Assembly (NCBI RefSeq): GCF_009469695.1
Contig: NZ_SSSR01000008.1
Span: 33,512-97,511, forward strand
Length of the DNA stretch: 64,000 bases
DNA from: Propionivibrio limicola
Lineage (GTDB): Bacteria > Pseudomonadota > Gammaproteobacteria > Burkholderiales > Rhodocyclaceae
Direction: 5' to 3'
Within the stretch, counting starts at the first letter, position 1. Each line of letters opens with the position of its first letter. The notes beneath the pieces are model-generated. The model worked only from the letters and a program-made list of their open reading frames with translations. It did not search any database and was not told the DNA's origin. The position numbers and the translations under genes were made by a program. This document shows positions 1-64,000 of this stretch, in pieces.

Positions 1-383
1 CCAAGGTGTCGCAGAACGAGATTATCAACATCGTGACAATCTTCCTGGGCACCTCGGTCGGTTTGACGATGGGAGCCGAGCATTTCCTGCAAACCAAGAC
101 GCTTATGATTATTGCGATCGGTGTTGTGGCGTTTGCTGCGTCCACCGCGGCGGGTGTGCTGCTGGCCAAGCTAATGAATAAGTTGTCGCCCGACAATCCC
201 ATCAATCCGCTGATTGGTTCTGCCGGCGTATCCGCCGTACCGATGGCCGCGCGTGTGTCGCAGGTCGTCGGGCGGGAATACGACAATCAGAATTTCCTGC
301 TCATGCACGCTATGGGGCCAAACGTAGCCGGGGTTATCGGTACCGCCGTTTGCGCCGGTTATTTCATTTCGCGTTTGGGGTAG
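1..383 (+). CDS. Sodium-pumping decarboxylase beta subunit (OadB/GcdB type), 3' end only
   Basis: Partial gene entering from the left edge; the first complete codon is at position 3 and about 126 C-terminal residues are visible. This subunit is the membrane part of biotin-dependent decarboxylases (oxaloacetate, glutaconyl-CoA or methylmalonyl-CoA), which couple carboxybiotin decarboxylation to sodium export. The visible end holds hydrophobic helices and the family-typical strings [20 protein letters not shown] and [15 protein letters not shown]. The stop is followed by a strong terminator, so this is the last gene of its operon. Which acyl-CoA or keto acid is decarboxylated cannot be told from this piece. 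The next gene is a sodium/proton antiporter, which fits a sodium-cycling membrane. Confidence 0.9.
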
Positions 384-417
384 CTGACGTCGCGGTTCCT
401 TGTTTGACTGTTCGAAT

Positions 418-458
418 GCCCTGGGGACTAAATATCTAAGTCCTCGGGGCTTTTTTTT
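418..458 (+). terminator. Rho-independent terminator of the decarboxylase operon
   Basis: A GC-rich stem (gccctggggact pairing, with G-U wobbles, to agtcctcggggc) around a short AT loop is followed directly by eight T residues. It lies 35 bases after the stop codon. Confidence 0.85.
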
Positions 459-660
459 GACTGACTTTTGTCGCAAGAACAGATGGTTGCAGGACTTATG
501 ATGTTTGATTGACCTGTTTTCGATTCGATAAAACTTATCTATGAGTCAGGTTAACCCGAATTTATTTTCACGATTCCTTAGGCTAAGGTGCCACTTTTTT
601 GATCGTGTAACGTTTTTGTAACCAAAAAAATCAGGTGAAAAACACCTCGGGAGTCGTTGA
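459..660 (+). promoter_or_regulatory. AT-rich leader of nhaD with a hairpin against the ribosome binding site
   Basis: About 200 non-coding bases, clearly more AT-rich than the flanking genes. Visible structure: a GGTTAACC palindrome near 550, a 13-base palindrome CCTTAGGCTAAGG at 576-588, and a hairpin AGGTG-AAAAA-CACCT at 633-647 that ends directly before the Shine-Dalgarno CGGGAG (648-653), seven bases from the ATG. The layout suits translational control, for example by a sodium-sensing RNA. I cannot match it to a known riboswitch consensus by eye. Confidence 0.35.
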
Positions 661-2094
661 ATGTTGAAACTTTTCGCTTCGTTGATGCTATTCCCCGGAA
701 TAACGTTTGCCATGGATGGGGGGCTGCATCTTGATCTGACCAAGCATTGGGTGGGATTTTTCGCCATTGCTCTGTTTGTTCTCTCCTACGTCTTCGTTAT
801 GGCGGAGGAGTTTACGCACATGCGTAAATCGAAACCGGTGATGCTCGCCGCCGGCGTTATCTGGGCGTTGATTGCCTGGCAATATCAGGTGAGCGGAATG
901 CATCACGAAGCGGAGCAGGCGGTTCGGCACAATCTGCTCGAATATGCGGAACTGATGCTCTTCCTGTTGGTGGCGATGACCTACATCAATGCGCTGGAAG
1001 AGCGCTTCGTGTTCGATGCCTTGCGTTCCTGGCTGATACGAAAAGGCTTGAGTTTCCGGGCGCTGTTCTGGGTGACCGGTGGCCTCGCGTTCTGTATTTC
1101 GCCGGTTGCCGATAACTTGACGACCGCGCTCCTGATGGCGACCGTGGCGATTGCCGTTGGCGGCGAGAACAAGAAATTCGTGCTGCTTTCCTGCATCAAC
1201 ATCGTGATTGCCGCGAATGCCGGTGGAGCCTTCAGTCCGTTTGGCGACATCACGACGCTGATGGTCTGGCAGAAGAACATTCTGGCAACGAACGGAAAGA
1301 TCGATTTCTGGACGTTCTTTGTCTTATTCCTCCCCTCGCTGGTGAACTGGCTGGTGCCGGCCATCGCCATGCATTTTGCGGTTCCCAACGTACGGCCGCA
1401 TGCCGACGGGCAGATTGTGCGGATGAAGCGGGGCGCTGTCGGGATTATGTTCCTCTTCCTGCTGACGATCGCGTTGGCCGTAGCCTTCCATAATTTCCTG
1501 GTCCTGCCGCCGGTTCTCGGGATGCTGACCGGTCTGAGCTTCCTCAAGCTTTTCTCGTATTACCTCAAGAAAAAAGGGGAGACGACCTGCTTCCGCAAGG
1601 ATGGCGAGTTGAGTTGTCAGGCTCAGGGAGAGATGGATTTCGGCGACCCCATCCCGTACGACATCTTTGCCAAGCTGGCCCGGGCGGAGTGGGATACGTT
1701 GCTGTTCTTCTATGGCGTTGTACTCTGTGTCGGCGGTCTTGGCTTCATCGGCTACCTGAACATGGTATCGCTGGCCATCTACGGTGGCTGGGGCGCGACT
1801 TACGCGAACATCGCGATCGGTGTCCTGTCCGCTTTTGTCGATAACATTCCGGTGATGTTTGCGGTGTTGACGATGATGCCGGACATGTCGATTGGGCAGT
1901 GGATGCTGGTGACGATGACGGCCGGCGTGGGCGGCTCGATGCTGTCGATCGGTTCGGCGGCCGGCGTGGCGCTGATGGGGCATGCACGTGGCGTCTATAC
2001 CTTCTTTGGCCATCTCAAATGGACGCCGGTGATTGCCCTTGGTTACGCGGCGAGCGTCGGAACGCACATGCTGCTCAACAAACATTTGTTCTGA
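661..2094 (+). CDS. nhaD: NhaD-type Na+/H+ antiporter
   Basis: 477-residue inner-membrane protein with about a dozen hydrophobic segments, full length for the NhaD branch of the ion transporter superfamily. An N-terminal segment ending near the AMDGG motif may be a cleavable signal. The conserved core SPVADNLTTALLMA and the later FVDNIPVMFAVLTMMP repeat are visible; the aspartates in these half-repeats are the expected ion-binding residues. It exports sodium or lithium in exchange for protons. The ATG at 661 has the Shine-Dalgarno CGGGAG. It sits next to a sodium-pumping decarboxylase gene but behind its own leader. Its 3' end shares a terminator with the convergent nuclease gene. Confidence 0.93.
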   Translation: MLKLFASLMLFPGITFAMDGGLHLDLTKHWVGFFAIALFVLSYVFVMAEEFTHMRKSKPVMLAAGVIWALIAWQYQVSGMHHEAEQAVRHNLLEYAELMLFLLVAMTYINALEERFVFDALRSWLIRKGLSFRALFWVTGGLAFCISPVADNLTTALLMATVAIAVGGENKKFVLLSCINIVIAANAGGAFSPFGDITTLMVWQKNILATNGKIDFWTFFVLFLPSLVNWLVPAIAMHFAVPNVRPHADGQIVRMKRGAVGIMFLFLLTIALAVAFHNFLVLPPVLGMLTGLSFLKLFSYYLKKKGETTCFRKDGELSCQAQGEMDFGDPIPYDIFAKLARAEWDTLLFFYGVVLCVGGLGFIGYLNMVSLAIYGGWGATYANIAIGVLSAFVDNIPVMFAVLTMMPDMSIGQWMLVTMTAGVGGSMLSIGSAAGVALMGHARGVYTFFGHLKWTPVIALGYAASVGTHMLLNKHLF

Positions 2095-2110
2095 CGACGG
2101 GCCTATCTCC

Positions 2111-2152
2111 AAAAAACCGCAGAGCGCCAAAACGGGCTCTGCGGTTTTTTTT
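2111..2152. terminator. Bidirectional terminator between nhaD and the nuclease gene
   Basis: Perfect stem ccgcagagc/gctctgcgg with an A-run on the left and eight T residues on the right, so it can end transcription from both sides. It lies between two convergent stop codons. Confidence 0.9.
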
Positions 2153-2161
2153 GAAAGGTGC

Positions 2162-3574
2162 TTACAGCGTGATGAATTCGCCGCGATGCGGCAGCGTGAT
2201 GTTCTTCCAGCCGAGGTCGTCCTCGATGGCTTTGGCGAAGACGGTCGAGGCTTCGATTTCGCCGTGGATGAGGAATGTCCGGCCGGGCGCGCGATGGAAA
2301 CCGCGCAACCAATCGAGGAGGGCGGCCTGGTCTGCGTGCGCCGACAACCCGCCGACGGTGTGGATGTGTGCCCGGACCGGTACCGGCTGGCCGAAAATAT
2401 GCACGAGGTGGGCGCCGTCGACGAGTCGCCGCCCGAGTGTTCCCGCCGCCTGAAAGCCGGTGATCAGGATCGAGCACTCGCGGCGCGGCAGGTTCTGGCG
2501 CAAGTGGTACTTGATCCGGCCGGCCTCGCACATGCCGCTCGCCGAAATGATCACCGCGTCGCTCCTGATCTCGTTCAGCGCCTTGGAGTGTTCCACGTCG
2601 GCGACGAACTCGATGTTGACCTTCTCCTGATTGGCTCGCCACCAGTCGATCAGTTCATGCGTTTCGGCATCGAGCAGTTGCGGGTGCTCGAACGTGATTT
2701 GCGTGGCGGCGCGAGCCATCGGCGAATCGACGTAGATTTTGATCGGTTCGATCCGCTGGCGGCGCACCAGGTCGCACAGCACGTAGATGATCTCTTGCGT
2801 GCGCCCGACGGCGAAGGACGGAATGATCAGATTGCCGCGTTCTCCTCGGGTTCGTTTGAAGGTGGCGACGATTTCGTCTTCGGTTTCCGCCAGCGGGCGG
2901 TGCAGGCGGTTGCCGTAGGTCGATTCGACCAGCAGCAGGTCGGCTTCCGGAATCACCTTTTCCGGGTTGTGCAACAACGGTCGGTCATACATGCCGAGGT
3001 CGCCGGAGAACACGAGCGCATGCGTCTTTCCCGGCTCGCTCACCGCTACCTCAAGCCACGCCGAGCCGAGAATATGACCGGCATCGTGGAATTTGACGCT
3101 CACTGTTTCAGCGGCGTGGAGCGTCTCCCGATAGCCAATTGGCCTGAGCAGTTTGAGCGACGACTTTGCCTGTTCAACCGTATAAAGCGGCGCCGGAAGG
3201 CCGCGTTCGCCTTTGCCGCTCCGCCTCCGATGCCGCAGTTGCCATTCCGATTCCTTTTCCTGGATGAAGGCGCTGTCGGGCAGCAGCACGTGGAGCAGGT
3301 CGATAGTGGCGGGCGTGGCGTAGATCGGCCCGCGGAATCCCATCACCGCAAGACGTGGCAGCAGGCCCGAGTGGTCGATGTGGGCGTGCGTCAGCAAGAC
3401 AAAATCGATGGCCCGCACGTCGAAATCGAATTTCAGCGCATGCAGGTTTTTCGACCGCGCTTCCGGGCCGCCCTGAAACATGCCGCAATCGACGAGAAAA
3501 CGAGCCGTTTCCGTTTCCACCAGCGTGCACGAACCGGTCACTTCACCGGCGGCGCCAAAGAATCCGATACGCAT
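2162..3574 (-). CDS. Metallo-beta-lactamase / beta-CASP RNA nuclease (CPSF/Ysh1-like)
   Basis: 470-residue cytoplasmic protein. The metallo-beta-lactamase signature HAHIDHSG lies near residue 65, with HDAGHILGSA and FSGDLG as further metal ligands. A beta-CASP domain follows (SASGMCEAGRI, GLSAHADQ), then a C-terminal RMMBL-like end with LIHGE. Proteins of this architecture are bacterial relatives of the eukaryotic mRNA 3'-processing nuclease and are expected to cut or trim RNA. The start chosen is ATG at 3574 (MRIGFFGAAGEVTGS), because GGAGGA stands seven bases before it and homology begins there; a longer frame to 3625 is possible. Single gene, convergent with nhaD. Confidence 0.88.
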   Translation of the reverse strand: MRIGFFGAAGEVTGSCTLVETETARFLVDCGMFQGGPEARSKNLHALKFDFDVRAIDFVLLTHAHIDHSGLLPRLAVMGFRGPIYATPATIDLLHVLLPDSAFIQEKESEWQLRHRRRSGKGERGLPAPLYTVEQAKSSLKLLRPIGYRETLHAAETVSVKFHDAGHILGSAWLEVAVSEPGKTHALVFSGDLGMYDRPLLHNPEKVIPEADLLLVESTYGNRLHRPLAETEDEIVATFKRTRGERGNLIIPSFAVGRTQEIIYVLCDLVRRQRIEPIKIYVDSPMARAATQITFEHPQLLDAETHELIDWWRANQEKVNIEFVADVEHSKALNEIRSDAVIISASGMCEAGRIKYHLRQNLPRRECSILITGFQAAGTLGRRLVDGAHLVHIFGQPVPVRAHIHTVGGLSAHADQAALLDWLRGFHRAPGRTFLIHGEIEASTVFAKAIEDDLGWKNITLPHRGEFITL

Positions 3575-3704
3575 GATGAGTTCCTCCCGCTTTTTCAGCA
3601 TGAACCACGGGAAGGCGGATTTCAATGTCGATGAATGACCTTGGTGCCGTTATTGACACGCAAACTGGATCGCTCAGCAAAGCCAGGCATCCTACCCGGA
3701 TGCT

Positions 3705-3732
3705 CTGTAGGAGCGCAGCTTTGCTGCGCGAA
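3705..3732. repeat. REP-like palindrome
   Basis: The sequence tgtaggagcgcag-ctttg-ctgcgcg forms a short GC-rich stem and begins with the GTAGGAGCG motif familiar from REP (repetitive extragenic palindrome) elements. A second small hairpin (gcatcc/ggatgc, 3687-3703) stands just before it. Both lie in the gap between the nuclease and the end of the LysR gene. Confidence 0.5.
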
Positions 3733-3773
3733 ACGAACGACTTTGCGTCAAATGCGTTTCGTGGTGGGCTGGC

Positions 3774-4694
3774 TCAGATTTGCGTGTCGAGCGCGTAGGG
3801 CCCGGTCCGTAATTGCTCCGCGATGAACGACAGGCACAGTTGGAGTCGGGTGGAGTTTTCTGTCCGGGCGGCTGTTATGGCAAAGATATCGGCCGGCTGG
3901 ACGTAGTCGGGCAAGACCCGTTCGACCTTGCCCGATTTCAGGTCTTTGGCGACATCCCAGCTCGAAAACAGGCTGATTCCGAGACCGGCCAGCGTCCAGT
4001 TCCAGACAGTGTCGCTTTGATTGGAGCCCATCGGTCCCGATACGCGGACGGATTTCGGACCGTTCGGGCCATTCATCTGCCAGACGCCGAATGTCTGGTG
4101 AAAATCGCGATACAGCAGGCAGTCGTGCTCGGTCAGGTCAGACAGGGTGCGCGGGCGTCCTTTTTTGTCGAGATAGTCCGGCGTGGCGCACAGAACCCGG
4201 TCGCTTTTCATGATCCGGTGCGAGATGAGGTGGGGTTCCCGGGCTTCTTCCATGCGAATGTCGATATCGATGCCTTCGGCGAGCAGGTCGACACGGCGGT
4301 ACACCGACTCGAACCAGATGTTCAGCAGCGGATACTGCTTTCGCATCGACGCGAAGATCGGCGCGAGATGCTTGCGGCCGAGGCGCGGACTCGACGTGAC
4401 GCGCAATTGCCCCGAGGGCGAGCCTTGCGGCATGGCCATGCAATCGTCGAGAGAATTGGCGGCATCGAGCACCTGTTTTGCCCAGACATAGGCCTTCTCG
4501 CCGGCTTCGCTGATCGAAACGCGCCGGGTCGTGCGGTGGAAGAGCTTGGTGCCAAGAATGCGCTCAAAGCTGGCGATCCGCTTGGTGACGTAGGCGGCCG
4601 AAATGCCGAGCTGAGTCGACGCACCCACGAAGCTGCCGCGCTGGACGACTTCACAAAAGATCCGTAAATCGACAAGGTCCCAATGATTATTCAT
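3774..4694 (-). CDS. LysR-family transcriptional regulator
   Basis: 306-residue regulator with an N-terminal winged helix-turn-helix (FCEVVQRGSFVGASTQLGIS, then AAYVTKRI) and a LysR substrate-binding domain. The starting residues MNNHWDLVDLRIF at 4694 fit the family; an upstream TTG at 4715 is possible but has no better ribosome site. It is divergent from the amidohydrolase/oxidoreductase pair at 4807-6686 and most likely controls that pair in response to its substrate or product. A TATAAT-like -10 box on this strand lies at 4727-4732. Ligand unknown. Confidence 0.88.
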   Translation of the reverse strand: MNNHWDLVDLRIFCEVVQRGSFVGASTQLGISAAYVTKRIASFERILGTKLFHRTTRRVSISEAGEKAYVWAKQVLDAANSLDDCMAMPQGSPSGQLRVTSSPRLGRKHLAPIFASMRKQYPLLNIWFESVYRRVDLLAEGIDIDIRMEEAREPHLISHRIMKSDRVLCATPDYLDKKGRPRTLSDLTEHDCLLYRDFHQTFGVWQMNGPNGPKSVRVSGPMGSNQSDTVWNWTLAGLGISLFSSWDVAKDLKSGKVERVLPDYVQPADIFAITAARTENSTRLQLCLSFIAEQLRTGPYALDTQI

Positions 4695-4703
4695 TTTTGG
4701 ATA

Positions 4704-4736
4704 GTTACAAATCAACCGATTGTTCGATTATATAAC
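4704..4736. promoter_or_regulatory. Imperfect dyad in the LysR/amidohydrolase gap
   Basis: GTTACAAATC on the left mirrors GATTATATAAC on the right with one inserted base, and a smaller AAC-N5-GTT dyad lies between them. LysR proteins usually bind such interrupted dyads between divergent genes. The assignment rests on position and symmetry only. Confidence 0.4.
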
Positions 4737-4806
4737 CAAGGGTTTTCTGTATCGTGGCTGGCACAGAATACCGTCCCTCCACGCTTCGACGACTTACGGA
4801 TAAACC

Positions 4807-5658
4807 ATGAGCATCTTCAACGAACCGAAAATCGACTGTCACAACCACGTTTTCGACCCGGATCGCTTCCCCTATGAGGAAGACAATTTCTACTATCCGG
4901 CCGGACAGGAAAAGGGCACGCCGGCGCAATTCATGCGCGTTCTCGATGCCTACGGCGTGGGCCATGCGCTGATGGTCGAGCCCAATTCCGGCTATGGCCC
5001 CGATAACCGTTGCATGCTCGACACCATTGCCCGAAGCAACGGGCGGGTGAAAGGGGTCGCCGTTGTCGCGAACGCTGCCTCGCGCAGCGAACTGGAAGAC
5101 TTGAAGGCGCAGGGCATTGTCGGCATCGCCTTCAACCCGGCGCTGTTCGGCGTGAAGTATTACGCGGACGCGGCCGGTTTGCTGGAACGGATGGCGGAGC
5201 TCGATCTCATCGCGCAGATCCAGGTGGTCGACAACCAGCTCGTCGACATGCTGCCGATGCTCAAGGCCAGCCGCGTGCGCTTGCTCTTCGATCATTGCGG
5301 CCGGCCGAATCCGGCTGCCGGTCTTGATCAACCGGGCTTTAAGGCGTTGCTTGAACTGGGGCGGAGTGGAAACGCCGGCGTCAAACTTTCGGGCTATGCC
5401 AAATTTTCGCACCTGCCGCATCCGTACGAGGACACGTGGTCTTACGTGCGTGCCTTGGTCGACGCGTTTACGCTGGACGCCTGCGTCTGGGGGACGGACT
5501 GGCCGTTCCTGCGAGCCCCTGAGCGAATCGACTACGGCGTGCTGCTCAAGCTCGTCGAGCGACTTTTCCCCGATGCCAACGACCGCCGCAAACTGTTGTG
5601 GGAAACGCCGTGCAGATGGTTTGGTTTTGACCCCGAGACCGATAAAGGAGCGTGTTGA
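4807..5658 (+). CDS. Amidohydrolase family protein (LigI-like TIM-barrel hydrolase)
   Basis: 283 residues, one amidohydrolase-2 domain over the full length. The metal-site motif CHNHVFD lies near residue 12, and the C-terminal WGTDWPFLR supplies the usual catalytic aspartate. Closest in type to 2-pyrone-4,6-dicarboxylate lactonases and related ring or lactone hydrolases that act on small carboxylated substrates. The stop overlaps the start of the next gene (TGATG), so the two are translationally coupled. Control by the divergent LysR gene is likely. The substrate cannot be named; a role in catabolism of an aromatic-derived or sugar-acid lactone is inference. Confidence 0.85.
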   Translation: MSIFNEPKIDCHNHVFDPDRFPYEEDNFYYPAGQEKGTPAQFMRVLDAYGVGHALMVEPNSGYGPDNRCMLDTIARSNGRVKGVAVVANAASRSELEDLKAQGIVGIAFNPALFGVKYYADAAGLLERMAELDLIAQIQVVDNQLVDMLPMLKASRVRLLFDHCGRPNPAAGLDQPGFKALLELGRSGNAGVKLSGYAKFSHLPHPYEDTWSYVRALVDAFTLDACVWGTDWPFLRAPERIDYGVLLKLVERLFPDANDRRKLLWETPCRWFGFDPETDKGAC

Positions 5659-6686
5659 TGAAGAAAACCGTCAATTGGGGCGTGCTTGGCGCGGCCGCGA
5701 TCGCTACGAAACATGCCTTGCCGGCGATGAGCGAGGCGCCGAGTACGACGCTGCTCGCGCTTGCCTCGCGCGATCTCGCCAAAGGCCGGGCCGCTGCGCA
5801 GGCGCTGAGCATTCCGCGCGCGTACGGCAGCTACGACGAGCTGCTGGCCGATCCGGACATCGACGTCGTCTATATCCCGTTGCCCAACCAGTTGCACTTC
5901 GAATGGTCGGTGCGGGCGCTTGAAGCGGGCAAGCATGTGCTGTGCGAAAAGCCGTTGTGCCTGACGTCCGCGCAGGTCAAGGAACTCTGCGCGGTGCGCG
6001 ACCGAACCGGCAAGCACATCGAAGAAGCTTTCGCCTTTCGCAACCATCCGCAGTGGGCCAAGGTCGACGAGATTCTGGCGAGCGGGGCGCTTGGCCCGGT
6101 GCGCGCCGTGCATGGCATCATCGCCAAGCAGTTTCTCGACCCGGCCGACATTCGGAACAATCCGGCAGTTGGCGGGGGCGGGCTGTACGACACCGGTTCG
6201 TACGCCATCTGCGCCTGCAACAGGCTCTTCAGGCGCGCTCCAACGCGCGTCGTGGCGGCGCTCGACATCGACCCGAAGTTCGGTATCGACCGCCTCTCCA
6301 GCGCCTTGCTCGATTACGGCGATGCCCACGCGTCGTTTACCGTTGCCACGCAGTCGGGCGGTACCGGCTGGGGAACGCAACAGCATCTCGCCGTTTTGTG
6401 CGCCAACGGCTGGCTGCGTTTCAATTTCCCGTACTCGCAGGTGCGGCCGACGCCGTGCAGCGTCGAAGTCGGGAACACAAGCAGTGTGGGCGCCTTCCCG
6501 AGCACAACCTTCGCGTTCGAACCGGTTAATCAGTTCACGCTGCAGGCCGAACGCTTCTCGCGTCTCGTGCTGGGCGAGGCGGTGCCGAGCTGGCCGATCG
6601 AGGACGCGCTCGATACGCTGCACACGATCGAGGCGCTGTTCGAATCGGTGCGGAGCGGTGCCTGGCAGGCGCTGCCCACGCGCTGA
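5658..6686 (+). CDS. Gfo/Idh/MocA family NAD(P)-dependent oxidoreductase
   Basis: 342 residues. A Rossmann fold opens the protein (GVLGAAAIATKHALPAM), with the family EKPLC motif near residue 96 and a C-terminal GFO/IDH beta-sheet domain. Members oxidise or reduce sugars, cyclitols and related hydroxy compounds with NAD(P)H. The start is the ATG at 5658 overlapping the previous stop; AAAGGAG stands at 5644-5650. In-frame GTG and TTG codons just upstream are too close to this site. It forms a two-gene operon with the amidohydrolase, suggesting oxidation to a lactone followed by hydrolysis. The substrate is unknown. Confidence 0.88.
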   Translation: MKKTVNWGVLGAAAIATKHALPAMSEAPSTTLLALASRDLAKGRAAAQALSIPRAYGSYDELLADPDIDVVYIPLPNQLHFEWSVRALEAGKHVLCEKPLCLTSAQVKELCAVRDRTGKHIEEAFAFRNHPQWAKVDEILASGALGPVRAVHGIIAKQFLDPADIRNNPAVGGGGLYDTGSYAICACNRLFRRAPTRVVAALDIDPKFGIDRLSSALLDYGDAHASFTVATQSGGTGWGTQQHLAVLCANGWLRFNFPYSQVRPTPCSVEVGNTSSVGAFPSTTFAFEPVNQFTLQAERFSRLVLGEAVPSWPIEDALDTLHTIEALFESVRSGAWQALPTR

Positions 6687-6695
6687 GGCGATAAC

Positions 6696-6713
6696 CGGGG
6701 GCGATGGCCCCCG
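6696..6713. other. Intergenic hairpin between convergent genes
   Basis: Perfect seven-pair stem cgggggc/gcccccg with a four-base loop, ten bases after the oxidoreductase stop. There is no T-run on either side, so factor-independent termination is uncertain. Confidence 0.4.
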
Positions 6714-6771
6714 AAAGTCGGGCGCTGATCGGAGTAAAAAGAGGGAAAGCCGCCGGTCTGTTCGATCGGCG

Positions 6772-8355
6772 TTACGCGTCAACGCTTGCCGCGGCAAGCC
6801 ACGGAAAGTATTTGCGATCCTCGATCAGCATGTGCTGGGCGACGACTTCGTAGGCCAGATAGTGAAGGAGTTCGCCGACGCCAAGCCGGTCGCTGTTGAA
6901 TTGCTCGGCCAGGTCCAGCGCACGTGCCGTCAGACGGTCGTGCAGCTCCCGGTGGTAGGCGGCTTCCGGATAGGCCGTCGTTGCGAAAAGCGCTTCTTCA
7001 TCGCGGAAGTGTTGCCCGATTTCGGCAAGCAGCGTGCCGATTGATTGGCTGATGGCCGCCTTGGATTGGTTGCCGAGAATCGCTTTCATCAGCTGATTGG
7101 CTTGCTCGACGAGGGCGCGGTGTTGCGCGTCGATCAGCTCGTTGCCGGATTCGTAGCTTGGATGCCAGACAAGCTGGATCAAACCGGTGTTCGCCGGATC
7201 GGCTGCTTCGGCGCCGGGTTCGAGCAATTCGGTCTCGACACGATTACGGCCGGCCGCCTTGGCCTGATACAACGCACTGTCGGCGCGGCCGAGCCAGGAA
7301 TCCCACGTGTCGGTCGATTGGCACACCGCGACGCCGAAGCTGGCGGTGATTTTGTGCCCACCGGGAAAGATATGCTGCTCCAGGCTGCCGCGAATGCGTT
7401 CGGCGAGTTGCGCGGTGCTGGACAAGCCGCTGTGGGGCAGGATGATCAGGAATTCTTCGCCGCCCCAGCGCCCAAGCACGTCGGTCGTGCGAATGCAGTT
7501 TTCGGCGATGCCGGCGAACCCTTTGAGAATGAGATCGCCGGTCGCATGGCCGAAGCGGTCGTTGATTCCCTTGAAGTGATCGAGGTCGATCATGATCAGC
7601 GATACCGGGTGCCCATAGCGTTCCAGACGGGCCATTTCCGTTTGTCCGGCTTCTTCGAGCCGGATGCGGTTCCACAGTCCGGTCAGGCGGTCTTTTTTCG
7701 CCAGCAGACGAATCCGTTCGTCGGCGCGTTCCTTCGTCATCAGGACAAAGCCGTTCGAGACGAGAATCAGCGAAACGAAAGCGACCAGAAATGTTGCCGT
7801 TTGCACTGGCGTCTCGCGCATGATGCTGGCGATGTCTTCCGTGCCGAAAGCCGTCGTCACGATGCGCAGCACGAGCGTCGCGATCATCAGGAGCGCGCCG
7901 CCAACCATCAGATGCTTGCCGCGCCCGGTCAAAACGTGGTTTCGGCTGGTCAGCGCCAACAGAATCATCGCGATCTGCGCGGTGAATACGATTCCGCCCA
8001 TGACAATCCGCGCCGCGATGTCCGACATCAGGAAGCTGAACATCGTCCCGATCAGCAGCGGCGGTCCCCAAAGCACCAGCGGGGAAAGCTTGCGTTGCTG
8101 GAACTGGGCGATCGCCGCGAGCAGCAGCGCATACGAGCCGGAAAGCCCCACGTTGCTGACGAGGATGGAAAGGAAATCGGGGATTTTGCCGCGCAGGGCG
8201 AAAAGGATGAAAACCGCAGCATGCAGGCTGAGGGCGGCCGTCCACAATTGCAGACCTTCCTTTTCGTCGCGGCGTGCCACCCAACCCACGGACAGCGCCA
8301 GCGTAGCGCTTGCCGCAATGATCATCAGGAGCATGGTGGGGATGTGAGGGATCAT
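6772..8355 (-). CDS. Membrane diguanylate cyclase with C-terminal hemerythrin domain
   Basis: 527 residues. The first ~200 residues carry about seven membrane segments with no recognised sensor domain. A GGDEF domain follows, with GGEEF at 298-302 and an RxxD inhibitory site at 289-292 (RTTD), the correct five residues upstream; it should make cyclic di-GMP and be feedback-inhibited. After a linker comes a bacteriohemerythrin domain (about 396-520) with all seven di-iron ligands: H412, H449, E453, H468, H472, H508 and D513. Oxygen or redox state probably tunes the cyclase. The start chosen is MIPHIPT at 8355; a longer frame reaches 8409. Single gene. Confidence 0.92.
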   Translation of the reverse strand: MIPHIPTMLLMIIAASATLALSVGWVARRDEKEGLQLWTAALSLHAAVFILFALRGKIPDFLSILVSNVGLSGSYALLLAAIAQFQQRKLSPLVLWGPPLLIGTMFSFLMSDIAARIVMGGIVFTAQIAMILLALTSRNHVLTGRGKHLMVGGALLMIATLVLRIVTTAFGTEDIASIMRETPVQTATFLVAFVSLILVSNGFVLMTKERADERIRLLAKKDRLTGLWNRIRLEEAGQTEMARLERYGHPVSLIMIDLDHFKGINDRFGHATGDLILKGFAGIAENCIRTTDVLGRWGGEEFLIILPHSGLSSTAQLAERIRGSLEQHIFPGGHKITASFGVAVCQSTDTWDSWLGRADSALYQAKAAGRNRVETELLEPGAEAADPANTGLIQLVWHPSYESGNELIDAQHRALVEQANQLMKAILGNQSKAAISQSIGTLLAEIGQHFRDEEALFATTAYPEAAYHRELHDRLTARALDLAEQFNSDRLGVGELLHYLAYEVVAQHMLIEDRKYFPWLAAASVDA

Positions 8356-8405
8356 GCGAGCATTGTCTGTGTGGGTTACGCGTTTGACAAGGCGCCTGTG
8401 GACGG

Positions 8406-9515
8406 TCAATACATGCGGTGCCGGAACAGCCAGCTGGCCAGCGAGAGCGATGCCACGCCGATCAGGGCCATCGGCCAGAGCTGGCCGAACAGGATGTCGA
8501 AGCCGGCCCCTTCGAGAAAGACCTTGCGCAGGACGACGAGAAAATAGCGCAGCGGATCGATCAGGGTAATGGCCTGAACGACGGGCGGCATGTTGGCGAT
8601 GGGCGTGGCGAAGCCGGACAGGATCGAGGCCGGCACCATGAACAGAAAGCCGCCGAGCAGTCCCTGTTGCTGGGTGACGGCGAGCGACGAGATCAACAGG
8701 CCGGCGCCGACGCCGGACAGAAGGAAAAGGGCCAGCCCGCAGTAGAGCGCCGGCAGGCTGCCGAGGAGTGGCACCCGGAACCAGAGCGTGGCGATGAGCA
8801 GGATGACCGTGCCCTGAACCATGCCGATGATGAAGCCGGGCAGCGCTTTGCCGAGCAGGATTTCGGCCGGGCGCAGCGGCGTGACGAGCAACTGATCGAA
8901 GGTTCCCTGTTCGCGTTCGCGGGCGACCGTCATCGCGGTGACCAGAATGGTCGTGATCAGCGACAGCATGCCGATGATGCCGGGCACGAAGAACCAGCGG
9001 CTTTCGAGATTCGGGTTGAACCAGGCGCGGGATTCAAGATGGGCCGGCAAGCCCGACTGCCCGTGCGCCTTCAGCCAGTCCTCGTTGTATTGATTGACGA
9101 TGCGCCGCACGTAATTGAGCGCGACCATCGCCGTGTTGGAATTGCGGCCGTCGACGATGACCTGCAGCGGCGCCGGATCGCCGGAGAGTTGCTGCGCACC
9201 GAAGCGCTGGCCGATGTGAATCACCAGCAGAACCTGCCGGTCGTCGATCAGCGGCGCGATTTCCTCCTCCGACCGAATGGTGGCGATACGGCGGAACGAC
9301 GGCGCGCCGGTAAAAGCTGCTTCGAAGTCGCGGGAAATGGCGCTGCGGTCTTCGTTGAAAACGGCGTACGGAATGTCCTTCAGCTCGAAGGTCGCCGCGT
9401 AGCCGAAAACGATCAGCTGGATGAGCGGCGGCCCGATGAGCACCGTGCGGCTTTTCGGGTCTTTCAGCAGCGCGAGGAATTCCTTGACGATCAGGGCGAG
9501 CAGGCGGGTCAGCAT
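8406..9515 (-). CDS. ybhR: ABC-2 transporter permease (YbhR-like)
   Basis: 369 residues: an N-terminal membrane helix, a large external loop, then about five C-terminal helices, the ABC2_membrane_3 layout. The cytoplasmic start contains the typical KEFLALLKDPKSR. It is last in a four-gene operon whose order (HlyD adaptor, double ATPase, permease, permease) and protein sizes match Escherichia coli ybhGFSR. The ATG at 9515 lies four bases after the previous stop. The E. coli system exports cationic drugs, and sodium or lithium transport has been reported; the substrate here is unknown. Confidence 0.85.
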   Translation of the reverse strand: MLTRLLALIVKEFLALLKDPKSRTVLIGPPLIQLIVFGYAATFELKDIPYAVFNEDRSAISRDFEAAFTGAPSFRRIATIRSEEEIAPLIDDRQVLLVIHIGQRFGAQQLSGDPAPLQVIVDGRNSNTAMVALNYVRRIVNQYNEDWLKAHGQSGLPAHLESRAWFNPNLESRWFFVPGIIGMLSLITTILVTAMTVAREREQGTFDQLLVTPLRPAEILLGKALPGFIIGMVQGTVILLIATLWFRVPLLGSLPALYCGLALFLLSGVGAGLLISSLAVTQQQGLLGGFLFMVPASILSGFATPIANMPPVVQAITLIDPLRYFLVVLRKVFLEGAGFDILFGQLWPMALIGVASLSLASWLFRHRMY

Positions 9516-9519
9516 GGCG

Positions 9520-10689
9520 TCACTCCAGCCGTTTCCGGGATTTTCGCCACGTAACGGCGAGGAAGAAGGCAGCCATCGCCAGCAGCGCCAAGGCATTGGG
9601 CAAGACGACCGACCACACGTCCCCGGCCAGGAACAGCGTCTGCACGATGGTGACGAAGTAGCGTGCCACGATCACATGTGTGACGCCCTGCACGGCGGCG
9701 GGCATGCTGTCGATGTCGAAGATGAAGCCGGAGAGCAAAAAGGCGGGCAGGAAGGTGCCGACGATCGCCAGTTGCCCGGCGACGAACTGGTTGCGCGCCA
9801 CGGTCGAGATGGCCAGCCCCATGCCGAGCGCGGCAAGGAGGAACAGCGAAGCGCACGTCCAGAGCAACCAGAACGAGCCGCGCAACGGCACGCCGAACAG
9901 CCAGACGGCGAGCCCGACCGAGATCAGCATGCCGCCGGTGCCGAGGGTGAAGTAGGCGATGATTTTCCCGAGCAGAATTTCCGACATGCGGGTCGGCGTG
10001 ACCAGCAACGCTTCGAGCGTGCCGCGCTCCCATTCGCGGGCCATCACCAAAGCCGTCAGCAGCGTGCCGATCAGCGTCATGACAATGGCCACCAGTCCGG
10101 GCACCAGAAAATTCCGGCTCTTGAGTTCGCTGTTGAACCAGACGCGTTGTTCCAGTTGCACGGGCGCCGTCAGTTCGCCGCCTCGGCTGGCGACGCGGCG
10201 CGTCAGCCAGTTGCCCCACGCACCTTCCAGATAGCCGAGCGTCAGTTGCGCTGTATTGGCGTCGACGCCATTGACGATGATCTGGATCGGCGCCCCGTCG
10301 GCGCGGCGCAGCCGTTCGCTGAAATTGGCGCGCAGGCGGACGATGGCATTCACGCGCCCCTCGCGCAGCGCCTGTTCAGCTTCCGGCAGCGTCCTGAGCG
10401 TGGCGATGGCGAAATACCGGCTGCCGAGCAGGCTCGAACGAAAATCGTCGGTGTCGGCAGACGGCTGTTCGGCGACAAACGCGACCGGCACATGCTCGGT
10501 ATCGAGCGAGACGCCGTAACCGAACAGCAGCAACAGGAAGAGCGGCATCAGGAACGCGATGGCGATGCTGCTCGGATCGCGCACGATCTGGAGGAACTCC
10601 TTTCGCACCAGCGCCTTCAGGCGGGTGAGGGAGGCGGGTGTCCGGCGCATCACCGGAATCCTCCGCAAAGCATCAAACACGGTTTTCAT
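9520..10689 (-). CDS. ybhS: ABC-2 transporter permease (YbhS-like)
   Basis: 389 residues with the same topology as its neighbour: one N-terminal helix (FLMPLFLLLLFGYGVSLD), a long periplasmic domain, and a cluster of C-terminal helices. The start contains KALVRKEFLQIVRDPSS, a hallmark of this permease family. The ATG at 10689 overlaps the stop of the ATPase gene (ATGA). It should form the heteromeric channel together with the YbhR-like protein. Confidence 0.87.
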   Translation of the reverse strand: MKTVFDALRRIPVMRRTPASLTRLKALVRKEFLQIVRDPSSIAIAFLMPLFLLLLFGYGVSLDTEHVPVAFVAEQPSADTDDFRSSLLGSRYFAIATLRTLPEAEQALREGRVNAIVRLRANFSERLRRADGAPIQIIVNGVDANTAQLTLGYLEGAWGNWLTRRVASRGGELTAPVQLEQRVWFNSELKSRNFLVPGLVAIVMTLIGTLLTALVMAREWERGTLEALLVTPTRMSEILLGKIIAYFTLGTGGMLISVGLAVWLFGVPLRGSFWLLWTCASLFLLAALGMGLAISTVARNQFVAGQLAIVGTFLPAFLLSGFIFDIDSMPAAVQGVTHVIVARYFVTIVQTLFLAGDVWSVVLPNALALLAMAAFFLAVTWRKSRKRLE

Positions 10690-12440
10690 GTTTCCTCCAC
10701 GTGCTTGATGAACGCATCTTCCATGCTCGGCTCGGGAAGCTCGGGCGAGCGTACGGCGGCTTTGATGGCGGCCGGTTCGCCCACGGTCAGGATGCGTCCG
10801 GCGGCCATGATCACGAGGCGGTCGCAGTATTCGGCCTCTTCCATGAAATGCGTGGTGACGAGAACGGTGACGCCGGAGAGCGCGAGGGCGTTGATGCGCT
10901 GCCAGAATTCGCGCCGCGCCAGCGGGTCGACGCCGGAGGTCGGCTCGTCGAGAAAGAGGATTTCGGGGCGGTGCATCAGCGCGCAGGCCATGGCCAGCCG
11001 TTGCTTGTAACCGAGCGGCAGGTCGCCGGCGAGCTGGTTGCGGTAGCGGACGAGGTCGAATTCGTCTTCCGCCCACGCCAGCCGCTCCGCCCGTGCCTTG
11101 TTGGCCAGCCCGTAGGCACTGGCGAAAAAAGCGAGGTTCTGCCCGACGCTCAGGTTGCCGTATTGCGAGAATTTCTGCGACATGTAGCCGATACGGGCGC
11201 GGGCGGCCGAGGCGGCGTGCCGTAAGTCGAGTCCGGCCACTTCGAGATGGCCGCTGCTCGGCGGCAACAGGCCGCAGAGCATGCGGAAGGTCGTCGACTT
11301 GCCTGCACCGTTCGCTCCGAGCAGACCGAATATCTCGCCGCGCCGCACGTCGAACGAGATGCCGTCGACCGCGCGGAAATCACCGAAACAGCGGATCAGC
11401 CGGTCGACCTTGATGACCGGGGCGGTGGCATCGCCATCGGCGTGCGGCGAGATCGGAGCAAAGTCGAGATGCGTGGCGTGAGGTGTGCTGTTGGGGCGCC
11501 CCCGGAGCATGTCGACGAACAGGTCCTCAAAACGCGGCGCGACGGGATCGACCGTGGCTTCATGCATGTCCGGATGCGAATCGATGGCGTCGGGAAGCTG
11601 CGCCTGTTCGGTGACGAGCCGGATGCGTTCGCCCTGCACCAGCGCATCGACAACTCCTGCCGTCTGCGCGAGCCGCATCTGCAACGCGCGGTGCTGGCGG
11701 CCGGGGAGCGAGACGGTCCAGGTGCGGCCGCGCAGCGTGGCGCTCATTTCAGCCGGAATGCCCTGCGCCATCACCTTGCCCTCATGCAGCAGGATGACCT
11801 CGTCGCAGCGTTCGGCCTCGTCGAGATAGGCCGTCGAGAGCAATACGCTCATGCCTTCGCTGGCCACGAGCCGGTCGATGATCGACCACAATTCGCGGCG
11901 CGAAACGGGGTCGACGCCGACCGTCGGTTCGTCGAGCAGCAGCAGGCGGGGCGGACGCACGAGCGTGCAGGCGAGGCCCAGCTTCTGCTTCATGCCGCCC
12001 GACAGCTTGCCGGCCAGACGGCCGACGAAGGGCTGGAGTCCGGTCATGTGCATCAGCTCGCCGTAACGCTCGCCTCGCACGTCCTTCGCGACGCCCTGCA
12101 GGTCGGCGTACAGATCGAGGTTTTCCTGCACCGTCAGATCCTCGTACAGGCCGAAACGCTGCGGCATGTAGCCGAGCGATGCCTGTACCGTCAGCGAATC
12201 GTGCGTGGCGTCGAGTCCCAAGGCGTGGATGCTGCCGCTATCCGGCACCAGCAACCCGGCGGCCAGCCGCATCAGCGTCGTCTTGCCGGCCGCGTCCGGC
12301 CCGATCAGGCCGGTAATGACGCCCGGGCGGATGGCAAAACTTACGGCGTCGAGCGCCTGGATGCGCTGTCGTCCGGGCGTGAAACTCTTGCTCAGGTGAT
12401 CGGCGACGAGAATGGGCGCCTCTTTCATGGCCATGACCAT
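10686..12440 (-). CDS. ybhF: ABC transporter ATPase with two nucleotide-binding domains (YbhF-like)
   Basis: 584 residues holding two complete ATPase domains. The first (about 8-310) has the Walker A GPDAAGKTT, signature LSGGMKQKL and Walker B LLLLDEPTVGVDP. The second (about 340-580) has GANGAGKST, a degenerate signature LPLGYKQRL and LFLDEPTSGVDP. The size fits YbhF (578 residues in E. coli) rather than RbbA, which carries a fused membrane part. The ATG at 12440 directly abuts the stop of the adaptor gene. It energises the two permeases encoded downstream. Confidence 0.9.
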   Translation of the reverse strand: MVMAMKEAPILVADHLSKSFTPGRQRIQALDAVSFAIRPGVITGLIGPDAAGKTTLMRLAAGLLVPDSGSIHALGLDATHDSLTVQASLGYMPQRFGLYEDLTVQENLDLYADLQGVAKDVRGERYGELMHMTGLQPFVGRLAGKLSGGMKQKLGLACTLVRPPRLLLLDEPTVGVDPVSRRELWSIIDRLVASEGMSVLLSTAYLDEAERCDEVILLHEGKVMAQGIPAEMSATLRGRTWTVSLPGRQHRALQMRLAQTAGVVDALVQGERIRLVTEQAQLPDAIDSHPDMHEATVDPVAPRFEDLFVDMLRGRPNSTPHATHLDFAPISPHADGDATAPVIKVDRLIRCFGDFRAVDGISFDVRRGEIFGLLGANGAGKSTTFRMLCGLLPPSSGHLEVAGLDLRHAASAARARIGYMSQKFSQYGNLSVGQNLAFFASAYGLANKARAERLAWAEDEFDLVRYRNQLAGDLPLGYKQRLAMACALMHRPEILFLDEPTSGVDPLARREFWQRINALALSGVTVLVTTHFMEEAEYCDRLVIMAAGRILTVGEPAAIKAAVRSPELPEPSMEDAFIKHVEET

Positions 12441-13478
12441 TCAATGTGCCGGTTGGCAGGGATTGCTGCGTTCGTTTCCTTCGGCCGGTTTGTTCTGGTC
12501 GAGCGCGATCTTGACCGTCGCCGGCATGCCGAGGCGCAGCTCGCCGGAAGCATCGCAGACGAATATGCGCGCCTGATAAACGAGCGTCGAGCGAATGTCG
12601 GCCGTTTCGACCGATTTCGGCGTGAACTCGGCGCTTGGCGAGATGTGGCCGACCCACGCCGCGTAGGGCTTGTCCGGGTAAGAGTCGGTGGCGACAGTCG
12701 CGCGGGCGCCGACCGGAATCCGCCCAAGCTGTGTTTCCGGCAACCAGACGCGCACCCAGAGCGGATCGGTCAGCGCGAGCGTGAACACCGGCTTTTGCGG
12801 CGAAGCCATGTCGCCGACTTCGAGAATCCGGTTTTCGATAACGCCGTCGGAGGGCGCACGCAACTCGCCCTCGGCAATGTCCTTGCGGATCAGCGCGGCG
12901 GCCGCTTCGCTGGCGGCGAGGGTAGCGCGGGCGGCGGCGATATCCTCCCGGCGCGGCCCGAGTTCGGCGAGGCGTGCCGTTTCGCTCGCCGCCTGCCATT
13001 GGGCACGCGCCTTGTCGAAGGCAAAGCGGGCGTTGTCGGCCTGTTGCTGCGAGATGAAGTGGCGGGCGACGAGGCTTTGCTGGCGCTGATAAAAGTTGTC
13101 GGCATCGGCCATCGCCACGCGGGCCGCCTCGCGCTGGGCCTGCGCCTGCCGGATTTCTTCCGGCCGCGAGCCTGTTTCGAGGCGTTTCACCGTTTGTTGC
13201 TGCGCGGTGACTTGCGCCTCGGCCTGTTCGAGCGCGAGGCGAAGTCGTTCGGTGTCGAGGCGGGCGAGCAAGTCACCGCGCTTGACGCGGTCACCGTCGC
13301 GAACATCGATCGATGCGATGCGGCCGCTGGCGTTGAAGGCGAGTTCGACTTGCCGGATATCGACGTTGCCGTGCAGCGCCAGTTCGTTGGCGGGCGGTTG
13401 GCCGTTATGAAACCAGACGATGCCGCCGGCAATGAGCGCAATTGCCGCCACCAGCGGGATGACGATCTTCTTGTTCAT
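12441..13478 (-). CDS. ybhG: HlyD-family periplasmic adaptor (YbhG-like)
   Basis: 345 residues, first gene of the exporter operon. An N-terminal membrane anchor (IVIPLVAAIALIAGGIVWF) is followed by a lipoyl half-motif, a long alpha-helical hairpin rich in Gln, Ala and Arg (about 95-200), and a beta-barrel with LPETQLGRIPVGARATV. Such adaptors bridge the inner-membrane pump to an outer-membrane TolC channel. No channel gene is in this operon, so it probably borrows one. The ATG at 13478 is preceded by CAAGGAG. E. coli has a TetR gene (cecR) first in this operon; none is present here. Confidence 0.88.
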   Translation of the reverse strand: MNKKIVIPLVAAIALIAGGIVWFHNGQPPANELALHGNVDIRQVELAFNASGRIASIDVRDGDRVKRGDLLARLDTERLRLALEQAEAQVTAQQQTVKRLETGSRPEEIRQAQAQREAARVAMADADNFYQRQQSLVARHFISQQQADNARFAFDKARAQWQAASETARLAELGPRREDIAAARATLAASEAAAALIRKDIAEGELRAPSDGVIENRILEVGDMASPQKPVFTLALTDPLWVRVWLPETQLGRIPVGARATVATDSYPDKPYAAWVGHISPSAEFTPKSVETADIRSTLVYQARIFVCDASGELRLGMPATVKIALDQNKPAEGNERSNPCQPAH

Positions 13479-13526
13479 GGCGACTCCTTGGGGTTCGCCA
13501 TTTCATGATAGAGCAGATTGCTTGCG

Positions 13527-13550
13527 AGTTCGGTGGCGTGCTACCGAACT
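13527..13550. promoter_or_regulatory. Inverted repeat upstream of the ybhGFSR-like operon
   Basis: Perfect eight-base arms AGTTCGGT and ACCGAACT with an eight-base spacer, about 50 bases before the ybhG start codon. Position and symmetry suit a repressor operator, or alternatively an RNA hairpin in the leader. Confidence 0.45.
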
Positions 13551-13751
13551 TGAGCGGCCAGTTGATCCGAGAAAGAGACGACGGCAGGATCGAAGTGACG
13601 CAGTCGCACGGCACGGCAATTCACCGGCGGGAGGTCGGCCGAAGCGGCTGTTGGGGCCACATGATGCCAACGGCAGCACTCGCCCCCTTTGGAGCCGTCT
13701 TCAGGTTGTTCCGATCCTTTCACTTGAGCGTAGAGGCTGGCCGTAATCCCA

Positions 13752-14834
13752 TTAAACCTGCCCACCCACGCCTTTGAACTTCTCCACAAAAGCCGCGATT
13801 TTCTGGAACACGCTTTGTTTTTTTGTCAGGTATTGCGGATTAAGCGGGCTCATCTTGGGCAGAACGGCATTGAGCTCGGTGCCATTGTCACTGGCGAATT
13901 CGCGTTTCAGTGAGGTGGTGATATAGCGTCTGGCCGCCTCTGCATTCAGGTTCTCGGCGCTGATCAGTTCCTGTGCCTCTCGCTGTTGTTCTGCTTGGGC
14001 AAAGGTGAAGAAGGCATCAATCACGCTAGCCTTGTCGCCAATCTGGTCCAGATCGGTCTGGTTAATAAAATCGACCAGCAGGCTTTCTTTGGCGCGGTTG
14101 CCAAGGCTGGCACGAATCACCCGGCGTACGTCCTCGACCAGTGAGGCTTTGTCCTTGACCTTTTTATTGTGCTCAAAAATCAATTCCAGAATGTAGTCCA
14201 GGTTAATTTCTTGTGACTTCAGCAGGTCCACCTCAAAGACCACGTCATCCCAGTCGATGGTGGATTTTTCTTTTTCGGCGCCAGATTTTTCCCGACGCAG
14301 CCAATCGCGAACATCGTTATAGGTTGAACGGTAATCCTGAATTTTCCGTTCAGCAGGGATCTTGATCGCTTGCAGCGTTGCCAGATCTTCATCGCTCAAA
14401 TAATGCCTGGCCTTGAATTCCTCAACCGCCGCCGGGTTGTTCATGTCCACGCTTTGCAAGTCTTTCAGACTGGCGAACTCGTCATAGTTTTGCAGCACGT
14501 TCTCAACGCGCAAATACTCGCCGAATAATTTAGCGAAGGCCTTTTTGTCGGACTCTTTTTCAATGGCGGAGGGATCGGGAAAGCGCTGCTCCAGTTCCCT
14601 CACCACGTCGGCAAAGCTGCGCCGCGCCTCACCGGTAACTACATCGGTAAAGCCTTCCATGTATTCCTTGTAGCTCTTCTCCAGCACCACGTTCTTGGTG
14701 TTTTTGTCACCAAACAAGGTGATGGCGTCGATGGTTGCCTGCTCCAGATCGCGGAAGGTAACGATGTTGCCGAAGGTTTTGGTGGCGTCAAAAATGCGGT
14801 TGGTGCGCGAATATGGCACGCGGAATGCGTAATT
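13752..14834 (-). pseudogene. Type I restriction enzyme HsdR, C-terminal remnant
   Basis: About 360 codons of the C-terminal helical part of an HsdR subunit ([20 protein letters not shown], then [13 protein letters not shown]). The nuclease and both DEAD-helicase motor domains, some 600-700 residues, are missing. The frame is closed upstream by TAG at 14835-14837, a few codons before the recognisable region; the apparent start is only a GTG without a ribosome site. No hsdM or hsdS is nearby. Codon use is more AT-rich than in the flanking genes, which suggests acquisition and later decay. The remaining domain normally joins the motor to the methylase core and alone should have no cutting activity. 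Confidence 0.88.
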
Positions 14835-15132
14835 CTAAGTGCTGCCAGCCATTTGAGGAGGTGGCAACACGGTGGGCTAGACATTCGGCCAGCTTGCGCT
14901 TGAACCGCCCCGGTCTCAGCAGATAGCCACTCTGCGGCCTGGGCGGCAGGTAAGGGACTGATTTCGGTGCGATTTAATACTTCAGACCAACGGCCGCTCA
15001 GGCCGACTTGCTTCCGCTGCCCTTTGACAGTCAGCGATCTGGGGAGGACGAACTACGGATCTTGATAGCGGCTGATACGGCCGTCTAATGCCGTACAAGC
15101 CGCATGCGGAGAGGGAACCGGCCAGGGGCCGG
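14835..15132. other. Unassigned DNA beside the hsdR remnant
   Basis: About 300 bases with no gene I can support. A minus-strand frame at roughly 14835-14970 reads GYLLRPGRFKRKLAECLAHR, a basic stretch closed upstream by a stop; I cannot assign it. Near the right end, accggcc/ggccggt forms a hairpin (about 15117-15134) that overlaps the ndh stop. It may be debris of the event that removed the rest of hsdR. Confidence 0.4.
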
Positions 15133-16425
15133 TCAGCTCGCTTCGTGCAGCTGCGGATTCTCCGGCTTGTTGCCGGTAATGAGGCGGGCGCCGCGCTGGT
15201 AGGTGAGGAACGACCACAGCCAGTTGAGCGAGACGACGACGCGGCTGCGGAAGTCGATCAGGAAAAAGATGTGCACGATGCCCCACAGCCACCAGCCGAG
15301 GTGGCCCTTGAACTTGACCCAGCCGAAATCCGCGACGCCGGCATGGCGGCCGATCGTCGCCATCGTGCCGTAGTTGTGGTAGCGGAAGGGTGAGGGGGCG
15401 GACTTGCCGTGCAGCTTGGCGCGGATGACGCGGGCGGCGTAGCGGCCGGCCTGCTTGGCGGCCGGGGCGATGCCCGGCAGCGTCTGACCGGTGGCGTCCT
15501 TGGCGCTGGCGGTATCGCCGACGACGAAGACGTTGGGCAGGCCGGGAACGCTGAAGTCGGATTCGACGATCACCCGTCCGGCGCGGTCGGCCTCGGCGTT
15601 CAGCCAGGTGGCGGCGGGCGAGGCTTTGACGCCGGCGGCCCAGATAACGGTGGCCGCCGGGATCTTTTCCTCGCCGATCATGACGTAGCCCTTCTGGCAG
15701 TCGCTGACGCGCGTGTTGGTGAGGACGGTGACGCCGAGCTTGTCGAGCGACTTCATGGCCGCTTCCGACAAGTCTTCCGGGAAGGCGCCGAGAACGCGCG
15801 GGCCGGATTCGATCAGGATGACTTTCGCCTGACGCGGGTCGATGCGCCGGAAATCGCGCGCCAGCGCCGCTCTCGCCAGTTCGGCGATGGAACCGGCCAT
15901 CTCGACGCCCGTCGCGCCACCGCCGATGACGACGATGGTCAGGTGGGCGTCGCGCTCGGCGGGTTCGGCGGTCATTTCGGCGAGTTCAAAGGCCATCAGC
16001 AGCCGCTCGCGGATGCCGGTGGCGTCCTCCACCGTCTTCAGTCCCGGTGCGTAAGTGGCCCACTGGTCGTTGCCGAAGTAGTCGTGGCTGGCGCCGGTGG
16101 CCAGCACGAGGTAGTCGTAATCGATGTTGCCCTGGCGCGGGCCGTTGTCGATCTGGAGTGTGCACGCTTCCGTATCGATGCCCGTGACCTTGCCCATGAT
16201 GACGGTCACGTTCCGTTGCTGCGAGAACAGGTTGCGGATCGGCGAGGCGATTTCCGCCGGCGAGAGCCACGCGGTGGCGACCTGATAGAGCAGGGGCTGG
16301 AACAGGTGGTGGTTGCGCTGGTCGATGAGGATGATGTCGACTTCTTCCTTGGCCAGTTCCTTGACAGCGGCCAGACCGCCAAAGCCGGCGCCGACCACGA
16401 CGACGACAGGACGTCCGATTTTCAT
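15133..16425 (-). CDS. ndh: Type II NADH dehydrogenase (NAD(P)/FAD oxidoreductase)
   Basis: 430 residues with two dinucleotide folds: VVVVVGAGFGGLAAVKEL at the start for FAD and TIVVIGGGATGVEMAGS near residue 165 for NADH, plus the FAD-binding VFVVGDTA. The C-terminal region holds the hydrophobic and amphipathic stretch (HLGWWLWGIVHIFFLIDFRS) that docks these enzymes on the membrane. It passes electrons from NADH to quinone without proton pumping. The ATG at 16425 (MKIGRPVVV) with GAAGGAAA is chosen over the longer frame to 16506. Single gene. Confidence 0.9.
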   Translation of the reverse strand: MKIGRPVVVVVGAGFGGLAAVKELAKEEVDIILIDQRNHHLFQPLLYQVATAWLSPAEIASPIRNLFSQQRNVTVIMGKVTGIDTEACTLQIDNGPRQGNIDYDYLVLATGASHDYFGNDQWATYAPGLKTVEDATGIRERLLMAFELAEMTAEPAERDAHLTIVVIGGGATGVEMAGSIAELARAALARDFRRIDPRQAKVILIESGPRVLGAFPEDLSEAAMKSLDKLGVTVLTNTRVSDCQKGYVMIGEEKIPAATVIWAAGVKASPAATWLNAEADRAGRVIVESDFSVPGLPNVFVVGDTASAKDATGQTLPGIAPAAKQAGRYAARVIRAKLHGKSAPSPFRYHNYGTMATIGRHAGVADFGWVKFKGHLGWWLWGIVHIFFLIDFRSRVVVSLNWLWSFLTYQRGARLITGNKPENPQLHEAS

Positions 16426-16549
16426 GCAGTTTCCTTCAATGGGATTGGTAATCTTTTTAGGGCTGGCGTTTTTGTTGCTTCGCCCACGACTGCCCAAAAA
16501 GACCACAACAACACTGGGGAGTTCCGTAATCGTCTTGCGGTGGCTGGGA

Positions 16550-16590
16550 TTCGGAGCTAACGGTCAGCGATTCATGCCGTTAGCTCCGAA
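16550..16590. other. 14-base perfect stem-loop downstream of emrB
   Basis: ttcggagctaacgg and ccgttagctccgaa are exact reverse complements separated by 13 bases. The structure starts five bases after the emrB stop on the minus strand. No T-run follows, so it may stabilise the 3' end of the mRNA or terminate with help; it could also be half of a repeat element. Confidence 0.55.
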
Positions 16591-16595
16591 GAAAC

Positions 16596-18140
16596 TCAGT
16601 GCCCGCCGACCGACGGATCGACGTGCCGATGCGGCTTCGGCGCGAGCCAGATGGCCGAGGCGGCGACGATGAAGGCGATGCCGACCGCCGCCATGATCTG
16701 GTTGGTGGCCAGCATGACGGCCTGACCCGAAACAAGCCGGTCGAGCGATTGCAGGACGGCGTCGGCGCTCATGCCCGAGCTTTCGAGGAAGGCGCGGACG
16801 CTCTGGTCGCTGTCGGCGAGTCCGACCAGTTCGGCATGGTTGCGCGTGATCTGGTCGTCCCAGACCGTGGTGATCAACGACGTGGCGAAGGCGCCCGAGA
16901 GCGTGCGCAGGAAATTCATCAGGCCGGCGGCCGAGGCCATTTCGTGGTGATCGACGCTGGCCAGCGCCAGACCGGTCAGCGGCACGAAGAAGAACGGTAG
17001 GCCGAGTCCCATCGCCATCAGCGGCATTGAAATCTGCCAGTAGTCCATGTCGGTCGTGGCAATCGTGCGCGTCAGCGTGACGAGGCCAAGCCAGATGACG
17101 CCGCCGAAAACGAGCTTGCGCGGATCGACCCGGTGCGACAGCGTGGCGGCGATCGGGGCGACGAAGACGGCAAACACGCCCGTCCACGCGGTGGCCATGC
17201 CGGCCGAAGTCGCCGTGTAACCCATGTACATCTGCAACCATTGCGGCGTCAGCACGTTGGCGCCAAAGAAGGCGGCGAAGGCGAGGCTGATGGTCAACAC
17301 GCTGACCGAAAAGCCGCGATGCCGGAAGACCCGCAGATCGACGACTGGGTGTTCCTCGTGCAATTCCCAGATCAGGAAGGCGGCAAAGCCGATGGCGGCG
17401 ATGATGGCCAGCGCGACGATTTCGTGCGACGAGAACCAGTCGAGGTTCTTGCCTTCGTCGAGCATGATTTGCAGCGCGCCGACCCAGACGATCAGCAGGA
17501 TCAGACCCACCTTGTCGATCGGCGTCTTGAACAGCGGCTGCTCGTAGCGCTTCAACATCCTCCAGGCGATGAAGGCGCACGCGCTTGCGATGGGCAGATT
17601 GATCCAGAAAATCCACGGCCAGTTGTATTGATCGCACAAATAGCCACCGAGAATCGGGCCGAGTACCGGCGCCACCAGCGTCGTCATCGACCACAGGCCG
17701 ATGGCGGCGGCCGCCTTTTCTTTCGGGAAGATGCGCAGCAACAGGGTTTGCGACAGCGGCATCAGCGGGCCACCGGCCAGACCCTGGCAGATGCGGGCGA
17801 AAACCAGCATGCCGAGCGAACCGGACAGGCCGCACAGTGCCGAGAAAATGCCGAACAAGGTCATCGAGACGACGAACACGCGCACCGCGCCGAAGCGCGC
17901 CGCCAGCCAGCCAGTCAGCGGCACGGTGATGGCTTCGGCGACCGCGTAGGAGGTGATGACCCAGGTGCCTTGACTGGTCGTGGCGCCGAGGCCGCCGGCG
18001 ATGTTCGGCACCGAGACGTTGGCGATCGTCATGTCGAGCACAGCGATGAAGTTGGCGGCGGCGAGGACGAGGGCCGCTGCCCACAGCATGCCGCCGGTCA
18101 GCGGCGCTTCGCCGTTGGCGAGGGGTGTCGATTGGCTCAT
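16596..18140 (-). CDS. emrB: DHA2-family multidrug MFS transporter (EmrB-like)
   Basis: 514 residues with about 14 membrane segments, the DHA2 drug:H+ antiporter topology. Family motifs visible are the early LDMTIANVSVPNIAGGLGA (motif D1), WLAARFGAVRVFV (motif A) and VAPVLGPILGGYL (motif C). Together with EmrA and an outer-membrane channel it should expel hydrophobic drugs or uncouplers from the cell in one step. It is third in the operon, 15 bases after emrA. Confidence 0.92.
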   Translation of the reverse strand: MSQSTPLANGEAPLTGGMLWAAALVLAAANFIAVLDMTIANVSVPNIAGGLGATTSQGTWVITSYAVAEAITVPLTGWLAARFGAVRVFVVSMTLFGIFSALCGLSGSLGMLVFARICQGLAGGPLMPLSQTLLLRIFPKEKAAAAIGLWSMTTLVAPVLGPILGGYLCDQYNWPWIFWINLPIASACAFIAWRMLKRYEQPLFKTPIDKVGLILLIVWVGALQIMLDEGKNLDWFSSHEIVALAIIAAIGFAAFLIWELHEEHPVVDLRVFRHRGFSVSVLTISLAFAAFFGANVLTPQWLQMYMGYTATSAGMATAWTGVFAVFVAPIAATLSHRVDPRKLVFGGVIWLGLVTLTRTIATTDMDYWQISMPLMAMGLGLPFFFVPLTGLALASVDHHEMASAAGLMNFLRTLSGAFATSLITTVWDDQITRNHAELVGLADSDQSVRAFLESSGMSADAVLQSLDRLVSGQAVMLATNQIMAAVGIAFIVAASAIWLAPKPHRHVDPSVGGH

Positions 18141-18155
18141 GGGAAGCGACTCCGC

Positions 18156-19289
18156 TTAGTCTTTTTCGCGGGTGTCGATTTTTACCGCCATCGACAGGCC
18201 GACCTTGAGCGGATGTGTCGCCAGCTCGGCCGGGTCGAGCTTGATGCGCACCGGCAGGCGCTGCACAACCTTGATCCAGTTGCCGGTCGCGTTCTGGGCC
18301 GGAATCGCCGCGAAGGCGGCACCGGAACCGCCCGAGAAACCTTCGACGGTGCCGCGATAAGTGACCGAACCGCCGTAAATGTCGGCCTTGACCGTCACCG
18401 GCTGGCCGACGCGTACGTTCTCCAGCTGCACTTCCTTGAAGTTGGCGTCGACGTGCATGTTCTGCACCGGCACCACGGCGAGGAGCGGCGTACCGGCCTG
18501 CACGCGCTGGCCGAGCTGGACCTGCCGCTTGGCAACGACGCCGTCGACGGGGGCGCGGACGACGGTGCGTTCGAGATCAATGGCGGCCTGGTCGCGGCGG
18601 GCGCGGGCGAGGGCGACTTCCGGGTTGGTGTCGATGGTCGTGTCGGCGATCAGGGCGGCGTTGGCTTCTTTTGAGCCGATGGCGACGTTGCGGTTGGCCT
18701 TGGCTTGTGCGGCGCCGGCGCGCGCGGCGGCCAGATTGGCTTGCGCGGCGGCAAAGGCGTTCTGGGCGCGCGTCAGTTCGTCACCGGAAACGGAGCCCGA
18801 GGCCGAGAGCGCCTCGCGCCGCTGCAGATCGATCCTGGCCCGTTCGAAGTCGGCTTCGGCCGCGGCGAGCTGGGCGGCAGCGCGCTTCTCATCGGCTTCG
18901 CGGGCGGCGATTTGCGCGGCGAAACCACCGTCGTTGGCGACATAGCCCTTGACGCGCCGGATAGCGCGGCCGAGGTCGGCTTCGGCCTGGGCGAGGGCGA
19001 GCTTGGCATCGGTCGGGTCGATGACGACGAGCACGTCGCCTTTCTTGACGGCTTGCGTATCGGTGACGCGCACTTCGCTGATCGTGCCGCCGACCGACGG
19101 CGTGACCTGGGCGATTTCGACGGCGGCGTAGGCGTTGTCGGTGGAGACGAAATGCGAGGCGTAGAAGAACCAGTAGGCGGCCATTCCCAGGCCGGCGACA
19201 ACGACGCCAGTAGCCAACCCGATGAGGAGCTTGCGCCGGCGTTCTTCCCGGTTGTTTTGGGTGCGTGCGGGGGAGGTGTTTTCAGACAT
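18156..19289 (-). CDS. emrA: EmrA-like HlyD-family efflux adaptor
   Basis: 377 residues: a short cytoplasmic tail, one membrane anchor (GLATGVVVAGLGMAAYWFF), a split lipoyl domain, a long Ala/Arg-rich helical hairpin (about 95-215) and a beta-barrel. The YFxxxxxxVSTDNAYA-like entry (SHFVSTDNAYA) is typical of EmrA. It bridges EmrB to the outer-membrane channel encoded just upstream. Spacing to the previous gene is 24 bases. Confidence 0.92.
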   Translation of the reverse strand: MSENTSPARTQNNREERRRKLLIGLATGVVVAGLGMAAYWFFYASHFVSTDNAYAAVEIAQVTPSVGGTISEVRVTDTQAVKKGDVLVVIDPTDAKLALAQAEADLGRAIRRVKGYVANDGGFAAQIAAREADEKRAAAQLAAAEADFERARIDLQRREALSASGSVSGDELTRAQNAFAAAQANLAAARAGAAQAKANRNVAIGSKEANAALIADTTIDTNPEVALARARRDQAAIDLERTVVRAPVDGVVAKRQVQLGQRVQAGTPLLAVVPVQNMHVDANFKEVQLENVRVGQPVTVKADIYGGSVTYRGTVEGFSGGSGAAFAAIPAQNATGNWIKVVQRLPVRIKLDPAELATHPLKVGLSMAVKIDTREKD

Positions 19290-19313
19290 GATGGAATCCT
19301 GTTTGCTCGTCGG

Positions 19314-20792
19314 TTAACTGTTGGAGTCGCTTGTTTCGCGGTAGCCGCCGCCCAGCGCACGCATCAGGGCCACGTCGAGGGTGAGGGCGCGCGACTGAAG
19401 ATCGGTCAGAATGCGCTGGTTGTTCAAAAGCACGTCTTCGGCGTAGAGCACTTCCAGAAAGCTGGAAAGTCCGCCTTCGTAACGATTGCGGGCGACGCGG
19501 TGCGCTTCGCCGGCGGCGGCGACGGCTTCTTCACCCTTGGTCAATCGCGCGCCGAGCGACTTCTGGCTGAGTCCGGCATTGGCGACTTCCTGCAAGGCCG
19601 TGGTGACGGTGCGGTTGTAGTTGGCGACGGCTTGTTCATAACCGGCGGCCGTGCCGCGCAGTTCGCCCGTCAGCCGTCCGCCGGTGAAGATCGGCAACGA
19701 GATGGCCGGGCCGATGCTGCCGGTGGTTGAACCGCTTTTGCTCAGCATGTTCAGGCCCAGCGAGTGCACGCCGATGAAAGCGGCGAGATTGACGTTCGGG
19801 TAAAACTCGGCCTTTTTCTGGTCGATCCGGTACGCGTAGGCTTCGGCCTGCAGGCGTGCCGCGACGACATCCGGGCGCCGGCCGAGAAGGTTGGCGGCAA
19901 GTTTGTCGGGGAGTCCGAACCGGCGATGCAGATTGATGGCCGGACGTTCGATGGCCAGTCCGCGGTCAGGGCCGGCGCCGAGCAAGGCGGCCAGCCGGTT
20001 GCGTTGCAGTCCGATCTGCTCTTCATACAGAAGCAGTTCGCCTTCGGCACTTGCGCGCCGGGCTTCGGCCTCGCGCAAGCTGCCGCGCGTTTCCAGACCG
20101 TTGGCGAATCGCTCGGCGAACAGGGCGGCCGTTCGGCTCCGAACTTCCAGCGAGCGCGCGGCGGTGTCGCGGGCGGCGAAGAGGCGGGCGAGTTCGGCGT
20201 AGTCGGTGGCAATGGCGGCGGCGAGGCTCAGGCGGGCTTGCGCCATTTCCGCCTTGCTTGCTTCAAGCTCCGAGGTGGCGGCGGCGAGCCCGGCGCGGTT
20301 CTTGCCCCAGAAGTCGAGCTCCCAACTGAAGTCGAGCGTGGCCCGGCCGTAATCCTGCCAGCCTTCCGGGGTCATCGATTTCGGGGTCAGATAGTTGTAG
20401 CTCTGACGCTGTTCGGTGGCCGAAGCGTTGGCACCGATCTGCGGCAGTAGCGCGGAACCGGAAATCTGGCTCGCGGCTTCCGCGTAACGGACGCGGGCCG
20501 CGGCGACGGCGAGGTCGGGCGAATCGCGCAAGGCTTCTTCGATCAGCGCGTTGAGCTGCGGATCTTCGTAGGCGCGCCACCATTGATCGTCCGGCCAATC
20601 CGTGCTCGGGCTGGTGAACGACATGGCCGTCTGATAGTCCGTGGCTGGCTTGAGGCGAGCGAGTGCGTCGAGTGATGGAAGCTGGGCGCATCCGCTTGCG
20701 GCAAGTGCGAGGGTGAGCGCGATGGTGAGTCCAAGGGGCTTACTGCGCAGATGCGGCAAGCGTGTTCGCGGTGGAGGGGGGCAGAAACGCAT
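19314..20792 (-). CDS. Outer-membrane efflux lipoprotein (OprM/NodT family)
   Basis: 492 residues. A lipoprotein signal with lipobox LAASGC lies near residue 34, so the mature protein begins at a lipidated cysteine. Two outer-membrane efflux protein repeats follow, with the family strings PDLAVAAARVRYAEA and GRRPDVVAARLQAEAY. It forms the trimeric channel for the EmrAB pump. It is the first gene of the operon, and its promoter contains the probable TetR operator. The extended N-terminus before the signal (MRFCPPPPRTR) may start at a later codon. Confidence 0.9.
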   Translation of the reverse strand: MRFCPPPPRTRLPHLRSKPLGLTIALTLALAASGCAQLPSLDALARLKPATDYQTAMSFTSPSTDWPDDQWWRAYEDPQLNALIEEALRDSPDLAVAAARVRYAEAASQISGSALLPQIGANASATEQRQSYNYLTPKSMTPEGWQDYGRATLDFSWELDFWGKNRAGLAAATSELEASKAEMAQARLSLAAAIATDYAELARLFAARDTAARSLEVRSRTAALFAERFANGLETRGSLREAEARRASAEGELLLYEEQIGLQRNRLAALLGAGPDRGLAIERPAINLHRRFGLPDKLAANLLGRRPDVVAARLQAEAYAYRIDQKKAEFYPNVNLAAFIGVHSLGLNMLSKSGSTTGSIGPAISLPIFTGGRLTGELRGTAAGYEQAVANYNRTVTTALQEVANAGLSQKSLGARLTKGEEAVAAAGEAHRVARNRYEGGLSSFLEVLYAEDVLLNNQRILTDLQSRALTLDVALMRALGGGYRETSDSNS

Positions 20793-20809
20793 AACGACCT
20801 CGTGTTTAT

Positions 20810-20826
20810 AACTGTACGGTACAGTT
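20810..20826. promoter_or_regulatory. Probable TetR operator over the efflux promoter
   Basis: Perfect 17-base palindrome AACTGTACGGTACAGTT. It covers the downstream edge of the -10 box of the efflux operon, where bound repressor would block transcription. Confidence 0.75.
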
Positions 20827-20851
20827 TAATTTTGTGTTTTTTCTGCGTCAA
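20823..20851 (-). promoter_or_regulatory. Sigma-70 type promoter of the emr-like operon
   Basis: Reading the minus strand, TTGACG (20851-20846) is followed after exactly 17 bases by TAAACT (20828-20823). Both boxes are good sigma-70 matches and point towards the outer-membrane channel gene. Confidence 0.65.
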
Positions 20852-20853
20852 GC

Positions 20854-20874
20854 TAAACTGTACGGGTTGGTTTA
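20854..20874. promoter_or_regulatory. Second, imperfect TetR operator half-copy
   Basis: The 21-base stretch begins TAAAC and ends GTTTA and repeats the ACTGTACGG half-site of the perfect palindrome 44 bases away. It lies in front of the tetR gene, so the repressor may also limit its own expression. Confidence 0.5.
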
Positions 20875-20900
20875 GTTAAGATGGAAAAGACAAGGCGGCG

Positions 20901-21506
20901 ATGAGAGCGAAAAGTGAAACGAAGCGGCAGGCCATCCTCGACGTGGCGACCGAGGTCTTTCGTGAAGTCGGTTTCGAGCGGGCCTCGATGTCGGAAATCT
21001 GCGCGCGTGTCGGCGGGTCGAAGGCGACGATTTACAACTATTTCCCGTCGAAGGAAGAGTTGTTTTTCGAAATCATGTTCCGTTCGACCGAGAAGGAATT
21101 CGAGGCAACCCACGAGGCGCTCGATCCGTTTACGGATGATATTGCCGAGTCGCTATGTCATTTCGGCGAAAGACTGCTGGCGCTCCTGTTTTCGCCTGAA
21201 GTCCAGGCGGCCAGGCGACTGATCGTTTCGGAGGCTGGGCGCGGCGAACTGGGTCGCCTGTGTTTCGAACGTGGGCCGCAGCGCAGTCTGGCCATGGTTT
21301 CCGACTTTCTGCAGGCGGCGATGGATCTTGGCAAGCTGCGTCAGGCCGACGCGCAAGTTGCTACATTGCACCTGCGCGGCTTGCTCGAAGCCGAGCTACT
21401 CGACCACTTCTTGTTTCAAGTGCCGGTCGAGGTGAGCGAGGAAAAAATCAGAGGGATCGTCGTGCGTGCGGTGACCGTGTTCATCGCGGCGTATGGGCCA
21501 GTCTGA
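20901..21506 (+). CDS. TetR-family repressor (AefR-like C-terminal domain)
   Basis: 201 residues. The N-terminal helix-turn-helix is clear (MSEICARVGGSKATIYNYF), and the C-terminal ligand domain resembles the TetR_C_7/AefR group. It is divergent from the emr-like efflux operon with two palindromic sites between them, so repression of that operon and of itself is the natural reading. The inducer is probably a pump substrate. Confidence 0.9.
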   Translation: MRAKSETKRQAILDVATEVFREVGFERASMSEICARVGGSKATIYNYFPSKEELFFEIMFRSTEKEFEATHEALDPFTDDIAESLCHFGERLLALLFSPEVQAARRLIVSEAGRGELGRLCFERGPQRSLAMVSDFLQAAMDLGKLRQADAQVATLHLRGLLEAELLDHFLFQVPVEVSEEKIRGIVVRAVTVFIAAYGPV

Positions 21507-21557
21507 AGGATACTTTTGCCGTATCCGACAATCTCCCTGTTTCGCTCGCAGACTGGC
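21497..21557. terminator. Nested inverted repeats between tetR and the flavin oxidoreductase
   Basis: Outer arms gccagtctg and cagactggc are perfect complements 43 bases apart; inside lies ggatac-ttttgcc-gtatcc. The left outer arm includes the tetR stop region. Position between convergent genes suggests a shared terminator, although the T-runs are short. Confidence 0.4.
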
Positions 21558-21567
21558 TAATGCCCGG

Positions 21568-22668
21568 TCAGGAATTACGCTTGTAGCGCTCCAGCCAGTG
21601 GGCGTAGGGGGCTGGGAGAACCCAATCCGGCTTGTCGATGTGCAGGGATTGTGCGGCCTGGTACGTCCAGTGCGGATTGGATAGATGCACGCGGCCGATC
21701 ATCACCAAATCGAGCTGTCCGGCGGCCACCGCATGCTCGGCAAGGGCGGGCGTGTCGATGTTCCATGACGAGGCGACGGGCATGCCCGCCTTGTGACGCA
21801 CGCGTTCGGCGACAGGTGTGAGGAAGGCCGGTCCCCAAGGGATATCCGCGTGTGGCGTCGAGAAGCCGACGCTGACGTTCAGCAGGTCAAGGCCGCCGGC
21901 GCGGAACTTACGGGCGAGTTCGATCGCCTCCGCGAGCGTCTCTGCATCGCGACCGTCGTATTCGATGACGCCGAAACGGGCCGTCAGCGGCAGGTTCTCC
22001 GGCCACACTTCGCGCACAGCGGCGAGCGTTTCGAGCAGGAAGCGGCTGCGTCCGGCCAGATCGCCGCCGTACTCGTCGGTGCGCTGGTTGGCGTGCACCG
22101 AGAAGAAGCTCTGGCCGAGATAACCGTGCGCGAAATGCAGTTCCAGCCATTCAAAACCGGCATCGCGGGCGCGGCGGGCGGCAGCCACGAAGTCCAAGCG
22201 AACGCGTGCGATGTCTTCCACCGTCATTTCTTTGGGAATACGCGGCAAACCGCCGCCGAAGGCGACGGGCGAGGGCGAAATCGTCTCCCAGTAGCGCGGA
22301 TCGTCTTTGGCGATGTGGTCGTCGCCTTCCCACGGCAGGTTGGCATTCGCCTTGCGCCCGGCGTGGCCGATCTGGATGCCGGCTACCGCGCCGCCTGCCT
22401 TGATGCCTTTGGCGATTTTTGCCAGCCCTTCGGCCTGCGCATCGTCCCAGAGCCCGAGGCACGACGGGGTAATCCGTCCCTCCGGCGCAATGGCGGTGGC
22501 TTCGACGATCACGAGACCGGGGCCGCCGCGCGAGAGCGTGCTGTAGTGACTCCAGTGGAAGTCGTTGGAAAAGCCGTCCGTGGCGCTGAAAACGCACATC
22601 GGCGGAACGGCGATCCGGTTGCGTAGCGTGACGTCCTTGAGTTTGAAAGGGGTAAATAGGGATGACAT
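21568..22668 (-). CDS. Old yellow enzyme family NADH:flavin oxidoreductase (XenA/YqjM-like)
   Basis: 366 residues, full-length FMN barrel. The N-terminal RNRIAVPPMCVFSA includes the cysteine that tunes FMN in the XenA/YqjM class; GHAGRKA and the substrate-binding HxxH-type region ELHFAHGYLGQSF are present. These enzymes reduce activated C=C bonds of enals, enones and nitro compounds. It precedes a DJ-1-like protein and an MDR reductase on the same strand, which suggests an electrophile-defence group. The ribosome site is weak (AAGAAA). Confidence 0.9.
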   Translation of the reverse strand: MSSLFTPFKLKDVTLRNRIAVPPMCVFSATDGFSNDFHWSHYSTLSRGGPGLVIVEATAIAPEGRITPSCLGLWDDAQAEGLAKIAKGIKAGGAVAGIQIGHAGRKANANLPWEGDDHIAKDDPRYWETISPSPVAFGGGLPRIPKEMTVEDIARVRLDFVAAARRARDAGFEWLELHFAHGYLGQSFFSVHANQRTDEYGGDLAGRSRFLLETLAAVREVWPENLPLTARFGVIEYDGRDAETLAEAIELARKFRAGGLDLLNVSVGFSTPHADIPWGPAFLTPVAERVRHKAGMPVASSWNIDTPALAEHAVAAGQLDLVMIGRVHLSNPHWTYQAAQSLHIDKPDWVLPAPYAHWLERYKRNS

Positions 22669-22731
22669 GGTTTTCTTAGATAGCCTGGTTCTTGATGAAG
22701 GGTTAGTGAGAGGAGAGTGCGATGGCGGGTA

Positions 22732-23442
22732 TCAGGGCGTTGCTGCGGTTTCACGGGTGGCTTCGAGCACCAGATCGGCCACCTTCTCCGACGACGCGGG
22801 GTTCTGGCCGGTGACAAGGCGCCCGTCACGCACCGCGAACGGCTTGAAATTCGGTCCGCTCTCGTAGCGTGCACCGAGATCGCGGATGCGCGATTCCAGC
22901 GCAAACGGAACCTGCTTCTCCATTTTTGCAGCCACTTCCTCGCTGTTGGAGAATGCCGCCACACGACGCCCAGCGACCAATGGTTTGCCGGTCTCGTCCC
23001 TGGCATTGACCAGACCGGCCGGTCCATGACAGACCGCGGCAATCACTTTTCCTTCTCCCCACGCTTCGCTCACCAGCTTCGCCAACCGCTCGCTCTGGGG
23101 GAAATCCCACATTGTGCCGTGGCCACCGGGCAGAAACACCGCGGCGTAGGGGGCCGAATTGACCGAATCGAGCTTGATCGACGCTTCGATCCTGACGCGT
23201 GCGGCCGGATCTTTTAAAAACCGCTCGACGCTCGGAGGGTTTTTCCCTTCCGGGCGGACCGAACCCGGATCGATCGGTGCCTTGCCTCCTTGAATGGAGG
23301 CAACATCAACCTCCGCGCCCGCATCGACAAAGGCGTAGTAGGGCGTGGTGAATTCCTCAAGCCAAAGCCCGGTCGGATGATCGGCGCTACCGGCAATGGC
23401 GTGAGATGTGAGAACAACGAGGATTTTTAACGCGGGAGTCAT
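22732..23442 (-). CDS. DJ-1/PfpI family protein (class I glutamine amidotransferase-like)
   Basis: 236 residues. The nucleophile elbow AAVCHGPAGL carries the conserved cysteine, preceded by FLPGGHGTMWDF with the family glutamate-type loop. It is closest in layout to Hsp31-like glyoxalase III/deglycase proteins. It probably handles reactive carbonyls such as methylglyoxal. The ATG at 23442 (MTPALKILVVLTSHA) with CAGGAAAA is chosen over the longer upstream frame. Confidence 0.87.
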   Translation of the reverse strand: MTPALKILVVLTSHAIAGSADHPTGLWLEEFTTPYYAFVDAGAEVDVASIQGGKAPIDPGSVRPEGKNPPSVERFLKDPAARVRIEASIKLDSVNSAPYAAVFLPGGHGTMWDFPQSERLAKLVSEAWGEGKVIAAVCHGPAGLVNARDETGKPLVAGRRVAAFSNSEEVAAKMEKQVPFALESRIRDLGARYESGPNFKPFAVRDGRLVTGQNPASSEKVADLVLEATRETAATP

Positions 23443-23491
23443 AGCAAGTTTTCCTGATAACTGAGTTTGAAAAAATCGGCGGTTACGCGAT

Positions 23492-24472
23492 TCATGAAGA
23501 AGGGAGCAGCACGAGCGGCTTGCCGGAGAAGCCGCGGTGGCGCAGAGCATCAAGGAATTCGGGCAGTTCCGAAAAATCGCGTTGGACTTGCGTCTCGGGC
23601 TCCATGCCGCCAGTCGCCAGCGCGTCAAGCATCCGCTCGCCCGCGGCTATCAGCCGCGCCCAGGCCTCGTCGCTGCCGTGCCGATGCAAGGCGCCCAGGG
23701 CTACTTCATGCAAGGAAACGGCCTGTTCGAATGCGGGAAACGGCCATTGCGCCACGCGCCCCTGAATGCAGACGAGATGGCCGTTGGCTTCAAGCCGCGC
23801 TGCCAGCTGTGCGGCCCGATCTGGCCCGACGCTGTCGATCACCGCATAAAACGCCCGATCTTCCAGCGTGCCCAGTTCCGCAACGCACCGGGAAACGCCC
23901 AGCGAATTGAGTCGATGCCAGTGACGTTCGTGGCAAATGGCGCTGACGGAAAAACCCCTTTCCGCGGCTAGTTGCGCCACATAGTGACCGACGGCGCCAC
24001 CGGCGCCACTGATCAGAAAGGCGGCGCCTTTTCGAGCCGGAACTTTCTCGATGGCCTGCCAGGCCGTCAATCCGGGGCAGGGGAAACTCGCGGCCGTCGC
24101 AAAGTCGAGCGCATCCGGGACGCGCATCAATGCGCGGACGGCCAGCGGTGTGTATTCCGCGAAACTGCCTAAGCGGTGAAGATTCTGGTGATAGGCAACC
24201 CGCTGGCCGAGCCAGGATGCGGAAATGCCTTCGCCCGTCGCCACGACGACGCCTGCGCCATCGACCCCGGGGACATGGCCCGGCCGCCAACTGTCAATCT
24301 TGCCAAGCACCTTCCAGTCCACCGGATTGAGTCCGATCGCCGCATTGCGAACGAGTACCTCGCCCGCCGCAAGTGGTTGGATTGGACCATTTTGCATGCG
24401 CAGACCGAGCGGATCGTGCCCCGTCTGCCAGACCCACTTTTTGCATACAGCCGGAACGCTCACGCAGTCCAT
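23492..24472 (-). CDS. Zinc-independent MDR-family NAD(P)-dependent reductase
   Basis: 326 residues: an N-terminal GroES-like domain (EVLVRNAAIGLNPVDWKVLG) and a Rossmann domain with GAGGAVGHYVAQLA. The structural and catalytic zinc cysteines of true alcohol dehydrogenases are absent, so a quinone oxidoreductase or enoyl reductase is more likely. The start overlaps the region just after the VOC stop (two-base gap), so the two genes are coupled. Confidence 0.83.
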   Translation of the reverse strand: MDCVSVPAVCKKWVWQTGHDPLGLRMQNGPIQPLAAGEVLVRNAAIGLNPVDWKVLGKIDSWRPGHVPGVDGAGVVVATGEGISASWLGQRVAYHQNLHRLGSFAEYTPLAVRALMRVPDALDFATAASFPCPGLTAWQAIEKVPARKGAAFLISGAGGAVGHYVAQLAAERGFSVSAICHERHWHRLNSLGVSRCVAELGTLEDRAFYAVIDSVGPDRAAQLAARLEANGHLVCIQGRVAQWPFPAFEQAVSLHEVALGALHRHGSDEAWARLIAAGERMLDALATGGMEPETQVQRDFSELPEFLDALRHRGFSGKPLVLLPSS

Positions 24473-24474
24473 GA

Positions 24475-24750
24475 TCAGCGTTCTCCCGACTGGTACGCGC
24501 CTGCCGAGTATGTCAGCTCGGAGCTGTGGCTATAGATTTCAAGAATGTTGCCGAACGGGTCTTCCATGTAGACCATGCGGTAAGGCTTTTCGCCCGGGAA
24601 GTACTCACGCACCGGCATGCGCTGCTTGCCGCCGGCAGCGACGATTTTTTCGGCCATCCCTTTGACCTCGGTGTAGAACTTGACGGCCGCGTCGAGCTCG
24701 GTGAGCGACAGGCCGATATGGGAAAAGCAGCGAGGGTAGGGCAATGCCAT
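24475..24750 (-). CDS. VOC (glyoxalase/bleomycin resistance) protein with a large internal deletion
   Basis: 91 residues where relatives have about 145-150. The start (FSHIGLSLTELDAAVKFYTEV) is a normal first beta-alpha unit, but the next residues KGMAEKIVAAGGKQRMP belong to the second half of the fold. Roughly 55-60 residues, including the middle strands and probably some metal ligands, have been lost without breaking the frame. The end (YMEDPFGNILEIYSH) is intact, and AAGGA stands before the ATG. One VOC module needs both halves, so catalysis is doubtful unless it dimerises in a new way. Either a decaying gene or a shortened new form. Confidence 0.75.
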   Translation of the reverse strand: MALPYPRCFSHIGLSLTELDAAVKFYTEVKGMAEKIVAAGGKQRMPVREYFPGEKPYRMVYMEDPFGNILEIYSHSSELTYSAGAYQSGER

Positions 24751-24846
24751 GTCAGATTGTCCTTCGCAATTGGAATGGGCATACTTTAGACAGGTACGGC
24801 TATAAACTGAACAGTGATTTGGTTATGTGATCCATAACATATTCTT

Positions 24847-25731
24847 ATGATAAATCCCCAATGGCTTCATACGTTCACCACCCTGATCGAGCTGGGGAGC
24901 TTCACGCGCGCCGGTGAGCGCCTTGGGGTGACTCAGGCGGCGGTCAGCCTACATGTCCGGCATCTGGAGGAGAAGTTCGGCACGCTATTTATTCGCAGAC
25001 CGCGTCAGCTGGAACTCACTCCGACCGGGAAAACGCTGGCCGAATACTGCCGGGAAATCGATCAGGTCAATAAACGCTTTGAGTTGCGACTCTCGGAAAC
25101 AGAAGCCGATTGTGGCGAGATTACGCTGACCAGTCCCGGTAGCATCGGCCTTGCCGTCTATCCGTTGCTGCTCGACCTGCAAGCCGCGCACCCGGGGCTG
25201 ACCGTCCGGCACCGCTTCGCCCCCGACCCCGAGGTGCTCGAAGCTGTCGTGCAGAACCGTTATGAACTTGGATTGATGACCTACCGCCCGGACGACGTGC
25301 GCATCGCCGCTAGTCTCTTTGCCGAAGAGGCGCTCGAACTGGTTGTGCCGGCCGGCAAGGACGTGCAGGTCTGGGCCGATCTCGAACGCATCGGCTTCAT
25401 CGACCATCCCGACGGACAGGCGATGGCCAGCCGGCTGCTGAGCCGGATTTTCCCCGGTAATGCCGGTATCCGCCACATCCCCTGTCATGGCTTCATCAAC
25501 CATATCGGCATGATTCTGGAGCCGGTGGCGCGCGGGCTCGGCTTTGCGGTCATCCCGCAATATGCGCGGCAGGCGTTTGCCCGTCAGGAGGCGATCAGGG
25601 TCGTTATTCATCCGACAACCGTTATCGACACACTGTGGCTTATCCACCGCGCCGAATGGCCGCTCTCAGCGCGTGCCGGGCGTGCGGTCGAATTCCTGCG
25701 CCAGCGCATCGGCGAGAAGCATTGTGTGTGA
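24847..25731 (+). CDS. LysR-family transcriptional regulator
   Basis: 294 residues with an N-terminal winged helix (ELGSFTRAGERLGVTQAAVS) and a type 2 periplasmic-binding-like effector domain. It is divergent from the VOC/MDR/DJ-1/old-yellow-enzyme series and 97 bases from its first gene, and probably regulates it. The two genes downstream on its own strand may also be targets. Confidence 0.88.
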   Translation: MINPQWLHTFTTLIELGSFTRAGERLGVTQAAVSLHVRHLEEKFGTLFIRRPRQLELTPTGKTLAEYCREIDQVNKRFELRLSETEADCGEITLTSPGSIGLAVYPLLLDLQAAHPGLTVRHRFAPDPEVLEAVVQNRYELGLMTYRPDDVRIAASLFAEEALELVVPAGKDVQVWADLERIGFIDHPDGQAMASRLLSRIFPGNAGIRHIPCHGFINHIGMILEPVARGLGFAVIPQYARQAFARQEAIRVVIHPTTVIDTLWLIHRAEWPLSARAGRAVEFLRQRIGEKHCV

Positions 25732-25867
25732 TATTTGTATGCGTGATATGTGAAATTAAAAATTGTCATTGGATTTATTTCTCTGCTTTTTTCATGATGT
25801 GGCCACGCGCTGACGACCTTTTCCAGATCGCTAGCGAAACCTTCGTAATCACATCAGGAGCAGTCCA

Positions 25868-26386
25868 ATGAACGAAATCATCTGGCCGGAAGGCTACCTT
25901 CCCGGTTTCACCGACAACTTTGCCTCGAACGAAATGATTGTCGCCGGTCTTTCCGTCGCCGACGTCTGGCCGTTTCTGAATACCCCGGCGCTGTGGCCGA
26001 CCTATTACGCCAATTCGGCCAACCCGAGTTTCTATGACGGGAAGGGGCCGGAACTGGAAGACGGTGTGCGTTTCTACTTCGAAACGTTCGGTTTTCCGGT
26101 TGAGGCGCAAGTCGTTGAGCATGTGGCTCCGGTTGGCGGCCAGCCCGCTCGCGTCGCCTGGCACGGCTGGGCTGGCCGCACGGCGGAAGACCGCCTCGAC
26201 GTCCATCACGCCTGGTTGCTCGAAGACCTCTCCGGTGGCCGCGTGCGCATCCTTACGCAGGAAACGCAGAGGGGAAAACCGGCGCAGGCCCTCGCGGCCG
26301 CGGAGCCGAATCCGATGATCAACGGCCACGACCAGTGGCTCAAGGGCTTGGTCGCTGCGACGTTCGAAGCAAAATCGGCCAACTAG
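25868..26386 (+). CDS. SRPBCC-type ligand-binding protein (polyketide cyclase/START-like)
   Basis: 172 residues. The length and pattern (an N-terminal strand with WPFLNTPALWPTYY, then alternating strands and a long C-terminal helix) suit the SRPBCC fold. No catalytic residues can be assigned. AGGAG precedes the ATG by seven bases. It lies 15 bases before the dehydrogenase gene and is probably cotranscribed with it. Confidence 0.7.
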   Translation: MNEIIWPEGYLPGFTDNFASNEMIVAGLSVADVWPFLNTPALWPTYYANSANPSFYDGKGPELEDGVRFYFETFGFPVEAQVVEHVAPVGGQPARVAWHGWAGRTAEDRLDVHHAWLLEDLSGGRVRILTQETQRGKPAQALAAAEPNPMINGHDQWLKGLVAATFEAKSAN

Positions 26387-26401
26387 TCAGGAGACGATTC
26401 C

Positions 26402-27268
26402 ATGTCCAACATTGCTTTTCTCGGTCTCGGTGCAATGGGCTGCCGCATGGCCGCCCATCTGATCAAGGCCGGACACAAACTGACCGTCTGGAACCGGACA
26501 CCCAAAGCCGCCGAGGCGCTGCTCGCGGCCGGGACGACATGGGCGAAGACGCCGGCCGAGGCAGCGCGGGGAGCCGACTTCGTGATTGCGATGGTGCGCG
26601 ACGATGCCGCCTCGCGCTCGGTCTGGTGCGATTCGGCGACGGGGGCGTTGGCGGCGATGCAGCCCGGCGCCATCGCTATCGAAAGCTCGACGCTGTCGGT
26701 CCGCTGGATGCGAGAGCTTGGGCGGTTGGCGCAGGCGTGCCGCATCGGGTTTGTCGAAGCGCCGGTGTCCGGCTCGCGGCCGGCCGCCGAGGCGGCCCAA
26801 CTTGTCTATCTCGTCGGCGGCGACACCGAGGTGCTGATTCGTGCCGGGGATCTACTTAAAGCCATGGGCGCCGCGATCCATCACGTCGGGCCGGTCGGAT
26901 CAGGCACGCTGGTGAAGCTGGCGACGAACGCGCTGCTCGGCCTTCAGGTGACGGGGCTCGCCGAACTCGCCGGTATGCTGGCGAGCAACGGTGCCGATGT
27001 TGCCCGTTCGCTGCAGGCGATCGCTGCCACCCCGGTATGGTCGCCCGTCGATAACGTGATCGCCGGTTCCATGTTGCGCGGCGACTTCCAGCCGCAATTC
27101 CCGGTCGAGCTGATCGAAAAGGACTTCGGCTATACGCTCGCTGCGGTCGGTTCAGACGCCGCTGCGCCAACGCTGGCCGCGGCCCGCGCGGTGTTCCGGA
27201 AGGGCATCGACGCTGGCTTCGGTGGGCAAAACATGACGGCGGTCGCCCGGCTGTTCGCTACCGAGTGA
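26402..27268 (+). CDS. Beta-hydroxyacid dehydrogenase (3-hydroxyisobutyrate dehydrogenase family)
   Basis: 288 residues. The Rossmann start FLGLGAMGCRMAAHLIKAGH, the substrate motif EAPVSGSRPAAEAAQL and the catalytic lysine region GTLVKLATNALLG are in order, followed by the all-helical C-terminal domain. The family oxidises beta-hydroxy acids or reduces semialdehydes such as glyoxylate or succinic semialdehyde; the substrate is open. Confidence 0.87.
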   Translation: MSNIAFLGLGAMGCRMAAHLIKAGHKLTVWNRTPKAAEALLAAGTTWAKTPAEAARGADFVIAMVRDDAASRSVWCDSATGALAAMQPGAIAIESSTLSVRWMRELGRLAQACRIGFVEAPVSGSRPAAEAAQLVYLVGGDTEVLIRAGDLLKAMGAAIHHVGPVGSGTLVKLATNALLGLQVTGLAELAGMLASNGADVARSLQAIAATPVWSPVDNVIAGSMLRGDFQPQFPVELIEKDFGYTLAAVGSDAAAPTLAAARAVFRKGIDAGFGGQNMTAVARLFATE

Positions 27269-27275
27269 GCCGCGT

Positions 27276-27304
27276 GAGGGCGCCGGATGCGCTCTCTTTT
27301 AAAA
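27276..27304. terminator. Terminator between convergent dehydrogenase and DUF4186 genes
   Basis: Stem gagggcgc/gcgctctc (one G-U pair) with a short loop, followed by TTTT and then A residues, so it could work in both directions. Confidence 0.6.
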
Positions 27305-27694
27305 AAGTGGTAAAGACGTGCCGGCGGGCGGCGCCGAGAGCGGCAAATCCTGTTCATCCAGCCCGCGCATGATTGCGTCGACGACGTGCGCCTGTTCCTC
27401 CGGCGTCAGCAAACGACCGGCTGGGATGTCGTGCCATTTTTTCAGGCACTTGCGGCAGCAGGTCGCTGTCGCGTGCTGGGCGATGAAAACTGGGTGGCCG
27501 CGGAAGGGCGTCTGCTTGCCGTCGTTGGGCAACTCGGCCGGCGCCAGCCGTTGCGCGATGAAGGCTTGCGCGTGTTCAACGACAGTGTCCCGTCCCTTGG
27601 CGAGAAAATAGGCTCGCTCTTTCTTGCCCAGCGAGAAGCCCCTACGGAAGCGTGATCGGGGCAGGGCAGCGAACAGATCGTCAAGGTCGCGCAT
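27299..27694 (-). CDS. DUF4186 family protein
   Basis: 131 residues of a small conserved family without known function. Strongly conserved parts are SRFRRGFSLGKKERAYF, the NDGKQTPFRGHPVFIAQHAT block, and CCRKCLKKWH, whose cysteine pair with the histidines may bind zinc. The ATG at 27694 lies five bases after the LysR stop; an upstream start at 27718 would overlap that gene. Probably cotranscribed with the LysR gene. Confidence 0.8.
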   Translation of the reverse strand: MRDLDDLFAALPRSRFRRGFSLGKKERAYFLAKGRDTVVEHAQAFIAQRLAPAELPNDGKQTPFRGHPVFIAQHATATCCRKCLKKWHDIPAGRLLTPEEQAHVVDAIMRGLDEQDLPLSAPPAGTSLPLF

Positions 27695-27699
27695 GGCGT

Positions 27700-28602
27700 T
27701 CAGCCAGAAATGCCACACGTTTTGAACAGCAGCGAACGCACCCAGCGGTGACCCGGGTCTTCGTGCGTGCGGGCATGCCAGGTGGCGATCTTGGTGAATC
27801 CGGGGACGTTGAGCGGCGGTGTCTTCAGCGTCAGCCCTTGGGATTCCGCGACGAGTCGGCGCGGCACAAGCGCGATCAGGTCGCTGGTGCGGAGGATGTC
27901 CAGCAGCATGACGAAACTCGGCACGGAAAGCACCACCCGTCGACGGCCGCCGATGCGCTCAAGGGCTTCATCGGTGGCACTGCGGAACCCGCCGCCGACC
28001 AGCGAAACCATGACGTGATCGAGCGCGCAAAACCGCTCCAGCGTCAATGCTCCGGTCACCGAGTCGGGATGCCCTTCGCGCAGCGCGCAGACGTAGGTTT
28101 CATCGAACAGGACGCGGGCGTGCAGGTCGGGCGGCGCAGTTTCCGGCGTCAGCAGCGCCAGATCGAGGTCGCCGCGTTCGAGCTGGGTTTGCACGAGGGA
28201 TTCGTTGATCTGGCGCACCGCGATGCGAATTCCGGGGGCGAGCGGCCGCAGGGCGGCGATGAAGGGCACGAGAACGGCGCGCAGCGCGTAGTCGGTGGCG
28301 GCGATGGACACGGTGAACCCGGCTGTTGCCGGATCGAAAGCGGTGGGCCTCAGCATGGCGTCGATTTCGGCCAGCACGCGCTTGATGCCGCCGCTCAGTT
28401 CCTCTGCCCGTGGCGTTGGCGTGACGCCGCGTGACGTTCGTGTGAACAGCGGGTCGCCGAAACAGTCGCGCAAGCGGTTCAACATGCCGCTCACGGCTGG
28501 CTGTGTCAGAGAGAGCCGCGCCGCCGCCCGCGTGACGCTGCGTTCGTCCATCAGTGCGTCGAAGGCTTTCAGCAAGTTGAGGTCGACTGATCGGATATCC
28601 AT
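27700..28602 (-). CDS. LysR-family transcriptional regulator
   Basis: 300 residues, NodD/SyrM-like N-terminus (LLKAFDALMDERSVTRAAAR) followed by LSLTQPAVSGML and an effector domain. Unlike most LysR genes it has no divergent partner; it follows the HtrA gene by 31 bases on the same strand and precedes DUF4186. Its targets are unclear. Confidence 0.87.
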   Translation of the reverse strand: MDIRSVDLNLLKAFDALMDERSVTRAAARLSLTQPAVSGMLNRLRDCFGDPLFTRTSRGVTPTPRAEELSGGIKRVLAEIDAMLRPTAFDPATAGFTVSIAATDYALRAVLVPFIAALRPLAPGIRIAVRQINESLVQTQLERGDLDLALLTPETAPPDLHARVLFDETYVCALREGHPDSVTGALTLERFCALDHVMVSLVGGGFRSATDEALERIGGRRRVVLSVPSFVMLLDILRTSDLIALVPRRLVAESQGLTLKTPPLNVPGFTKIATWHARTHEDPGHRWVRSLLFKTCGISG

Positions 28603-28633
28603 GGCGTCTCTTCGGAAAAGTGCTTGAAGGGGG

Positions 28634-29764
<1,131 letters not shown>

Positions 29765-29799
29765 GGCGGGATGGCGGGCTTCGAAGGGTCGTGCGCTGA

Positions 29800-31236
29800 T
29801 TATAGGTCGTCGTCTTCGCGGATTTTCTCGGGCTCCGGTGCTTCTTCTGGCCGTTCGTCGCGGCGCAGCTGGAAAAAGATGGCGGCGGCGAACATCGCCA
29901 TCAGGCCGACGCAGAGGTAAGTCTTGTGGAAGGCCTCGAGAATCAGCGCCTGGTCCGGCAGTTGTTTGAGGTCGATGAACCCGCCGAGCAACGCCGAAGC
30001 CGAGGCGACGCCGAGACTGATCGACAGCTGCATGACGACCGAGAGCAGGCTGTTGCCGCTGGCGGCGGTTTTGTTGTCGAGGTCGATCAGCGTCAGCGCG
30101 TTCATCGCCGTGAATTGCAGCGAATTGATGGCGCCGTAGGTGGCGAGGTAGGCGTAGAGCGCCAGGCGCGGGGTGTTGCCGTCGAGCAACGAGAAGCCGG
30201 CGATCATCGTGCCGAGCAGCAGCGTGTTGCAGATCAGCACGTGACGGAAGCCGAAGCGCTTGATCAGCGGCGTGGCGATGGCCTTTGAGCCGATGCTGGC
30301 CAGCGCCAGCGGAATCATCGACATGCCGGCTTCCATCGGCGAAAAGCCGAGCGCGACTTGCAGCAGTAGCGGCGTCAGGAACGGCATGGCGCCGCTGCCG
30401 ATGCGGGCGAACAGGTTACCGGTGATGCCGACAGCGAATGAATGCGTTTCGAACAATTTTCCGCTGAACAGTGGCGCTGCGTGGCGGTTGGAGTGCAGCC
30501 AGTAGGCGGCGAGGCACGACAATCCGCCGGCAATCAGCAGCACGACGCGGGCGTGCGAGAAATGCAGCTCGCCGAGCCCTTCGAAGGCGATCGAGATCAG
30601 CGCCATGGCCGTGGCGAAAAGCAGAAAACCAACCCCGTCGAACGGCGTCTTTTCCGGACTCTTGATGTCCGGCATGAAGCGCGATGCGGCGATGCAGCCG
30701 ACGAGCCCGACCGGCAGGTTGATCAGGAAGATCCAGTGCCAGGAAGCGAACTCGACCAGCCAGCCGCCGAGCGTCGGCCCGAGCAGCGGGCCGAGCAGGC
30801 CGGGAATGGTGACGAAGCTGAGCACGCGCACGAGTTCCGAGCGCGGGAAGCTGCGCAACACGGTCAGCCGCCCGACCGGCATCATCAGTGCGCCGCCGAC
30901 GCCCTGCGCGATGCGCGCGATCACGAGACCGTTCAGCGTTGTCGACATGGCGCAGGCCAGCGAGCCGAGCGCGAAGAGGACGATGGCAACGATGAACACG
31001 CGCCGCGAGCCGAAGCGGTCGGCCAGCCACCCGGAAGCCGGGATCAGCATGGCCACCGTCAGCAGGTAGCCGATGACCGCCGACTGCATGTTCAGCGGGC
31101 TTTCGTTGAGCGACCGCGCCATCGCCGGCAGGGCGGTGTTGAGGATCGTGCCGTCGAGCGTCTGCATGAACAGCGCCATGGCGACAATCCATGGCAGAAA
31201 GCGGGTGTAGCGGGGATCGGGAAGGGCGTCGGACAT
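29800..31236 (-). CDS. DHA2-family MFS exporter (MdtD-like)
   Basis: 478 residues with about 14 hydrophobic segments. Motif D1 is LDGTILNTALPAMARSL, motif A is WLADRFGSRRVFI, and motif C is GPLLGPTLGGWL. Length and motifs resemble E. coli MdtD. No adaptor gene is adjacent, so it probably works alone in the inner membrane. The ATG at 31236 (MSDALPDPRYTRF) is chosen; the longer frame to 31359 has no typical sequence before it. Confidence 0.85.
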   Translation of the reverse strand: MSDALPDPRYTRFLPWIVAMALFMQTLDGTILNTALPAMARSLNESPLNMQSAVIGYLLTVAMLIPASGWLADRFGSRRVFIVAIVLFALGSLACAMSTTLNGLVIARIAQGVGGALMMPVGRLTVLRSFPRSELVRVLSFVTIPGLLGPLLGPTLGGWLVEFASWHWIFLINLPVGLVGCIAASRFMPDIKSPEKTPFDGVGFLLFATAMALISIAFEGLGELHFSHARVVLLIAGGLSCLAAYWLHSNRHAAPLFSGKLFETHSFAVGITGNLFARIGSGAMPFLTPLLLQVALGFSPMEAGMSMIPLALASIGSKAIATPLIKRFGFRHVLICNTLLLGTMIAGFSLLDGNTPRLALYAYLATYGAINSLQFTAMNALTLIDLDNKTAASGNSLLSVVMQLSISLGVASASALLGGFIDLKQLPDQALILEAFHKTYLCVGLMAMFAAAIFFQLRRDERPEEAPEPEKIREDDDL

Positions 31237-31455
31237 GATGAACCTGTTTTGGCTGTCTCCAATGGCAGAACAGTGGGGCCGGAGACTGTTTTTTCTTGAA
31301 TCGAATATTGTAAACGTGGGGCGACGCGCGGTGTAACGCTGATTAAGCAACGCCGCCATCCATCATCGATTGGCGGTATTCTTTCCGACTGATCCGGTTG
31401 TCGCCGACGGCAGGCAACCCGACGATTTCGCCTTCACCTTGAATCCGGATTTCCC

Positions 31456-32250
31456 ATGACTTTCAAAACCATCGCCCTTGATATCGAGGCGGGTGTCGCC
31501 CGCCTGACGCTGAATCGTCCCGACAAACTCAACAGCTTCACCACCGAAATGCACGCCGAACTGCGTACGGCGCTGAACAGTATCCAGAATGATCCGTCCG
31601 TGCGCGTACTTGTGCTAACCGGTGCCGGACGCGCCTTCAGCGCCGGCCAGGATCTTGGCGACGAGTGCATGCAGGCGCAGGAAGGACGGATGCCGGACAT
31701 CGGCAACGTGATCGAGCAGTTCTACAAGCCGCTGGTCATGCAACTGGCCAATCTGCGCGTCCCGACACTGGCCGCCGTCAACGGCATCGCCGCCGGCGCC
31801 GGCATGAGCGTGGCGCTGGCCTGCGATCTTGTCATTGCGACGCGTTCGGCGTCTTTCCTGCAAGCCTTCACCCGCATCGGCCTGATGCCCGATACCGGCA
31901 GCACGTGGTTCCTGCCGCAACGTGTCGGCATGGCCCGCGCCATGGGGCTGGCCATGCTGGCCGACAAGCTGCCGGCGGAAACGGCCGCCGAGTGGGGGCT
32001 GATCTGGCAGTGCGTTGACGATGCAGCGTTTGCCAGCACCGTGGCAACGACGGCGGAGCGGCTGGCCAAGGCGCCGACCAAGGCCTTGGTGCGTACCCGT
32101 CAATCCATGCAGGCATCGCTCTCGCACAGTCTGGAACAACAGCTGTCGCTCGAAGCGAGCTACATCCGCGAACTCGGCTGGAGTCCCGATTACGCGGAAG
32201 GCGTAAGCGCGTTCGCCGCCAAGCGCGAGCCGCAATTTGGCGGGAAATAA
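31456..32250 (+). CDS. paaG: Enoyl-CoA hydratase/isomerase family protein (PaaG-like)
   Basis: 264 residues of the crotonase fold. The oxyanion loop AFSAGQDLGD, the AACDLVIATRSASF-type region and FTRIGLMPDTGSTWFLP match PaaG, the 1,2-epoxyphenylacetyl-CoA isomerase of phenylacetate degradation, especially in the aspartate after MP. No other paa genes are near, so it may act in another acyl-CoA pathway. The ATG at 31456 lies within a gap of 219 bases after the divergent MFS gene. Confidence 0.8.
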   Translation: MTFKTIALDIEAGVARLTLNRPDKLNSFTTEMHAELRTALNSIQNDPSVRVLVLTGAGRAFSAGQDLGDECMQAQEGRMPDIGNVIEQFYKPLVMQLANLRVPTLAAVNGIAAGAGMSVALACDLVIATRSASFLQAFTRIGLMPDTGSTWFLPQRVGMARAMGLAMLADKLPAETAAEWGLIWQCVDDAAFASTVATTAERLAKAPTKALVRTRQSMQASLSHSLEQQLSLEASYIRELGWSPDYAEGVSAFAAKREPQFGGK

Positions 32251-32359
32251 GGATTACGTGCCCGGTTGTGCATTCACCATTTGTTCATGGGCAGGAAATG
32301 AGAATGTAATTCCTCTCGCATAGGCTGTGCGGACGTTAACCTTTTGCGCTGGAGATGAC

Positions 32360-32551
32360 ATGAGCAAAACGTCGCACAACCTCAATCAGGCGGTCGCCGA
32401 ATTTGTCGAAGCGTTTCAGAAATATCAGGCGGCCACGGCGAAAATGAACCAGTCGCTTCGCCGGTTTGCCGGTCATACCCAGTCGCTCTACGAGCCGCTA
32501 AATTCCATCCTGCAAGCGTCTGGCGCCGCATCGACGCAAAGCGGAGCGTGA
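32360..32551 (+). CDS. Small helical protein of unknown function
   Basis: 63 residues beginning MSKTSHNLNQAVAEF, with the Shine-Dalgarno GGAGATG directly upstream. The sequence is almost wholly alpha-helical in character, rich in Gln, Ala and Ser, with no membrane segment and no cysteine. It has its own terminator, which supports a real gene. It faintly recalls phasin-like helices, but I do not assign a family. Confidence 0.55.
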   Translation: MSKTSHNLNQAVAEFVEAFQKYQAATAKMNQSLRRFAGHTQSLYEPLNSILQASGAASTQSGA

Positions 32552-32560
32552 TGCTGAACA

Positions 32561-32590
32561 CTGGCCTTTCCGGGGCAGGCCAGCTTTTTT
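32561..32590 (+). terminator. Rho-independent terminator after the 63-residue gene
   Basis: Stem ctggcc/ggccag with a loop of about 11 bases, followed by six T residues, ten bases after the stop. Confidence 0.8.
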
Positions 32591-32665
32591 CCCGTTATTC
32601 GGATGCTTCGGGAGCGAAAAACTGATTAAATCGAGGGCTTTCCTGTTTTGCCCGACCGTTCTGCC

Positions 32666-33541
32666 ATGGAAAGACTTAAATCCCGTACCGAAAAAATCAG
32701 CATTCGCGGCCTGCGCTACAACATTCGCCACTGGGGGCCTGCCCATGCCCCCACCGTGTTTTTCCTGCACGGCTGGATGGATTCGTCGCCGACTTTCCAG
32801 TTTCTCGTCGATGCGCTGAAGCAGGACTGGCACGTGATCGCGCCCGACTGGCGCGGCTACGGCGAAACGGAATGGTTGTCGCGGCCCTACTGGTTCCCTG
32901 ATTACTACGCCGATCTCGACTGCCTGCTCGATCATTTCTCGCCGAACAAGCCGGTGCGCATCGTGGCGCACAGCATGGGGGCGAACATCGCCAGCAACTA
33001 CGCCGGTGTGCGGCCAGAGCGCATTTCGCAGCTGGTGATGCTTGATTTTCTTGGTCTCAAGCCGGCGATCGACGATGTGTCGCCGACGCTGATCGGGCGC
33101 TGGCTGGACAACATCGGCAAGGGGCCGTCGCCGATCCTCTTTCAGACCTACGAAGCGTTCGCCAGCCGCCTGATGGAACTCGATCCGCGGCTGGAAGAAG
33201 AGCGTGCCGCTTTCCTGTCGCGCACCGTGGGCCGCATGCGTCCGGACGGCCTGGTCGAGATGGCCTGCGATCCGTGGCACCGGATTCCATCGCCGGCGGT
33301 GTATCGGATCGAGGATTCGATGGCGAGCTGGCAGCGCATTACGGCGCCGGTGCTGATGCTGATCGCCCGCTACGGGTTGGTGAAGCAACGTTTTGGCAAC
33401 GACCCGTCCGAGTTCGAGCGGCGCCTCGGTGTCTTCCCGAACCTGCAGGTGGTCAACGTGCCCGATTCCGGGCACAACGTTCAGCACGACCAGCCGGAAG
33501 TGGTGGCGGCCGCGATCGAGGCGTTCCTGTCGCGGGCGTAA
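32666..33541 (+). CDS. Alpha/beta hydrolase
   Basis: 291 residues. The oxyanion turn FFLHGWMDSS, the nucleophile elbow VAHSMGANIAS and the late histidine in PDSGHNVQHDQP give a complete hydrolase layout. The closest groups are small-molecule esterases and epoxide or haloalkane hydrolase relatives; the substrate is unknown. The ATG at 32666 is chosen over a TTG at 32648. Convergent with the carbonic anhydrase gene, with an inverted-repeat element between. Confidence 0.85.
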   Translation: MERLKSRTEKISIRGLRYNIRHWGPAHAPTVFFLHGWMDSSPTFQFLVDALKQDWHVIAPDWRGYGETEWLSRPYWFPDYYADLDCLLDHFSPNKPVRIVAHSMGANIASNYAGVRPERISQLVMLDFLGLKPAIDDVSPTLIGRWLDNIGKGPSPILFQTYEAFASRLMELDPRLEEERAAFLSRTVGRMRPDGLVEMACDPWHRIPSPAVYRIEDSMASWQRITAPVLMLIARYGLVKQRFGNDPSEFERRLGVFPNLQVVNVPDSGHNVQHDQPEVVAAAIEAFLSRA

Positions 33542-33553
33542 GGTTGGTCGTAG

Positions 33554-33701
33554 TAGTCAGTTATGTTGGAGCGCATGAATAAAAGCTTCTCCACCAAGAC
33601 ACCAAGGGCACAAAGTTTCACCAAGAAAGACAGTGGGTTTTCTTGGTGCTTTCTTGGTGTGCTTGGTGCCTTGGTGGTTCGCTTTTTTCGATGACTGACT
33701 A
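33554..33701. repeat. 148-base inverted-repeat element of ACCAAG units (MITE-like)
   Basis: Outer ends TAGTCAGTTAT and (reversed) TAGTCAGTCAT match at ten of eleven bases. Inside, the left arm carries CACCAAG-type units about every 8-10 bases, and the right arm carries the complementary CTTGGTG units, so the whole folds into one long imperfect hairpin with aaaagc/gctttt near the ends. It fills the gap between two convergent stop codons, where it could also act as a terminator. Confidence 0.75.
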
Positions 33702-33721
33702 GTAGTGTCGTTGCAATTGGC

Positions 33722-34243
33722 TCAGACTTCCGCCAGTTCCTTCACGTAGCGCTGCCAGTTCTGCACGTAGCGCCCTGCGCCGCCGCCGAGCCTTTCGACT
33801 TCCTCGTCGGTGAGCTGGCGCACGACCTTGCCGGGCGAACCCATGATCAGCGAACGGTCGGGATAGACCTTGCCTTCGGGAATCAACGTGTTGGCGCCGA
33901 CCAGACAGTGTTGGCCGATCACGGCCCGGTTGAGGACGATCGAGCCGATGCCGATCAGCGAGCCGTCGCCGATCGTGCAGCCGTGCAGCATGACCATGTG
34001 GCCGACGGTGACGTTCTTGCCGATGGTCAGCTTGAGGCCGGGGTCGGTGTGCAGCACGCTGCCGTCCTGGATGTTCGAGTTTTCGCCGACGATGAGTTGG
34101 TCGGTGTCGCCGCGCAGCGTGGCGTTCCACCAGATCGAGACGTTTTTGGCGAGGCTCACCTGACCGATGACCGTGGCGTTGGGGGCGATCCAGCTTTCAG
34201 GATCGATTTGCGGGGTATGGGTTCCGAGGCTGTAAACAGGCAT
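33722..34243 (-). CDS. Gamma-class carbonic anhydrase family protein (YrdA-like)
   Basis: 173 residues of left-handed beta-helix hexapeptide repeats. The metal-binding histidines are present in VLHTDPG and in TVGHMVMLHG. Many such proteins are zinc-bound, but activity as carbonic anhydrase is proven for few. The start MPVYSLG at 34243 fits the family; the longer frame to 34321 does not. Single gene. Confidence 0.87.
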   Translation of the reverse strand: MPVYSLGTHTPQIDPESWIAPNATVIGQVSLAKNVSIWWNATLRGDTDQLIVGENSNIQDGSVLHTDPGLKLTIGKNVTVGHMVMLHGCTIGDGSLIGIGSIVLNRAVIGQHCLVGANTLIPEGKVYPDRSLIMGSPGKVVRQLTDEEVERLGGGAGRYVQNWQRYVKELAEV

Positions 34244-34456
34244 GATGGGTAGTGAAGGGACTCTCAAGGTTTCTGACGCGGGACTTTGATCCCCGGCGAG
34301 CGGGAAGAATACGCCAGCCATTTCCCGATGGCAAAAACGCTACAACCCTTTCCTCCCAGAAGAGGTGGCGGCTGCCGAGATGCGATCGGGAGGTTGATTT
34401 TCCGCGGAAGATAGAGTCATATCGTCACCAAGCATAAAAATTCTGGTGTTGATTTC

Positions 34457-36637
34457 ATGAGTATCTCCGATTGCAATCCGGGAGCTATCCGGATTTCACG
34501 GCGCTTTATCTGGACGGGGATCGCCGTCGTCCTCCTCATGCTTGCTGGCTTGTTGGGATACGACCTTTATGTCTCCTATCGCCATGAGTATGCGCTCGCC
34601 AAGCGCGAGGCCGATAACCTGACGGGCGCGATCGAGCGACATGTGGTCGCCATCGTCGACAGGATCGACGTGGTCCTGAAGGACGCGGCGCACCACTACG
34701 GCGCGCTCGTGGCTGGGGAAAAGGCGGCCGACGTGCTGACGGTGAACCGCGATCTGCTTCGGCGGGAGAGCTTTATTCCGGAGGCCCAGAAAAACAGCCT
34801 GCGCTTCATGGGCCGTGATGGCCTGCCTGTTTTCAGCGCGTCGCAATCAGAGAGTCTGAGCGGTACTTATGTGGCCGATCGCAACTATTTCATCGCGCAG
34901 CAGAATGACTCCAATGCCGGACTTGTCGTGTCGGAGCCGATTCTTTCGCGGGTCACGGGGAAATGGCTCTTTACGCTGAGCCGTCGGATCAATGCGCCCG
35001 ACGGAAATTTTGCCGGGCTCGTCCAGACCGCGATCCGTTCCGATTTTCTGCAGCAGGGATTCAAGACCATCGAGGTCGGCGAAAGCGGGATGGTCGCCAT
35101 GTTTTCGTCCGATATGCGTTTGATCGCCCGGCATCCCGAGGGGGGCGCCGACCTTGGGATGAAATTCGAGAACCCCGAAATTGAAGAACAGCTGTGCGAC
35201 GGAAAGCGGCTGGGGGAGTATCGGAATATCTCGCGCGTCGACCAGATCGAACGGGTTTTCTACTGGCGGAAGGTTGCCAATCTCCCGATCATCATCATTT
35301 ACGGCGCCGCGCCACAAGAATTTCTGGCCGGCTGGAAACAGAAAGCCTGGATCTACCTCGGAGGATGGGCCTTTCTCGGTCTGACGATGGTAGGGCTGAT
35401 GATTGTGATCGGCAAAAGAGCCTCCAGAATCGAGAAACTCAACGCGGAACTGGCCGAACAGATCATCCGCGCGAATGCCGCCAATGACGCAAAAAGCAGT
35501 TTTCTGGCCAATATGAGCCACGAAATCCGCACACCGTTGAACGGAATTCTCGGTTTTGCCCAGACCGGATACCGCGAAAACTACGGACGCGCCGCTTCGC
35601 AACAAATGTTCAGCCACGTCATTGAGTCGGGGAAGCTGCTGTTGGCGATCATTAACGACATCCTCGATTTTTCCAAGATCGAGGCCGGCAAGCTGTCGCT
35701 CGACTCGGTGCCTGTAGCGATTGGCGACCTCGTGGACAAAACGGTGCAGATGATGGCCGAACGCGCCCGGGAAAAAGGGCTGGAGCTGAGCGTCCGCAAG
35801 GCTCCCGATTTACCCCGTCGCCTCATTGGCGATCCGGTCCGGATTCAGCAGATATTGCTGAACCTGCTCTCGAACGCGGTGAAGTTCACGCCGGCCGGCG
35901 AGGTGCGTCTGGATGTCGCGGTCGCGGGAGGCGATCTGCTGATCCGGGTCGCGGATACGGGGATCGGCATGCAGCCGGAACAGGTCCTGCGCCTTTTCTC
36001 CCCCTTCGAGCAGGCCGACAATTCGACGACGCGCAAGTTTGGCGGCACCGGCCTCGGTTTGGCCATCACCAAGAATCTGGTCGATTTGATGGGCGGGCAG
36101 ATCAGTGTCAAAACGGCGCCGGGTGCCGGTTCGACGTTTGAAGTCCGTCTGAAAATCGTGCCGGCAGCGACCCCTGGCGAAGCCGGCTGTTCCATCGAGG
36201 ATATCCCGCAAAGCGTGAAGAAGCTGGCAGGAGTCAATATCCTGGTGGCGGAGGATATGGAGCTCAACCGTTACGTGCTCGACGACATGCTGACGCACGA
36301 AGGGGCGCACGTGAGATTCGTTTCCAACGGACGGGAGGCCATCGAGGCGCTCCAACGAGAGGGCGAGGCGTTCGATCTTGTGCTGATGGACGTCCAGATG
36401 CCCGAGATGGATGGCCTCGAAGCTACCCGCCGCGTCCTGCAGCTTCGTCCGGATATGCCCGTGATTGGCCAGACAGCGCACGCTCTGGTGGAGGAGCACG
36501 CCAAGTGCCTTGCCGCCGGCATGATCGATGTCATTACGAAACCGATCGAGCACGACGAGCTCGTGGAAGTCGTGCTCAAGCATGTCCGCGTATCGTCAGA
36601 GGTTTTAGTGAGGAAAGGTTCCAATGAACATTGTTAA
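34457..36637 (+). CDS. Hybrid sensor histidine kinase with periplasmic PDC/dCACHE-type sensor
   Basis: 726 residues. A membrane helix (about 17-38), a ~270-residue periplasmic domain of PDC/CACHE type with YVADRNYFIAQQ, a second helix (about 298-320), then a HisKA domain with FLANMSHEIRTPLNG, an HATPase domain (NLLSNAVKFTP, GGTGLGLAI) and a receiver domain with LMDVQMPEMDG and the lysine in TKPIEHDE. There is no HAMP or PAS domain. It should sense a small periplasmic ligand and phosphorylate its own receiver. No response regulator or phosphotransfer partner is next to it. The last 14 bases overlap a gene for a small exported protein. Confidence 0.9.
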   Translation: MSISDCNPGAIRISRRFIWTGIAVVLLMLAGLLGYDLYVSYRHEYALAKREADNLTGAIERHVVAIVDRIDVVLKDAAHHYGALVAGEKAADVLTVNRDLLRRESFIPEAQKNSLRFMGRDGLPVFSASQSESLSGTYVADRNYFIAQQNDSNAGLVVSEPILSRVTGKWLFTLSRRINAPDGNFAGLVQTAIRSDFLQQGFKTIEVGESGMVAMFSSDMRLIARHPEGGADLGMKFENPEIEEQLCDGKRLGEYRNISRVDQIERVFYWRKVANLPIIIIYGAAPQEFLAGWKQKAWIYLGGWAFLGLTMVGLMIVIGKRASRIEKLNAELAEQIIRANAANDAKSSFLANMSHEIRTPLNGILGFAQTGYRENYGRAASQQMFSHVIESGKLLLAIINDILDFSKIEAGKLSLDSVPVAIGDLVDKTVQMMAERAREKGLELSVRKAPDLPRRLIGDPVRIQQILLNLLSNAVKFTPAGEVRLDVAVAGGDLLIRVADTGIGMQPEQVLRLFSPFEQADNSTTRKFGGTGLGLAITKNLVDLMGGQISVKTAPGAGSTFEVRLKIVPAATPGEAGCSIEDIPQSVKKLAGVNILVAEDMELNRYVLDDMLTHEGAHVRFVSNGREAIEALQREGEAFDLVLMDVQMPEMDGLEATRRVLQLRPDMPVIGQTAHALVEEHAKCLAAGMIDVITKPIEHDELVEVVLKHVRVSSEVLVRKGSNEHC

Positions 36638-36845
36638 GCGCTATCGAATGGCCATCCTGATCGGAGCAATCGGCTTCTGCCCGGCGCTTTTCGCCGCACC
36701 GGCCGCGTGGTTCAAATGGAGAAGCACGGCCGACAACATGATGATTTGTGCACAAACGTCGCCCGGCCCCGGCTGGGTGGCGGTCAAGGGGCCGTATCAG
36801 GACGCCCACTGCAAGAAAGAGGGTTCGCCAAAAGGCGGGTTTTAA
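36624..36845 (+). CDS. Small exported protein overlapping the histidine kinase gene
   Basis: 73 residues. A signal peptide (AILIGAIGFCPALFA, cleavage likely after AFA) leaves a mature protein of about 48 residues with a cysteine pair (C42 and C63) that could form a disulfide, and two tryptophans in WFKW. AGGAAAGG stands before the ATG. The 14-base overlap with the kinase gene means coupled translation. Its function is unknown; a periplasmic partner or modulator of the kinase sensor domain is a reasonable guess. Confidence 0.65.
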   Translation: MNIVKRYRMAILIGAIGFCPALFAAPAAWFKWRSTADNMMICAQTSPGPGWVAVKGPYQDAHCKKEGSPKGGF

Positions 36846-36864
36846 GCGAGTGAGGTTACTGGTT

Positions 36865-38088
36865 TCACTGGTAGCGTAGCGCTTCGATCGGGTCGAGCGC
36901 GGCGGCCTTGCGCGCCGGGTAAAAACCGAAGAAGACGCCGACGCCGGCGGCAACAGCAAAGGCGACCAGTACCGAGGCGCCGGAGATGACGATGACCATG
37001 TCGCTCAGCGCATTGACGAGCAGCGCGCCGCCGATGCCGAGAACGAGCCCGATCAGGCAGCCTGTGACCGAAATCATGATGGCTTCGAGCAGGAACTGGG
37101 CGAGGATGTCTTTCTGGCGCGCGCCGATGGCCATGCGGATGCCAATCTCGCGCGTCCGTTCGGTGACCGAGACAAGCATGATGTTCATGATGCCGATGCC
37201 GCCGACGAGCAGCGATACCGAGGCGATGGCGCCGAGCAGCAGCGACATGACGCGCGTCGTTTCCGCTGCGGAATCGGCCGCGGCGGCGAGGTTGCGGATG
37301 TAGAAATCGTCGTCCTGATCCTCGCGCAGGCGGTGCCGCTGGCGGAGCAGGGCGGTGACGGACTTCTCGACCGCCGGCATGGCCTCGGCCGATGCCGCCT
37401 GCACCATGATCGTACGCACCGAGCCGGCGAACGGCACGCCGAACACTTTGCGCTGGGCGGTGGTGAGCGGAATGATGATGGTGTCGTCCTGGTCGCGGCC
37501 GTCGAGGTTTTGCCCCTTGGGCGCGAGCGTGCCGATGACGGTGAACGGCGTCTGGCGGATGCGGATGATCTTGCCGACCGGGTTCTCTCCGGGGTCGAAC
37601 AGGTTTTCCGCCGCCGTCTTGCCGATCAGCGCGACGCGGGTCGCCGAGCGCACGTCGGAATCGCTGAAGTTGTAGCCGTCGGTCAGCGCCCACGAACGGG
37701 CGTCGAGGTAGGCGGGCGTGGTGCCGACCGTGGTGGCGCTCCAGTTTTTTCCGCCATAGACGAGTTGTTGCGTTCCTTGATGTACCGGCGCGACGCTGGC
37801 CACGTCATCGAGTTCGGCGATCGCCTCGGCGTCGGCGACGCGCAACGTCGGCCCGAAGCCGCTGCCGGTGCGCACACCGCCGGCCTGCGTCGAACCGGAA
37901 ACGACGACGTAGAGATTGCTGCCCATCGTGCTGATCGTCTGCGCGACGGCAAACTGGGCGCCTTGGCCGATGGCCATCATCAGCACGACCGAACCGACGC
38001 CGATGACCATGCCGAGCATCGTCAGCGCCGTCCGCATCCGGTTCGACCCCATCGCGTGCCACGCTTCGCCAAGCATCGGCTTCAGCAT
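36865..38088 (-). CDS. macB: MacB-type ABC transporter permease
   Basis: 407 residues with the MacB/FtsX layout: one N-terminal membrane helix, a large periplasmic domain (about 45-270), then three C-terminal helices (LLLGAIASVSLLVGGIGIMN and so on). The start [20 protein letters not shown] is typical of the family. In E. coli the ATPase and this part are one chain; here they are two genes overlapping by seven bases. It is the last gene of the tolC-macA-macB operon. Confidence 0.9.
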   Translation of the reverse strand: MLKPMLGEAWHAMGSNRMRTALTMLGMVIGVGSVVLMMAIGQGAQFAVAQTISTMGSNLYVVVSGSTQAGGVRTGSGFGPTLRVADAEAIAELDDVASVAPVHQGTQQLVYGGKNWSATTVGTTPAYLDARSWALTDGYNFSDSDVRSATRVALIGKTAAENLFDPGENPVGKIIRIRQTPFTVIGTLAPKGQNLDGRDQDDTIIIPLTTAQRKVFGVPFAGSVRTIMVQAASAEAMPAVEKSVTALLRQRHRLREDQDDDFYIRNLAAAADSAAETTRVMSLLLGAIASVSLLVGGIGIMNIMLVSVTERTREIGIRMAIGARQKDILAQFLLEAIMISVTGCLIGLVLGIGGALLVNALSDMVIVISGASVLVAFAVAAGVGVFFGFYPARKAAALDPIEALRYQ

Positions 38089-38873
38089 GGTGTTGATCTC
38101 GCGGCAAAAGAGTCGTCATCCCGGAGAACGCCGGACTCCAGTGTCGGTGCGCCGGACGATTGTGGAGTCTGGTCGTCACTGACGATGCGGCCGTCGAGAA
38201 AACGAACCTGCCGCCTGGCGTGGGCGGCGACGTCGAGTTCGTGGGTGACGAGGACGATGGTGATGCCTTCGTTGTTGAGCTTGCGGAACAGCGCCATGAT
38301 TTCCTCGCTCGTGTGACTGTCGAGGTTGCCGGTCGGTTCGTCGGCGAGAATCAGGCTGGGGGAGTTGATCAGCGCGCGGGCGATCGCCACGCGCTGCTCC
38401 TGGCCGCCGGAAATGCGGGCGGGCAGGGATTGGGCGTAGCTTTCCAGTCCCACCTTGGCGAGCATTTCGCGGGCCTTTGCGCGGCGCTCGTCGCGTGTCC
38501 ATTCGCGGCGCGGTTCGCGTTCGCGGTGGGCGTACACCAGCGGCAGCGCGACGTTGTCGGCGAGCGTCATGCGCGGCAATAGATTGAAACCCTGGAAGAC
38601 GAAGCCGATCGTGCGGTTGCGCAGCGACGCCAATTCGTCCGCATGCAGCCGGGCGACGTTGCGGCCGGTCAGGAAGTAGTCGCCGGACGTCGGCGTGTCG
38701 AGGCAGCCGAGCAGGTTCATGAAGGTCGATTTGCCCGAACCGGACGGCCCCATGATGGCAACGAACTCGCCGTACTCGATCGTGAGATCGACGCCCTTGA
38801 GGGCCGGAAACAGCCCCGCTTCGGTGGCGTAGGACTTGCTGAGTCCTTCGACCCGGATGACGGCTTCGGACAT
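38082..38873 (-). CDS. macB: MacB-type ABC transporter ATPase
   Basis: 263 residues, one nucleotide-binding domain: Walker [10 protein letters not shown], the Q-loop in FVFQGFNLL, signature [15 protein letters not shown] and Walker [14 protein letters not shown]. It belongs to the MacB/LolD class that drives mechanotransmission rather than transport across the inner membrane. The ATG overlaps the macA stop (ATGA). The last ~30 residues (from DDQTPQSSG) extend beyond the usual domain end and look unstructured. Confidence 0.9.
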
Positions 38874-40081
38874 CAGAACAACCTCAGGCCGACGCTGCTC
38901 GGCTTGGTGGCAGCCGTCGGTGCGTCGCCGATGGCCACGGTGTCGCCCGGTTTCAAATCCCCGCCGACGATCTCGGTATTGCGGTTGTCGGTGATGCCGA
39001 TCTGGACGCTGACCGGCTTTAGCGTCCGCCCGCCGACGATGTACACGGTGCCGGTGCTGGTGTCGCGCTTCTTGCCCTTGCCACGGCCACCATTGCCGCT
39101 GGCCGGCGAGGCATTCTGTGCCGGCTGTGCCGCCTCGTCCGCGGTCTTGCCTTCAGCCTCGGCCGGCTTGAAGCGCAACGCCGCGTTCGGCACCTGCAGT
39201 ACGTCGCTCCGCTTGGCGACGGCGATCGTGACGTAAGCCGTCATGCCCGGCAGCAAGAGGTGGTCAGGGTTTTGCAGCGAGACGCGCACGTTGTAGGTGA
39301 CGACGTTCTGCGTCGTCGTCGGGTTGAGCCGAATCTGCTGCACTTCGCCGGTGAAGGTACGTTCCGGAAAAGCATCGACGGTAAAGCGCACTTTCTGGCC
39401 TTCCCGGATCTTGCCGATGTCGGCTTCGGCGAAGCTCGAATCGATGCGCATCTCGGACAAATCCTGCGCGATCTTGACCAGCGTCGGTGTTTGCAGACTG
39501 GCGGCGACGGTTTGCCCGAGATCGACGACGCGGTCGACGACGATGCCGGAGACCGGCGAGCGGATGATCGTGTAGTTGAGATTGACCTGATCCTTGTCGG
39601 CTGCGGCTCTGGCCTGCGCCAGTTGCGCCTCGGCCGACTTGCGCGCCTGCACCGCCTGATCGAGTTCCTGCCGCGAGACGTATTCCTGCGCGAACAGTTC
39701 CTTCATCCGCGTTTCGTTGGCGCGCGCCAGATCGAGCGCCGCGGCGACGTTGCCGACGTTGGCCGCCGATTGTCGGGCCTGCGCGGCGAGCAGCGACTGG
39801 TCGAGTTGCAGCAGCGCCTGGCCTTGCTCGACCTTGTCGTTGAAATCGACGAACAGTTTCGAGACGGTACCGGAGACTTGCGTGCCGACATTGACCAGTA
39901 CCACGGGGTTGAGCGTGCCGTTGGCCGAGACGGTTTGCGTGAGGTCGCCCTTTTCGACCGTGTGCAGCCGGTAGCGTTTTTCGGGCGCTTGCGCCTGATG
40001 GTTGCGATAAGCGTAGTAACCGCTGCCACCGAGGCCGAGCGCGATCAAGACAATCAGGGCGTTGCGAAGAATGGGTTTCAT
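38873..40081 (-). CDS. macA: MacA-type periplasmic adaptor
   Basis: 402 residues. An N-terminal anchor (ALIVLIALGLGGSGYYAY), lipoyl halves around TVSANGTLNPV and SPVSGIVVDR, a helical hairpin (about 100-170), a beta-barrel, and a C-terminal membrane-proximal domain. A low-complexity insert rich in Gly and Lys (GNGGRGKGKKRD, about 330) interrupts the last domain and is unusual. The ATG overlaps the tolC-like stop by four bases. It links MacB to the outer-membrane channel. Confidence 0.9.
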   Translation of the reverse strand: MKPILRNALIVLIALGLGGSGYYAYRNHQAQAPEKRYRLHTVEKGDLTQTVSANGTLNPVVLVNVGTQVSGTVSKLFVDFNDKVEQGQALLQLDQSLLAAQARQSAANVGNVAAALDLARANETRMKELFAQEYVSRQELDQAVQARKSAEAQLAQARAAADKDQVNLNYTIIRSPVSGIVVDRVVDLGQTVAASLQTPTLVKIAQDLSEMRIDSSFAEADIGKIREGQKVRFTVDAFPERTFTGEVQQIRLNPTTTQNVVTYNVRVSLQNPDHLLLPGMTAYVTIAVAKRSDVLQVPNAALRFKPAEAEGKTADEAAQPAQNASPASGNGGRGKGKKRDTSTGTVYIVGGRTLKPVSVQIGITDNRNTEIVGGDLKPGDTVAIGDAPTAATKPSSVGLRLF

Positions 40082-41499
40082 GGGGTCGAAGTTTCGGCTG
40101 AGCGTGCTGGAGAGGCGAGCAGGCGGCTGTCGAGGGCGCCGACCGCCTTGGCCAGCGTAGCGCGCGAGACATGCCAGTCGAGCGCCGCCTGAATGCGCTG
40201 CAGACGTGCGGCGGCAAGGGCGCTTTGCGCGTTGAGTACGTCGAGAATGCTGCCGACACCGGCTTTGTAGCGGCCGAGCGCCACCTTTTCGGATTGCTCG
40301 GCGCTGGCCAGCAGGTCGCCGGCAGTGCGGAAGGACTGCGTGGCGGTGACGAGGCTCTGGTAGGCCGTCCACACATCGAGCGCGACTTGCAGCCGGACGC
40401 TGTCGCGCTGCGCGCTGGCCACGTCGACGCGGGCTTGCGCCGACCTCACGTTGTAGGTGGTGTTGAAGCCGGAGAAGAACGGTACGGTCAGCGTCAGACC
40501 GACGGCATTGCTGTGGCTGCTGATCGCCCCGGTATCCTGCCAGCCGGGGCCGCCGCTCAGCGACAGCGTCGGCAGGCCGACGGCGCGGGCGTAATCGACG
40601 CTGGCCTGCGCCGCTTTGACCTGCGACTCGGCCGCTTGCAGATCGGGGCGGCGTTGCCGTGCTTCGGCAATCAAGGCGTCGAGATCGCGCTCGAACGTGG
40701 TTTCCGGAGCGGCGCGGGGAATCTCGGCCAGCGTCAGCGGCTGGTTGGCGTCGAGACCCATGACGTTGGCCAGCGTACCAAGCGTCGTTTTCACCACCCC
40801 TTCGACCCGGATGCGGTTGAGAACGGCCTGCGACCAAGCTGTCTGCGCCTGCAAACGGTCAGCGGGTGTCGCCGTTCCGACGCGGTAGCGGACCTCGGCG
40901 GCGGTCAGGCTTTCGCGGCTGGCTTTTTCCGATTCCTGCGCCGCGATCAGCGCGGCCCGGGCCGCTTGCGCGTTGTAGTACGACTGGAGCGCGGCAAGGA
41001 AAACGGCTTGCACTGTGGCATCGAGCGTGGCGGACGTGGCGCTCAGCAACTGGCGGGCATTTTCCAGATTGGCGTCGCGCGCGCCGAAATCGTAAAGCAG
41101 CCAGGAGAGGGTCAGCGAAGCGCTGCTCGGGTTGTTGGTGTCGCCATCCGTCCGCAGCCGGCTGGCGGCTGCTCTGCCGTCCAGAGTTGGCAGATAATCG
41201 GATCGGGCGACGCCGACCTGCGCGGCCTGATACCGGGCATTGGCCCAGGCTTCATGGGTTTGCGGGTTGCGGCACAGGGCGAGATCGACGACTTCGACGA
41301 CGCCGAATACCGTGTCGGCCGGTTGCGCCTGACATGGAACGTAGGGCTTGTCCGCCGCAGGCGCCAACAGGGGACGGGGCGGGGTGAGCGCTTCGGTGTG
41401 GAAGGGATCGAGCGCGCCGAACGCCATCGCTTCGGAAAACGAGCAAACGGCCAGCACGGCAAAGGGCAGCAGCGAGAGGTGGGCGCGTCGGAAAGGCAT
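40078..41499 (-). CDS. TolC-family outer-membrane channel
   Basis: 473 residues. A signal peptide ends near SEAMA, and two outer-membrane efflux protein repeats follow, with YNAQAARAALIAAQESEKAS and YKAGVGSILDVLNAQSALA as family strings. It is the first gene of the operon with macA and the split macB, giving a complete tripartite exporter. MacAB pumps elsewhere expel macrolides, peptides, heme precursors or siderophores. Confidence 0.88.
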   Translation of the reverse strand: MPFRRAHLSLLPFAVLAVCSFSEAMAFGALDPFHTEALTPPRPLLAPAADKPYVPCQAQPADTVFGVVEVVDLALCRNPQTHEAWANARYQAAQVGVARSDYLPTLDGRAAASRLRTDGDTNNPSSASLTLSWLLYDFGARDANLENARQLLSATSATLDATVQAVFLAALQSYYNAQAARAALIAAQESEKASRESLTAAEVRYRVGTATPADRLQAQTAWSQAVLNRIRVEGVVKTTLGTLANVMGLDANQPLTLAEIPRAAPETTFERDLDALIAEARQRRPDLQAAESQVKAAQASVDYARAVGLPTLSLSGGPGWQDTGAISSHSNAVGLTLTVPFFSGFNTTYNVRSAQARVDVASAQRDSVRLQVALDVWTAYQSLVTATQSFRTAGDLLASAEQSEKVALGRYKAGVGSILDVLNAQSALAAARLQRIQAALDWHVSRATLAKAVGALDSRLLASPARSAETSTP

Positions 41500-41599
41500 T
41501 GGATCGGAGCCGGAACTGATTTCCGTTAGTATAGCGGCCCTCGTTCTTTACGCTTCTTCACTCTCGCGTTCAGCTGTTTTCAATTAACTCAAGCGACTC

Positions 41600-42145
41600 A
41601 TGGCACTCAAGGCAACCATTTTCAAGACCGAACTCTCGGTCGCCGATCTCGACCGCAACGTGTACGAGAATTTTTCCCTGAGGCTGGCGCAGCATCCGTC
41701 CGAGAACGACGCGCGGATGATGGTCCGCCTGTTGGCATTCATGCTGTTCGCCGACGAGCGGCTCGAATTCGGCAAGGGCTTGTCGACCGACGACGAGCCC
41801 GATCTGTGGCTGAAGGATCTGACCGGTGCCATCGACCTCTGGATTTACGTCGGCCTGCTCGACGAGCGCTGGCTGCGCAAGGCGGCCGGCCGTTCGGCGC
41901 GTGTCGTCGTGATTGCCTACGGCGATCGGGCCGCCGACGTCTGGTGGGAACAGAACCGCGCCAAGCTGGAGAAGCTGTCGAACCTCACCGTCTATCGCCT
42001 CTCTGTCGACGACACGCAAGCCCTCGCCGCGCTGGCCAATCGTTCGATGGACCTGCAATGCACGATCCAGGAGGGCGAAGTGCTGGTGACGGGAGAGGGT
42101 GATCCGGTGCGGGTCGCACCGACGGTCGTTTTCGGCGGCAGCTGA
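41600..42145 (+). CDS. yaeQ: YaeQ family protein
   Basis: 181 residues, full length for YaeQ. Typical strings are MALKATIFKTELSVADLDR at the start, RLLAFMLFADERLEFGKGLS, and DEPDLWLKDLTG. YaeQ has a PD-(D/E)xK nuclease-like fold; its cellular role is not established. Divergent from the TolC-like gene by 100 bases, with yihY 49 bases downstream. Confidence 0.92.
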   Translation: MALKATIFKTELSVADLDRNVYENFSLRLAQHPSENDARMMVRLLAFMLFADERLEFGKGLSTDDEPDLWLKDLTGAIDLWIYVGLLDERWLRKAAGRSARVVVIAYGDRAADVWWEQNRAKLEKLSNLTVYRLSVDDTQALAALANRSMDLQCTIQEGEVLVTGEGDPVRVAPTVVFGGS

Positions 42146-42194
42146 CGATGGCGGCGGGATTAGAATGTGTCGATCTGATGCCGCCACCCGTCCA

Positions 42195-43094
42195 ATGATG
42201 CCTGTCCTCAGCATTTCCGCCCAGCGCGTCCTGTCCAACCCGCTTGCCTTTCTCGGGCGCGTGGCGCGCGGTTTTTTGGCCAATCAGGGGTGGCTGCTGG
42301 CCGGAGCGATTGCCTACTATACGTTGCTGTCGCTGGTGCCGCTGCTGATCCTGTCGATCATTCTGTTGTCCCATCTGGTCGAGCAGAGGCTGTTGATCGA
42401 TACGCTGGCGCATTACCTCGAGTGGCTGGTGCCGAGCCAGTCCTCGACGCTGCTTGGCGATGTTTTCGGTTTTCTGGAAAAACGTTTGGCGGTCGGTACG
42501 GTGTTTTTGGTCTCCTTGCTGTTTTTTAGTGCGCAGGCTTTCTCGGTGGTCGAAAAAGCCATGGTGGTGATCTTCAGACATCGCCACGTCAGCGGCAAAA
42601 GGCATGTCCTGCTTTCGGCCATCCTGCCGTACAGCTTCGTTTTCTTTCTGGTCGTTCTGCTGCTGATCGTCACGGTGCTGGCGATTCTTCTCCAGGCGCT
42701 GGCCGGCCAAAGTATCGAGGTGATGGGCCGGAGTTTTTCCTTCGTCATCCTCTCGGGGCCGGTCCTCCAGTTGCTCGGTCTTGGCGTCGTCACGCTGATT
42801 TTCGCGGCGCTTTACATGATCATGCCGGTTGGCCGAACGCGACTTTCGCATGCGCTGTTTGGCGGCTTTACGGCCGCGCTCGCCTGGGAAGCGGCGCGCC
42901 ATGCGCTGATCTGGTATTTCACGACGATGTCGACGGCAAACATCATTTACGGCTCGCTGGCGACGTCCGTCATCGTGTTGCTCAGTCTTGAAATTGCCGC
43001 CTCGCTTTTGCTGCTCGGTGCGCAGGTCATCGCCGAATATGAACGGATCGGGCAAGACCCGTTGCAGACGCCGGACGTGCCTTCCGGGAACTGA
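42195..43094 (+). CDS. YihY/BrkB family inner-membrane protein
   Basis: 299 residues with about six membrane helices. The family core (LAGAIAYYTLLSLVPLLILS near the start, and SHALFGGFTAALAWEAARHA later) is clear. Often misnamed ribonuclease BN; the true function is unknown, with a transport or envelope role likely. Two adjacent ATG codons at 42195 and 42198 are both possible starts. Confidence 0.88.
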   Translation: MMPVLSISAQRVLSNPLAFLGRVARGFLANQGWLLAGAIAYYTLLSLVPLLILSIILLSHLVEQRLLIDTLAHYLEWLVPSQSSTLLGDVFGFLEKRLAVGTVFLVSLLFFSAQAFSVVEKAMVVIFRHRHVSGKRHVLLSAILPYSFVFFLVVLLLIVTVLAILLQALAGQSIEVMGRSFSFVILSGPVLQLLGLGVVTLIFAALYMIMPVGRTRLSHALFGGFTAALAWEAARHALIWYFTTMSTANIIYGSLATSVIVLLSLEIAASLLLLGAQVIAEYERIGQDPLQTPDVPSGN

Positions 43095-43149
43095 GCGATC
43101 CGGCGGCCGGCGTATACTCGCCACTTTCTCCTTGTGATGTGCGCCAACC

Positions 43150-43947
43150 ATGACCGCTACTCTTCCCGTTGATGTGATCGCTGCCGAACTGGCGCGATTG
43201 CGTGCGATGAATCCGCTTGTCCATCTGTTGACCAACGAAGTCGTGCAGGAAATCACGGCCAACGTTCTGCTCGCGGCGGGCGCGTCGCCAGCAATGATCG
43301 TGGCCGAGGAAGAGGTTTCTTCGTTCGCCGCGATTTCCGGCGCCTTGCTCGTCAATGTCGGGACGCTCTATCCGGCCCGGCTGGCGGCGATGAAACAGGC
43401 GGTGGCAGCGGCCAACCGGGCTGGCGTGCCGTGGACGCTCGATCCGGTGGCGGTGGGCGTGCTCGATTACCGGACGCAGGCGTGCCGTGAATTCCTTGCC
43501 TGCAAGCCGACGGCGATTCGCGGCAATGCCTCCGAAATTATGGCGCTGGCCGGGTGTGCCGGCAGCGGACGCGGCGTCGATACGACGACCGAATCGGAGG
43601 CGGCGGTTGAAGCCGCCGAAGGATTGGCCCGTACGACCGGCGCCGTCGTTGCCGTGACCGGCGAAACCGATTTCATCACCGATGGTACGACGACTTGGGC
43701 CACGCCGTGGGGGCATCCGGTGATGACGCGCGTGGTCGGAAGCGGATGCGCCTTGTCGGCGCTGGTGGCGGCATTCACCGCGCAGGCGCCGAATCGCCTG
43801 CATGCCGTGGCGGCGGCGTGCGCCGTGGCCGGGCTGTGCGGCGAGCGCGCGGCCGCGATGAGCCGCGGGCCGGGCTCGTTCAAGGTGGAATTCCTCGACG
43901 CGCTGTATCTGCTGACGCCTGAGAAGCTCCGCGAGCAAGTGGCATGA
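43150..43947 (+). CDS. thiM: Hydroxyethylthiazole kinase
   Basis: 265 residues. Conserved parts are PLVHLLTNEVVQEITANVLL, GTPWTLDPVAVG-like PWTLDPVAVGV, AIRGNASEIMALAG and the catalytic VVGSGCALSALVAAF. It phosphorylates the thiazole alcohol for thiamin salvage. It overlaps thiE by four bases. No thiamin pyrophosphate riboswitch fits in the 55 bases upstream. Confidence 0.93.
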   Translation: MTATLPVDVIAAELARLRAMNPLVHLLTNEVVQEITANVLLAAGASPAMIVAEEEVSSFAAISGALLVNVGTLYPARLAAMKQAVAAANRAGVPWTLDPVAVGVLDYRTQACREFLACKPTAIRGNASEIMALAGCAGSGRGVDTTTESEAAVEAAEGLARTTGAVVAVTGETDFITDGTTTWATPWGHPVMTRVVGSGCALSALVAAFTAQAPNRLHAVAAACAVAGLCGERAAAMSRGPGSFKVEFLDALYLLTPEKLREQVA

Positions 43948-44591
43948 CGCTGAATCCGATCGACCTTTCGCTGTATCTGGTGCTTGATCCGGACTTGTGC
44001 GGAAGTCCGGGCGAGATGGTGCGTACTGCCCGTCTCGCCGCCGAAAACGGCGCGACGGTCGTGCAGTTGCGGGCTCCGGGGTGGAAGAAGCGGTTGTGGC
44101 TGGAAACGGCGGTCGCGTTGAAGTCGGCGTTGGCACCGCTCGGCGTGCCGCTGATCATCAACGACCATGTCGATATCGCGCTCGCGGTTGATGCCGACGG
44201 CGTCCATATCGGCCAAGGCGATTTGCCGGTAGAGGAAACCCGTCGCTTGCTCGGGCCGAACAAGATCCTCGGGCTGTCGGTGTCCACCGCGGCCGAGCTG
44301 GCGGCGGTGCCGTCAGGCGTCGACTATCTCGGCATCGGGCCTGTCTATCCGACCGGGACCAAACCGGATGCGGCACCGGCAACCGGTTTGCCCTTGTTTG
44401 CCGAACTGGTCGCGGCGACGATATTGCCGGTTGTCGCGATTGGCGGTATCAAACGCGACAACTGCTCGCCGTTATTGGTGGCCGGAGCGGGCGGTGTGGC
44501 TGTCGTGTCGGCGATTTGCGGGCAGAACGACGCCGCTTGGGCAACGGCCGCGTTGCGGGAAATGATCGAGAGCGCTTGCAGCCTGAGCTGA
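43944..44591 (+). CDS. thiE: Thiamine-phosphate synthase
   Basis: 215 residues, a TIM barrel with VQLRAPGWKKRLW, LIINDHVDIALAVDADGVHIG and the phosphate loop GPVYPTGTK. It joins thiazole phosphate and pyrimidine pyrophosphate into thiamin phosphate. In the first part the sequence RAPGWKK replaces the usual RDK/RxK region, so the substrate side may differ slightly. It forms a two-gene salvage operon with thiM. Confidence 0.92.
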   Translation: MTLNPIDLSLYLVLDPDLCGSPGEMVRTARLAAENGATVVQLRAPGWKKRLWLETAVALKSALAPLGVPLIINDHVDIALAVDADGVHIGQGDLPVEETRRLLGPNKILGLSVSTAAELAAVPSGVDYLGIGPVYPTGTKPDAAPATGLPLFAELVAATILPVVAIGGIKRDNCSPLLVAGAGGVAVVSAICGQNDAAWATAALREMIESACSLS

Positions 44592-44613
44592 TCGAGTCTG
44601 AAAACTTCGGGTG

Positions 44614-44758
44614 GAACCGCTTTCAACGCAGAGATCGCAGAGATACAGAGGTCGCAGAGAAAAATCCATATTTCACCCAATCGGTCCTATGGGGAGCTTG
44701 CACCTTCTCTCTGTTTTTTCTCGGTTTTTCTCTGCGAACTCTGCGTTAAATGCGGTTC
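44614..44758. repeat. 145-base inverted-repeat element of GCAGAG units (MITE-like)
   Basis: The left end GAACCGCTTTCAACGCAGAG mirrors the right end, whose reverse complement reads GAACCGCATTTAACGCAGAG. Four GCAGAG-type units follow on the left with a period of about nine bases, and complementary CTCTG units stand on the right; the central ~35 bases are unrelated. It lies exactly between the convergent thiE and korB genes. Its plan is the same as the 33554-33701 element but with a different unit sequence. Confidence 0.75.
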
Positions 44759-44778
44759 ATGGGGTTACAGATTGCTGA

Positions 44779-45804
44779 TCAGGCAATTTCCCACGTGTTG
44801 CCGCCGTTGAGCAGCGCTTCGAGGTTGCCCTGGCCTTTCTGGCTGCGCACGGATGCGGCCTGTTCGGCGTAGAGGTCTTCGTACACCGGCTCTTCCACCG
44901 CACGGAAGATGCCGAACGGCACCGGCAGGGCGGGGCCTTCGAACTGCGAGAGCAACACGCCGAGGATGCTGCCGGGCACGGTTTCGTCATGCACGAGCAG
45001 GTCGGCCTCGGTGATGCCGTTTTCCCCGATCGTGACGACTTCCGGCTTCAGTCCGTTGAGGCGGACACCCTTGTCGCGATTCTTGCCGAAGATGATCGGC
45101 TTGCCGTGTTCGAGGATGACGCGCGTATCGTCGCGGGTTGCCTTGTCGGTCAGCGTGGCGTAGGCGCCGTCGTTGAACACGTTGCAATTCTGGCAGACCT
45201 CGACGAACGCCGTGCCGCGATGTTCGGCGGCGCGCTTGAGGACGTTGCCGAGAGTCGGCAGGTCGGTGTCCAGAGCGCGGGCGACGAAAGTGGCGCCGGC
45301 ACCGAGCGCCAGCGCGGTCGGGCTGAACGGGCGGTCGACGTTGCCGTACGGCGTCGATTTGGTCTTCTGGCCGATGATCGAGGTCGGCGAGAACTGGCCC
45401 TTGGTCAGGCCGTAGATGCGGTTGTTGAGCAGGACGATCTTGAGGCCGATGTTGCGGCGCATGGCGTGGATGAAGTGGTTCCCGCCGATCGCCAGCGCAT
45501 CGCCGTCGCCGGTGGCGACCCATACGGAAAGCTCGGGACGCGACAGCTTCAGGCCGGTGGCAATGGCCGGGGCCCGTCCGTGGATGCTGTGCAGCCCGTA
45601 GGTTTCCATGTAGTAGGGGAAACGGCTGGAGCAGCCGATGCCGGAGATGAAAGCGAAGTTCTCGCGCGGGATGCCAAGCGTCGGCAGCAATTTCTGAACC
45701 TGGCTCAGCACCGCGTAGTCGCCGCAGCCGGGGCACCAGCGCACGTCCTGATCGGTCTCGAAGTCTTTCTTGCTCAGCACCTTGAGTTCGATGGTCTTGT
45801 TCAT
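44779..45804 (-). CDS. korB: 2-oxoacid:ferredoxin oxidoreductase, beta subunit
   Basis: 341 residues. The cysteine motif RWCPGCGDYAVL, the thiamin diphosphate site ATGDGDALAIGGNHFIHA and NNRIYGLTKGQFSPTS match KorB/OorB beta chains. With KorA it oxidises 2-oxoglutarate (most likely) to the CoA ester and reduces ferredoxin. There are no delta (ferredoxin-type) or extra subunits, as in the two-subunit enzymes. The ATG at 45804 is 14 bases from the korA stop. Confidence 0.9.
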   Translation of the reverse strand: MNKTIELKVLSKKDFETDQDVRWCPGCGDYAVLSQVQKLLPTLGIPRENFAFISGIGCSSRFPYYMETYGLHSIHGRAPAIATGLKLSRPELSVWVATGDGDALAIGGNHFIHAMRRNIGLKIVLLNNRIYGLTKGQFSPTSIIGQKTKSTPYGNVDRPFSPTALALGAGATFVARALDTDLPTLGNVLKRAAEHRGTAFVEVCQNCNVFNDGAYATLTDKATRDDTRVILEHGKPIIFGKNRDKGVRLNGLKPEVVTIGENGITEADLLVHDETVPGSILGVLLSQFEGPALPVPFGIFRAVEEPVYEDLYAEQAASVRSQKGQGNLEALLNGGNTWEIA

Positions 45805-45818
45805 TGCGTGGCTGCTCC

Positions 45819-47681
45819 TTACGCCAGTTCGAGAATGCGGTGCAGGATTTCTGCGACCATGAAAGGTTTGCCCTGTACCTTCGAGAGCGATACGACGTCG
45901 CACAGGTAGGCATCGCGCAGCAGGCGCGAGAGCTGTCCGAGGTTGAGCTCGGGCACAAGCACCGTCTTGTAGCGCTTGAGAATGTCGCCGAGGTCGGGCG
46001 GCAGCGGATTCAGGTGGCGCAGATGGACATGGGCCACCGACTTGCCGAATTTTTCGGCGGCATCGCGGGCCTTGGTGACGGAGCCGAAAGTGCCGCCCCA
46101 GCTAACGATCAGGAGATCGCCTTCGGACGGGCCGTCGATCTGCGTCGGCGGGATGTCCTTGGCAATGCCGGCGACTTTGGCGGCGCGGGTTTCGACCATG
46201 TGCTGGTGGTTGGCCGGTACTTGCGAGATGTTGCCGCTGGAGAAATCTTTTTCCAGACCACCGACGCGGTGTTCCAGGCCGGGCGTGCCGGGACGGACCC
46301 ACGGGCGGGCCAGATTCTCGTCGCGGGCGTACGGCATGAAACCTTCAGGATCGGTGCGGAAAGTCACCTTCATCTCGGGCAGGCTGCTCACGTCGGGAAT
46401 GCGCCACGGTTCGGCGGCGTTGGCGATGCCGCCGTCGGTAAGCAGGATGACCGGCGTCATGTACTTGGTGGCGAGGCGGAAGGCTTCGAACGCGCACTCG
46501 AAGCAGTCGGCCGGCGAACGGGCGGCGATGACCGGCACCGGGCATTCGCCGTTGCGGCCATAGACGGCTTGTAGCAGGTCGGATTGCTCGACCTTCGTCG
46601 GCAGACCGGTCGACGGGCCGCCGCGCTGCACGTTGACGATGACCAGCGGCAGCTCAAGCATCACCGCGAGACCCATCGCCTCGGTCTTCAGCGCCATGCC
46701 AGGGCCGGACGTTGTCGTCAGGCCGAGCACGCCGCCGTAGGCCGCACCGATCGCCGAGCAGATGCCGCCGATTTCATCTTCCGCCTGGAAGGTGGTGATG
46801 TTGAAGTGCTTGAGCGCCGCGAGTTCGTGCAGGATGTCGGTTGCCGGCGTGATCGGGTAGGAACCGAGGAAAAGCGGGACGCCGGATTTTTCCGAAGCGG
46901 TGACGAAACCGAGCGCCGTGGCCTGGTTGCCGCTCAGGCTGCGGTACTTGCCGGGGGCGCTTTGCGGACGGAGCGACTGCGAAGGCGGCACAAAGAGTTC
47001 GGTCGCTTCGGCGTAACCAAAACCGGCGCGCAGCGCGGTGATGTTGGCTTCGGCGATTTTCGGATCTTTCTTGGCGAACTTGCGCTTGATGTCTTCGATT
47101 TCGACTTCCGGCTCCTGGTCGAACAGGGAAAGCATGATGCCGAGCGCGAAGTAGTTCTTGCAGCGGCCGACTTCCTTCTTGGACAGGCCGGAGTCGGCGA
47201 GCGAGGCGGCGGTGAGTCCGGTCATGTCGACCGGAAAGGCACGGTAGCCGTCGAGGCTGCCATCTTCGAGCGGGTTGCCCGCATAGCCGGCCTTGTCGAG
47301 GTTGCTTTGCGTAAACGTGCCGCTGTTGATGATCAGCGTGGCGCCGACCTTGGCGTCGGGCAGGTTGGTCTTCAACGCCGCCGGGTTCATGACCACCAGC
47401 ATGTCGGGCTTGTCGCCCGAGGTGAGCGCGCCTTCCGCCGCCAGCTTGATCTGGAAGCCTGAGACGCCGTAGAGCGTACCGGCCGGGGCACTGATTTCGG
47501 GCGGATAGTCCGGGTGCGTAGCGAAATCGAAGCCGGCACGGCCCATGATTTTCGAGAATTCGCTGCCGGTCAACTGCATGCCGTCGCCGGAGTCGCCGAC
47601 GAAACGGATGACGATGCTATCTGGTTCATCGGTCTGCTGGCCGACAACGGCCGCAGCGGAAAGTTTACCCATGGTGTTCAT
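45819..47681 (-). CDS. korA: 2-oxoacid:ferredoxin oxidoreductase, fused gamma-alpha subunit
   Basis: 620 residues. The first ~190 form the gamma domain (VGDSGDGMQLTGSEFSKIMG), and the rest the alpha pyrimidine-binding domain (SYPITPATDILHEL, TSGPGMALKTEAMGLAVMLE, NVQRGGPSTGLPTKVEQSDL). The fusion and length match two-subunit 2-oxoglutarate:ferredoxin oxidoreductases. It provides low-potential electrons, useful in anaerobic metabolism. The 200-base AT-rich gap upstream should hold its promoter. Confidence 0.92.
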   Translation of the reverse strand: MNTMGKLSAAAVVGQQTDEPDSIVIRFVGDSGDGMQLTGSEFSKIMGRAGFDFATHPDYPPEISAPAGTLYGVSGFQIKLAAEGALTSGDKPDMLVVMNPAALKTNLPDAKVGATLIINSGTFTQSNLDKAGYAGNPLEDGSLDGYRAFPVDMTGLTAASLADSGLSKKEVGRCKNYFALGIMLSLFDQEPEVEIEDIKRKFAKKDPKIAEANITALRAGFGYAEATELFVPPSQSLRPQSAPGKYRSLSGNQATALGFVTASEKSGVPLFLGSYPITPATDILHELAALKHFNITTFQAEDEIGGICSAIGAAYGGVLGLTTTSGPGMALKTEAMGLAVMLELPLVIVNVQRGGPSTGLPTKVEQSDLLQAVYGRNGECPVPVIAARSPADCFECAFEAFRLATKYMTPVILLTDGGIANAAEPWRIPDVSSLPEMKVTFRTDPEGFMPYARDENLARPWVRPGTPGLEHRVGGLEKDFSSGNISQVPANHQHMVETRAAKVAGIAKDIPPTQIDGPSEGDLLIVSWGGTFGSVTKARDAAEKFGKSVAHVHLRHLNPLPPDLGDILKRYKTVLVPELNLGQLSRLLRDAYLCDVVSLSKVQGKPFMVAEILHRILELA

Positions 47682-47881
47682 CTATTCTCCTTGCGAACAG
47701 GGCGTTGCGATGCAGGGCAGGGATGGCGTCTCGCTCTACGTGTGGTGCGGCCAGAAAACAACTTTTCATTTCCTGTAACAGCAAACGTAGTGCGTTAGAT
47801 CCGTTATCGTGCCAAAGCTGCTTATAAAAATAAAATAATTTTTCGCGATTTTGGTGTTCTGTTTGGTTATAACAATCGGAA
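47682..47881 (-). promoter_or_regulatory. AT-rich upstream region of korAB
   Basis: 200 bases with a strongly AT-rich core (about 47815-47845). No single -35/-10 pair stands out clearly, and there is no gene. The only candidate role is control of korAB. Confidence 0.35.
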
Positions 47882-48730
47882 TCAGGTTGGCGTGGGCGAG
47901 AGAATGAATCGGTCGCGCAACGCATCAAGATTCAATTCGTGCAGGATAGCCTCCAGCCGTTCAGCGGCATTTTTCCGCTTTTGCCCGGTGCGTCTGGCGA
48001 TGATCAGTTCGTTCTTCATCGAATGTTCCCAGCCGACGAGTTCGGTGACCGTGACCTGATAGCCGTTGGCTTCGAGCATCAGACAGCGCAGGGCGTTGGT
48101 GAGCTGGCTGCCAAATTCCCGGGTGTGGATCGGGTGACGCCAGATTTCCGAGAGCGGCGTTTTGCCAAAGGAATCGTTCTTGTTCTTGCGCAGCATGGCG
48201 GCGACTTCGGCCTGGCAGCACGGGACGAGAACCATGAAGCGCGCCTGTTTGTGCAGCGCGAAGCGGATGGCGTCGTCGGTGGCCGTATCGCAGGCGTGCA
48301 GGGCGGTGACAATGTCGATCTGCTCCGGCAGTTCCGGCGAATCGATCGATTGCTCGACGCTCAGGTTGAGAAAATCCATCCGTGCGAAGCCGAGACGGTG
48401 CGCCAGCTCCCGCGATTTTTCGACGAGTTCGGGGCGTGTTTCGATGCCGAAAATTCGTCCCGCGCTTTGGGCCTTGAAGAAGAGATCGTAGAGGATGAAG
48501 CCGAGATACGATTTGCCGGCGCCGTGGTCGGCGAGCGTGACGTCGGCTTTTTCCTCATGCACCTCCTTGAGCAGCGGTTCGATGAAGTTGTAGAGGTGAT
48601 AGACCTGCTTCAGCTTTCGGCGGCTGTCCTGATTCAGCTTTCCGTCGCGGGTCAGGATGTGCAATTCCTTGAGCAGTTCGATTGACTGTTCAGGGCGGAT
48701 TTCGGGGGGAAGAGTCTGGACCTTTTTCAT
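47882..48730 (-). CDS. Class I SAM-dependent methyltransferase (Methyltransf_32-like)
   Basis: 282 residues. The SAM-binding start is ADHGAGKSYLGFILYDL, followed by IFGIETRPELVEKS and the motif TALHACDTATDDAI, then VLVPCCQAEVA. This CxxT and PCCQ pattern is seen in methyltransferases related to GSTCD/RRNAD proteins. A 55-residue N-terminal helical extension precedes it. The substrate is unknown, with rRNA or another RNA the more likely target. Divergent from rbgA. Confidence 0.8.
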   Translation of the reverse strand: MKKVQTLPPEIRPEQSIELLKELHILTRDGKLNQDSRRKLKQVYHLYNFIEPLLKEVHEEKADVTLADHGAGKSYLGFILYDLFFKAQSAGRIFGIETRPELVEKSRELAHRLGFARMDFLNLSVEQSIDSPELPEQIDIVTALHACDTATDDAIRFALHKQARFMVLVPCCQAEVAAMLRKNKNDSFGKTPLSEIWRHPIHTREFGSQLTNALRCLMLEANGYQVTVTELVGWEHSMKNELIIARRTGQKRKNAAERLEAILHELNLDALRDRFILSPTPT

Positions 48731-48814
48731 AAGCCGAGTATTTTAGTCGGTTAAAGCGGTGAAGTGCGCCAACAAATGGGATAATCGAGCAATTTTCATC
48801 GGCTCGGATTTTTT

Positions 48815-49717
48815 ATGGCAATTCAGTGGTTCCCCGGACACATGACCTCGGCGCGCAAAAAAGCGGCCGAAACGATGGCCGTGACGGATGTGGTGATCGA
48901 GGTGGTCGACGCGCGCCTGCCCGAAGCAAGTACCAATCCGATGGTGCATGAGTTGCGCCTGCACCGGCAGCGTCCTTGTCTCAAGGTGCTGAACAAGTCC
49001 GATCTGGCCGATCCCGAGGCGACGAAGGCGTGGATCGCCTGGTACAACCAGCAGCCGGGCGTCAAGGCGGTCGCCATTTCGAGCAAGAATGCCGGCGAGG
49101 TGGCGCGTTTGCCGAGTCTCTGCCAGAGCCTTGCGCCGCACCGCAACGAGAACACCAAGCCGCTGCGCATGATGATCATGGGTATTCCCAACGTCGGCAA
49201 ATCGACGCTGATGAATGCGCTCGTCAAGCGCAAGATCGCCAAGGTGGGCGACGAACCGGCGGTCACCAAGTCGCAGCAGATGTACCAGCTCAGCGTTCGT
49301 CAGTCGATCACCGACACGCCGGGCATGATGTGGCCGAAGATCGAACACGACAGCGACGGCCTGATGCTGGCCGCGAGCCATGCCATCGGCCGGAACGCCA
49401 TCATCGACGAGGAGGTGGCGGTATTTCTTGCCAATCTGTTGCTTGAACGTTATCCGGCGCAGCTTGCCGCGCGCTACGGTTTTTCAGTCGATGGCATCGA
49501 CGCTGTGGCGGTCGTCGAAGGGGTCGCCAAGCGGCGCGCTTTGCGCACGCGCGGCGGCGAACTCGATTTCGAAAAGGCGTCGATGGTGCTGCTGCAGGAT
49601 TACCGCGATGGCAAACTCGGCCGGATCAGCCTGGAAACGCCGGAAAGCCGGCGCGCCATGTTGGAGCGGGCGCGAGCCCAAGCGGCTGAAGCAAAGGCGC
49701 GACCCGCCGAGAATTGA
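48815..49717 (+). CDS. Ribosome biogenesis GTPase (RbgA/YlqF-like)
   Basis: 300 residues, a circularly permuted GTPase: G4 LNKSDLAD near residue 64 comes before G1 GIPNVGKSTLMNAL (about 123) and G3 DTPGMMWP. The start AIQWFPGHMTSARKKA and the C-terminal ANTAR-like helical domain fit YlqF/RbgA, which helps late 50S subunit assembly. Its 3' end stops four bases from the convergent zinc-ribbon gene. Confidence 0.9.
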   Translation: MAIQWFPGHMTSARKKAAETMAVTDVVIEVVDARLPEASTNPMVHELRLHRQRPCLKVLNKSDLADPEATKAWIAWYNQQPGVKAVAISSKNAGEVARLPSLCQSLAPHRNENTKPLRMMIMGIPNVGKSTLMNALVKRKIAKVGDEPAVTKSQQMYQLSVRQSITDTPGMMWPKIEHDSDGLMLAASHAIGRNAIIDEEVAVFLANLLLERYPAQLAARYGFSVDGIDAVAVVEGVAKRRALRTRGGELDFEKASMVLLQDYRDGKLGRISLETPESRRAMLERARAQAAEAKARPAEN

Positions 49718-49721
49718 TTGG

Positions 49722-49988
49722 TTACTGGGCTGACTGGCGGCTGGCCGCTGGTGCTTCCTGCGCGGGCTTCGTGATCAACTCCCGGGCCTTGGGGATGACG
49801 GTGTTCCAGACGTACCAGCTGCCCCAGCTGAGCAGCGCAAGGATGACGGCCAATTGGACGAAAAAGCCGATCGCGTTGCGTTGCTGGCGGCTGATCTTGT
49901 GTCCGGGGTCGGTGGCTCCGCATTCGGGGCAGGTCAGGGCCGACGTGTCGACCTTGTGGCCACAGGCGCGGCAGGGAACGAGCGACAT
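49722..49988 (-). CDS. Zinc-ribbon membrane protein
   Basis: 88 residues. Two CxxC pairs (C6-C9 and C20-C23) make an N-terminal zinc ribbon (VPCRACGHKV and LTCPECGATD). One membrane helix follows (about 40-62), and the tail is Ala/Glu/Gln-rich. Only the short frame beginning MSLVPC makes sense; the upstream extension is not coding. The function is unknown. Confidence 0.75.
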   Translation of the reverse strand: MSLVPCRACGHKVDTSALTCPECGATDPGHKISRQQRNAIGFFVQLAVILALLSWGSWYVWNTVIPKARELITKPAQEAPAASRQSAQ

Positions 49989-50099
49989 GGCGAGTCCTTG
50001 TTGTAATCCTTGTTGATGACTGCGGGAAGAGTGTCCGCCGGTTGGCGCTATGTTACCTTGCCCGCTTTGTTTTGGTTGCAATGCCCGAAAGAGTATCCA

Positions 50100-50315
50100 A
50101 TGGAAGACCGTCTGACCGAACTGGAAATCAAGCTGAGTCTCACCGAAGACATGGTTGAAGAACTCAATCGCACGGTTTTCCGGCAACAGGAGCAGATCGA
50201 CCTGCTGCAGGAACAGTTGCGTTTTCTTTACCGGCAGATACAAAACGCTGATGAGGGTAATGGCGGCCCGGCCGAGCCACGCAGCCTCCGCGACGAAATC
50301 CCGCCGCACTACTAA
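50100..50315 (+). CDS. slyX: SlyX family protein
   Basis: 71 residues: a heptad-rich coiled coil (LTELEIKLSLTEDMVEELNR) and the C-terminal signature DEIPPHY. SlyX proteins are small and of unknown role. Its TAA stop directly abuts the stop of the convergent rlhA-like gene with no base between them. Confidence 0.88.
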   Translation: MEDRLTELEIKLSLTEDMVEELNRTVFRQQEQIDLLQEQLRFLYRQIQNADEGNGGPAEPRSLRDEIPPHY

Positions 50316-52208
50316 TCAGCGAATTTTGAGCGGGGTCGTCCGGCTTTTCTTCAACTTGCCGACGACGTGCATTTCGCAGCGTTTGCAGTCGAAGCGTAGC
50401 GTCAGTTTTTCGGTGCCGTTTGCCAATACCAGCGGGTCGGGGCGCGTTCCTTTGACCTGTTTGGGGCAGAGGTTGAAGCTGTAGCGCAGACAGTGCCTGG
50501 TGATCATCAGCGACACGTCGCCGGTTTCCTGCTGGCACTCGTAGGCGGGTTCGATGATCTTGACCCCGTGTTTTTCGTAGAACGTGCGGGCTTTCCGGTT
50601 ATAGACGTTGCCCAAATAGCTGAGGGCGTTCTCGGGATAATGCATCGACGGTTCGGCGGCTGCCCGGCGTTCGGGACGGTGGTAGGCGGCGCGGCGCGCG
50701 GTGTCGAGTGCTTCGATCGCCTCGCGGCGCAGGGCGTTAAGTGCCGAGGCGGGAATGAACCACGGAGCGGAGAGGGCGAGCTCAACCGTCTCGGCAACGT
50801 AGATCGTGTTGCCGAGTTTGCACAGGTTGTCGCGTAGCGTTGTCAGGGCGCGTTCGGCGTTCTCGGCTGGCTGCTTGGGGTGGTTGAGCACGGCGATGGA
50901 TTCGACCCCATTTTCGTCCGCGATGCGCAGGATGAAGCCATCGCCGGTTTCTTCCAGTCTCAGGCTGACCGGAAGGCGTCGTTCCGCCGTCTTTTTTTCC
51001 AGCTGGCGCTCGAATTCCTGATCGTGATTGCGGAAGACCGTCGTGGCGACTTGCAGGTCAGCCGGTAGTTTCCCGTCGGTCAAGCCCGGAAAGAGGCGGT
51101 AACCGCCGACGGTTGGCTCGGCCTGGTTGATGCGCAGGCCAGTGAGTTCTCCGTGCGCGTCAAAGTAGGTCAGGCCGTCGCCGTTGTGCAGCGTCAGCGC
51201 CGTTTCGACCTCGAAGCTGTTGCGGCCGAGCCTGGTGATTTTTCCGATCTGCTCGCCAATGAACTTGGGCGATTCGAAGGCGCTGATGTCCGGCTGGCGA
51301 TCCTTGACGAAATAATCGGTGGAGCCGCGGTTGAAGGTCTTTTCCGGCCGTGGTGTGAAAAAGAACGTGCAACGGCCGGACGAACTTCGCCGCAGCGTGT
51401 CCGTTCCATCGATGATGGCATCGAGTTGCTGCCGATAGTGCGCGGTGACGTTCTTGATATAGGACAAGTCTTTCAGCCGCCCTTCGATCTTGAACGAGCG
51501 TATCCCGGCGTCGATCAGCGCGCGCAGGTTGGCCGTCTGGTCGTTGTCCTTCAGCGACAGGAGATGCTTGTTCGCGACAATGGTTTGTCCGTGCTGGTCG
51601 GCCAGCGAGTAGGGCAGGCGACAGGCCTGCGAGCATTCGCCGCGGTTGGCGCTACGCCCGGTGTGAGCATGGCTCAGGTAGCACTGGCCGCTGTAGCTGA
51701 CGCACAGTGCGCCATGCACAAAAAACTCCAACGTGGCCGAGGTCTGCTCGGCGATGGTACGGATCTGCGTCAGCGACAGCTCGCGCGCCAGTACCATCTG
51801 CGAGAAGCCGACGCTTTCGAGAAAGCGAGCCTTTTGCGGCGTGCGGATGTCGCATTGCGTGCTGGCGTGCAGCTCGATCGGTGGCAGGTCGAGTTCGAGC
51901 AGGCCCATGTCCTGCACGATCAGTGCGTCGGCGCCGGCCTCGTAAAACTGCCAGGCCAGCCGCCGGGCTTCGTCAAGCTCTTCGTCCTTGAGGATCGTGT
52001 TGATTGCTACCAGCACGCGGGAGTTGAAACGATGAGCATGGCTGGCGAGACGCTCGATGTCCCCGACCGTATTGCCCGCACTGGCGCGCGCGCCAAAGAC
52101 GGGACCGCCGATATAAACGGCGTCGGCACCGTGGTTGATGGCTTCGATGCCGAAATCGGCGTTTCGGGCCGGAGCCAAAAGTTCGAGGGCGGTTTTGCGG
52201 GGAGGCAT
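50316..52208 (-). CDS. rlhA: U32-family protein (RlhA/YdcP-like rRNA hydroxylase)
   Basis: 630 residues. The N-terminal U32 barrel opens with LELLAPARNADFGIEAINHG and contains HGALCVSYSGQCYLSH and NRGECSQACRLPY, the conserved cysteine regions. A collagenase-like linker and a C-terminal domain with further cysteines (FDCKRCEMHV) follow. Length and cysteine pattern match YdcP/RlhA, which with prephenate-derived chemistry hydroxylates 23S rRNA C2501. Older annotation as a peptidase is doubtful. Confidence 0.83.
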   Translation of the reverse strand: MPPRKTALELLAPARNADFGIEAINHGADAVYIGGPVFGARASAGNTVGDIERLASHAHRFNSRVLVAINTILKDEELDEARRLAWQFYEAGADALIVQDMGLLELDLPPIELHASTQCDIRTPQKARFLESVGFSQMVLARELSLTQIRTIAEQTSATLEFFVHGALCVSYSGQCYLSHAHTGRSANRGECSQACRLPYSLADQHGQTIVANKHLLSLKDNDQTANLRALIDAGIRSFKIEGRLKDLSYIKNVTAHYRQQLDAIIDGTDTLRRSSSGRCTFFFTPRPEKTFNRGSTDYFVKDRQPDISAFESPKFIGEQIGKITRLGRNSFEVETALTLHNGDGLTYFDAHGELTGLRINQAEPTVGGYRLFPGLTDGKLPADLQVATTVFRNHDQEFERQLEKKTAERRLPVSLRLEETGDGFILRIADENGVESIAVLNHPKQPAENAERALTTLRDNLCKLGNTIYVAETVELALSAPWFIPASALNALRREAIEALDTARRAAYHRPERRAAAEPSMHYPENALSYLGNVYNRKARTFYEKHGVKIIEPAYECQQETGDVSLMITRHCLRYSFNLCPKQVKGTRPDPLVLANGTEKLTLRFDCKRCEMHVVGKLKKSRTTPLKIR

Positions 52209-52406
52209 GGGCAGACTTCGTAGGAGAGTCGGTCATTGTAAAACGCCGGCGCCGCCATGCGTTGAATCGGGGAATGTGACTATCTGGCTGGACGGCAATT
52301 TTGCGTAAGGGATCCTGCGTATTTTTTGTTAATTGGTGTCAACCGCCCCCCGAAATGCGCGTTATTGAGCGTGTATCGATTATTCCCTGAATTAACGGAG
52401 TCAATC

Positions 52407-52691
52407 ATGGGCAGTCTGAGTAACGAATCTTTTGACGAATTTTTGGCTTCTTTGAAAGAGGCCGGAGTGGCCATCAGCAATGAGCGCGAATTGCGCGAGC
52501 GTTTGGCCGAAGCTCAGCGTTGGCGTTTTGCTTTTGCCACGTTGGCTTCCAATGGTCGTCCGCTGGGCATTCGTTTCCAGAGTGCTAATGCGGGAGCGAA
52601 TGAAGACCAAATCCATCGCGCTTTCACGCAGTTCCAGTTTCCTGAGAGCATGGAAGCGGCGTTCGCTGCCAGCCTCCGTTCCGAACACTGA
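52407..52691 (+). CDS. Small protein of unknown function
   Basis: 94 residues starting MGSLSNESFDEFLASLK, with ACGGAG before the ATG and a strong terminator after the stop. A helical first half with RELRERLAEAQRWRF is followed by a more mixed second half. There is no signal, membrane segment or cysteine. I do not recognise the family. Confidence 0.65.
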   Translation: MGSLSNESFDEFLASLKEAGVAISNERELRERLAEAQRWRFAFATLASNGRPLGIRFQSANAGANEDQIHRAFTQFQFPESMEAAFAASLRSEH

Positions 52692-52774
52692 TCGATTGCC
52701 GCGGGAAGCCAGGCGGACGGTTCCGCTACTTGGCTTTCCTCGATGCCGCAAGACATCCTGTTAAAGGCCTCATC

Positions 52775-52803
52775 AAGGCTCCCGTCATTGGGAGCCTTTT
52801 TTC
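52775..52803 (+). terminator. Rho-independent terminator after the 94-residue gene
   Basis: Perfect stem aaggctccc/gggagcctt with a six-base loop and a run of six T residues. Confidence 0.92.
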
Positions 52804-52884
52804 TACCTGGGTGCTGATCATTCCCCGACTTCCGCGGTTGATGGGGCGCCGTGACGCCGCCTCCCGTCAAGAATAGCCTTGAGA

Positions 52885-53448
52885 TCAAGCGATAAAGGGC
52901 GTCTTTGTGAGAGCGGTTCGGTTGCTTGATGTGCTGAACGAAGCAATACAAACGCTTGCACTTCCCGCCAGGAAAGTCAGCAAAATCAGGAAAGACCAGT
53001 TTGCCAGTGACAGCCCGCCGATGACCAAATCCTTGCTGCCGCAAAAACCCGTGGCCATGAAAAAGAGCGGATAGATCTGGCCCAGCCAATCGATCAGCTT
53101 TTCGGTGAATCCTGTTTCCGCCAGCGAGCAAGTAAAGCCCGAGTCGGGAAACCATTGCATCCAACTCTGTTTTGCCGACACGATCAAGCCCCAGATGCAA
53201 AATGCGGCTGAGGCAGCCAGTGATGCGTATCGGAGGGCTGGTTTGTTCCAACTGGCAAAGGTCAGAAAGAAACAGCCTGCGATGACGAAATAGGCCAATC
53301 GCTGGAAGATGCACAGATGGCAGGCATCCAGATTCAGGAAGAAGGCGAGCCCGACGGCGATCAGGCCCAGCGAGAGGGCCGCTACGCCCATGGCCAGGGT
53401 GATGCAGCGCCCTTTATGGCAAAACATAGTTGTAACGTTATTCATCAC
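52885..53448 (-). CDS. dsbB: Disulfide bond formation protein B
   Basis: 187 residues with four membrane helices. The first redox pair is in the CHLC motif after helix one. The second is split, as in DsbB: one cysteine in GFTCSL and one in GFCGSKD, in the second periplasmic loop. It reoxidises DsbA and passes electrons to quinone. No dsbA is near. The last ~15 residues are a Ser/Thr-rich tail. Confidence 0.88.
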   Translation of the reverse strand: MMNNVTTMFCHKGRCITLAMGVAALSLGLIAVGLAFFLNLDACHLCIFQRLAYFVIAGCFFLTFASWNKPALRYASLAASAAFCIWGLIVSAKQSWMQWFPDSGFTCSLAETGFTEKLIDWLGQIYPLFFMATGFCGSKDLVIGGLSLANWSFLILLTFLAGSASVCIASFSTSSNRTALTKTPFIA

Positions 53449-53514
53449 TTTCCTCTGAAGACTTGCGAGGTCATCGAGTTTATCAGTGTGTCCGATCTGT
53501 TTTTGCCCTTCCGG

Positions 53515-53964
53515 CTATTTTTTGGCGCGAATGAAGCTGGCTTCGGCTATTGCCAATGGTTGACCGGCCGAGGTGAGTTCGGCATTGAGAAAATAGACGT
53601 GTCGCCGTTGACGGGTGAGCGTGGCCGTGATTTCCAGTTGCTCTGTGCATGGGACGGGTTCGAAGAAGCGCACTTTCAGCGAGGCTGTCATCGCCTCGAC
53701 CCCTTGCTGGAAAAGGCAATGCGTCATGGCCGCGTCGAGCAGAGTGCTTACCATCCCGCCATGTACTACGCCGGCGTACCCTTGCCACTGAGAGGATGCC
53801 TGAATCGTTGCCGCAACGGCGTTTTCCCCGGATGGCCGGAATTGCAGACCGAGCGATTGATTCAGACCGCACACCATGCATGAGTCGTGGCTCTTCGGTG
53901 GCGTGACTGGGTCGATTAACGTCATTCGGGCGGTGTTGTGCTTGTGAGACTGCGCGTTTTTCAA
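53515..53964 (-). CDS. PaaI-family hotdog thioesterase
   Basis: 149 residues of the hotdog fold. The catalytic region GVVHGGMVSTLLDAAMTHC and the N-terminal CMVCGLNQSLGLQFRP are characteristic. It should hydrolyse small or aromatic acyl-CoA esters. The start decides the length: TTG at 53964 has a good AGGAG seven bases upstream, whereas the ATG at 53925 has none, so the TTG is preferred. Confidence 0.8.
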   Translation of the reverse strand: MKNAQSHKHNTARMTLIDPVTPPKSHDSCMVCGLNQSLGLQFRPSGENAVAATIQASSQWQGYAGVVHGGMVSTLLDAAMTHCLFQQGVEAMTASLKVRFFEPVPCTEQLEITATLTRQRRHVYFLNAELTSAGQPLAIAEASFIRAKK

Positions 53965-53992
53965 ATCATCTCCTGTGGCTGAGTCCGATAGC

Positions 53993-54028
53993 GAAGAAAG
54001 GCATCCGGTAGCCGGATGCCTTTCTTTC
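53993..54028. terminator. Bidirectional terminator after the DUF5320 gene
   Basis: Stem gaaaggcatccgg/ccggatgcctttc with a three-base loop and T-rich flanks on both strands. It stands three bases from the DUF5320 stop. Confidence 0.8.
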
Positions 54029-54030
54029 GC

Positions 54031-54348
54031 TCATTTCCTCAACTGTTCTCTCAGATTGTTGATCTGCTGCTGCAGATCTTCGATCGCCGAATTGATCCAG
54101 TCGGTCGAGAACATGCCCATATTCTGGCGTTGGCCAGTAAGGCCGAGAAATCTGCCAAACATCCCCTGGCCTTGCGTGCGCCCTGCTCCGGAAAATTGCC
54201 CGCGTTGGCCAAGGCCGTTGCATTGGCCGGCACGCTGCCCTTGACCTCTGTTGCGTCCGGATGACATGCCGGATGCGTCGCGCAAGCAACGCCCTCTGCC
54301 GCCGCCCATTTTTTGTTGACCAAGACCTTGATTGTTAAAACGTGACAT
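54031..54348 (-). CDS. DUF5320-like small protein
   Basis: 105 residues. The first two thirds are rich in Gly, Gln and Arg with two cysteines (GRCLRDASG and GQCNGLG). The end is a short coiled coil (SAIEDLQQQINNLREQL). This plan matches DUF5320 proteins, which commonly stand beside NifX- and MinD-like genes, as here. It lies at the far end of that cluster with its own terminator. The start is MSRFNNQG at 54348. Function unknown. Confidence 0.7.
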   Translation of the reverse strand: MSRFNNQGLGQQKMGGGRGRCLRDASGMSSGRNRGQGQRAGQCNGLGQRGQFSGAGRTQGQGMFGRFLGLTGQRQNMGMFSTDWINSAIEDLQQQINNLREQLRK

Positions 54349-54455
54349 CGTGTGACTCCTTGAAAATTGCGGGAATATTCTCCCCACCTTGCTGATGCTC
54401 CGAGAGCAACCGGCAGGGCAGTAGAGAAAGCTGTTGCCGCGGATGGCGTCGGCGG

Positions 54456-54833
54456 CTATTTGACGAGAATTGCTTCTGCTTCGACCACGCCACCCTTAGG
54501 CAAGCCGGCCACCTGTACGGCGGCCCGAGCCGGGTAGGGTTCGTCGAAGTACTCGCCCATGATTTGATTGAAGCGGGCGAAATTGGCCATGTCGGTCAGG
54601 AAAACCCCAACACGAACGATGTTTTTCAGGTCGGCACCTGCCGCCTGGCAAACGGCGCGCAGATTGCGGAACGCCTGATGCGCCTGGGCGTCGAAGCCTT
54701 CAACCAGATTGCCGCTGGTCGGGTCGATGCCGAGTTGCCCGGAAAGAAAGACCAGGCTGCCCGCCTGCACGGCCTGCGAATAGGTGCCAACGGCCTGTGG
54801 CGCTTGTGTCGTGTGGATGATGGTGTGTTCCAT
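54456..54833 (-). CDS. ridA: RidA family protein
   Basis: 125 residues, full length. The trimer-site residues are in VFLSGQLGIDP, NLRAVCQAAGADLKNIVRVGV and the late RAAVQVAGLPKGGVVEAEAI, which includes the active arginine. RidA hydrolyses reactive enamine/imine intermediates from pyridoxal enzymes. It protects serine and threonine metabolism, which is of interest because serC and thrS lie 9 kb away. Confidence 0.92.
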   Translation of the reverse strand: MEHTIIHTTQAPQAVGTYSQAVQAGSLVFLSGQLGIDPTSGNLVEGFDAQAHQAFRNLRAVCQAAGADLKNIVRVGVFLTDMANFARFNQIMGEYFDEPYPARAAVQVAGLPKGGVVEAEAILVK

Positions 54834-54879
54834 GATGTGTTCCTTTTCTGAGTGAGCGAAACGAGTGCATGCCGGCTGA

Positions 54880-55824
54880 TCAGGTGGCGGTCTGCCGGCG
54901 CACGTAAAAGGTTTCGCCTGCGTATTCCACGGCCTTCAATTCACCGGCGGCCACCATTGCCTGCACCGTTGCCATCGTTCCGCCCGACTTCTCGGTCAGG
55001 CTCCTGAGAGCGGAGGCCCGCATCGGATGAACGGCGGTAACCGCCAGGATGTCGCGCCGCAAATCGCCGCTGAAAGCGAAGGAATCGCCCTCATAGGCTG
55101 AAAGAAGCTCTGTTTCCAGACCGGTTTCGACAAAAATCTGGTGAGCGCGAGTGATTGCCGTCTCATCGGGCACGCGCACATCGCGAACGGCCGGCGGGCG
55201 GTGCGGAATTGACAGGTAGGCACGGTGGATGCCCGCATTCCGCAGAAACCGGGCGGTGGGCCTGAGGACTTCCGGCCCGTCGTTGAATTCCGCCAGAAGC
55301 ATGGTTTCGCTGACCAGCATGCCCTGGAAGGTCCGCGCGAATATGGCGATACCCTCCAGAATCTCTGACAGTTTCAGGTCTGGATGGGGACGGTTGATCT
55401 GCCGCCATAGCGCTTCATCGACGCAGTCGACCTTGAGGCTGACCCAGTCGACCAGTTGCAAAGTTTCCCGTACGGTCGGCAATGAGATCAGCGAGGCATT
55501 GCTGATGATCGCAATGGGTACGCCAAGCGGACGCAAGGCTTCGATGGTACTGGCGAGATTGATATCCAGCGTCGGTTCGCCATCCGGAACGAACGTCAGG
55601 TAATCGACGGCTTCTCCATGCGCACGGACTGCCTCAAGCCGCTGGCTGACTTGTTCGGCAATCAGTGCCGGCGGCATAAAACAGCGCGGCGTGATTTCCT
55701 GAAGCGGTGTGGCACCGACCTGGCAATACACGCAGGAGTAGCTGCAATGCTTGGGGGGAATGTTGTTGATCCCCAGGCTGCGGCCGAGGCGGCGCGAGGG
55801 AACGGGGCCGAAGGCGATATCCAT
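54880..55824 (-). CDS. Radical SAM protein with C-terminal winged helix
   Basis: 314 residues. The start FGPVPSRRLGRSLGINNIPP leads into the cluster motif CSYSCVYCQ (CxxxCxxC). The barrel runs to about 230. The last ~70 residues (LRSLTEKSGGTMATVQAMVA) look like a winged-helix domain, as in a group often found near MinD/NifX clusters in anaerobes. The substrate is unknown. It lies upstream of ridA and 130 bases from the CoA-binding gene, with a hairpin in between. Confidence 0.85.
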   Translation of the reverse strand: MDIAFGPVPSRRLGRSLGINNIPPKHCSYSCVYCQVGATPLQEITPRCFMPPALIAEQVSQRLEAVRAHGEAVDYLTFVPDGEPTLDINLASTIEALRPLGVPIAIISNASLISLPTVRETLQLVDWVSLKVDCVDEALWRQINRPHPDLKLSEILEGIAIFARTFQGMLVSETMLLAEFNDGPEVLRPTARFLRNAGIHRAYLSIPHRPPAVRDVRVPDETAITRAHQIFVETGLETELLSAYEGDSFAFSGDLRRDILAVTAVHPMRASALRSLTEKSGGTMATVQAMVAAGELKAVEYAGETFYVRRQTAT

Positions 55825-55859
55825 GATATGTCAACCGTTGATTGCGCCGACGTCCGGCA

Positions 55860-55878
55860 GCACCCCGCGACGGGGTGC
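55860..55878. other. Hairpin between radical SAM and CoA-binding genes
   Basis: Perfect stem gcaccccg/cggggtgc with a three-base loop inside a 130-base gap. No T-run follows on the minus strand. It may separate two transcripts or mark a processing site. Confidence 0.45.
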
Positions 55879-55954
55879 GATTGCCGAAAGTCGCGCGGCC
55901 GATCGGGAGTAAATCGGCCTCACAGGATCGGGGGAGGGCATCGTTAATCGCCCT

Positions 55955-56326
55955 TCAGAACTGTCCGGTTCTCAGCATGACCAGCGTGCATGCCTCGATC
56001 GGTTCGATACCGGCGGCTTTCAGGCGATCGTATTCCGCCGGGTTTTCGGTGCCCGGGTTGAAAATGACGCGGGCCGGCTTGAGGGCGATCAGTTGTTCGA
56101 ACAGGCCGGTCTGCCGTTGCGGTCCGACGTAGAGGGTGACGGTGTCGACCTTTCCGGTGACCTCGGCGGCGCTGGCATAGGCTTTCTTTCCGAGCACGCT
56201 GTCAGTAGCCGGAGCGACCGGGATCGGCGTATGGCCGTACTCCTCGAGCATTTTCATCGCCTTGTTCGAGTAGCGCTCTTCGTTGTTGCTGGCGCCAATG
56301 ACCAGTACGTTTTGTGCGTTTTCCAT
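55955..56326 (-). CDS. CoA-binding domain protein (YccU-like)
   Basis: 123 residues of one Rossmann-like CoA-binding domain: VLVIGASNNEERYSNKAM at the start and VIFNPGTENPAEYDRLKAAG later, ending EACTLVMLRTGQF. Such stand-alone domains bind CoA or its esters and have no established reaction. It lies within the MinD/NifX gene series, 56 bases after the first NifX-like gene. Confidence 0.83.
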   Translation of the reverse strand: MENAQNVLVIGASNNEERYSNKAMKMLEEYGHTPIPVAPATDSVLGKKAYASAAEVTGKVDTVTLYVGPQRQTGLFEQLIALKPARVIFNPGTENPAEYDRLKAAGIEPIEACTLVMLRTGQF

Positions 56327-56382
56327 GGGGTCGCTCCTGTTGTTTTCCGGGATCGCCGGAGGGGTGGATGTATCGATATCGG

Positions 56383-56721
56383 TTAATGATCGCAGGCGTT
56401 GCCGCCAACGGTCAGCGTTCCCGCCAGAAAAGCACCGATCAGTTTTTCCGGCGTTTCGGCGGGAGCGCCTACGGTAACGCGGATGCCCTGTCCGGCGAAA
56501 AGTTCCTGCGCGCGCTGGCCCATACCGCCTGCCAGAATCTGGGTAACGCCGCGTTCGGCCAGCCACGGTGGCAGCAGGCCCGGTTGGTGCGGCGGCGCGG
56601 CAACGTCTTCGCGCTTGAGGATGGCGTTGGTGGCAGGATCGACATCGACGAGCGCAAACGTGGCGCAATGGCCGAAGTGAATGGCCAGCTTGCCTTCGGC
56701 GAGGGGAATGGCAAATCGCAT
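56383..56721 (-). CDS. NifX/NifB-type cofactor-binding protein
   Basis: 112 residues. The start MRFAIPLAEGKLAIHFGHC and the end GTLTVGGNACDH are hallmarks of the dinitrogenase iron-molybdenum cofactor (NifX/NifB C-terminal) fold, and GGMGQRAQELF is the central loop. There are no nitrogenase genes around; such stand-alone proteins include the orange protein of sulfate reducers. It probably binds or carries a metal cluster for the adjacent ATPases. Confidence 0.87.
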   Translation of the reverse strand: MRFAIPLAEGKLAIHFGHCATFALVDVDPATNAILKREDVAAPPHQPGLLPPWLAERGVTQILAGGMGQRAQELFAGQGIRVTVGAPAETPEKLIGAFLAGTLTVGGNACDH

Positions 56722-56749
56722 GGGGTGACTCCTTGTGTGATTGAAAAAG

Positions 56750-57625
56750 TTACTGCAAACCGAGGGCTGTCCAGACGGCGCGGATGTCTTCGGCGCACGG
56801 GGCATCGCTGTCGATGACGGCGCGCTCCTGAATCTGGGCCTGCGTGACGGAGGTGTCGTAGCGGATGCGGCCGGCGATCTGTGCGCCAGCTTTACGCGCC
56901 TTGGCTTCAATGCGTTCGCACATCGACGGATTGATGTCCCATTTGTTGACGCAGATCGAGGTCGGGATGCCGAAATGCGCGGTCAGGCCGAGCACGCGTT
57001 CCATGTCGTGTTCGCCGGAAACGCTCGGCTCGGTGACGACCAGTACATGCGAGGCGCCGGTGACCGAGGCAATGACCGGGCAGCCGATTCCCGGCGGGCC
57101 GTCGACGATGATGAGCGGATGGTTGCCCGCTTCGGCGAGGCGGCGCGCCTGCTGGCGCACAGTCGTGACGAGCTTGCCGGAGTTTTCGGCGGCAATCCCG
57201 AGGCGGGCATGCACCAGCGGGCCGCACGCCGTGTCGGAGATCATCCATTCGCCGCAACGGCGTTCCGGGAAATCGATGCTGTCCATCGGGCACGCTTCGA
57301 GACAGACGCCGCAGCCTTCGCAGGCGGTTGCATCGATCCAGTAGGTGTCGTGCCCGGCTTCGGGCGCCGGTTCCATGATGGCGTCGAATCGGCATTCGGG
57401 AAGGCAAACGCCGCAGTTGCAGCAGACTTCCGGCATGATTTGCGCCTCATGGCCACTGAAGAATTCGTGACGCTCCCGCAGCGTTGGCGCGAGGACGAGG
57501 TGCAGATCAGCGGCGTCGACGTCGCAATCGGCGATAACCGGCCGTTCGGCGAGCTTGGCAAACGAAGCCGTCAGGCTCGTTTTGCCGGTGCCGCCCTTGC
57601 CACTGAGTACGATCAGTTCCTTCAT
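56750..57625 (-). CDS. MinD-type ATPase with inserted ferredoxin domain (first copy)
   Basis: 291 residues. The deviant Walker A GKGGTGKTSL opens the protein. Two 4Fe-4S motifs are inserted after the first strands: CCNCGVCLPEC and CEGCGVCLEACP. The ATPase fold then resumes with DGPPGIGCPVIAS. Such proteins act as paired ATP-driven scaffolds for cluster assembly. The start overlaps the stop of the second copy by four bases. Identity with the second copy is limited, so the pair diverged long ago or has separate roles. Confidence 0.88.
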   Translation of the reverse strand: MKELIVLSGKGGTGKTSLTASFAKLAERPVIADCDVDAADLHLVLAPTLRERHEFFSGHEAQIMPEVCCNCGVCLPECRFDAIMEPAPEAGHDTYWIDATACEGCGVCLEACPMDSIDFPERRCGEWMISDTACGPLVHARLGIAAENSGKLVTTVRQQARRLAEAGNHPLIIVDGPPGIGCPVIASVTGASHVLVVTEPSVSGEHDMERVLGLTAHFGIPTSICVNKWDINPSMCERIEAKARKAGAQIAGRIRYDTSVTQAQIQERAVIDSDAPCAEDIRAVWTALGLQ

Positions 57626-58497
57626 CTTGCAACTCCTGCGCGGTACGGCATTCCCCGCTGTTTTGTGCTTTCGTTGTCGATGGCTTGCCACAGGCGCTCG
57701 AAATGCGACCGGTATTCGGGCAGCGCGTCGACGATCAATTCACCGCGCGAATAGGCTTCGGCAATCCGGCGGTCATCTGGAAGTTCAAGAAGGAGAGGGA
57801 TTCCCTCTGCTTCACAGTAGTGGCGCACGCGGTCATCGCCGATGCCGGCACGATTGATGACGACGCCGAAGGCCAGCTTCAGTTCGCGCACGGTGTCGAC
57901 CGCCAGCTTGAGGTCGTTCAGGCCGAAGGGCGTCGGCTCGGTGACGAGCACGGCAAAATCGGCGCCGCGCAGCGTGGCGACGGCCGGGCAGGCGGTGCCG
58001 GGCGGAGCATCGAGAATGGCGGTAGTACTTGGGTTGCGCCGCTCCTTGACGGCGTGGACCAGCGTCGAAGCCAGCGATACTCCGACATCGAGGCAACCGC
58101 TCTTGAGCGTGATCAAACCGGCCTGACGCGTTGTAACTGACCCAATGCGATAGCGCTCTTCGCGGATTGCATTGTTTGGGCAGACGAGCATGCAACCACC
58201 ACAGCCGTGACACAGCTCCGGAAAGAGCATGGGCGCCTTGCCGACGGAGGCCAGCGCATTGAACTGGCAAAATTCGACGCATTTGTTGCAGGCGTTGCAG
58301 CGTTCCGCGTCGATTTTGGGGACGCCGATGGTGATTTCCTCCTCGCTGCTCGGCGCAGCCGTCAGGAAAAGGTGGGCGTTCGGTTCCTCGACGTCGCAGT
58401 CGAGGAGCTGGATGGGCGCATCGAGTACGCGGGCCAGATTGACCGAAATGCTGGTCTTGCCCGTGCCGCCCTTGCCCGAAGCGACGGCGAGAATCAT
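57622..58497 (-). CDS. MinD-type ATPase with inserted ferredoxin domain (second copy)
   Basis: 291 residues, the same architecture: ASGKGGTGKTSISVNLARVL, clusters CNACNKCVEFC and CHGCGGCMLVCP, then DAPPGTACPAVATL and a VTEPTPFGLNDL switch region. It starts four bases inside the stop of the NifX-like gene upstream, so all three are one tightly coupled operon. The two ATPases probably form a heterodimer. Confidence 0.88.
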   Translation of the reverse strand: MILAVASGKGGTGKTSISVNLARVLDAPIQLLDCDVEEPNAHLFLTAAPSSEEEITIGVPKIDAERCNACNKCVEFCQFNALASVGKAPMLFPELCHGCGGCMLVCPNNAIREERYRIGSVTTRQAGLITLKSGCLDVGVSLASTLVHAVKERRNPSTTAILDAPPGTACPAVATLRGADFAVLVTEPTPFGLNDLKLAVDTVRELKLAFGVVINRAGIGDDRVRHYCEAEGIPLLLELPDDRRIAEAYSRGELIVDALPEYRSHFERLWQAIDNESTKQRGMPYRAGVAR

Positions 58498-58856
58498 ACC
58501 CAGTGCCCTTCAACGTTCGCTGCATTCGCTTCGGTCAATTCGCCAGCCTTGTAGCGAGCCAGCGCTTCGGCGATGGTCGGCACGTCGGTGTTGTACACCT
58601 TGACGCCAGCCGCTTCCAGCACCCGGAAGGCTTTCGGGCCGCAGTGCCCGGTAATCAGCGCCGCCGCGCCGGCCTTGGCGATCGTTTGCGCCGCCTGAAT
58701 TCCGGCGCCTTGAGCGGCGTTAAGATTCTGGGTGTTGCTGATGAGAGTGAAATCTTGTGTTTGCAGGTCATAAACGATGAAGTTTTTGGCTCGGCCAAAG
58801 CTCGGGTCAAGCGCCGCCGTCATGTCGTTTCCTGTCGTTGAGAAAGCCAGTTTCAT
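58494..58856 (-). CDS. NifX/NifB-type cofactor-binding protein (first gene of the cluster)
   Basis: 120 residues. The start MKLAFSTTGNDMTAALDPSFG and the later LITGHCGPKAFRVLEAAGVK belong to the same fold as the 112-residue protein, but the end differs (no C-terminal GGNACDH motif). It heads the minus-strand operon and lies 42 bases from the first of two palindromes. It probably binds a metal cluster or cofactor. Confidence 0.88.
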   Translation of the reverse strand: MKLAFSTTGNDMTAALDPSFGRAKNFIVYDLQTQDFTLISNTQNLNAAQGAGIQAAQTIAKAGAAALITGHCGPKAFRVLEAAGVKVYNTDVPTIAEALARYKAGELTEANAANVEGHWV

Positions 58857-58897
58857 TTGATTTCAAGCCTTTCCATGTGTGAATGCATGTTTAGATA

Positions 58898-58911
58898 TTG
58901 GCATACGCCAA
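58898..58911. promoter_or_regulatory. Palindromic site 1 between the NifX/MinD and thiG operons
   Basis: TTGGCATACGCCAA, a 14-base palindrome with one broken pair. It lies 42 bases from the NifX-like start codon. A near-identical site stands 67 bases away. Confidence 0.65.
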
Positions 58912-58964
58912 AAACTATAGCAAGAAATTATTGAGAATTTGATGCAATTGGGGGTGTTTTTTTA

Positions 58965-58978
58965 TTGGCATATGCCAT
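58965..58978. promoter_or_regulatory. Palindromic site 2 between the NifX/MinD and thiG operons
   Basis: TTGGCATATGCCAT, containing the perfect 12-base palindrome TGGCATATGCCA. It lies about 40 bases from the thiG start codon, mirroring site 1 on the other side. The pair is a strong candidate for one regulator acting on both operons. Confidence 0.7.
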
Positions 58979-59017
58979 AGTATGCACATTTCCAATCATT
59001 TCCTTTCAGGAGAAATC

Positions 59018-59806
59018 ATGTCTGATGTTTTCGCGATTGCTGGCAAAACCTACCGTTCACGCTTGCTGGTCGGCACCGGCAAGTACAAGGACTTCGCTGA
59101 AACGCGCGCCGCCATCGATGCCTCGGGCGCCGAAATCGTGACGGTCGCCATCCGCCGCGTGAACATCGGTCAGGAAGCCGGCAAGCCCAGCCTGCTCGAT
59201 TACCTGCCGCCTTCCGAATTCACCTACCTGCCGAACACCGCCGGCTGCTACACCGCCGACGACGCGATCCGCACGCTGCGCCTCGGACGCGAACTGCTCG
59301 ACGGCCACAAGCTTGTCAAACTCGAAGTGCTGGGCGACCCGAACACGCTCTATCCCAACGTGCGCGAGACGCTCAAGGCGGCCGAAGTGCTGGTCAAGGA
59401 AGGCTTCGACGTGATGGTTTACACCTCCGACGATCCCATCGTTGCCCGCGATCTTGAGCAGATTGGCTGCTGCGCGATCATGCCGCTCGCCTCGCTCATC
59501 GGCTCCGGCATGGGCATCCTCAATCCGTGGAACCTGCGCCTGATCATCGAGCAAAGCAAGGTGCCGGTTCTCGTCGATGCCGGTGTCGGCACGGCCTCCG
59601 ATGCAGCAGTTGGCATGGAACTCGGATGCGATGGCGTGCTGATGAACACCGCGATTGCCGCTGCCAAGGACCCGGTGCTGATGGCGACGGCGATGAAGTA
59701 CGCCGTTCAGGCCGGCCGCGCCGCTTACCTGGCGGGACGCATGCCGCGCAAGCTCTATTCTGCCGACCCGTCCAGCCCGGTCAGCGGGCTGATCGGGGCG
59801 AAATAA
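59018..59806 (+). CDS. thiG: Thiazole synthase
   Basis: 262 residues, a full TIM barrel. The catalytic lysine lies in [16 protein letters not shown], with [12 protein letters not shown] at the start and [20 protein letters not shown] for phosphate binding. It makes the thiamin thiazole from deoxyxylulose phosphate, dehydroglycine and ThiS-borne sulfur. No thiS, thiF or glycine/tyrosine enzyme is adjacent, although thiE-thiM lie 15 kb away. The ATG at 59018 with AGGAGA is the clear start; an upstream ATG at 58982 would overlap the operator. It is first in a plus-strand operon with thrS nine bases behind. Confidence 0.93.
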
Positions 59807-59815
59807 GGAAACGCC

Positions 59816-61726
59816 ATGCCCGTGATTACCTTACCCGACGGGGCGCAGCGCGCTTTTGCGGCCCCGGTCAGTGCCCTCGACGTCGCGCGTGACATCAGCG
59901 CCGGATTGGCGCGCAATGCGCTGGCGGCACGCATCGACGACCGCCTGTGTGACCTCTCCACCGTCATCGAATCCGACGCGCGCGTGGCACTGATCACCGA
60001 GCGCGATCCCGAAGGGTTCGACCTCATGCGCCATTCGTGCGCGCACCTGATGGCGATGGCCGTCAAACAGCTCTACCCGGACGCGCAAGTCACCATCGGC
60101 CCGACGATCGAGGACGGCTTCTACTACGACTTCGCCTATTCGCGCCCGTTCACTCCGGAGGATCTCTCGCAGATCGAAGAACGGATGCGCGAGCTGGCGC
60201 GTGCCGACATTCCGCTGGAACGCAGCGAAGTGCCGCGCGAGGAAGCGATCCGCCTGTTCGAATCGCTGGGCGAAACGTACAAGTGCGAGATCATCCGCGA
60301 CCTGCCGGCCGACGCCGTCGTCTCGCTCTACCGCCAGGGCGATTTCGTCGACCTCTGTCGCGGCCCGCACGTGCCGTCGACCGGCAAGCTCAAGGCCTTC
60401 AAGCTGATGAAGGTGGCCGGCGCCTACTGGCGTGGCGACTCGAAGAACGCGATGCTGCAGCGCATCTACGGCACCTGTTGGGCGGACGAGAAGAGCCTCA
60501 AGGCCTACCTCACCCGCTTGGAGGAAGCGGCCAAGCGCGATCACCGCAAGCTCGGGACGCAGCTCGACCTGTTCCACTTCGACGAGTGCGCGCCCGGTTC
60601 GGTATTCTGGCACAGCAAGGGCTGGACGCTGTTCCAGCAGCTCATCGCCTACATGCGCCAGCGCCAGTTCGACGCTGGCTACGAGGAAGTGAATACGCCG
60701 GACGTGATGGATCGCTCGCTGTGGGAGCTTTCCGGCCACTGGGCCAACTACCGCGACCACATGTTCACTACCGAGACCGAGGACGGCCGCACCTTTGCCT
60801 TGAAGCCGATGAACTGTCCGGGCGGTGTGGCCATCTTCGCCAACGGCCTGAAGAGCTACCGCGACCTGCCGATCCGCATGGCCGAGTTCGGCAAGGTGCA
60901 TCGCTACGAGCCGTCGGGCGCGCTGCACGGGCTGATGCGCGTGCGCCATTTCACGCAGGACGACGCGCATATCTTCTGTACTCCGGCGCAGATGCAGGGC
61001 GAGTGCGAAACGGTGATCCGGCTGATCCTCGACATCTATCGCGATTTTGGCTTTGACGAAGTAGCGATCAAGCTGTCAACGCGCCCGGCCAACCGCATCG
61101 GCAGCGACGAAACCTGGGATCTGCTCGAACATGCCTTGTCGTCATCGCTCGACGCCATGGGGCTGGCCTATACGACCAATCCGGGCGAGGGCGCCTTCTA
61201 CGGCCCGAAGCTCGAATTCGTGCTGCGCGACGCCATCGGCCGCGACTGGCAGTGCGGCACACTGCAGGTCGACCTGAACCTGCCCGAACGCTTCGACATC
61301 GGCTACATCAACGAAGCCGGCGAACGTGTGCGGCCGGTGATGTTGCACCGCGCCTTGTTCGGTTCGCTGGAACGCTTTACCGGCATCCTGATCGAGCACT
61401 ACGCCGGCACCTTCCCGGCCTGGCTGGCGCCGGTGCAGGCCGTTGCGTTCGGCATCACCGACGCGCAGTCCGATTACGTGAAAGAGGTCGTGGCCGCGCT
61501 GAAGAAGGCAGGCGTGCGCGCCGTCACCGATCTGCGCAACGAAAAAGTCGGCTACAAGGTACGCGAACACACGATGCAGCGCGTTCCCTATCTGCTCGTT
61601 GCCGGCGAGCGCGAAAAGGCCGAAGGCAAGGTGGCCGTGCGCGACGTCGCTGGCAAGGACCTCGGTGCCATGACGCCGGAGCAGATCGTCGGGCTGATGC
61701 AACGTGCAGCGCCGGAACGGGATTGA
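59816..61726 (+). CDS. thrS: Threonyl-tRNA synthetase
   Basis: 636 residues with the full domain order: TGS (about 1-60), editing domain with [16 protein letters not shown], class II core and an anticodon domain. Zinc ligands are seen in KPMNCPGG, in [15 protein letters not shown] and in the C-terminal core histidine [12 protein letters not shown]. The usual PGH after MNC reads PGG here. It is not followed by infC-rpmI-rplT as in most Proteobacteria, but by an ABC exporter one base away. It could be the sole enzyme or a second, divergent copy. Confidence 0.93.
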
Positions 61727-61727
61727 A

Positions 61728-62708
61728 ATGAGCGCGGACATGGCTTTTGCCATCGAGGTGCGCGGCCTCGCCAAGCGATTTGGCGAGGTGGCGGCAGTAC
61801 GGCAGGTCGACTTTGCCGTACGCCCCGGCGAACTTTTCGGCTTCCTCGGCCCGAACGGCGCTGGCAAGACCACGACGATCAATATGCTCACCGGACTCGC
61901 CCGTCCGGACGCAGGCAGCATTTTCATCGGCGGCATCGATTGCGTGAAACAGCCACGCGCCGCGCAACATCTGATTGGCGTGGTGCCGGATGAGAGCAAT
62001 CTCTATCCGGAACTATCCGGCTTCGAGAATCTGTGTTTCTGCGCCGCGCTTTACGGTATCGGCAAGGAAGAGCGCCAGCGGCGGGCCCGCGAGCTGCTCG
62101 ACGCCTTCGATCTGACGGCGGCGGCCAACCGCAAGTTCGGCACCTACTCGAAGGGGATGAAACGGCGGTTGACTATCGCCGCCGGCATCATTCACCGGCC
62201 GCAAATCCTGTTTCTCGACGAGCCGACCACAGGCATCGACGTCGCCAGCGCGCGGCAGTTGCGCATGCTGATTGGCGGCTTGCGGCGGGACGGCATCACC
62301 GTCTTCATGACGACGCACTACATTGAAGAAGCCGAGCGGCTGTGCGACCGGATCGCGTTCATCGTCGACGGGCGCATCGTTTGCCTCGACTCGGTTGAAA
62401 ATCTGTTGCAGCCGGTACAGAACAAGCATCTTCTGCAGATCGCCTGCGAAACCTTCCCCGGCTTGCCGCAGGAGTTGGCGGCGGCCTTCCCGGACCTCTC
62501 CTTTTCGACGGAAGGCAATGACCGGCTGCGCGTCGAAGCTGACGGGCCAATCCGCGTCGGCCCGCTGGTACGTTTTCTCGAAGAGCGACAGATCGAAGTC
62601 TCGGAGGCAAGAAGAATCCGCCCGACGCTGGAGGACGTCTTCGTGCAGGTCACCGGCATCGGCATCAACAGCATGCGCAAAGAAAAAACCGGAGGGGGCA
62701 GATCATGA
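61728..62708 (+). CDS. ABC transporter ATPase (DrrA-like)
   Basis: 326 residues. Walker A LGPNGAGKTTTINML, signature TYSKGMKRRLTIAAGI and Walker B ILFLDEPTTGIDVAS lie in the first 220 residues, and a C-terminal extension of about 100 follows, the layout of DrrA-type drug or polyketide exporters. The ATG at 61728 comes one base after the thrS stop, so the genes are surely cotranscribed. It pairs with the permease downstream. Confidence 0.9.
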   Translation: MSADMAFAIEVRGLAKRFGEVAAVRQVDFAVRPGELFGFLGPNGAGKTTTINMLTGLARPDAGSIFIGGIDCVKQPRAAQHLIGVVPDESNLYPELSGFENLCFCAALYGIGKEERQRRARELLDAFDLTAAANRKFGTYSKGMKRRLTIAAGIIHRPQILFLDEPTTGIDVASARQLRMLIGGLRRDGITVFMTTHYIEEAERLCDRIAFIVDGRIVCLDSVENLLQPVQNKHLLQIACETFPGLPQELAAAFPDLSFSTEGNDRLRVEADGPIRVGPLVRFLEERQIEVSEARRIRPTLEDVFVQVTGIGINSMRKEKTGGGRS

Positions 62709-63442
62709 AATGGGCGATAGCCATCTGGGCCATCCTGTGCAAGGACATGCGCACCTATTATCTGAAACCACCGAATGTCAGCTGGGGCATCATTTTCCCG
62801 CTGGCCTGGACAGGGATGTTCTTCATCAAATCCGCCGGCGAGGTAGGCAGCATCGCCAGTCTGCTGCCGGGTGTTGTTGCGGTATCGATCCTGTTCGGCA
62901 CCACCTCGATGCTCGCCGTCACAGTTACTTTCGAGAAGAAAAGCCGCTCGTTCGAGCGCCTGCTGCTCGCGCCGCTGCCGTTCGAGCTGCTGATGCTGGC
63001 CAAGACCGGCGGCGCCATCCTGTTCGGCGTGGCCAACGCCTTCGTGCCGGTCATCATGGCGGCATTTCTGATCGACCTCGGCGGAATCGTCTGGAGCATC
63101 TTCATCCCGGCTGTGGTGCTGGTGGCGCTCGCTTCAACTTTCCTCGGCCTGTTCATTGCCGTGGCGGTCAGCGAAGTATTCGAGGCGCAAACGTTCTCGA
63201 ATTTCTTCCGCTTTCCGATGATGTTTCTTTGTGGCCTTTTCTTCCCGGTCGAACAGCTGCCATCGCTGTTGAAGCCGCTGGCCTACGCACTGCCGCTCAC
63301 TTATGGCGCCGACGCACTGCACGGTGCCGTGCGGGGCGCGCACAACCTGCCGTTCGCGGTTGATCTTGCCGTACTCGTATTGTTCTGCGCCGGGTTGTTT
63401 GCCTTGAGTCTCTGGAACATACGGCGGAACTGGATTCTCTGA
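62705..63442 (+). CDS. ABC-2 transporter permease (DrrB-like)
   Basis: 245 residues with six membrane helices and the ABC-2 pattern, including FEKKSRSFERLLLAPLP in the cytoplasmic loop and a late FFRFPMMFLCGLFFPVEQLP. It overlaps the ATPase gene by four bases. Together they resemble antibiotic or lipid exporters; the substrate is unknown. Confidence 0.88.
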   Translation: MKWAIAIWAILCKDMRTYYLKPPNVSWGIIFPLAWTGMFFIKSAGEVGSIASLLPGVVAVSILFGTTSMLAVTVTFEKKSRSFERLLLAPLPFELLMLAKTGGAILFGVANAFVPVIMAAFLIDLGGIVWSIFIPAVVLVALASTFLGLFIAVAVSEVFEAQTFSNFFRFPMMFLCGLFFPVEQLPSLLKPLAYALPLTYGADALHGAVRGAHNLPFAVDLAVLVLFCAGLFALSLWNIRRNWIL

Positions 63443-63488
63443 TGCAATTAACCATGCAAAAAAACCAACACAAGAAGCAGGAGCGACC

Positions 63489-63845
63489 ATGGGCCGCCCG
63501 ATAAAGTGCCGGAAAGTTTGCTGCCAGATTGCCGCCGTCTGCTTCAAACCGCAGTGTGCTTCGGTAAAGAACCTCGATGAAGTCGTCCTCGGGCTCGACG
63601 AAATCGAGGCTATTCGGCTGGCCGACTTCGAAGGGCTGTATCAGGCGGATGCCGCCGCGTGCATGGGCATCGCACGGCAGACCTTCGGAAAAATCATCGC
63701 TCAGGCACACAAGAAAGTGGCGACGGCGCTGATTGGCGGCAAGGTGCTGAGGATTGCGCCCAATGTAAAGACACTCGCCACGGCCTCAGACCGTGAAAAC
63801 CCGCCTGAATCCGAAACTGACCTCCACGAAAGGGAAACCGCATGA
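63489..63845 (+). CDS. DUF134 (UPF0251) DNA-binding protein
   Basis: 118 residues. A cysteine-bearing start ([17 protein letters not shown]) is followed by a sigma-70 region 4-like helix-turn-helix ([20 protein letters not shown], then [15 protein letters not shown]). DUF134 genes are usually found next to NifX- and MinD-like genes, which lie 5 kb away here. The cysteines may hold an iron-sulfur cluster, making it a redox or metal sensor. AGGAG stands before the ATG. It overlaps serC by four bases. Confidence 0.87.
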
Positions 63846-64000
63846 GCTATCCAACGATCAACTTTGCCGCCGGACCGGCTGTGCTGCCCAAAGCCGTGCT
63901 TGAACAAGCCCGTGACGAACTGCTCGACTGGCACGGTTCGGGCATGTCGGTCATGGAGATGTCGCACCGCGGCAAGGAATACATGAGCATTCAGGCCGAC
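63842..64000 (+). CDS. serC: Phosphoserine aminotransferase, 5' end only
   Basis: The first 53 codons reach the right edge. The residues [20 protein letters not shown], followed by [15 protein letters not shown], are diagnostic of SerC, which makes phosphoserine (and phosphohydroxythreonine for vitamin B6) with pyridoxal phosphate. The ATG overlaps the DUF134 stop (ATGA), so the two are translationally coupled, an unusual pairing. Confidence 0.93.

Follow-up and report, generated by a model that had tools for sequence, protein, structure and literature searches.

Gene organization of the locus

The window, i.e., the whole 64,000-nucleotide stretch of Propionivibrio limicola DNA that was analysed, contains a minus-strand gene series built around two MinD-type ATPases. 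Its first three genes encode NifX1, an orange protein (ORP)-like member of PF02579 (58494–58856); MinD1, a MinD-type ATPase with an inserted 2×4Fe-4S ferredoxin domain (57622–58497); and MinD2, a second ferredoxin-inserted MinD-type ATPase (56750–57625). These are followed by NifX2 (56383–56721), which resembles the C-terminal (Di-Nase) domain of MrpORP, a CoA-binding protein (PF13380, CoA_binding_2; 55955–56326), a radical SAM protein (PF04055; 54880–55824), a RidA-type protein (TIGR00004; 54456–54833), a Gly/Arg-rich, DUF5320-like protein with a C-terminal coiled coil (54031–54348), and a hotdog thioesterase (PF03061; 53515–53964), relatives of which adjoin DUF134 genes in other genomes and on plasmids. 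Most of these assignments were made with Pfam, supplemented with NCBIfam (RidA), with NCBIfam and alignments (MinD1, MinD2, and NifX2), or with the best PDB relative (NifX1).

A previous sequence-only reading of this DNA had described two NifX-type proteins, two MinD ATPases with inserted 4Fe-4S domains, and CoA-binding, radical SAM, and RidA proteins in one minus-strand series. Pfam and NCBIfam bore out each of these statements, with two 4Fe-4S motifs per ATPase. The four-base overlaps that it noted in the three-gene core were also found, as ATGA at 58494–58497 and 57622–57625. It had started the series at 53993, and the series goes on beyond that point with the hotdog thioesterase. Pfam gave no sign of the winged helix that it attributed to the radical SAM protein, which scored 43.2 bits against the prokaryotic viperin model (NF038283; equivalog cut-off 180). 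The DUF5320 label is plausible: the window protein had no Pfam match even at E 10, whereas its equivalents in congeners matched PF17253 (L094, 2.9e-11; L091, 2.6e-4, the latter under the cut-off). The statement that nitrogenase is absent holds for the window but not for the genome, in which nifH, nifD, and nifK-like ORFs were recognised by eye on contig C11.

On the plus strand, a divergent series begins with thiG (59018–59806), at whose place the related genome G021 has a shortened thiG remnant. It continues with a second threonyl-tRNA synthetase (ThrRS; 59816–61726), an ABC transporter ATPase (61704–62708), and an ABC-2-type permease (62705–63442), the latter two identified as ORFs by eye, and ends with a DUF134 protein (PF02001; 63489–63845), the predicted regulator, which was assigned with Pfam and a structure model.

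Family assignment and conserved residues of the NifX and MinD proteins

The closest solved relative of NifX1 was the Desulfovibrio gigas orange protein (PDB 2wfb; E 7.3e-21, residues 2–110), and no cysteine was conserved at 85% or more in the NifX1 alignment. NifX2 (112 aa) matched the MrpORP profile (NF041136) only at positions 265–365, with 120.5 bits against a curated cut-off of 450, so that it resembles the tail of MrpORP, a fusion of Mrp/NBP35 and Di-Nase, but stands alone. Septum-site MinD (TIGR01968) was rejected as an identity for MinD2 (48 bits; equivalog cut-off 212.9) and was absent from the best 25 of 65 families for MinD1.

The sequence-only reading would have been contradicted by poorly conserved cysteines in the ferredoxin inserts. 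All eight were invariant in 87 of 87 MinD1 proteins and were kept in 81–83 of 83 MinD2 proteins. An additional cysteine near switch II was present in every sequence of both sets (87/87 and 83/83). The distance matrices of MinD1 and MinD2 were correlated (Mantel r 0.46; the highest of 999 permutations was 0.18). The MinD proteins share the deviant Walker A motif (GKGGTGK) with dimeric cluster carriers of the NifH and Nbp35 type and, by motif only, a cysteine seven residues past the switch-II aspartate; the hhalign comparison with the genome's own NifH covered just 42 P-loop columns, and MAFFT did not align the switch-II cysteines of the two. Unlike those carriers, the MinD proteins of the cluster have extra ferredoxin domains.

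Orange protein binds an S2MoS2CuS2MoS2 cluster, and the ORP complex is controlled by sigma54 together with a DVU2106-type activator. The likeness to the Desulfovibrio ORP complex (Orp3, Orp4, Orp5, Orp8, and Orp9) that had been proposed for this cluster holds at the sequence level, for the match of NifX1 to 2wfb, of NifX2 to the MrpORP tail, and for the MinD pair, but not for the Mrp fusion, which NifX2 lacks. Both systems have two ferredoxin-type MinD ATPases (the pair here fits the published description of Orp3/Orp4), an ORP-like NifX (Orp8 type), a second NifX-fold (Di-Nase) protein, and divergently transcribed operons that flank palindromic regulator sites, predicted sites in the present case. 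On the other hand, no Orp5 was recognised in the cluster, which has DUF134 where the ORP complex has a neighbouring sigma54 activator (none was found by Pfam among the ten window proteins scanned) and adds the radical SAM, CoA-binding, RidA, and hotdog proteins and the second ThrRS. That the cluster functions in cell division, the role suggested for the ORP complex of Desulfovibrio vulgaris, appears quite improbable. The protein likeness of NifX1 and NifX2 to ORP would fit such a role, as would the published description of the D. vulgaris ORP proteins as putatively involved in division; however, there is no MrpORP fusion, and the palindrome-marked genes described below handle sulfur, Fe–S, and tRNA-Thr rather than division.

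Distribution of the MinD pair and its partners

Of 80 bacterial and archaeal loci with MinD1, 77 also had MinD2, and the pair was present in 6 of 24 sampled genomes of the genus, so the neighbourhood is not confined to a single genome, a finding that would have counted against the sequence-only reading. The core gene set is rare in its phylum, occurring in 2 of 398 sampled Pseudomonadota genomes. The radical SAM and CoA-binding proteins had been regarded as extra parts of the system. The radical SAM gene recurred near the MinD pair across phyla (14/80 loci, always on the MinD strand), though in only 2/6 cluster genomes of the genus; the CoA-binding gene was seen in 1 of 80 distant loci and in four of the six cluster genomes. 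DUF5320-like proteins were found near the pair in 28 of the 80 distant loci.

The restriction of the pair to those 6 of 24 genomes also bears on the possibility that the cluster works for the nitrogenase of its own genome, with its NifX-type proteins handling FeMo-co. NifX-type carriers do serve FeMo-co synthesis, and nif genes are present in the same genome; however, NifX1 scored 23 bits against nitrogenase NifX (TIGR02663; equivalog cut-off 112), and the nif genes lie on another contig, whose sole palindrome-like place (C11:307213, at most two mismatches) is far from them. This role is very improbable and was rejected on these grounds. With its invariant ferredoxin cysteines, ORP-like NifX1, and widespread MinD pair, the core is a known kind of gene set; what is new lies upstream of it, in predicted operators.

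Palindromes upstream of the two divergent series

Two copies of the palindrome TTGGCRTATGCCAA lie between the divergent series, each approximately 40 bp before a first gene: palindrome A (58898–58911) 41 bp before the NifX1 start and palindrome B (58965–58978) 39 bp before the start of thiG, at the head of the thiG-thrS-ABC-DUF134 series. Both are predicted operators. In shuffles of the window alone, two occurrences of the short core GGCRTAYGCC were reached in 2 of 100 cases. The pair was found upstream of NifX1 in all six cluster genomes, and the palindrome also preceded a second DUF134-NifX operon. The P. limicola genome has 34 places within two mismatches of the palindrome, four of which have the symmetric core GCATATGC and lie 39–56 bp before thiG, DUF134b-NifXX, an MBL gene, and an IscA gene; statements on location cover these four.

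Among the 398 Pseudomonadota genomes, 53 had PF02001 matches at E ≤ 0.001, and 14 of these passed the curated cut-off; nine (E < 1e-14) were counted as DUF134, and five (G324, G237, G254, G326, and G400) with 27–29 bits, longer proteins, and partial profile coverage were dropped. In seven of the eight other Pseudomonadota with a strong match, palindrome cores lay 20–62 bp upstream of DUF134 or of its NifX neighbour; the 94 kb read from these seven contained 11 cores, 9 of them so placed. G066, the other Pseudomonadota genome with the MinD pair, had no palindrome site. At plasmid and Escherichia coli loci, the palindrome preceded DUF134 or NifX in 8 of 8 loci read, some of which are near-copies of one module and are not eight independent cases, and 15 of the 18 occurrences of GCATATGC in 109.5 kb stood before one of these genes. 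The loci read comprised 6 of 15 entries listed (181 records) and two from further searches, in addition to a natural fusion described below.

In the Desulfobacterota, the palindrome takes the form TTATGGGCATATGCCCATAA before DUF134 genes. Of 29 such genes, 17, 16, and 13 had an upstream site with at least 14, 15, and 16 of 20 matches, respectively, whereas 500 shuffled palindromes gave means of 0.21, 0.05, and 0.01 and maxima of 8, 4, and 2. Start codons were chosen by rule and some are uncertain; earlier starts, some of them wrong, gave 16, 14, and 11 of 29. Twenty further genomes, a biased sample picked for having DUF134 or a site or for their spread, gave 10, 9, and 7 of 26 loci. Sites seen in the 80 MinD loci served to build the motif, so that counts there are not independent (12 sites at ≥16 of 20, with 0–2 in 20 shuffled controls; 63 at ≥14, with 12–51), and the Desulfobacterota set is independent. 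The shuffled controls in the Desulfobacterota and the positions at the plasmid/E. coli and Pseudomonadota loci led us to reject the palindromes as chance repeats. In an 8-mer palindrome enrichment over the 80 loci, GCATATGC was not ranked (18 seen vs 15.8 expected); per-genome counts of the strict pattern were low and overlapped between DUF134-positive (0–5) and DUF134-negative (0–3) genomes, and a looser, degenerate pattern did not separate the two groups. The signal therefore lies in the place of the palindrome and not in its number. In the archaea, nine DUF134 loci were read, and all stayed below 14 of 20 matches.

DUF134 and its association with NifX and MinD

Pfam lists DUF134 as 'of unknown function', and no regulatory role for it was found in the literature searched. 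The window protein matched PF02001 with 70.3 bits (curated cut-off 27) and was modelled as a sigma-region-4-like helix–turn–helix (HTH), although a Foldseek search with the model returned nothing with E < 0.001. In one species, DUF134 and NifX form a natural fusion that has weak Sigma70_r4 Pfam matches and a variant palindrome site upstream.

Among relatives, DUF134 was present in 6 of 6 MinD-positive and 3 of 34 MinD-negative genomes. A universal rule pairing DUF134 with MinD failed in the Desulfobacterota, where 25 of 34 DUF134-positive and 50 of 84 DUF134-negative genomes had MinD1 (p 0.21). Sites with at least 16 matches were found around MinD1 in 4 of 25 DUF134-positive and 0 of 35 DUF134-negative loci (p 0.026), and with at least 15 in 5 of 25 and 2 of 35 (p 0.12), counts that covered 25 of the 25 DUF134-positive and 35 of the 50 DUF134-negative genomes with MinD1. 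With no clear association and few sites around MinD1 there, any control of the MinD genes by DUF134 would be a trait of particular lineages. Mutual exclusion between DUF134 and the sigma54 activator was not significant (p 0.28).

Genes of the predicted regulon and tRNA-Thr functions

Within the genus, the palindrome marks the NifX/MinD set, a double NifX with a Cys/His-rich linker, an MBL-fold hydrolase, an IscA-rhodanese protein, and the second ThrRS and, in congeners, also a disulfide reductase-rhodanese protein. The second ThrRS, which keeps the zinc-site cysteine, was seen in the six cluster genomes only. A CRP-type gene is present in the C43 sulfur locus, and in G021 another follows thrS. 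The genes of this putative regulon suggest a response to metal–sulfur shortage or sulfide stress.

The palindrome could instead be the site of another regulator, such as a metal sensor or a CRP-like protein of the kind encoded on C43, with DUF134 being a mere member of the regulon. We consider this unlikely. The two CRP-type genes would fit it, and paralogous ThrRS genes are known members of Zur regulons. The second ThrRS resembles these in keeping the zinc-site cysteine and in belonging to a putative regulon linked to metals; the predicted operator of the cluster, however, appears to differ from the Zur box. In addition, DUF134 is itself preceded by the palindrome, both on plasmids and in several phyla, the sole constant neighbour in the gammaproteobacterial and plasmid loci is NifX rather than another regulator, and one species has the DUF134-NifX fusion, all of which argue against this alternative.

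Proposed mechanism and its implications

Gene content, its conservation, and the palindromes, with their positions and their company with DUF134, are observed; the mechanism that follows is inferred. On balance, these comparisons favour DUF134 control: the orange-protein-type set probably assembles or unloads a metal–sulfur cluster, and both palindromes are predicted operators of DUF134 (63489–63845). MinD1 and MinD2 would act as an ATP- and electron-driven clamp, in which the four ferredoxin clusters feed in electrons, the invariant cysteine near switch II of each subunit faces its partner, and the pair loads a Mo/Cu/Fe-sulfide unit onto NifX1 and NifX2 or strips it from them. A DUF134 dimer would bind the palindrome approximately 40 bp before the start codons, probably as a repressor; because the promoter scan found no sigma-70-like promoter in 53400–59300, repression is proposed from the position of the palindrome. 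NifX, which is fused to DUF134 in that one species and adjoins it in many, may signal the presence of the cofactor to DUF134. The predicted operators, DUF134, the second ThrRS, the wider regulon, and the genome's nitrogenase genes are additions to the sequence-only reading.

Our confidence is evenly divided on a broader interpretation, in which DUF134 would be an unrecognised, widespread family of regulators for metal–sulfur cofactors, with a sigma-4-like HTH acting on TTATNGGCATATGCCNATAA and NifX as the cofactor-sensing half, controlling the orange-protein machinery in some anaerobes, and travelling as a compact DUF134-NifX-thioesterase module on enterobacterial plasmids. The orange-protein gene set of sulfate reducers and the many MinD-ferredoxin/NifX clusters of anaerobes are poorly understood. 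A predicted operator at a near-constant position offers a direct handle on their roles and marks the genes that the cell wants together; if DUF134 binds the palindrome, the roles of both DUF134 and the orange-protein set become testable, and the plasmid module living in E. coli would open the DUF134 test to a laboratory strain. If the broader interpretation is true, the tRNA-Thr functions that the module repeatedly carries, among them the second ThrRS of the present cluster, would point to a step in translation that is lost once the metal–sulfur supply fails. TrmO accompanies the module in a congener and on a Dongshaea plasmid, and was found near the MinD pair in just 3 of 80 distant loci; a TsaC-type t6A enzyme accompanies the module in Salinivibrio.

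Gene content, conservation, and distribution of the cluster

The NifX/MinD series runs on the minus strand from NifX1 (58494–58856) through MinD1 (57622–58497), MinD2 (56750–57625), and NifX2 (56383–56721), followed in order by genes for a CoA-binding protein, a radical SAM protein, RidA, and a Gly/Arg-rich DUF5320-like protein, and ends with a hotdog thioesterase gene (53515–53964). The four-base overlaps described in the sequence-only reading were confirmed in the sequence as ATGA at the NifX1/MinD1 and MinD1/MinD2 junctions. That reading also stated that no nitrogenase gene is present, which is valid for the window only, because nifH, nifD, and nifK-like ORFs were recognized by eye on another contig, C11; three of the seven PF02579 matches in the genome lie near them. 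C11 carries nifHDK and further nif-like genes (L032, L033, and L034), and its sole palindrome-like place is far off.

The core of the cluster is of an already known kind. Among solved structures, NifX1 was most similar to that of the orange protein from Desulfovibrio gigas (2wfb; E 7.3e-21), and NifX2 scored 120.5 bits against the MrpORP C-terminal domain. In NifX2, HFGHC (15–19), H45, and CDH (110–112) were 94–100% conserved among 34 sequences over 95 bits; according to PMC6345978, the cluster is probably held by residues of the CXHFGHCE and CDH motifs. The same paper gives the D. vulgaris ORP complex as Orp3, 4, 5, 8, and 9, the regulation of which is treated in PMC3897727 and PMC4641369. 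All eight ferredoxin cysteines of MinD1 were present in 87 of 87 sequences and those of MinD2 in 81–83 of 83, and each ATPase has an invariant Cys seven residues past the switch-II Asp (C170 and C182). The MinD1 and MinD2 distances were correlated across 83 loci.

A GTDB survey yielded at least 306 confirmed MinD loci; the best 80 came from both bacteria and archaea, and their partners were counted in fetched flanks of up to 10 kb. At these best 80 loci, the companions were MinD2 (77), NifX1-like (69), and NifX2-like (52) proteins, followed by DUF5320 (28), NifU-N scaffold (23), DUF134 (15, or 18 by phmmer), sigma54 activator (15), MBL (15), radical SAM (14), and ARMT1-like (14) proteins, with the radical SAM gene on the MinD strand in 14 of 14 cases. 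Across the 80 loci (L096–L175), DUF134 and the sigma54 activator occurred together at one and each without the other at 14, a pattern that resembles alternative regulators and is not significant (p 0.28). Among the six clusters of the genus, radical SAM was found in two, CoA-binding in four, and RidA in five.

The cluster is rare in its phylum: at E ≤ 1e-40, MinD1 was found in 2 of 398 Pseudomonadota genomes (this genome and G066) and in 75 of 118 Desulfobacterota genomes. The six genomes with the MinD pair among the 40 of the kin sample all belong to one genus, and their clusters grouped as a single set in quick MinD1 and MinD2 trees (SH-aLRT 100), which fits one acquisition followed by losses.

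Palindromes associated with DUF134

Between NifX1 and a divergent series lie palindrome A (TTGGCATACGCCAA, 58898–58911), 41 bp upstream of the NifX1 start, and palindrome B (TTGGCATATGCCAT, 58965–58978), 39 bp upstream of the thiG start. After thiG, the divergent series continues with a threonyl-tRNA synthetase, an ABC transporter, and a DUF134 gene (63489–63845); the window ends where contig C55 ends. The pair was present in all six cluster genomes, spaced by 67–68 bp in five and by 44 bp in one. In one congener (L092, 6764–6988), only a truncated piece of thiG is left between the palindrome pair and the second ThrS gene; thiG is intact at that position in the window.

Across the genome, 34 places were within two mismatches of the palindrome, and four had a symmetric GCATATGC core, 39–56 bp from the start codons as placed in this analysis: upstream of thiG, of a second DUF134 gene that stands ahead of a gene for a double-NifX protein (C32), of an MBL-fold hydrolase (C43), and of an IscA-type gene followed by a rhodanese (C1). 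In two congeners (G009 and G021), a site also precedes a disulfide reductase-rhodanese gene. The linker joining the two NifX domains of the double-NifX protein (L030, 6875–7798) is long and extremely rich in Cys, His, and Gly. A membrane protein without Pfam matches (L029, 10313–11533), the N-terminal part of which includes a thioredoxin-like CPHC stretch, has relatives adjoining DUF134 in two sampled genomes (G002 and G023).

In the kin sample, DUF134 was present in 6/6 MinD-positive versus 3/34 MinD-negative genomes (p 2e-5, uncorrected for relatedness). Strong DUF134 matches were present in eight further Pseudomonadota; seven of these had the core GC[AG]TA[TC]GC 20–62 bp upstream of DUF134 or an adjacent NifX gene, which was PF02579 in all seven, and the eighth, G066, had no site. 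The 94 kb read from the seven contained 11 cores, nine of them preceding DUF134 or NifX in this way. As an independent test, the palindrome TTATGGGCATATGCCCATAA was sought upstream of 29 Desulfobacterota DUF134 genes, and 17, 16, and 13 of them had a site reaching thresholds of 14, 15, and 16 identities out of 20, respectively, with one perfect match; 500 shuffled palindromes gave means of 0.21, 0.05, and 0.01 and maxima of 8, 4, and 2 on the same genes. Taken with the structure model, the plasmid loci, and the DUF134-NifX fusion described below, these results lead to the prediction that DUF134 binds the palindrome.

A DUF134 structure model from 47 sequences (pLDDT 84.6) fitted mostly sigma-factor region 4 structures, the best six at 0.5–0.9 Å over 45–47 columns; Foldseek gave no E-value below 0.001, and a sequence search found no solved relative. 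Among the DUF134 papers listed, judged by title and abstract opening, none dealt with such a bacterial regulator, and searches under DUF134, COG numbers, motif plus NifX, and module, with subscription journals mostly outside their range, found no report of a DUF134 site.

DUF134 is predicted commonly to control itself and a NifX gene. In Desulfobacterota, MinD1 occurred in 25/34 DUF134-positive versus 50/84 DUF134-negative genomes (p 0.21). MinD1 loci had a site at ≥16 in 4/25 positive versus 0/35 negative genomes (p 0.026), three of the four preceding a DUF134 gene, and at ≥15 in 5/25 versus 2/35 (p 0.12). Predicted control of the MinD pair by DUF134 is therefore a trait of the window's lineage. 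The nine archaeal DUF134 loci all fell short of a 14/20 match; two (L243 and L246) have TTATGCATTATAATGCATAA-like palindromes, with similar arms and a different center.

Judging from the site position, DUF134 would probably act as a repressor; a promoter scan found no sigma-70-like site. NifX would report cofactor status, and the MinD pair may use ATP and electrons to load NifX with a metal-sulfide unit and to unload it again.

Second threonyl-tRNA synthetase

Among 16 genomes searched, the second ThrRS (59816–61726) was found only in cluster genomes. The window copy was 81–92% identical to those of the five congeners, and the 10 cluster-negative congeners each have a single, housekeeping ThrRS, 58–61% identical to it. 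Both copies were present in five of six cluster genomes, the sixth (G015) being 70% complete. The cluster ThrS retains Cys 334, presumably a zinc ligand, which was common to 19 of 19 sequences, and has five extra fixed cysteines. PMC2770081 reports that Zur regulons include ThrRS paralogues whose zinc-binding residues are conserved; thrS2 also appears in PMC6103462.

The NifX1–MinD1 gap is about 0.5 kb in the five congeners, and in the one scanned (L094) it contains a TrmO gene (PF01980). TrmO has its own palindrome site in a Dongshaea module, and a TsaC-type gene adjoins a Salinivibrio module. Such t6A/tRNA-Thr genes recur with DUF134-NifX modules (L391, 9001–11507; L384, 8973–9446; L094, 8497–8997). 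Together with the sulfur genes, this tRNA-Thr theme suggests a metal-sulfur shortage programme.

DUF134-NifX modules on plasmids

A mobile DUF134-NifX-PaaI thioesterase module, for which the annotation gives no function, was found on plasmids of Klebsiella, Citrobacter, Enterobacter, Raoultella, and E. coli (e.g., L385, 6001–7355). The module was matched in 23 of 5426 E. coli genomes and in 171 plasmid records, of which 153 matched at ≥99%. The neighbors of plasmid DUF134-NifX genes form varying sets (PaaI (hotdog) thioesterase, SLAC1 channel, disulfide reductase-rhodanese, TauE exporter, Dps, and TrmO), the first three being relatives of genes in the window's genome. In all eight plasmid or E. 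coli loci read, which include near-copies, the palindrome was present, before DUF134 in seven and before NifX in one, and was doubled in seven; 15 of the 18 GCATATGC occurrences in their 109.5 kb precede DUF134 or NifX. A Pusillibacter faecalis plasmid encodes a natural DUF134-NifX fusion of 257 residues (L392, 4995–5768), with the variant site GACATATGCC upstream.
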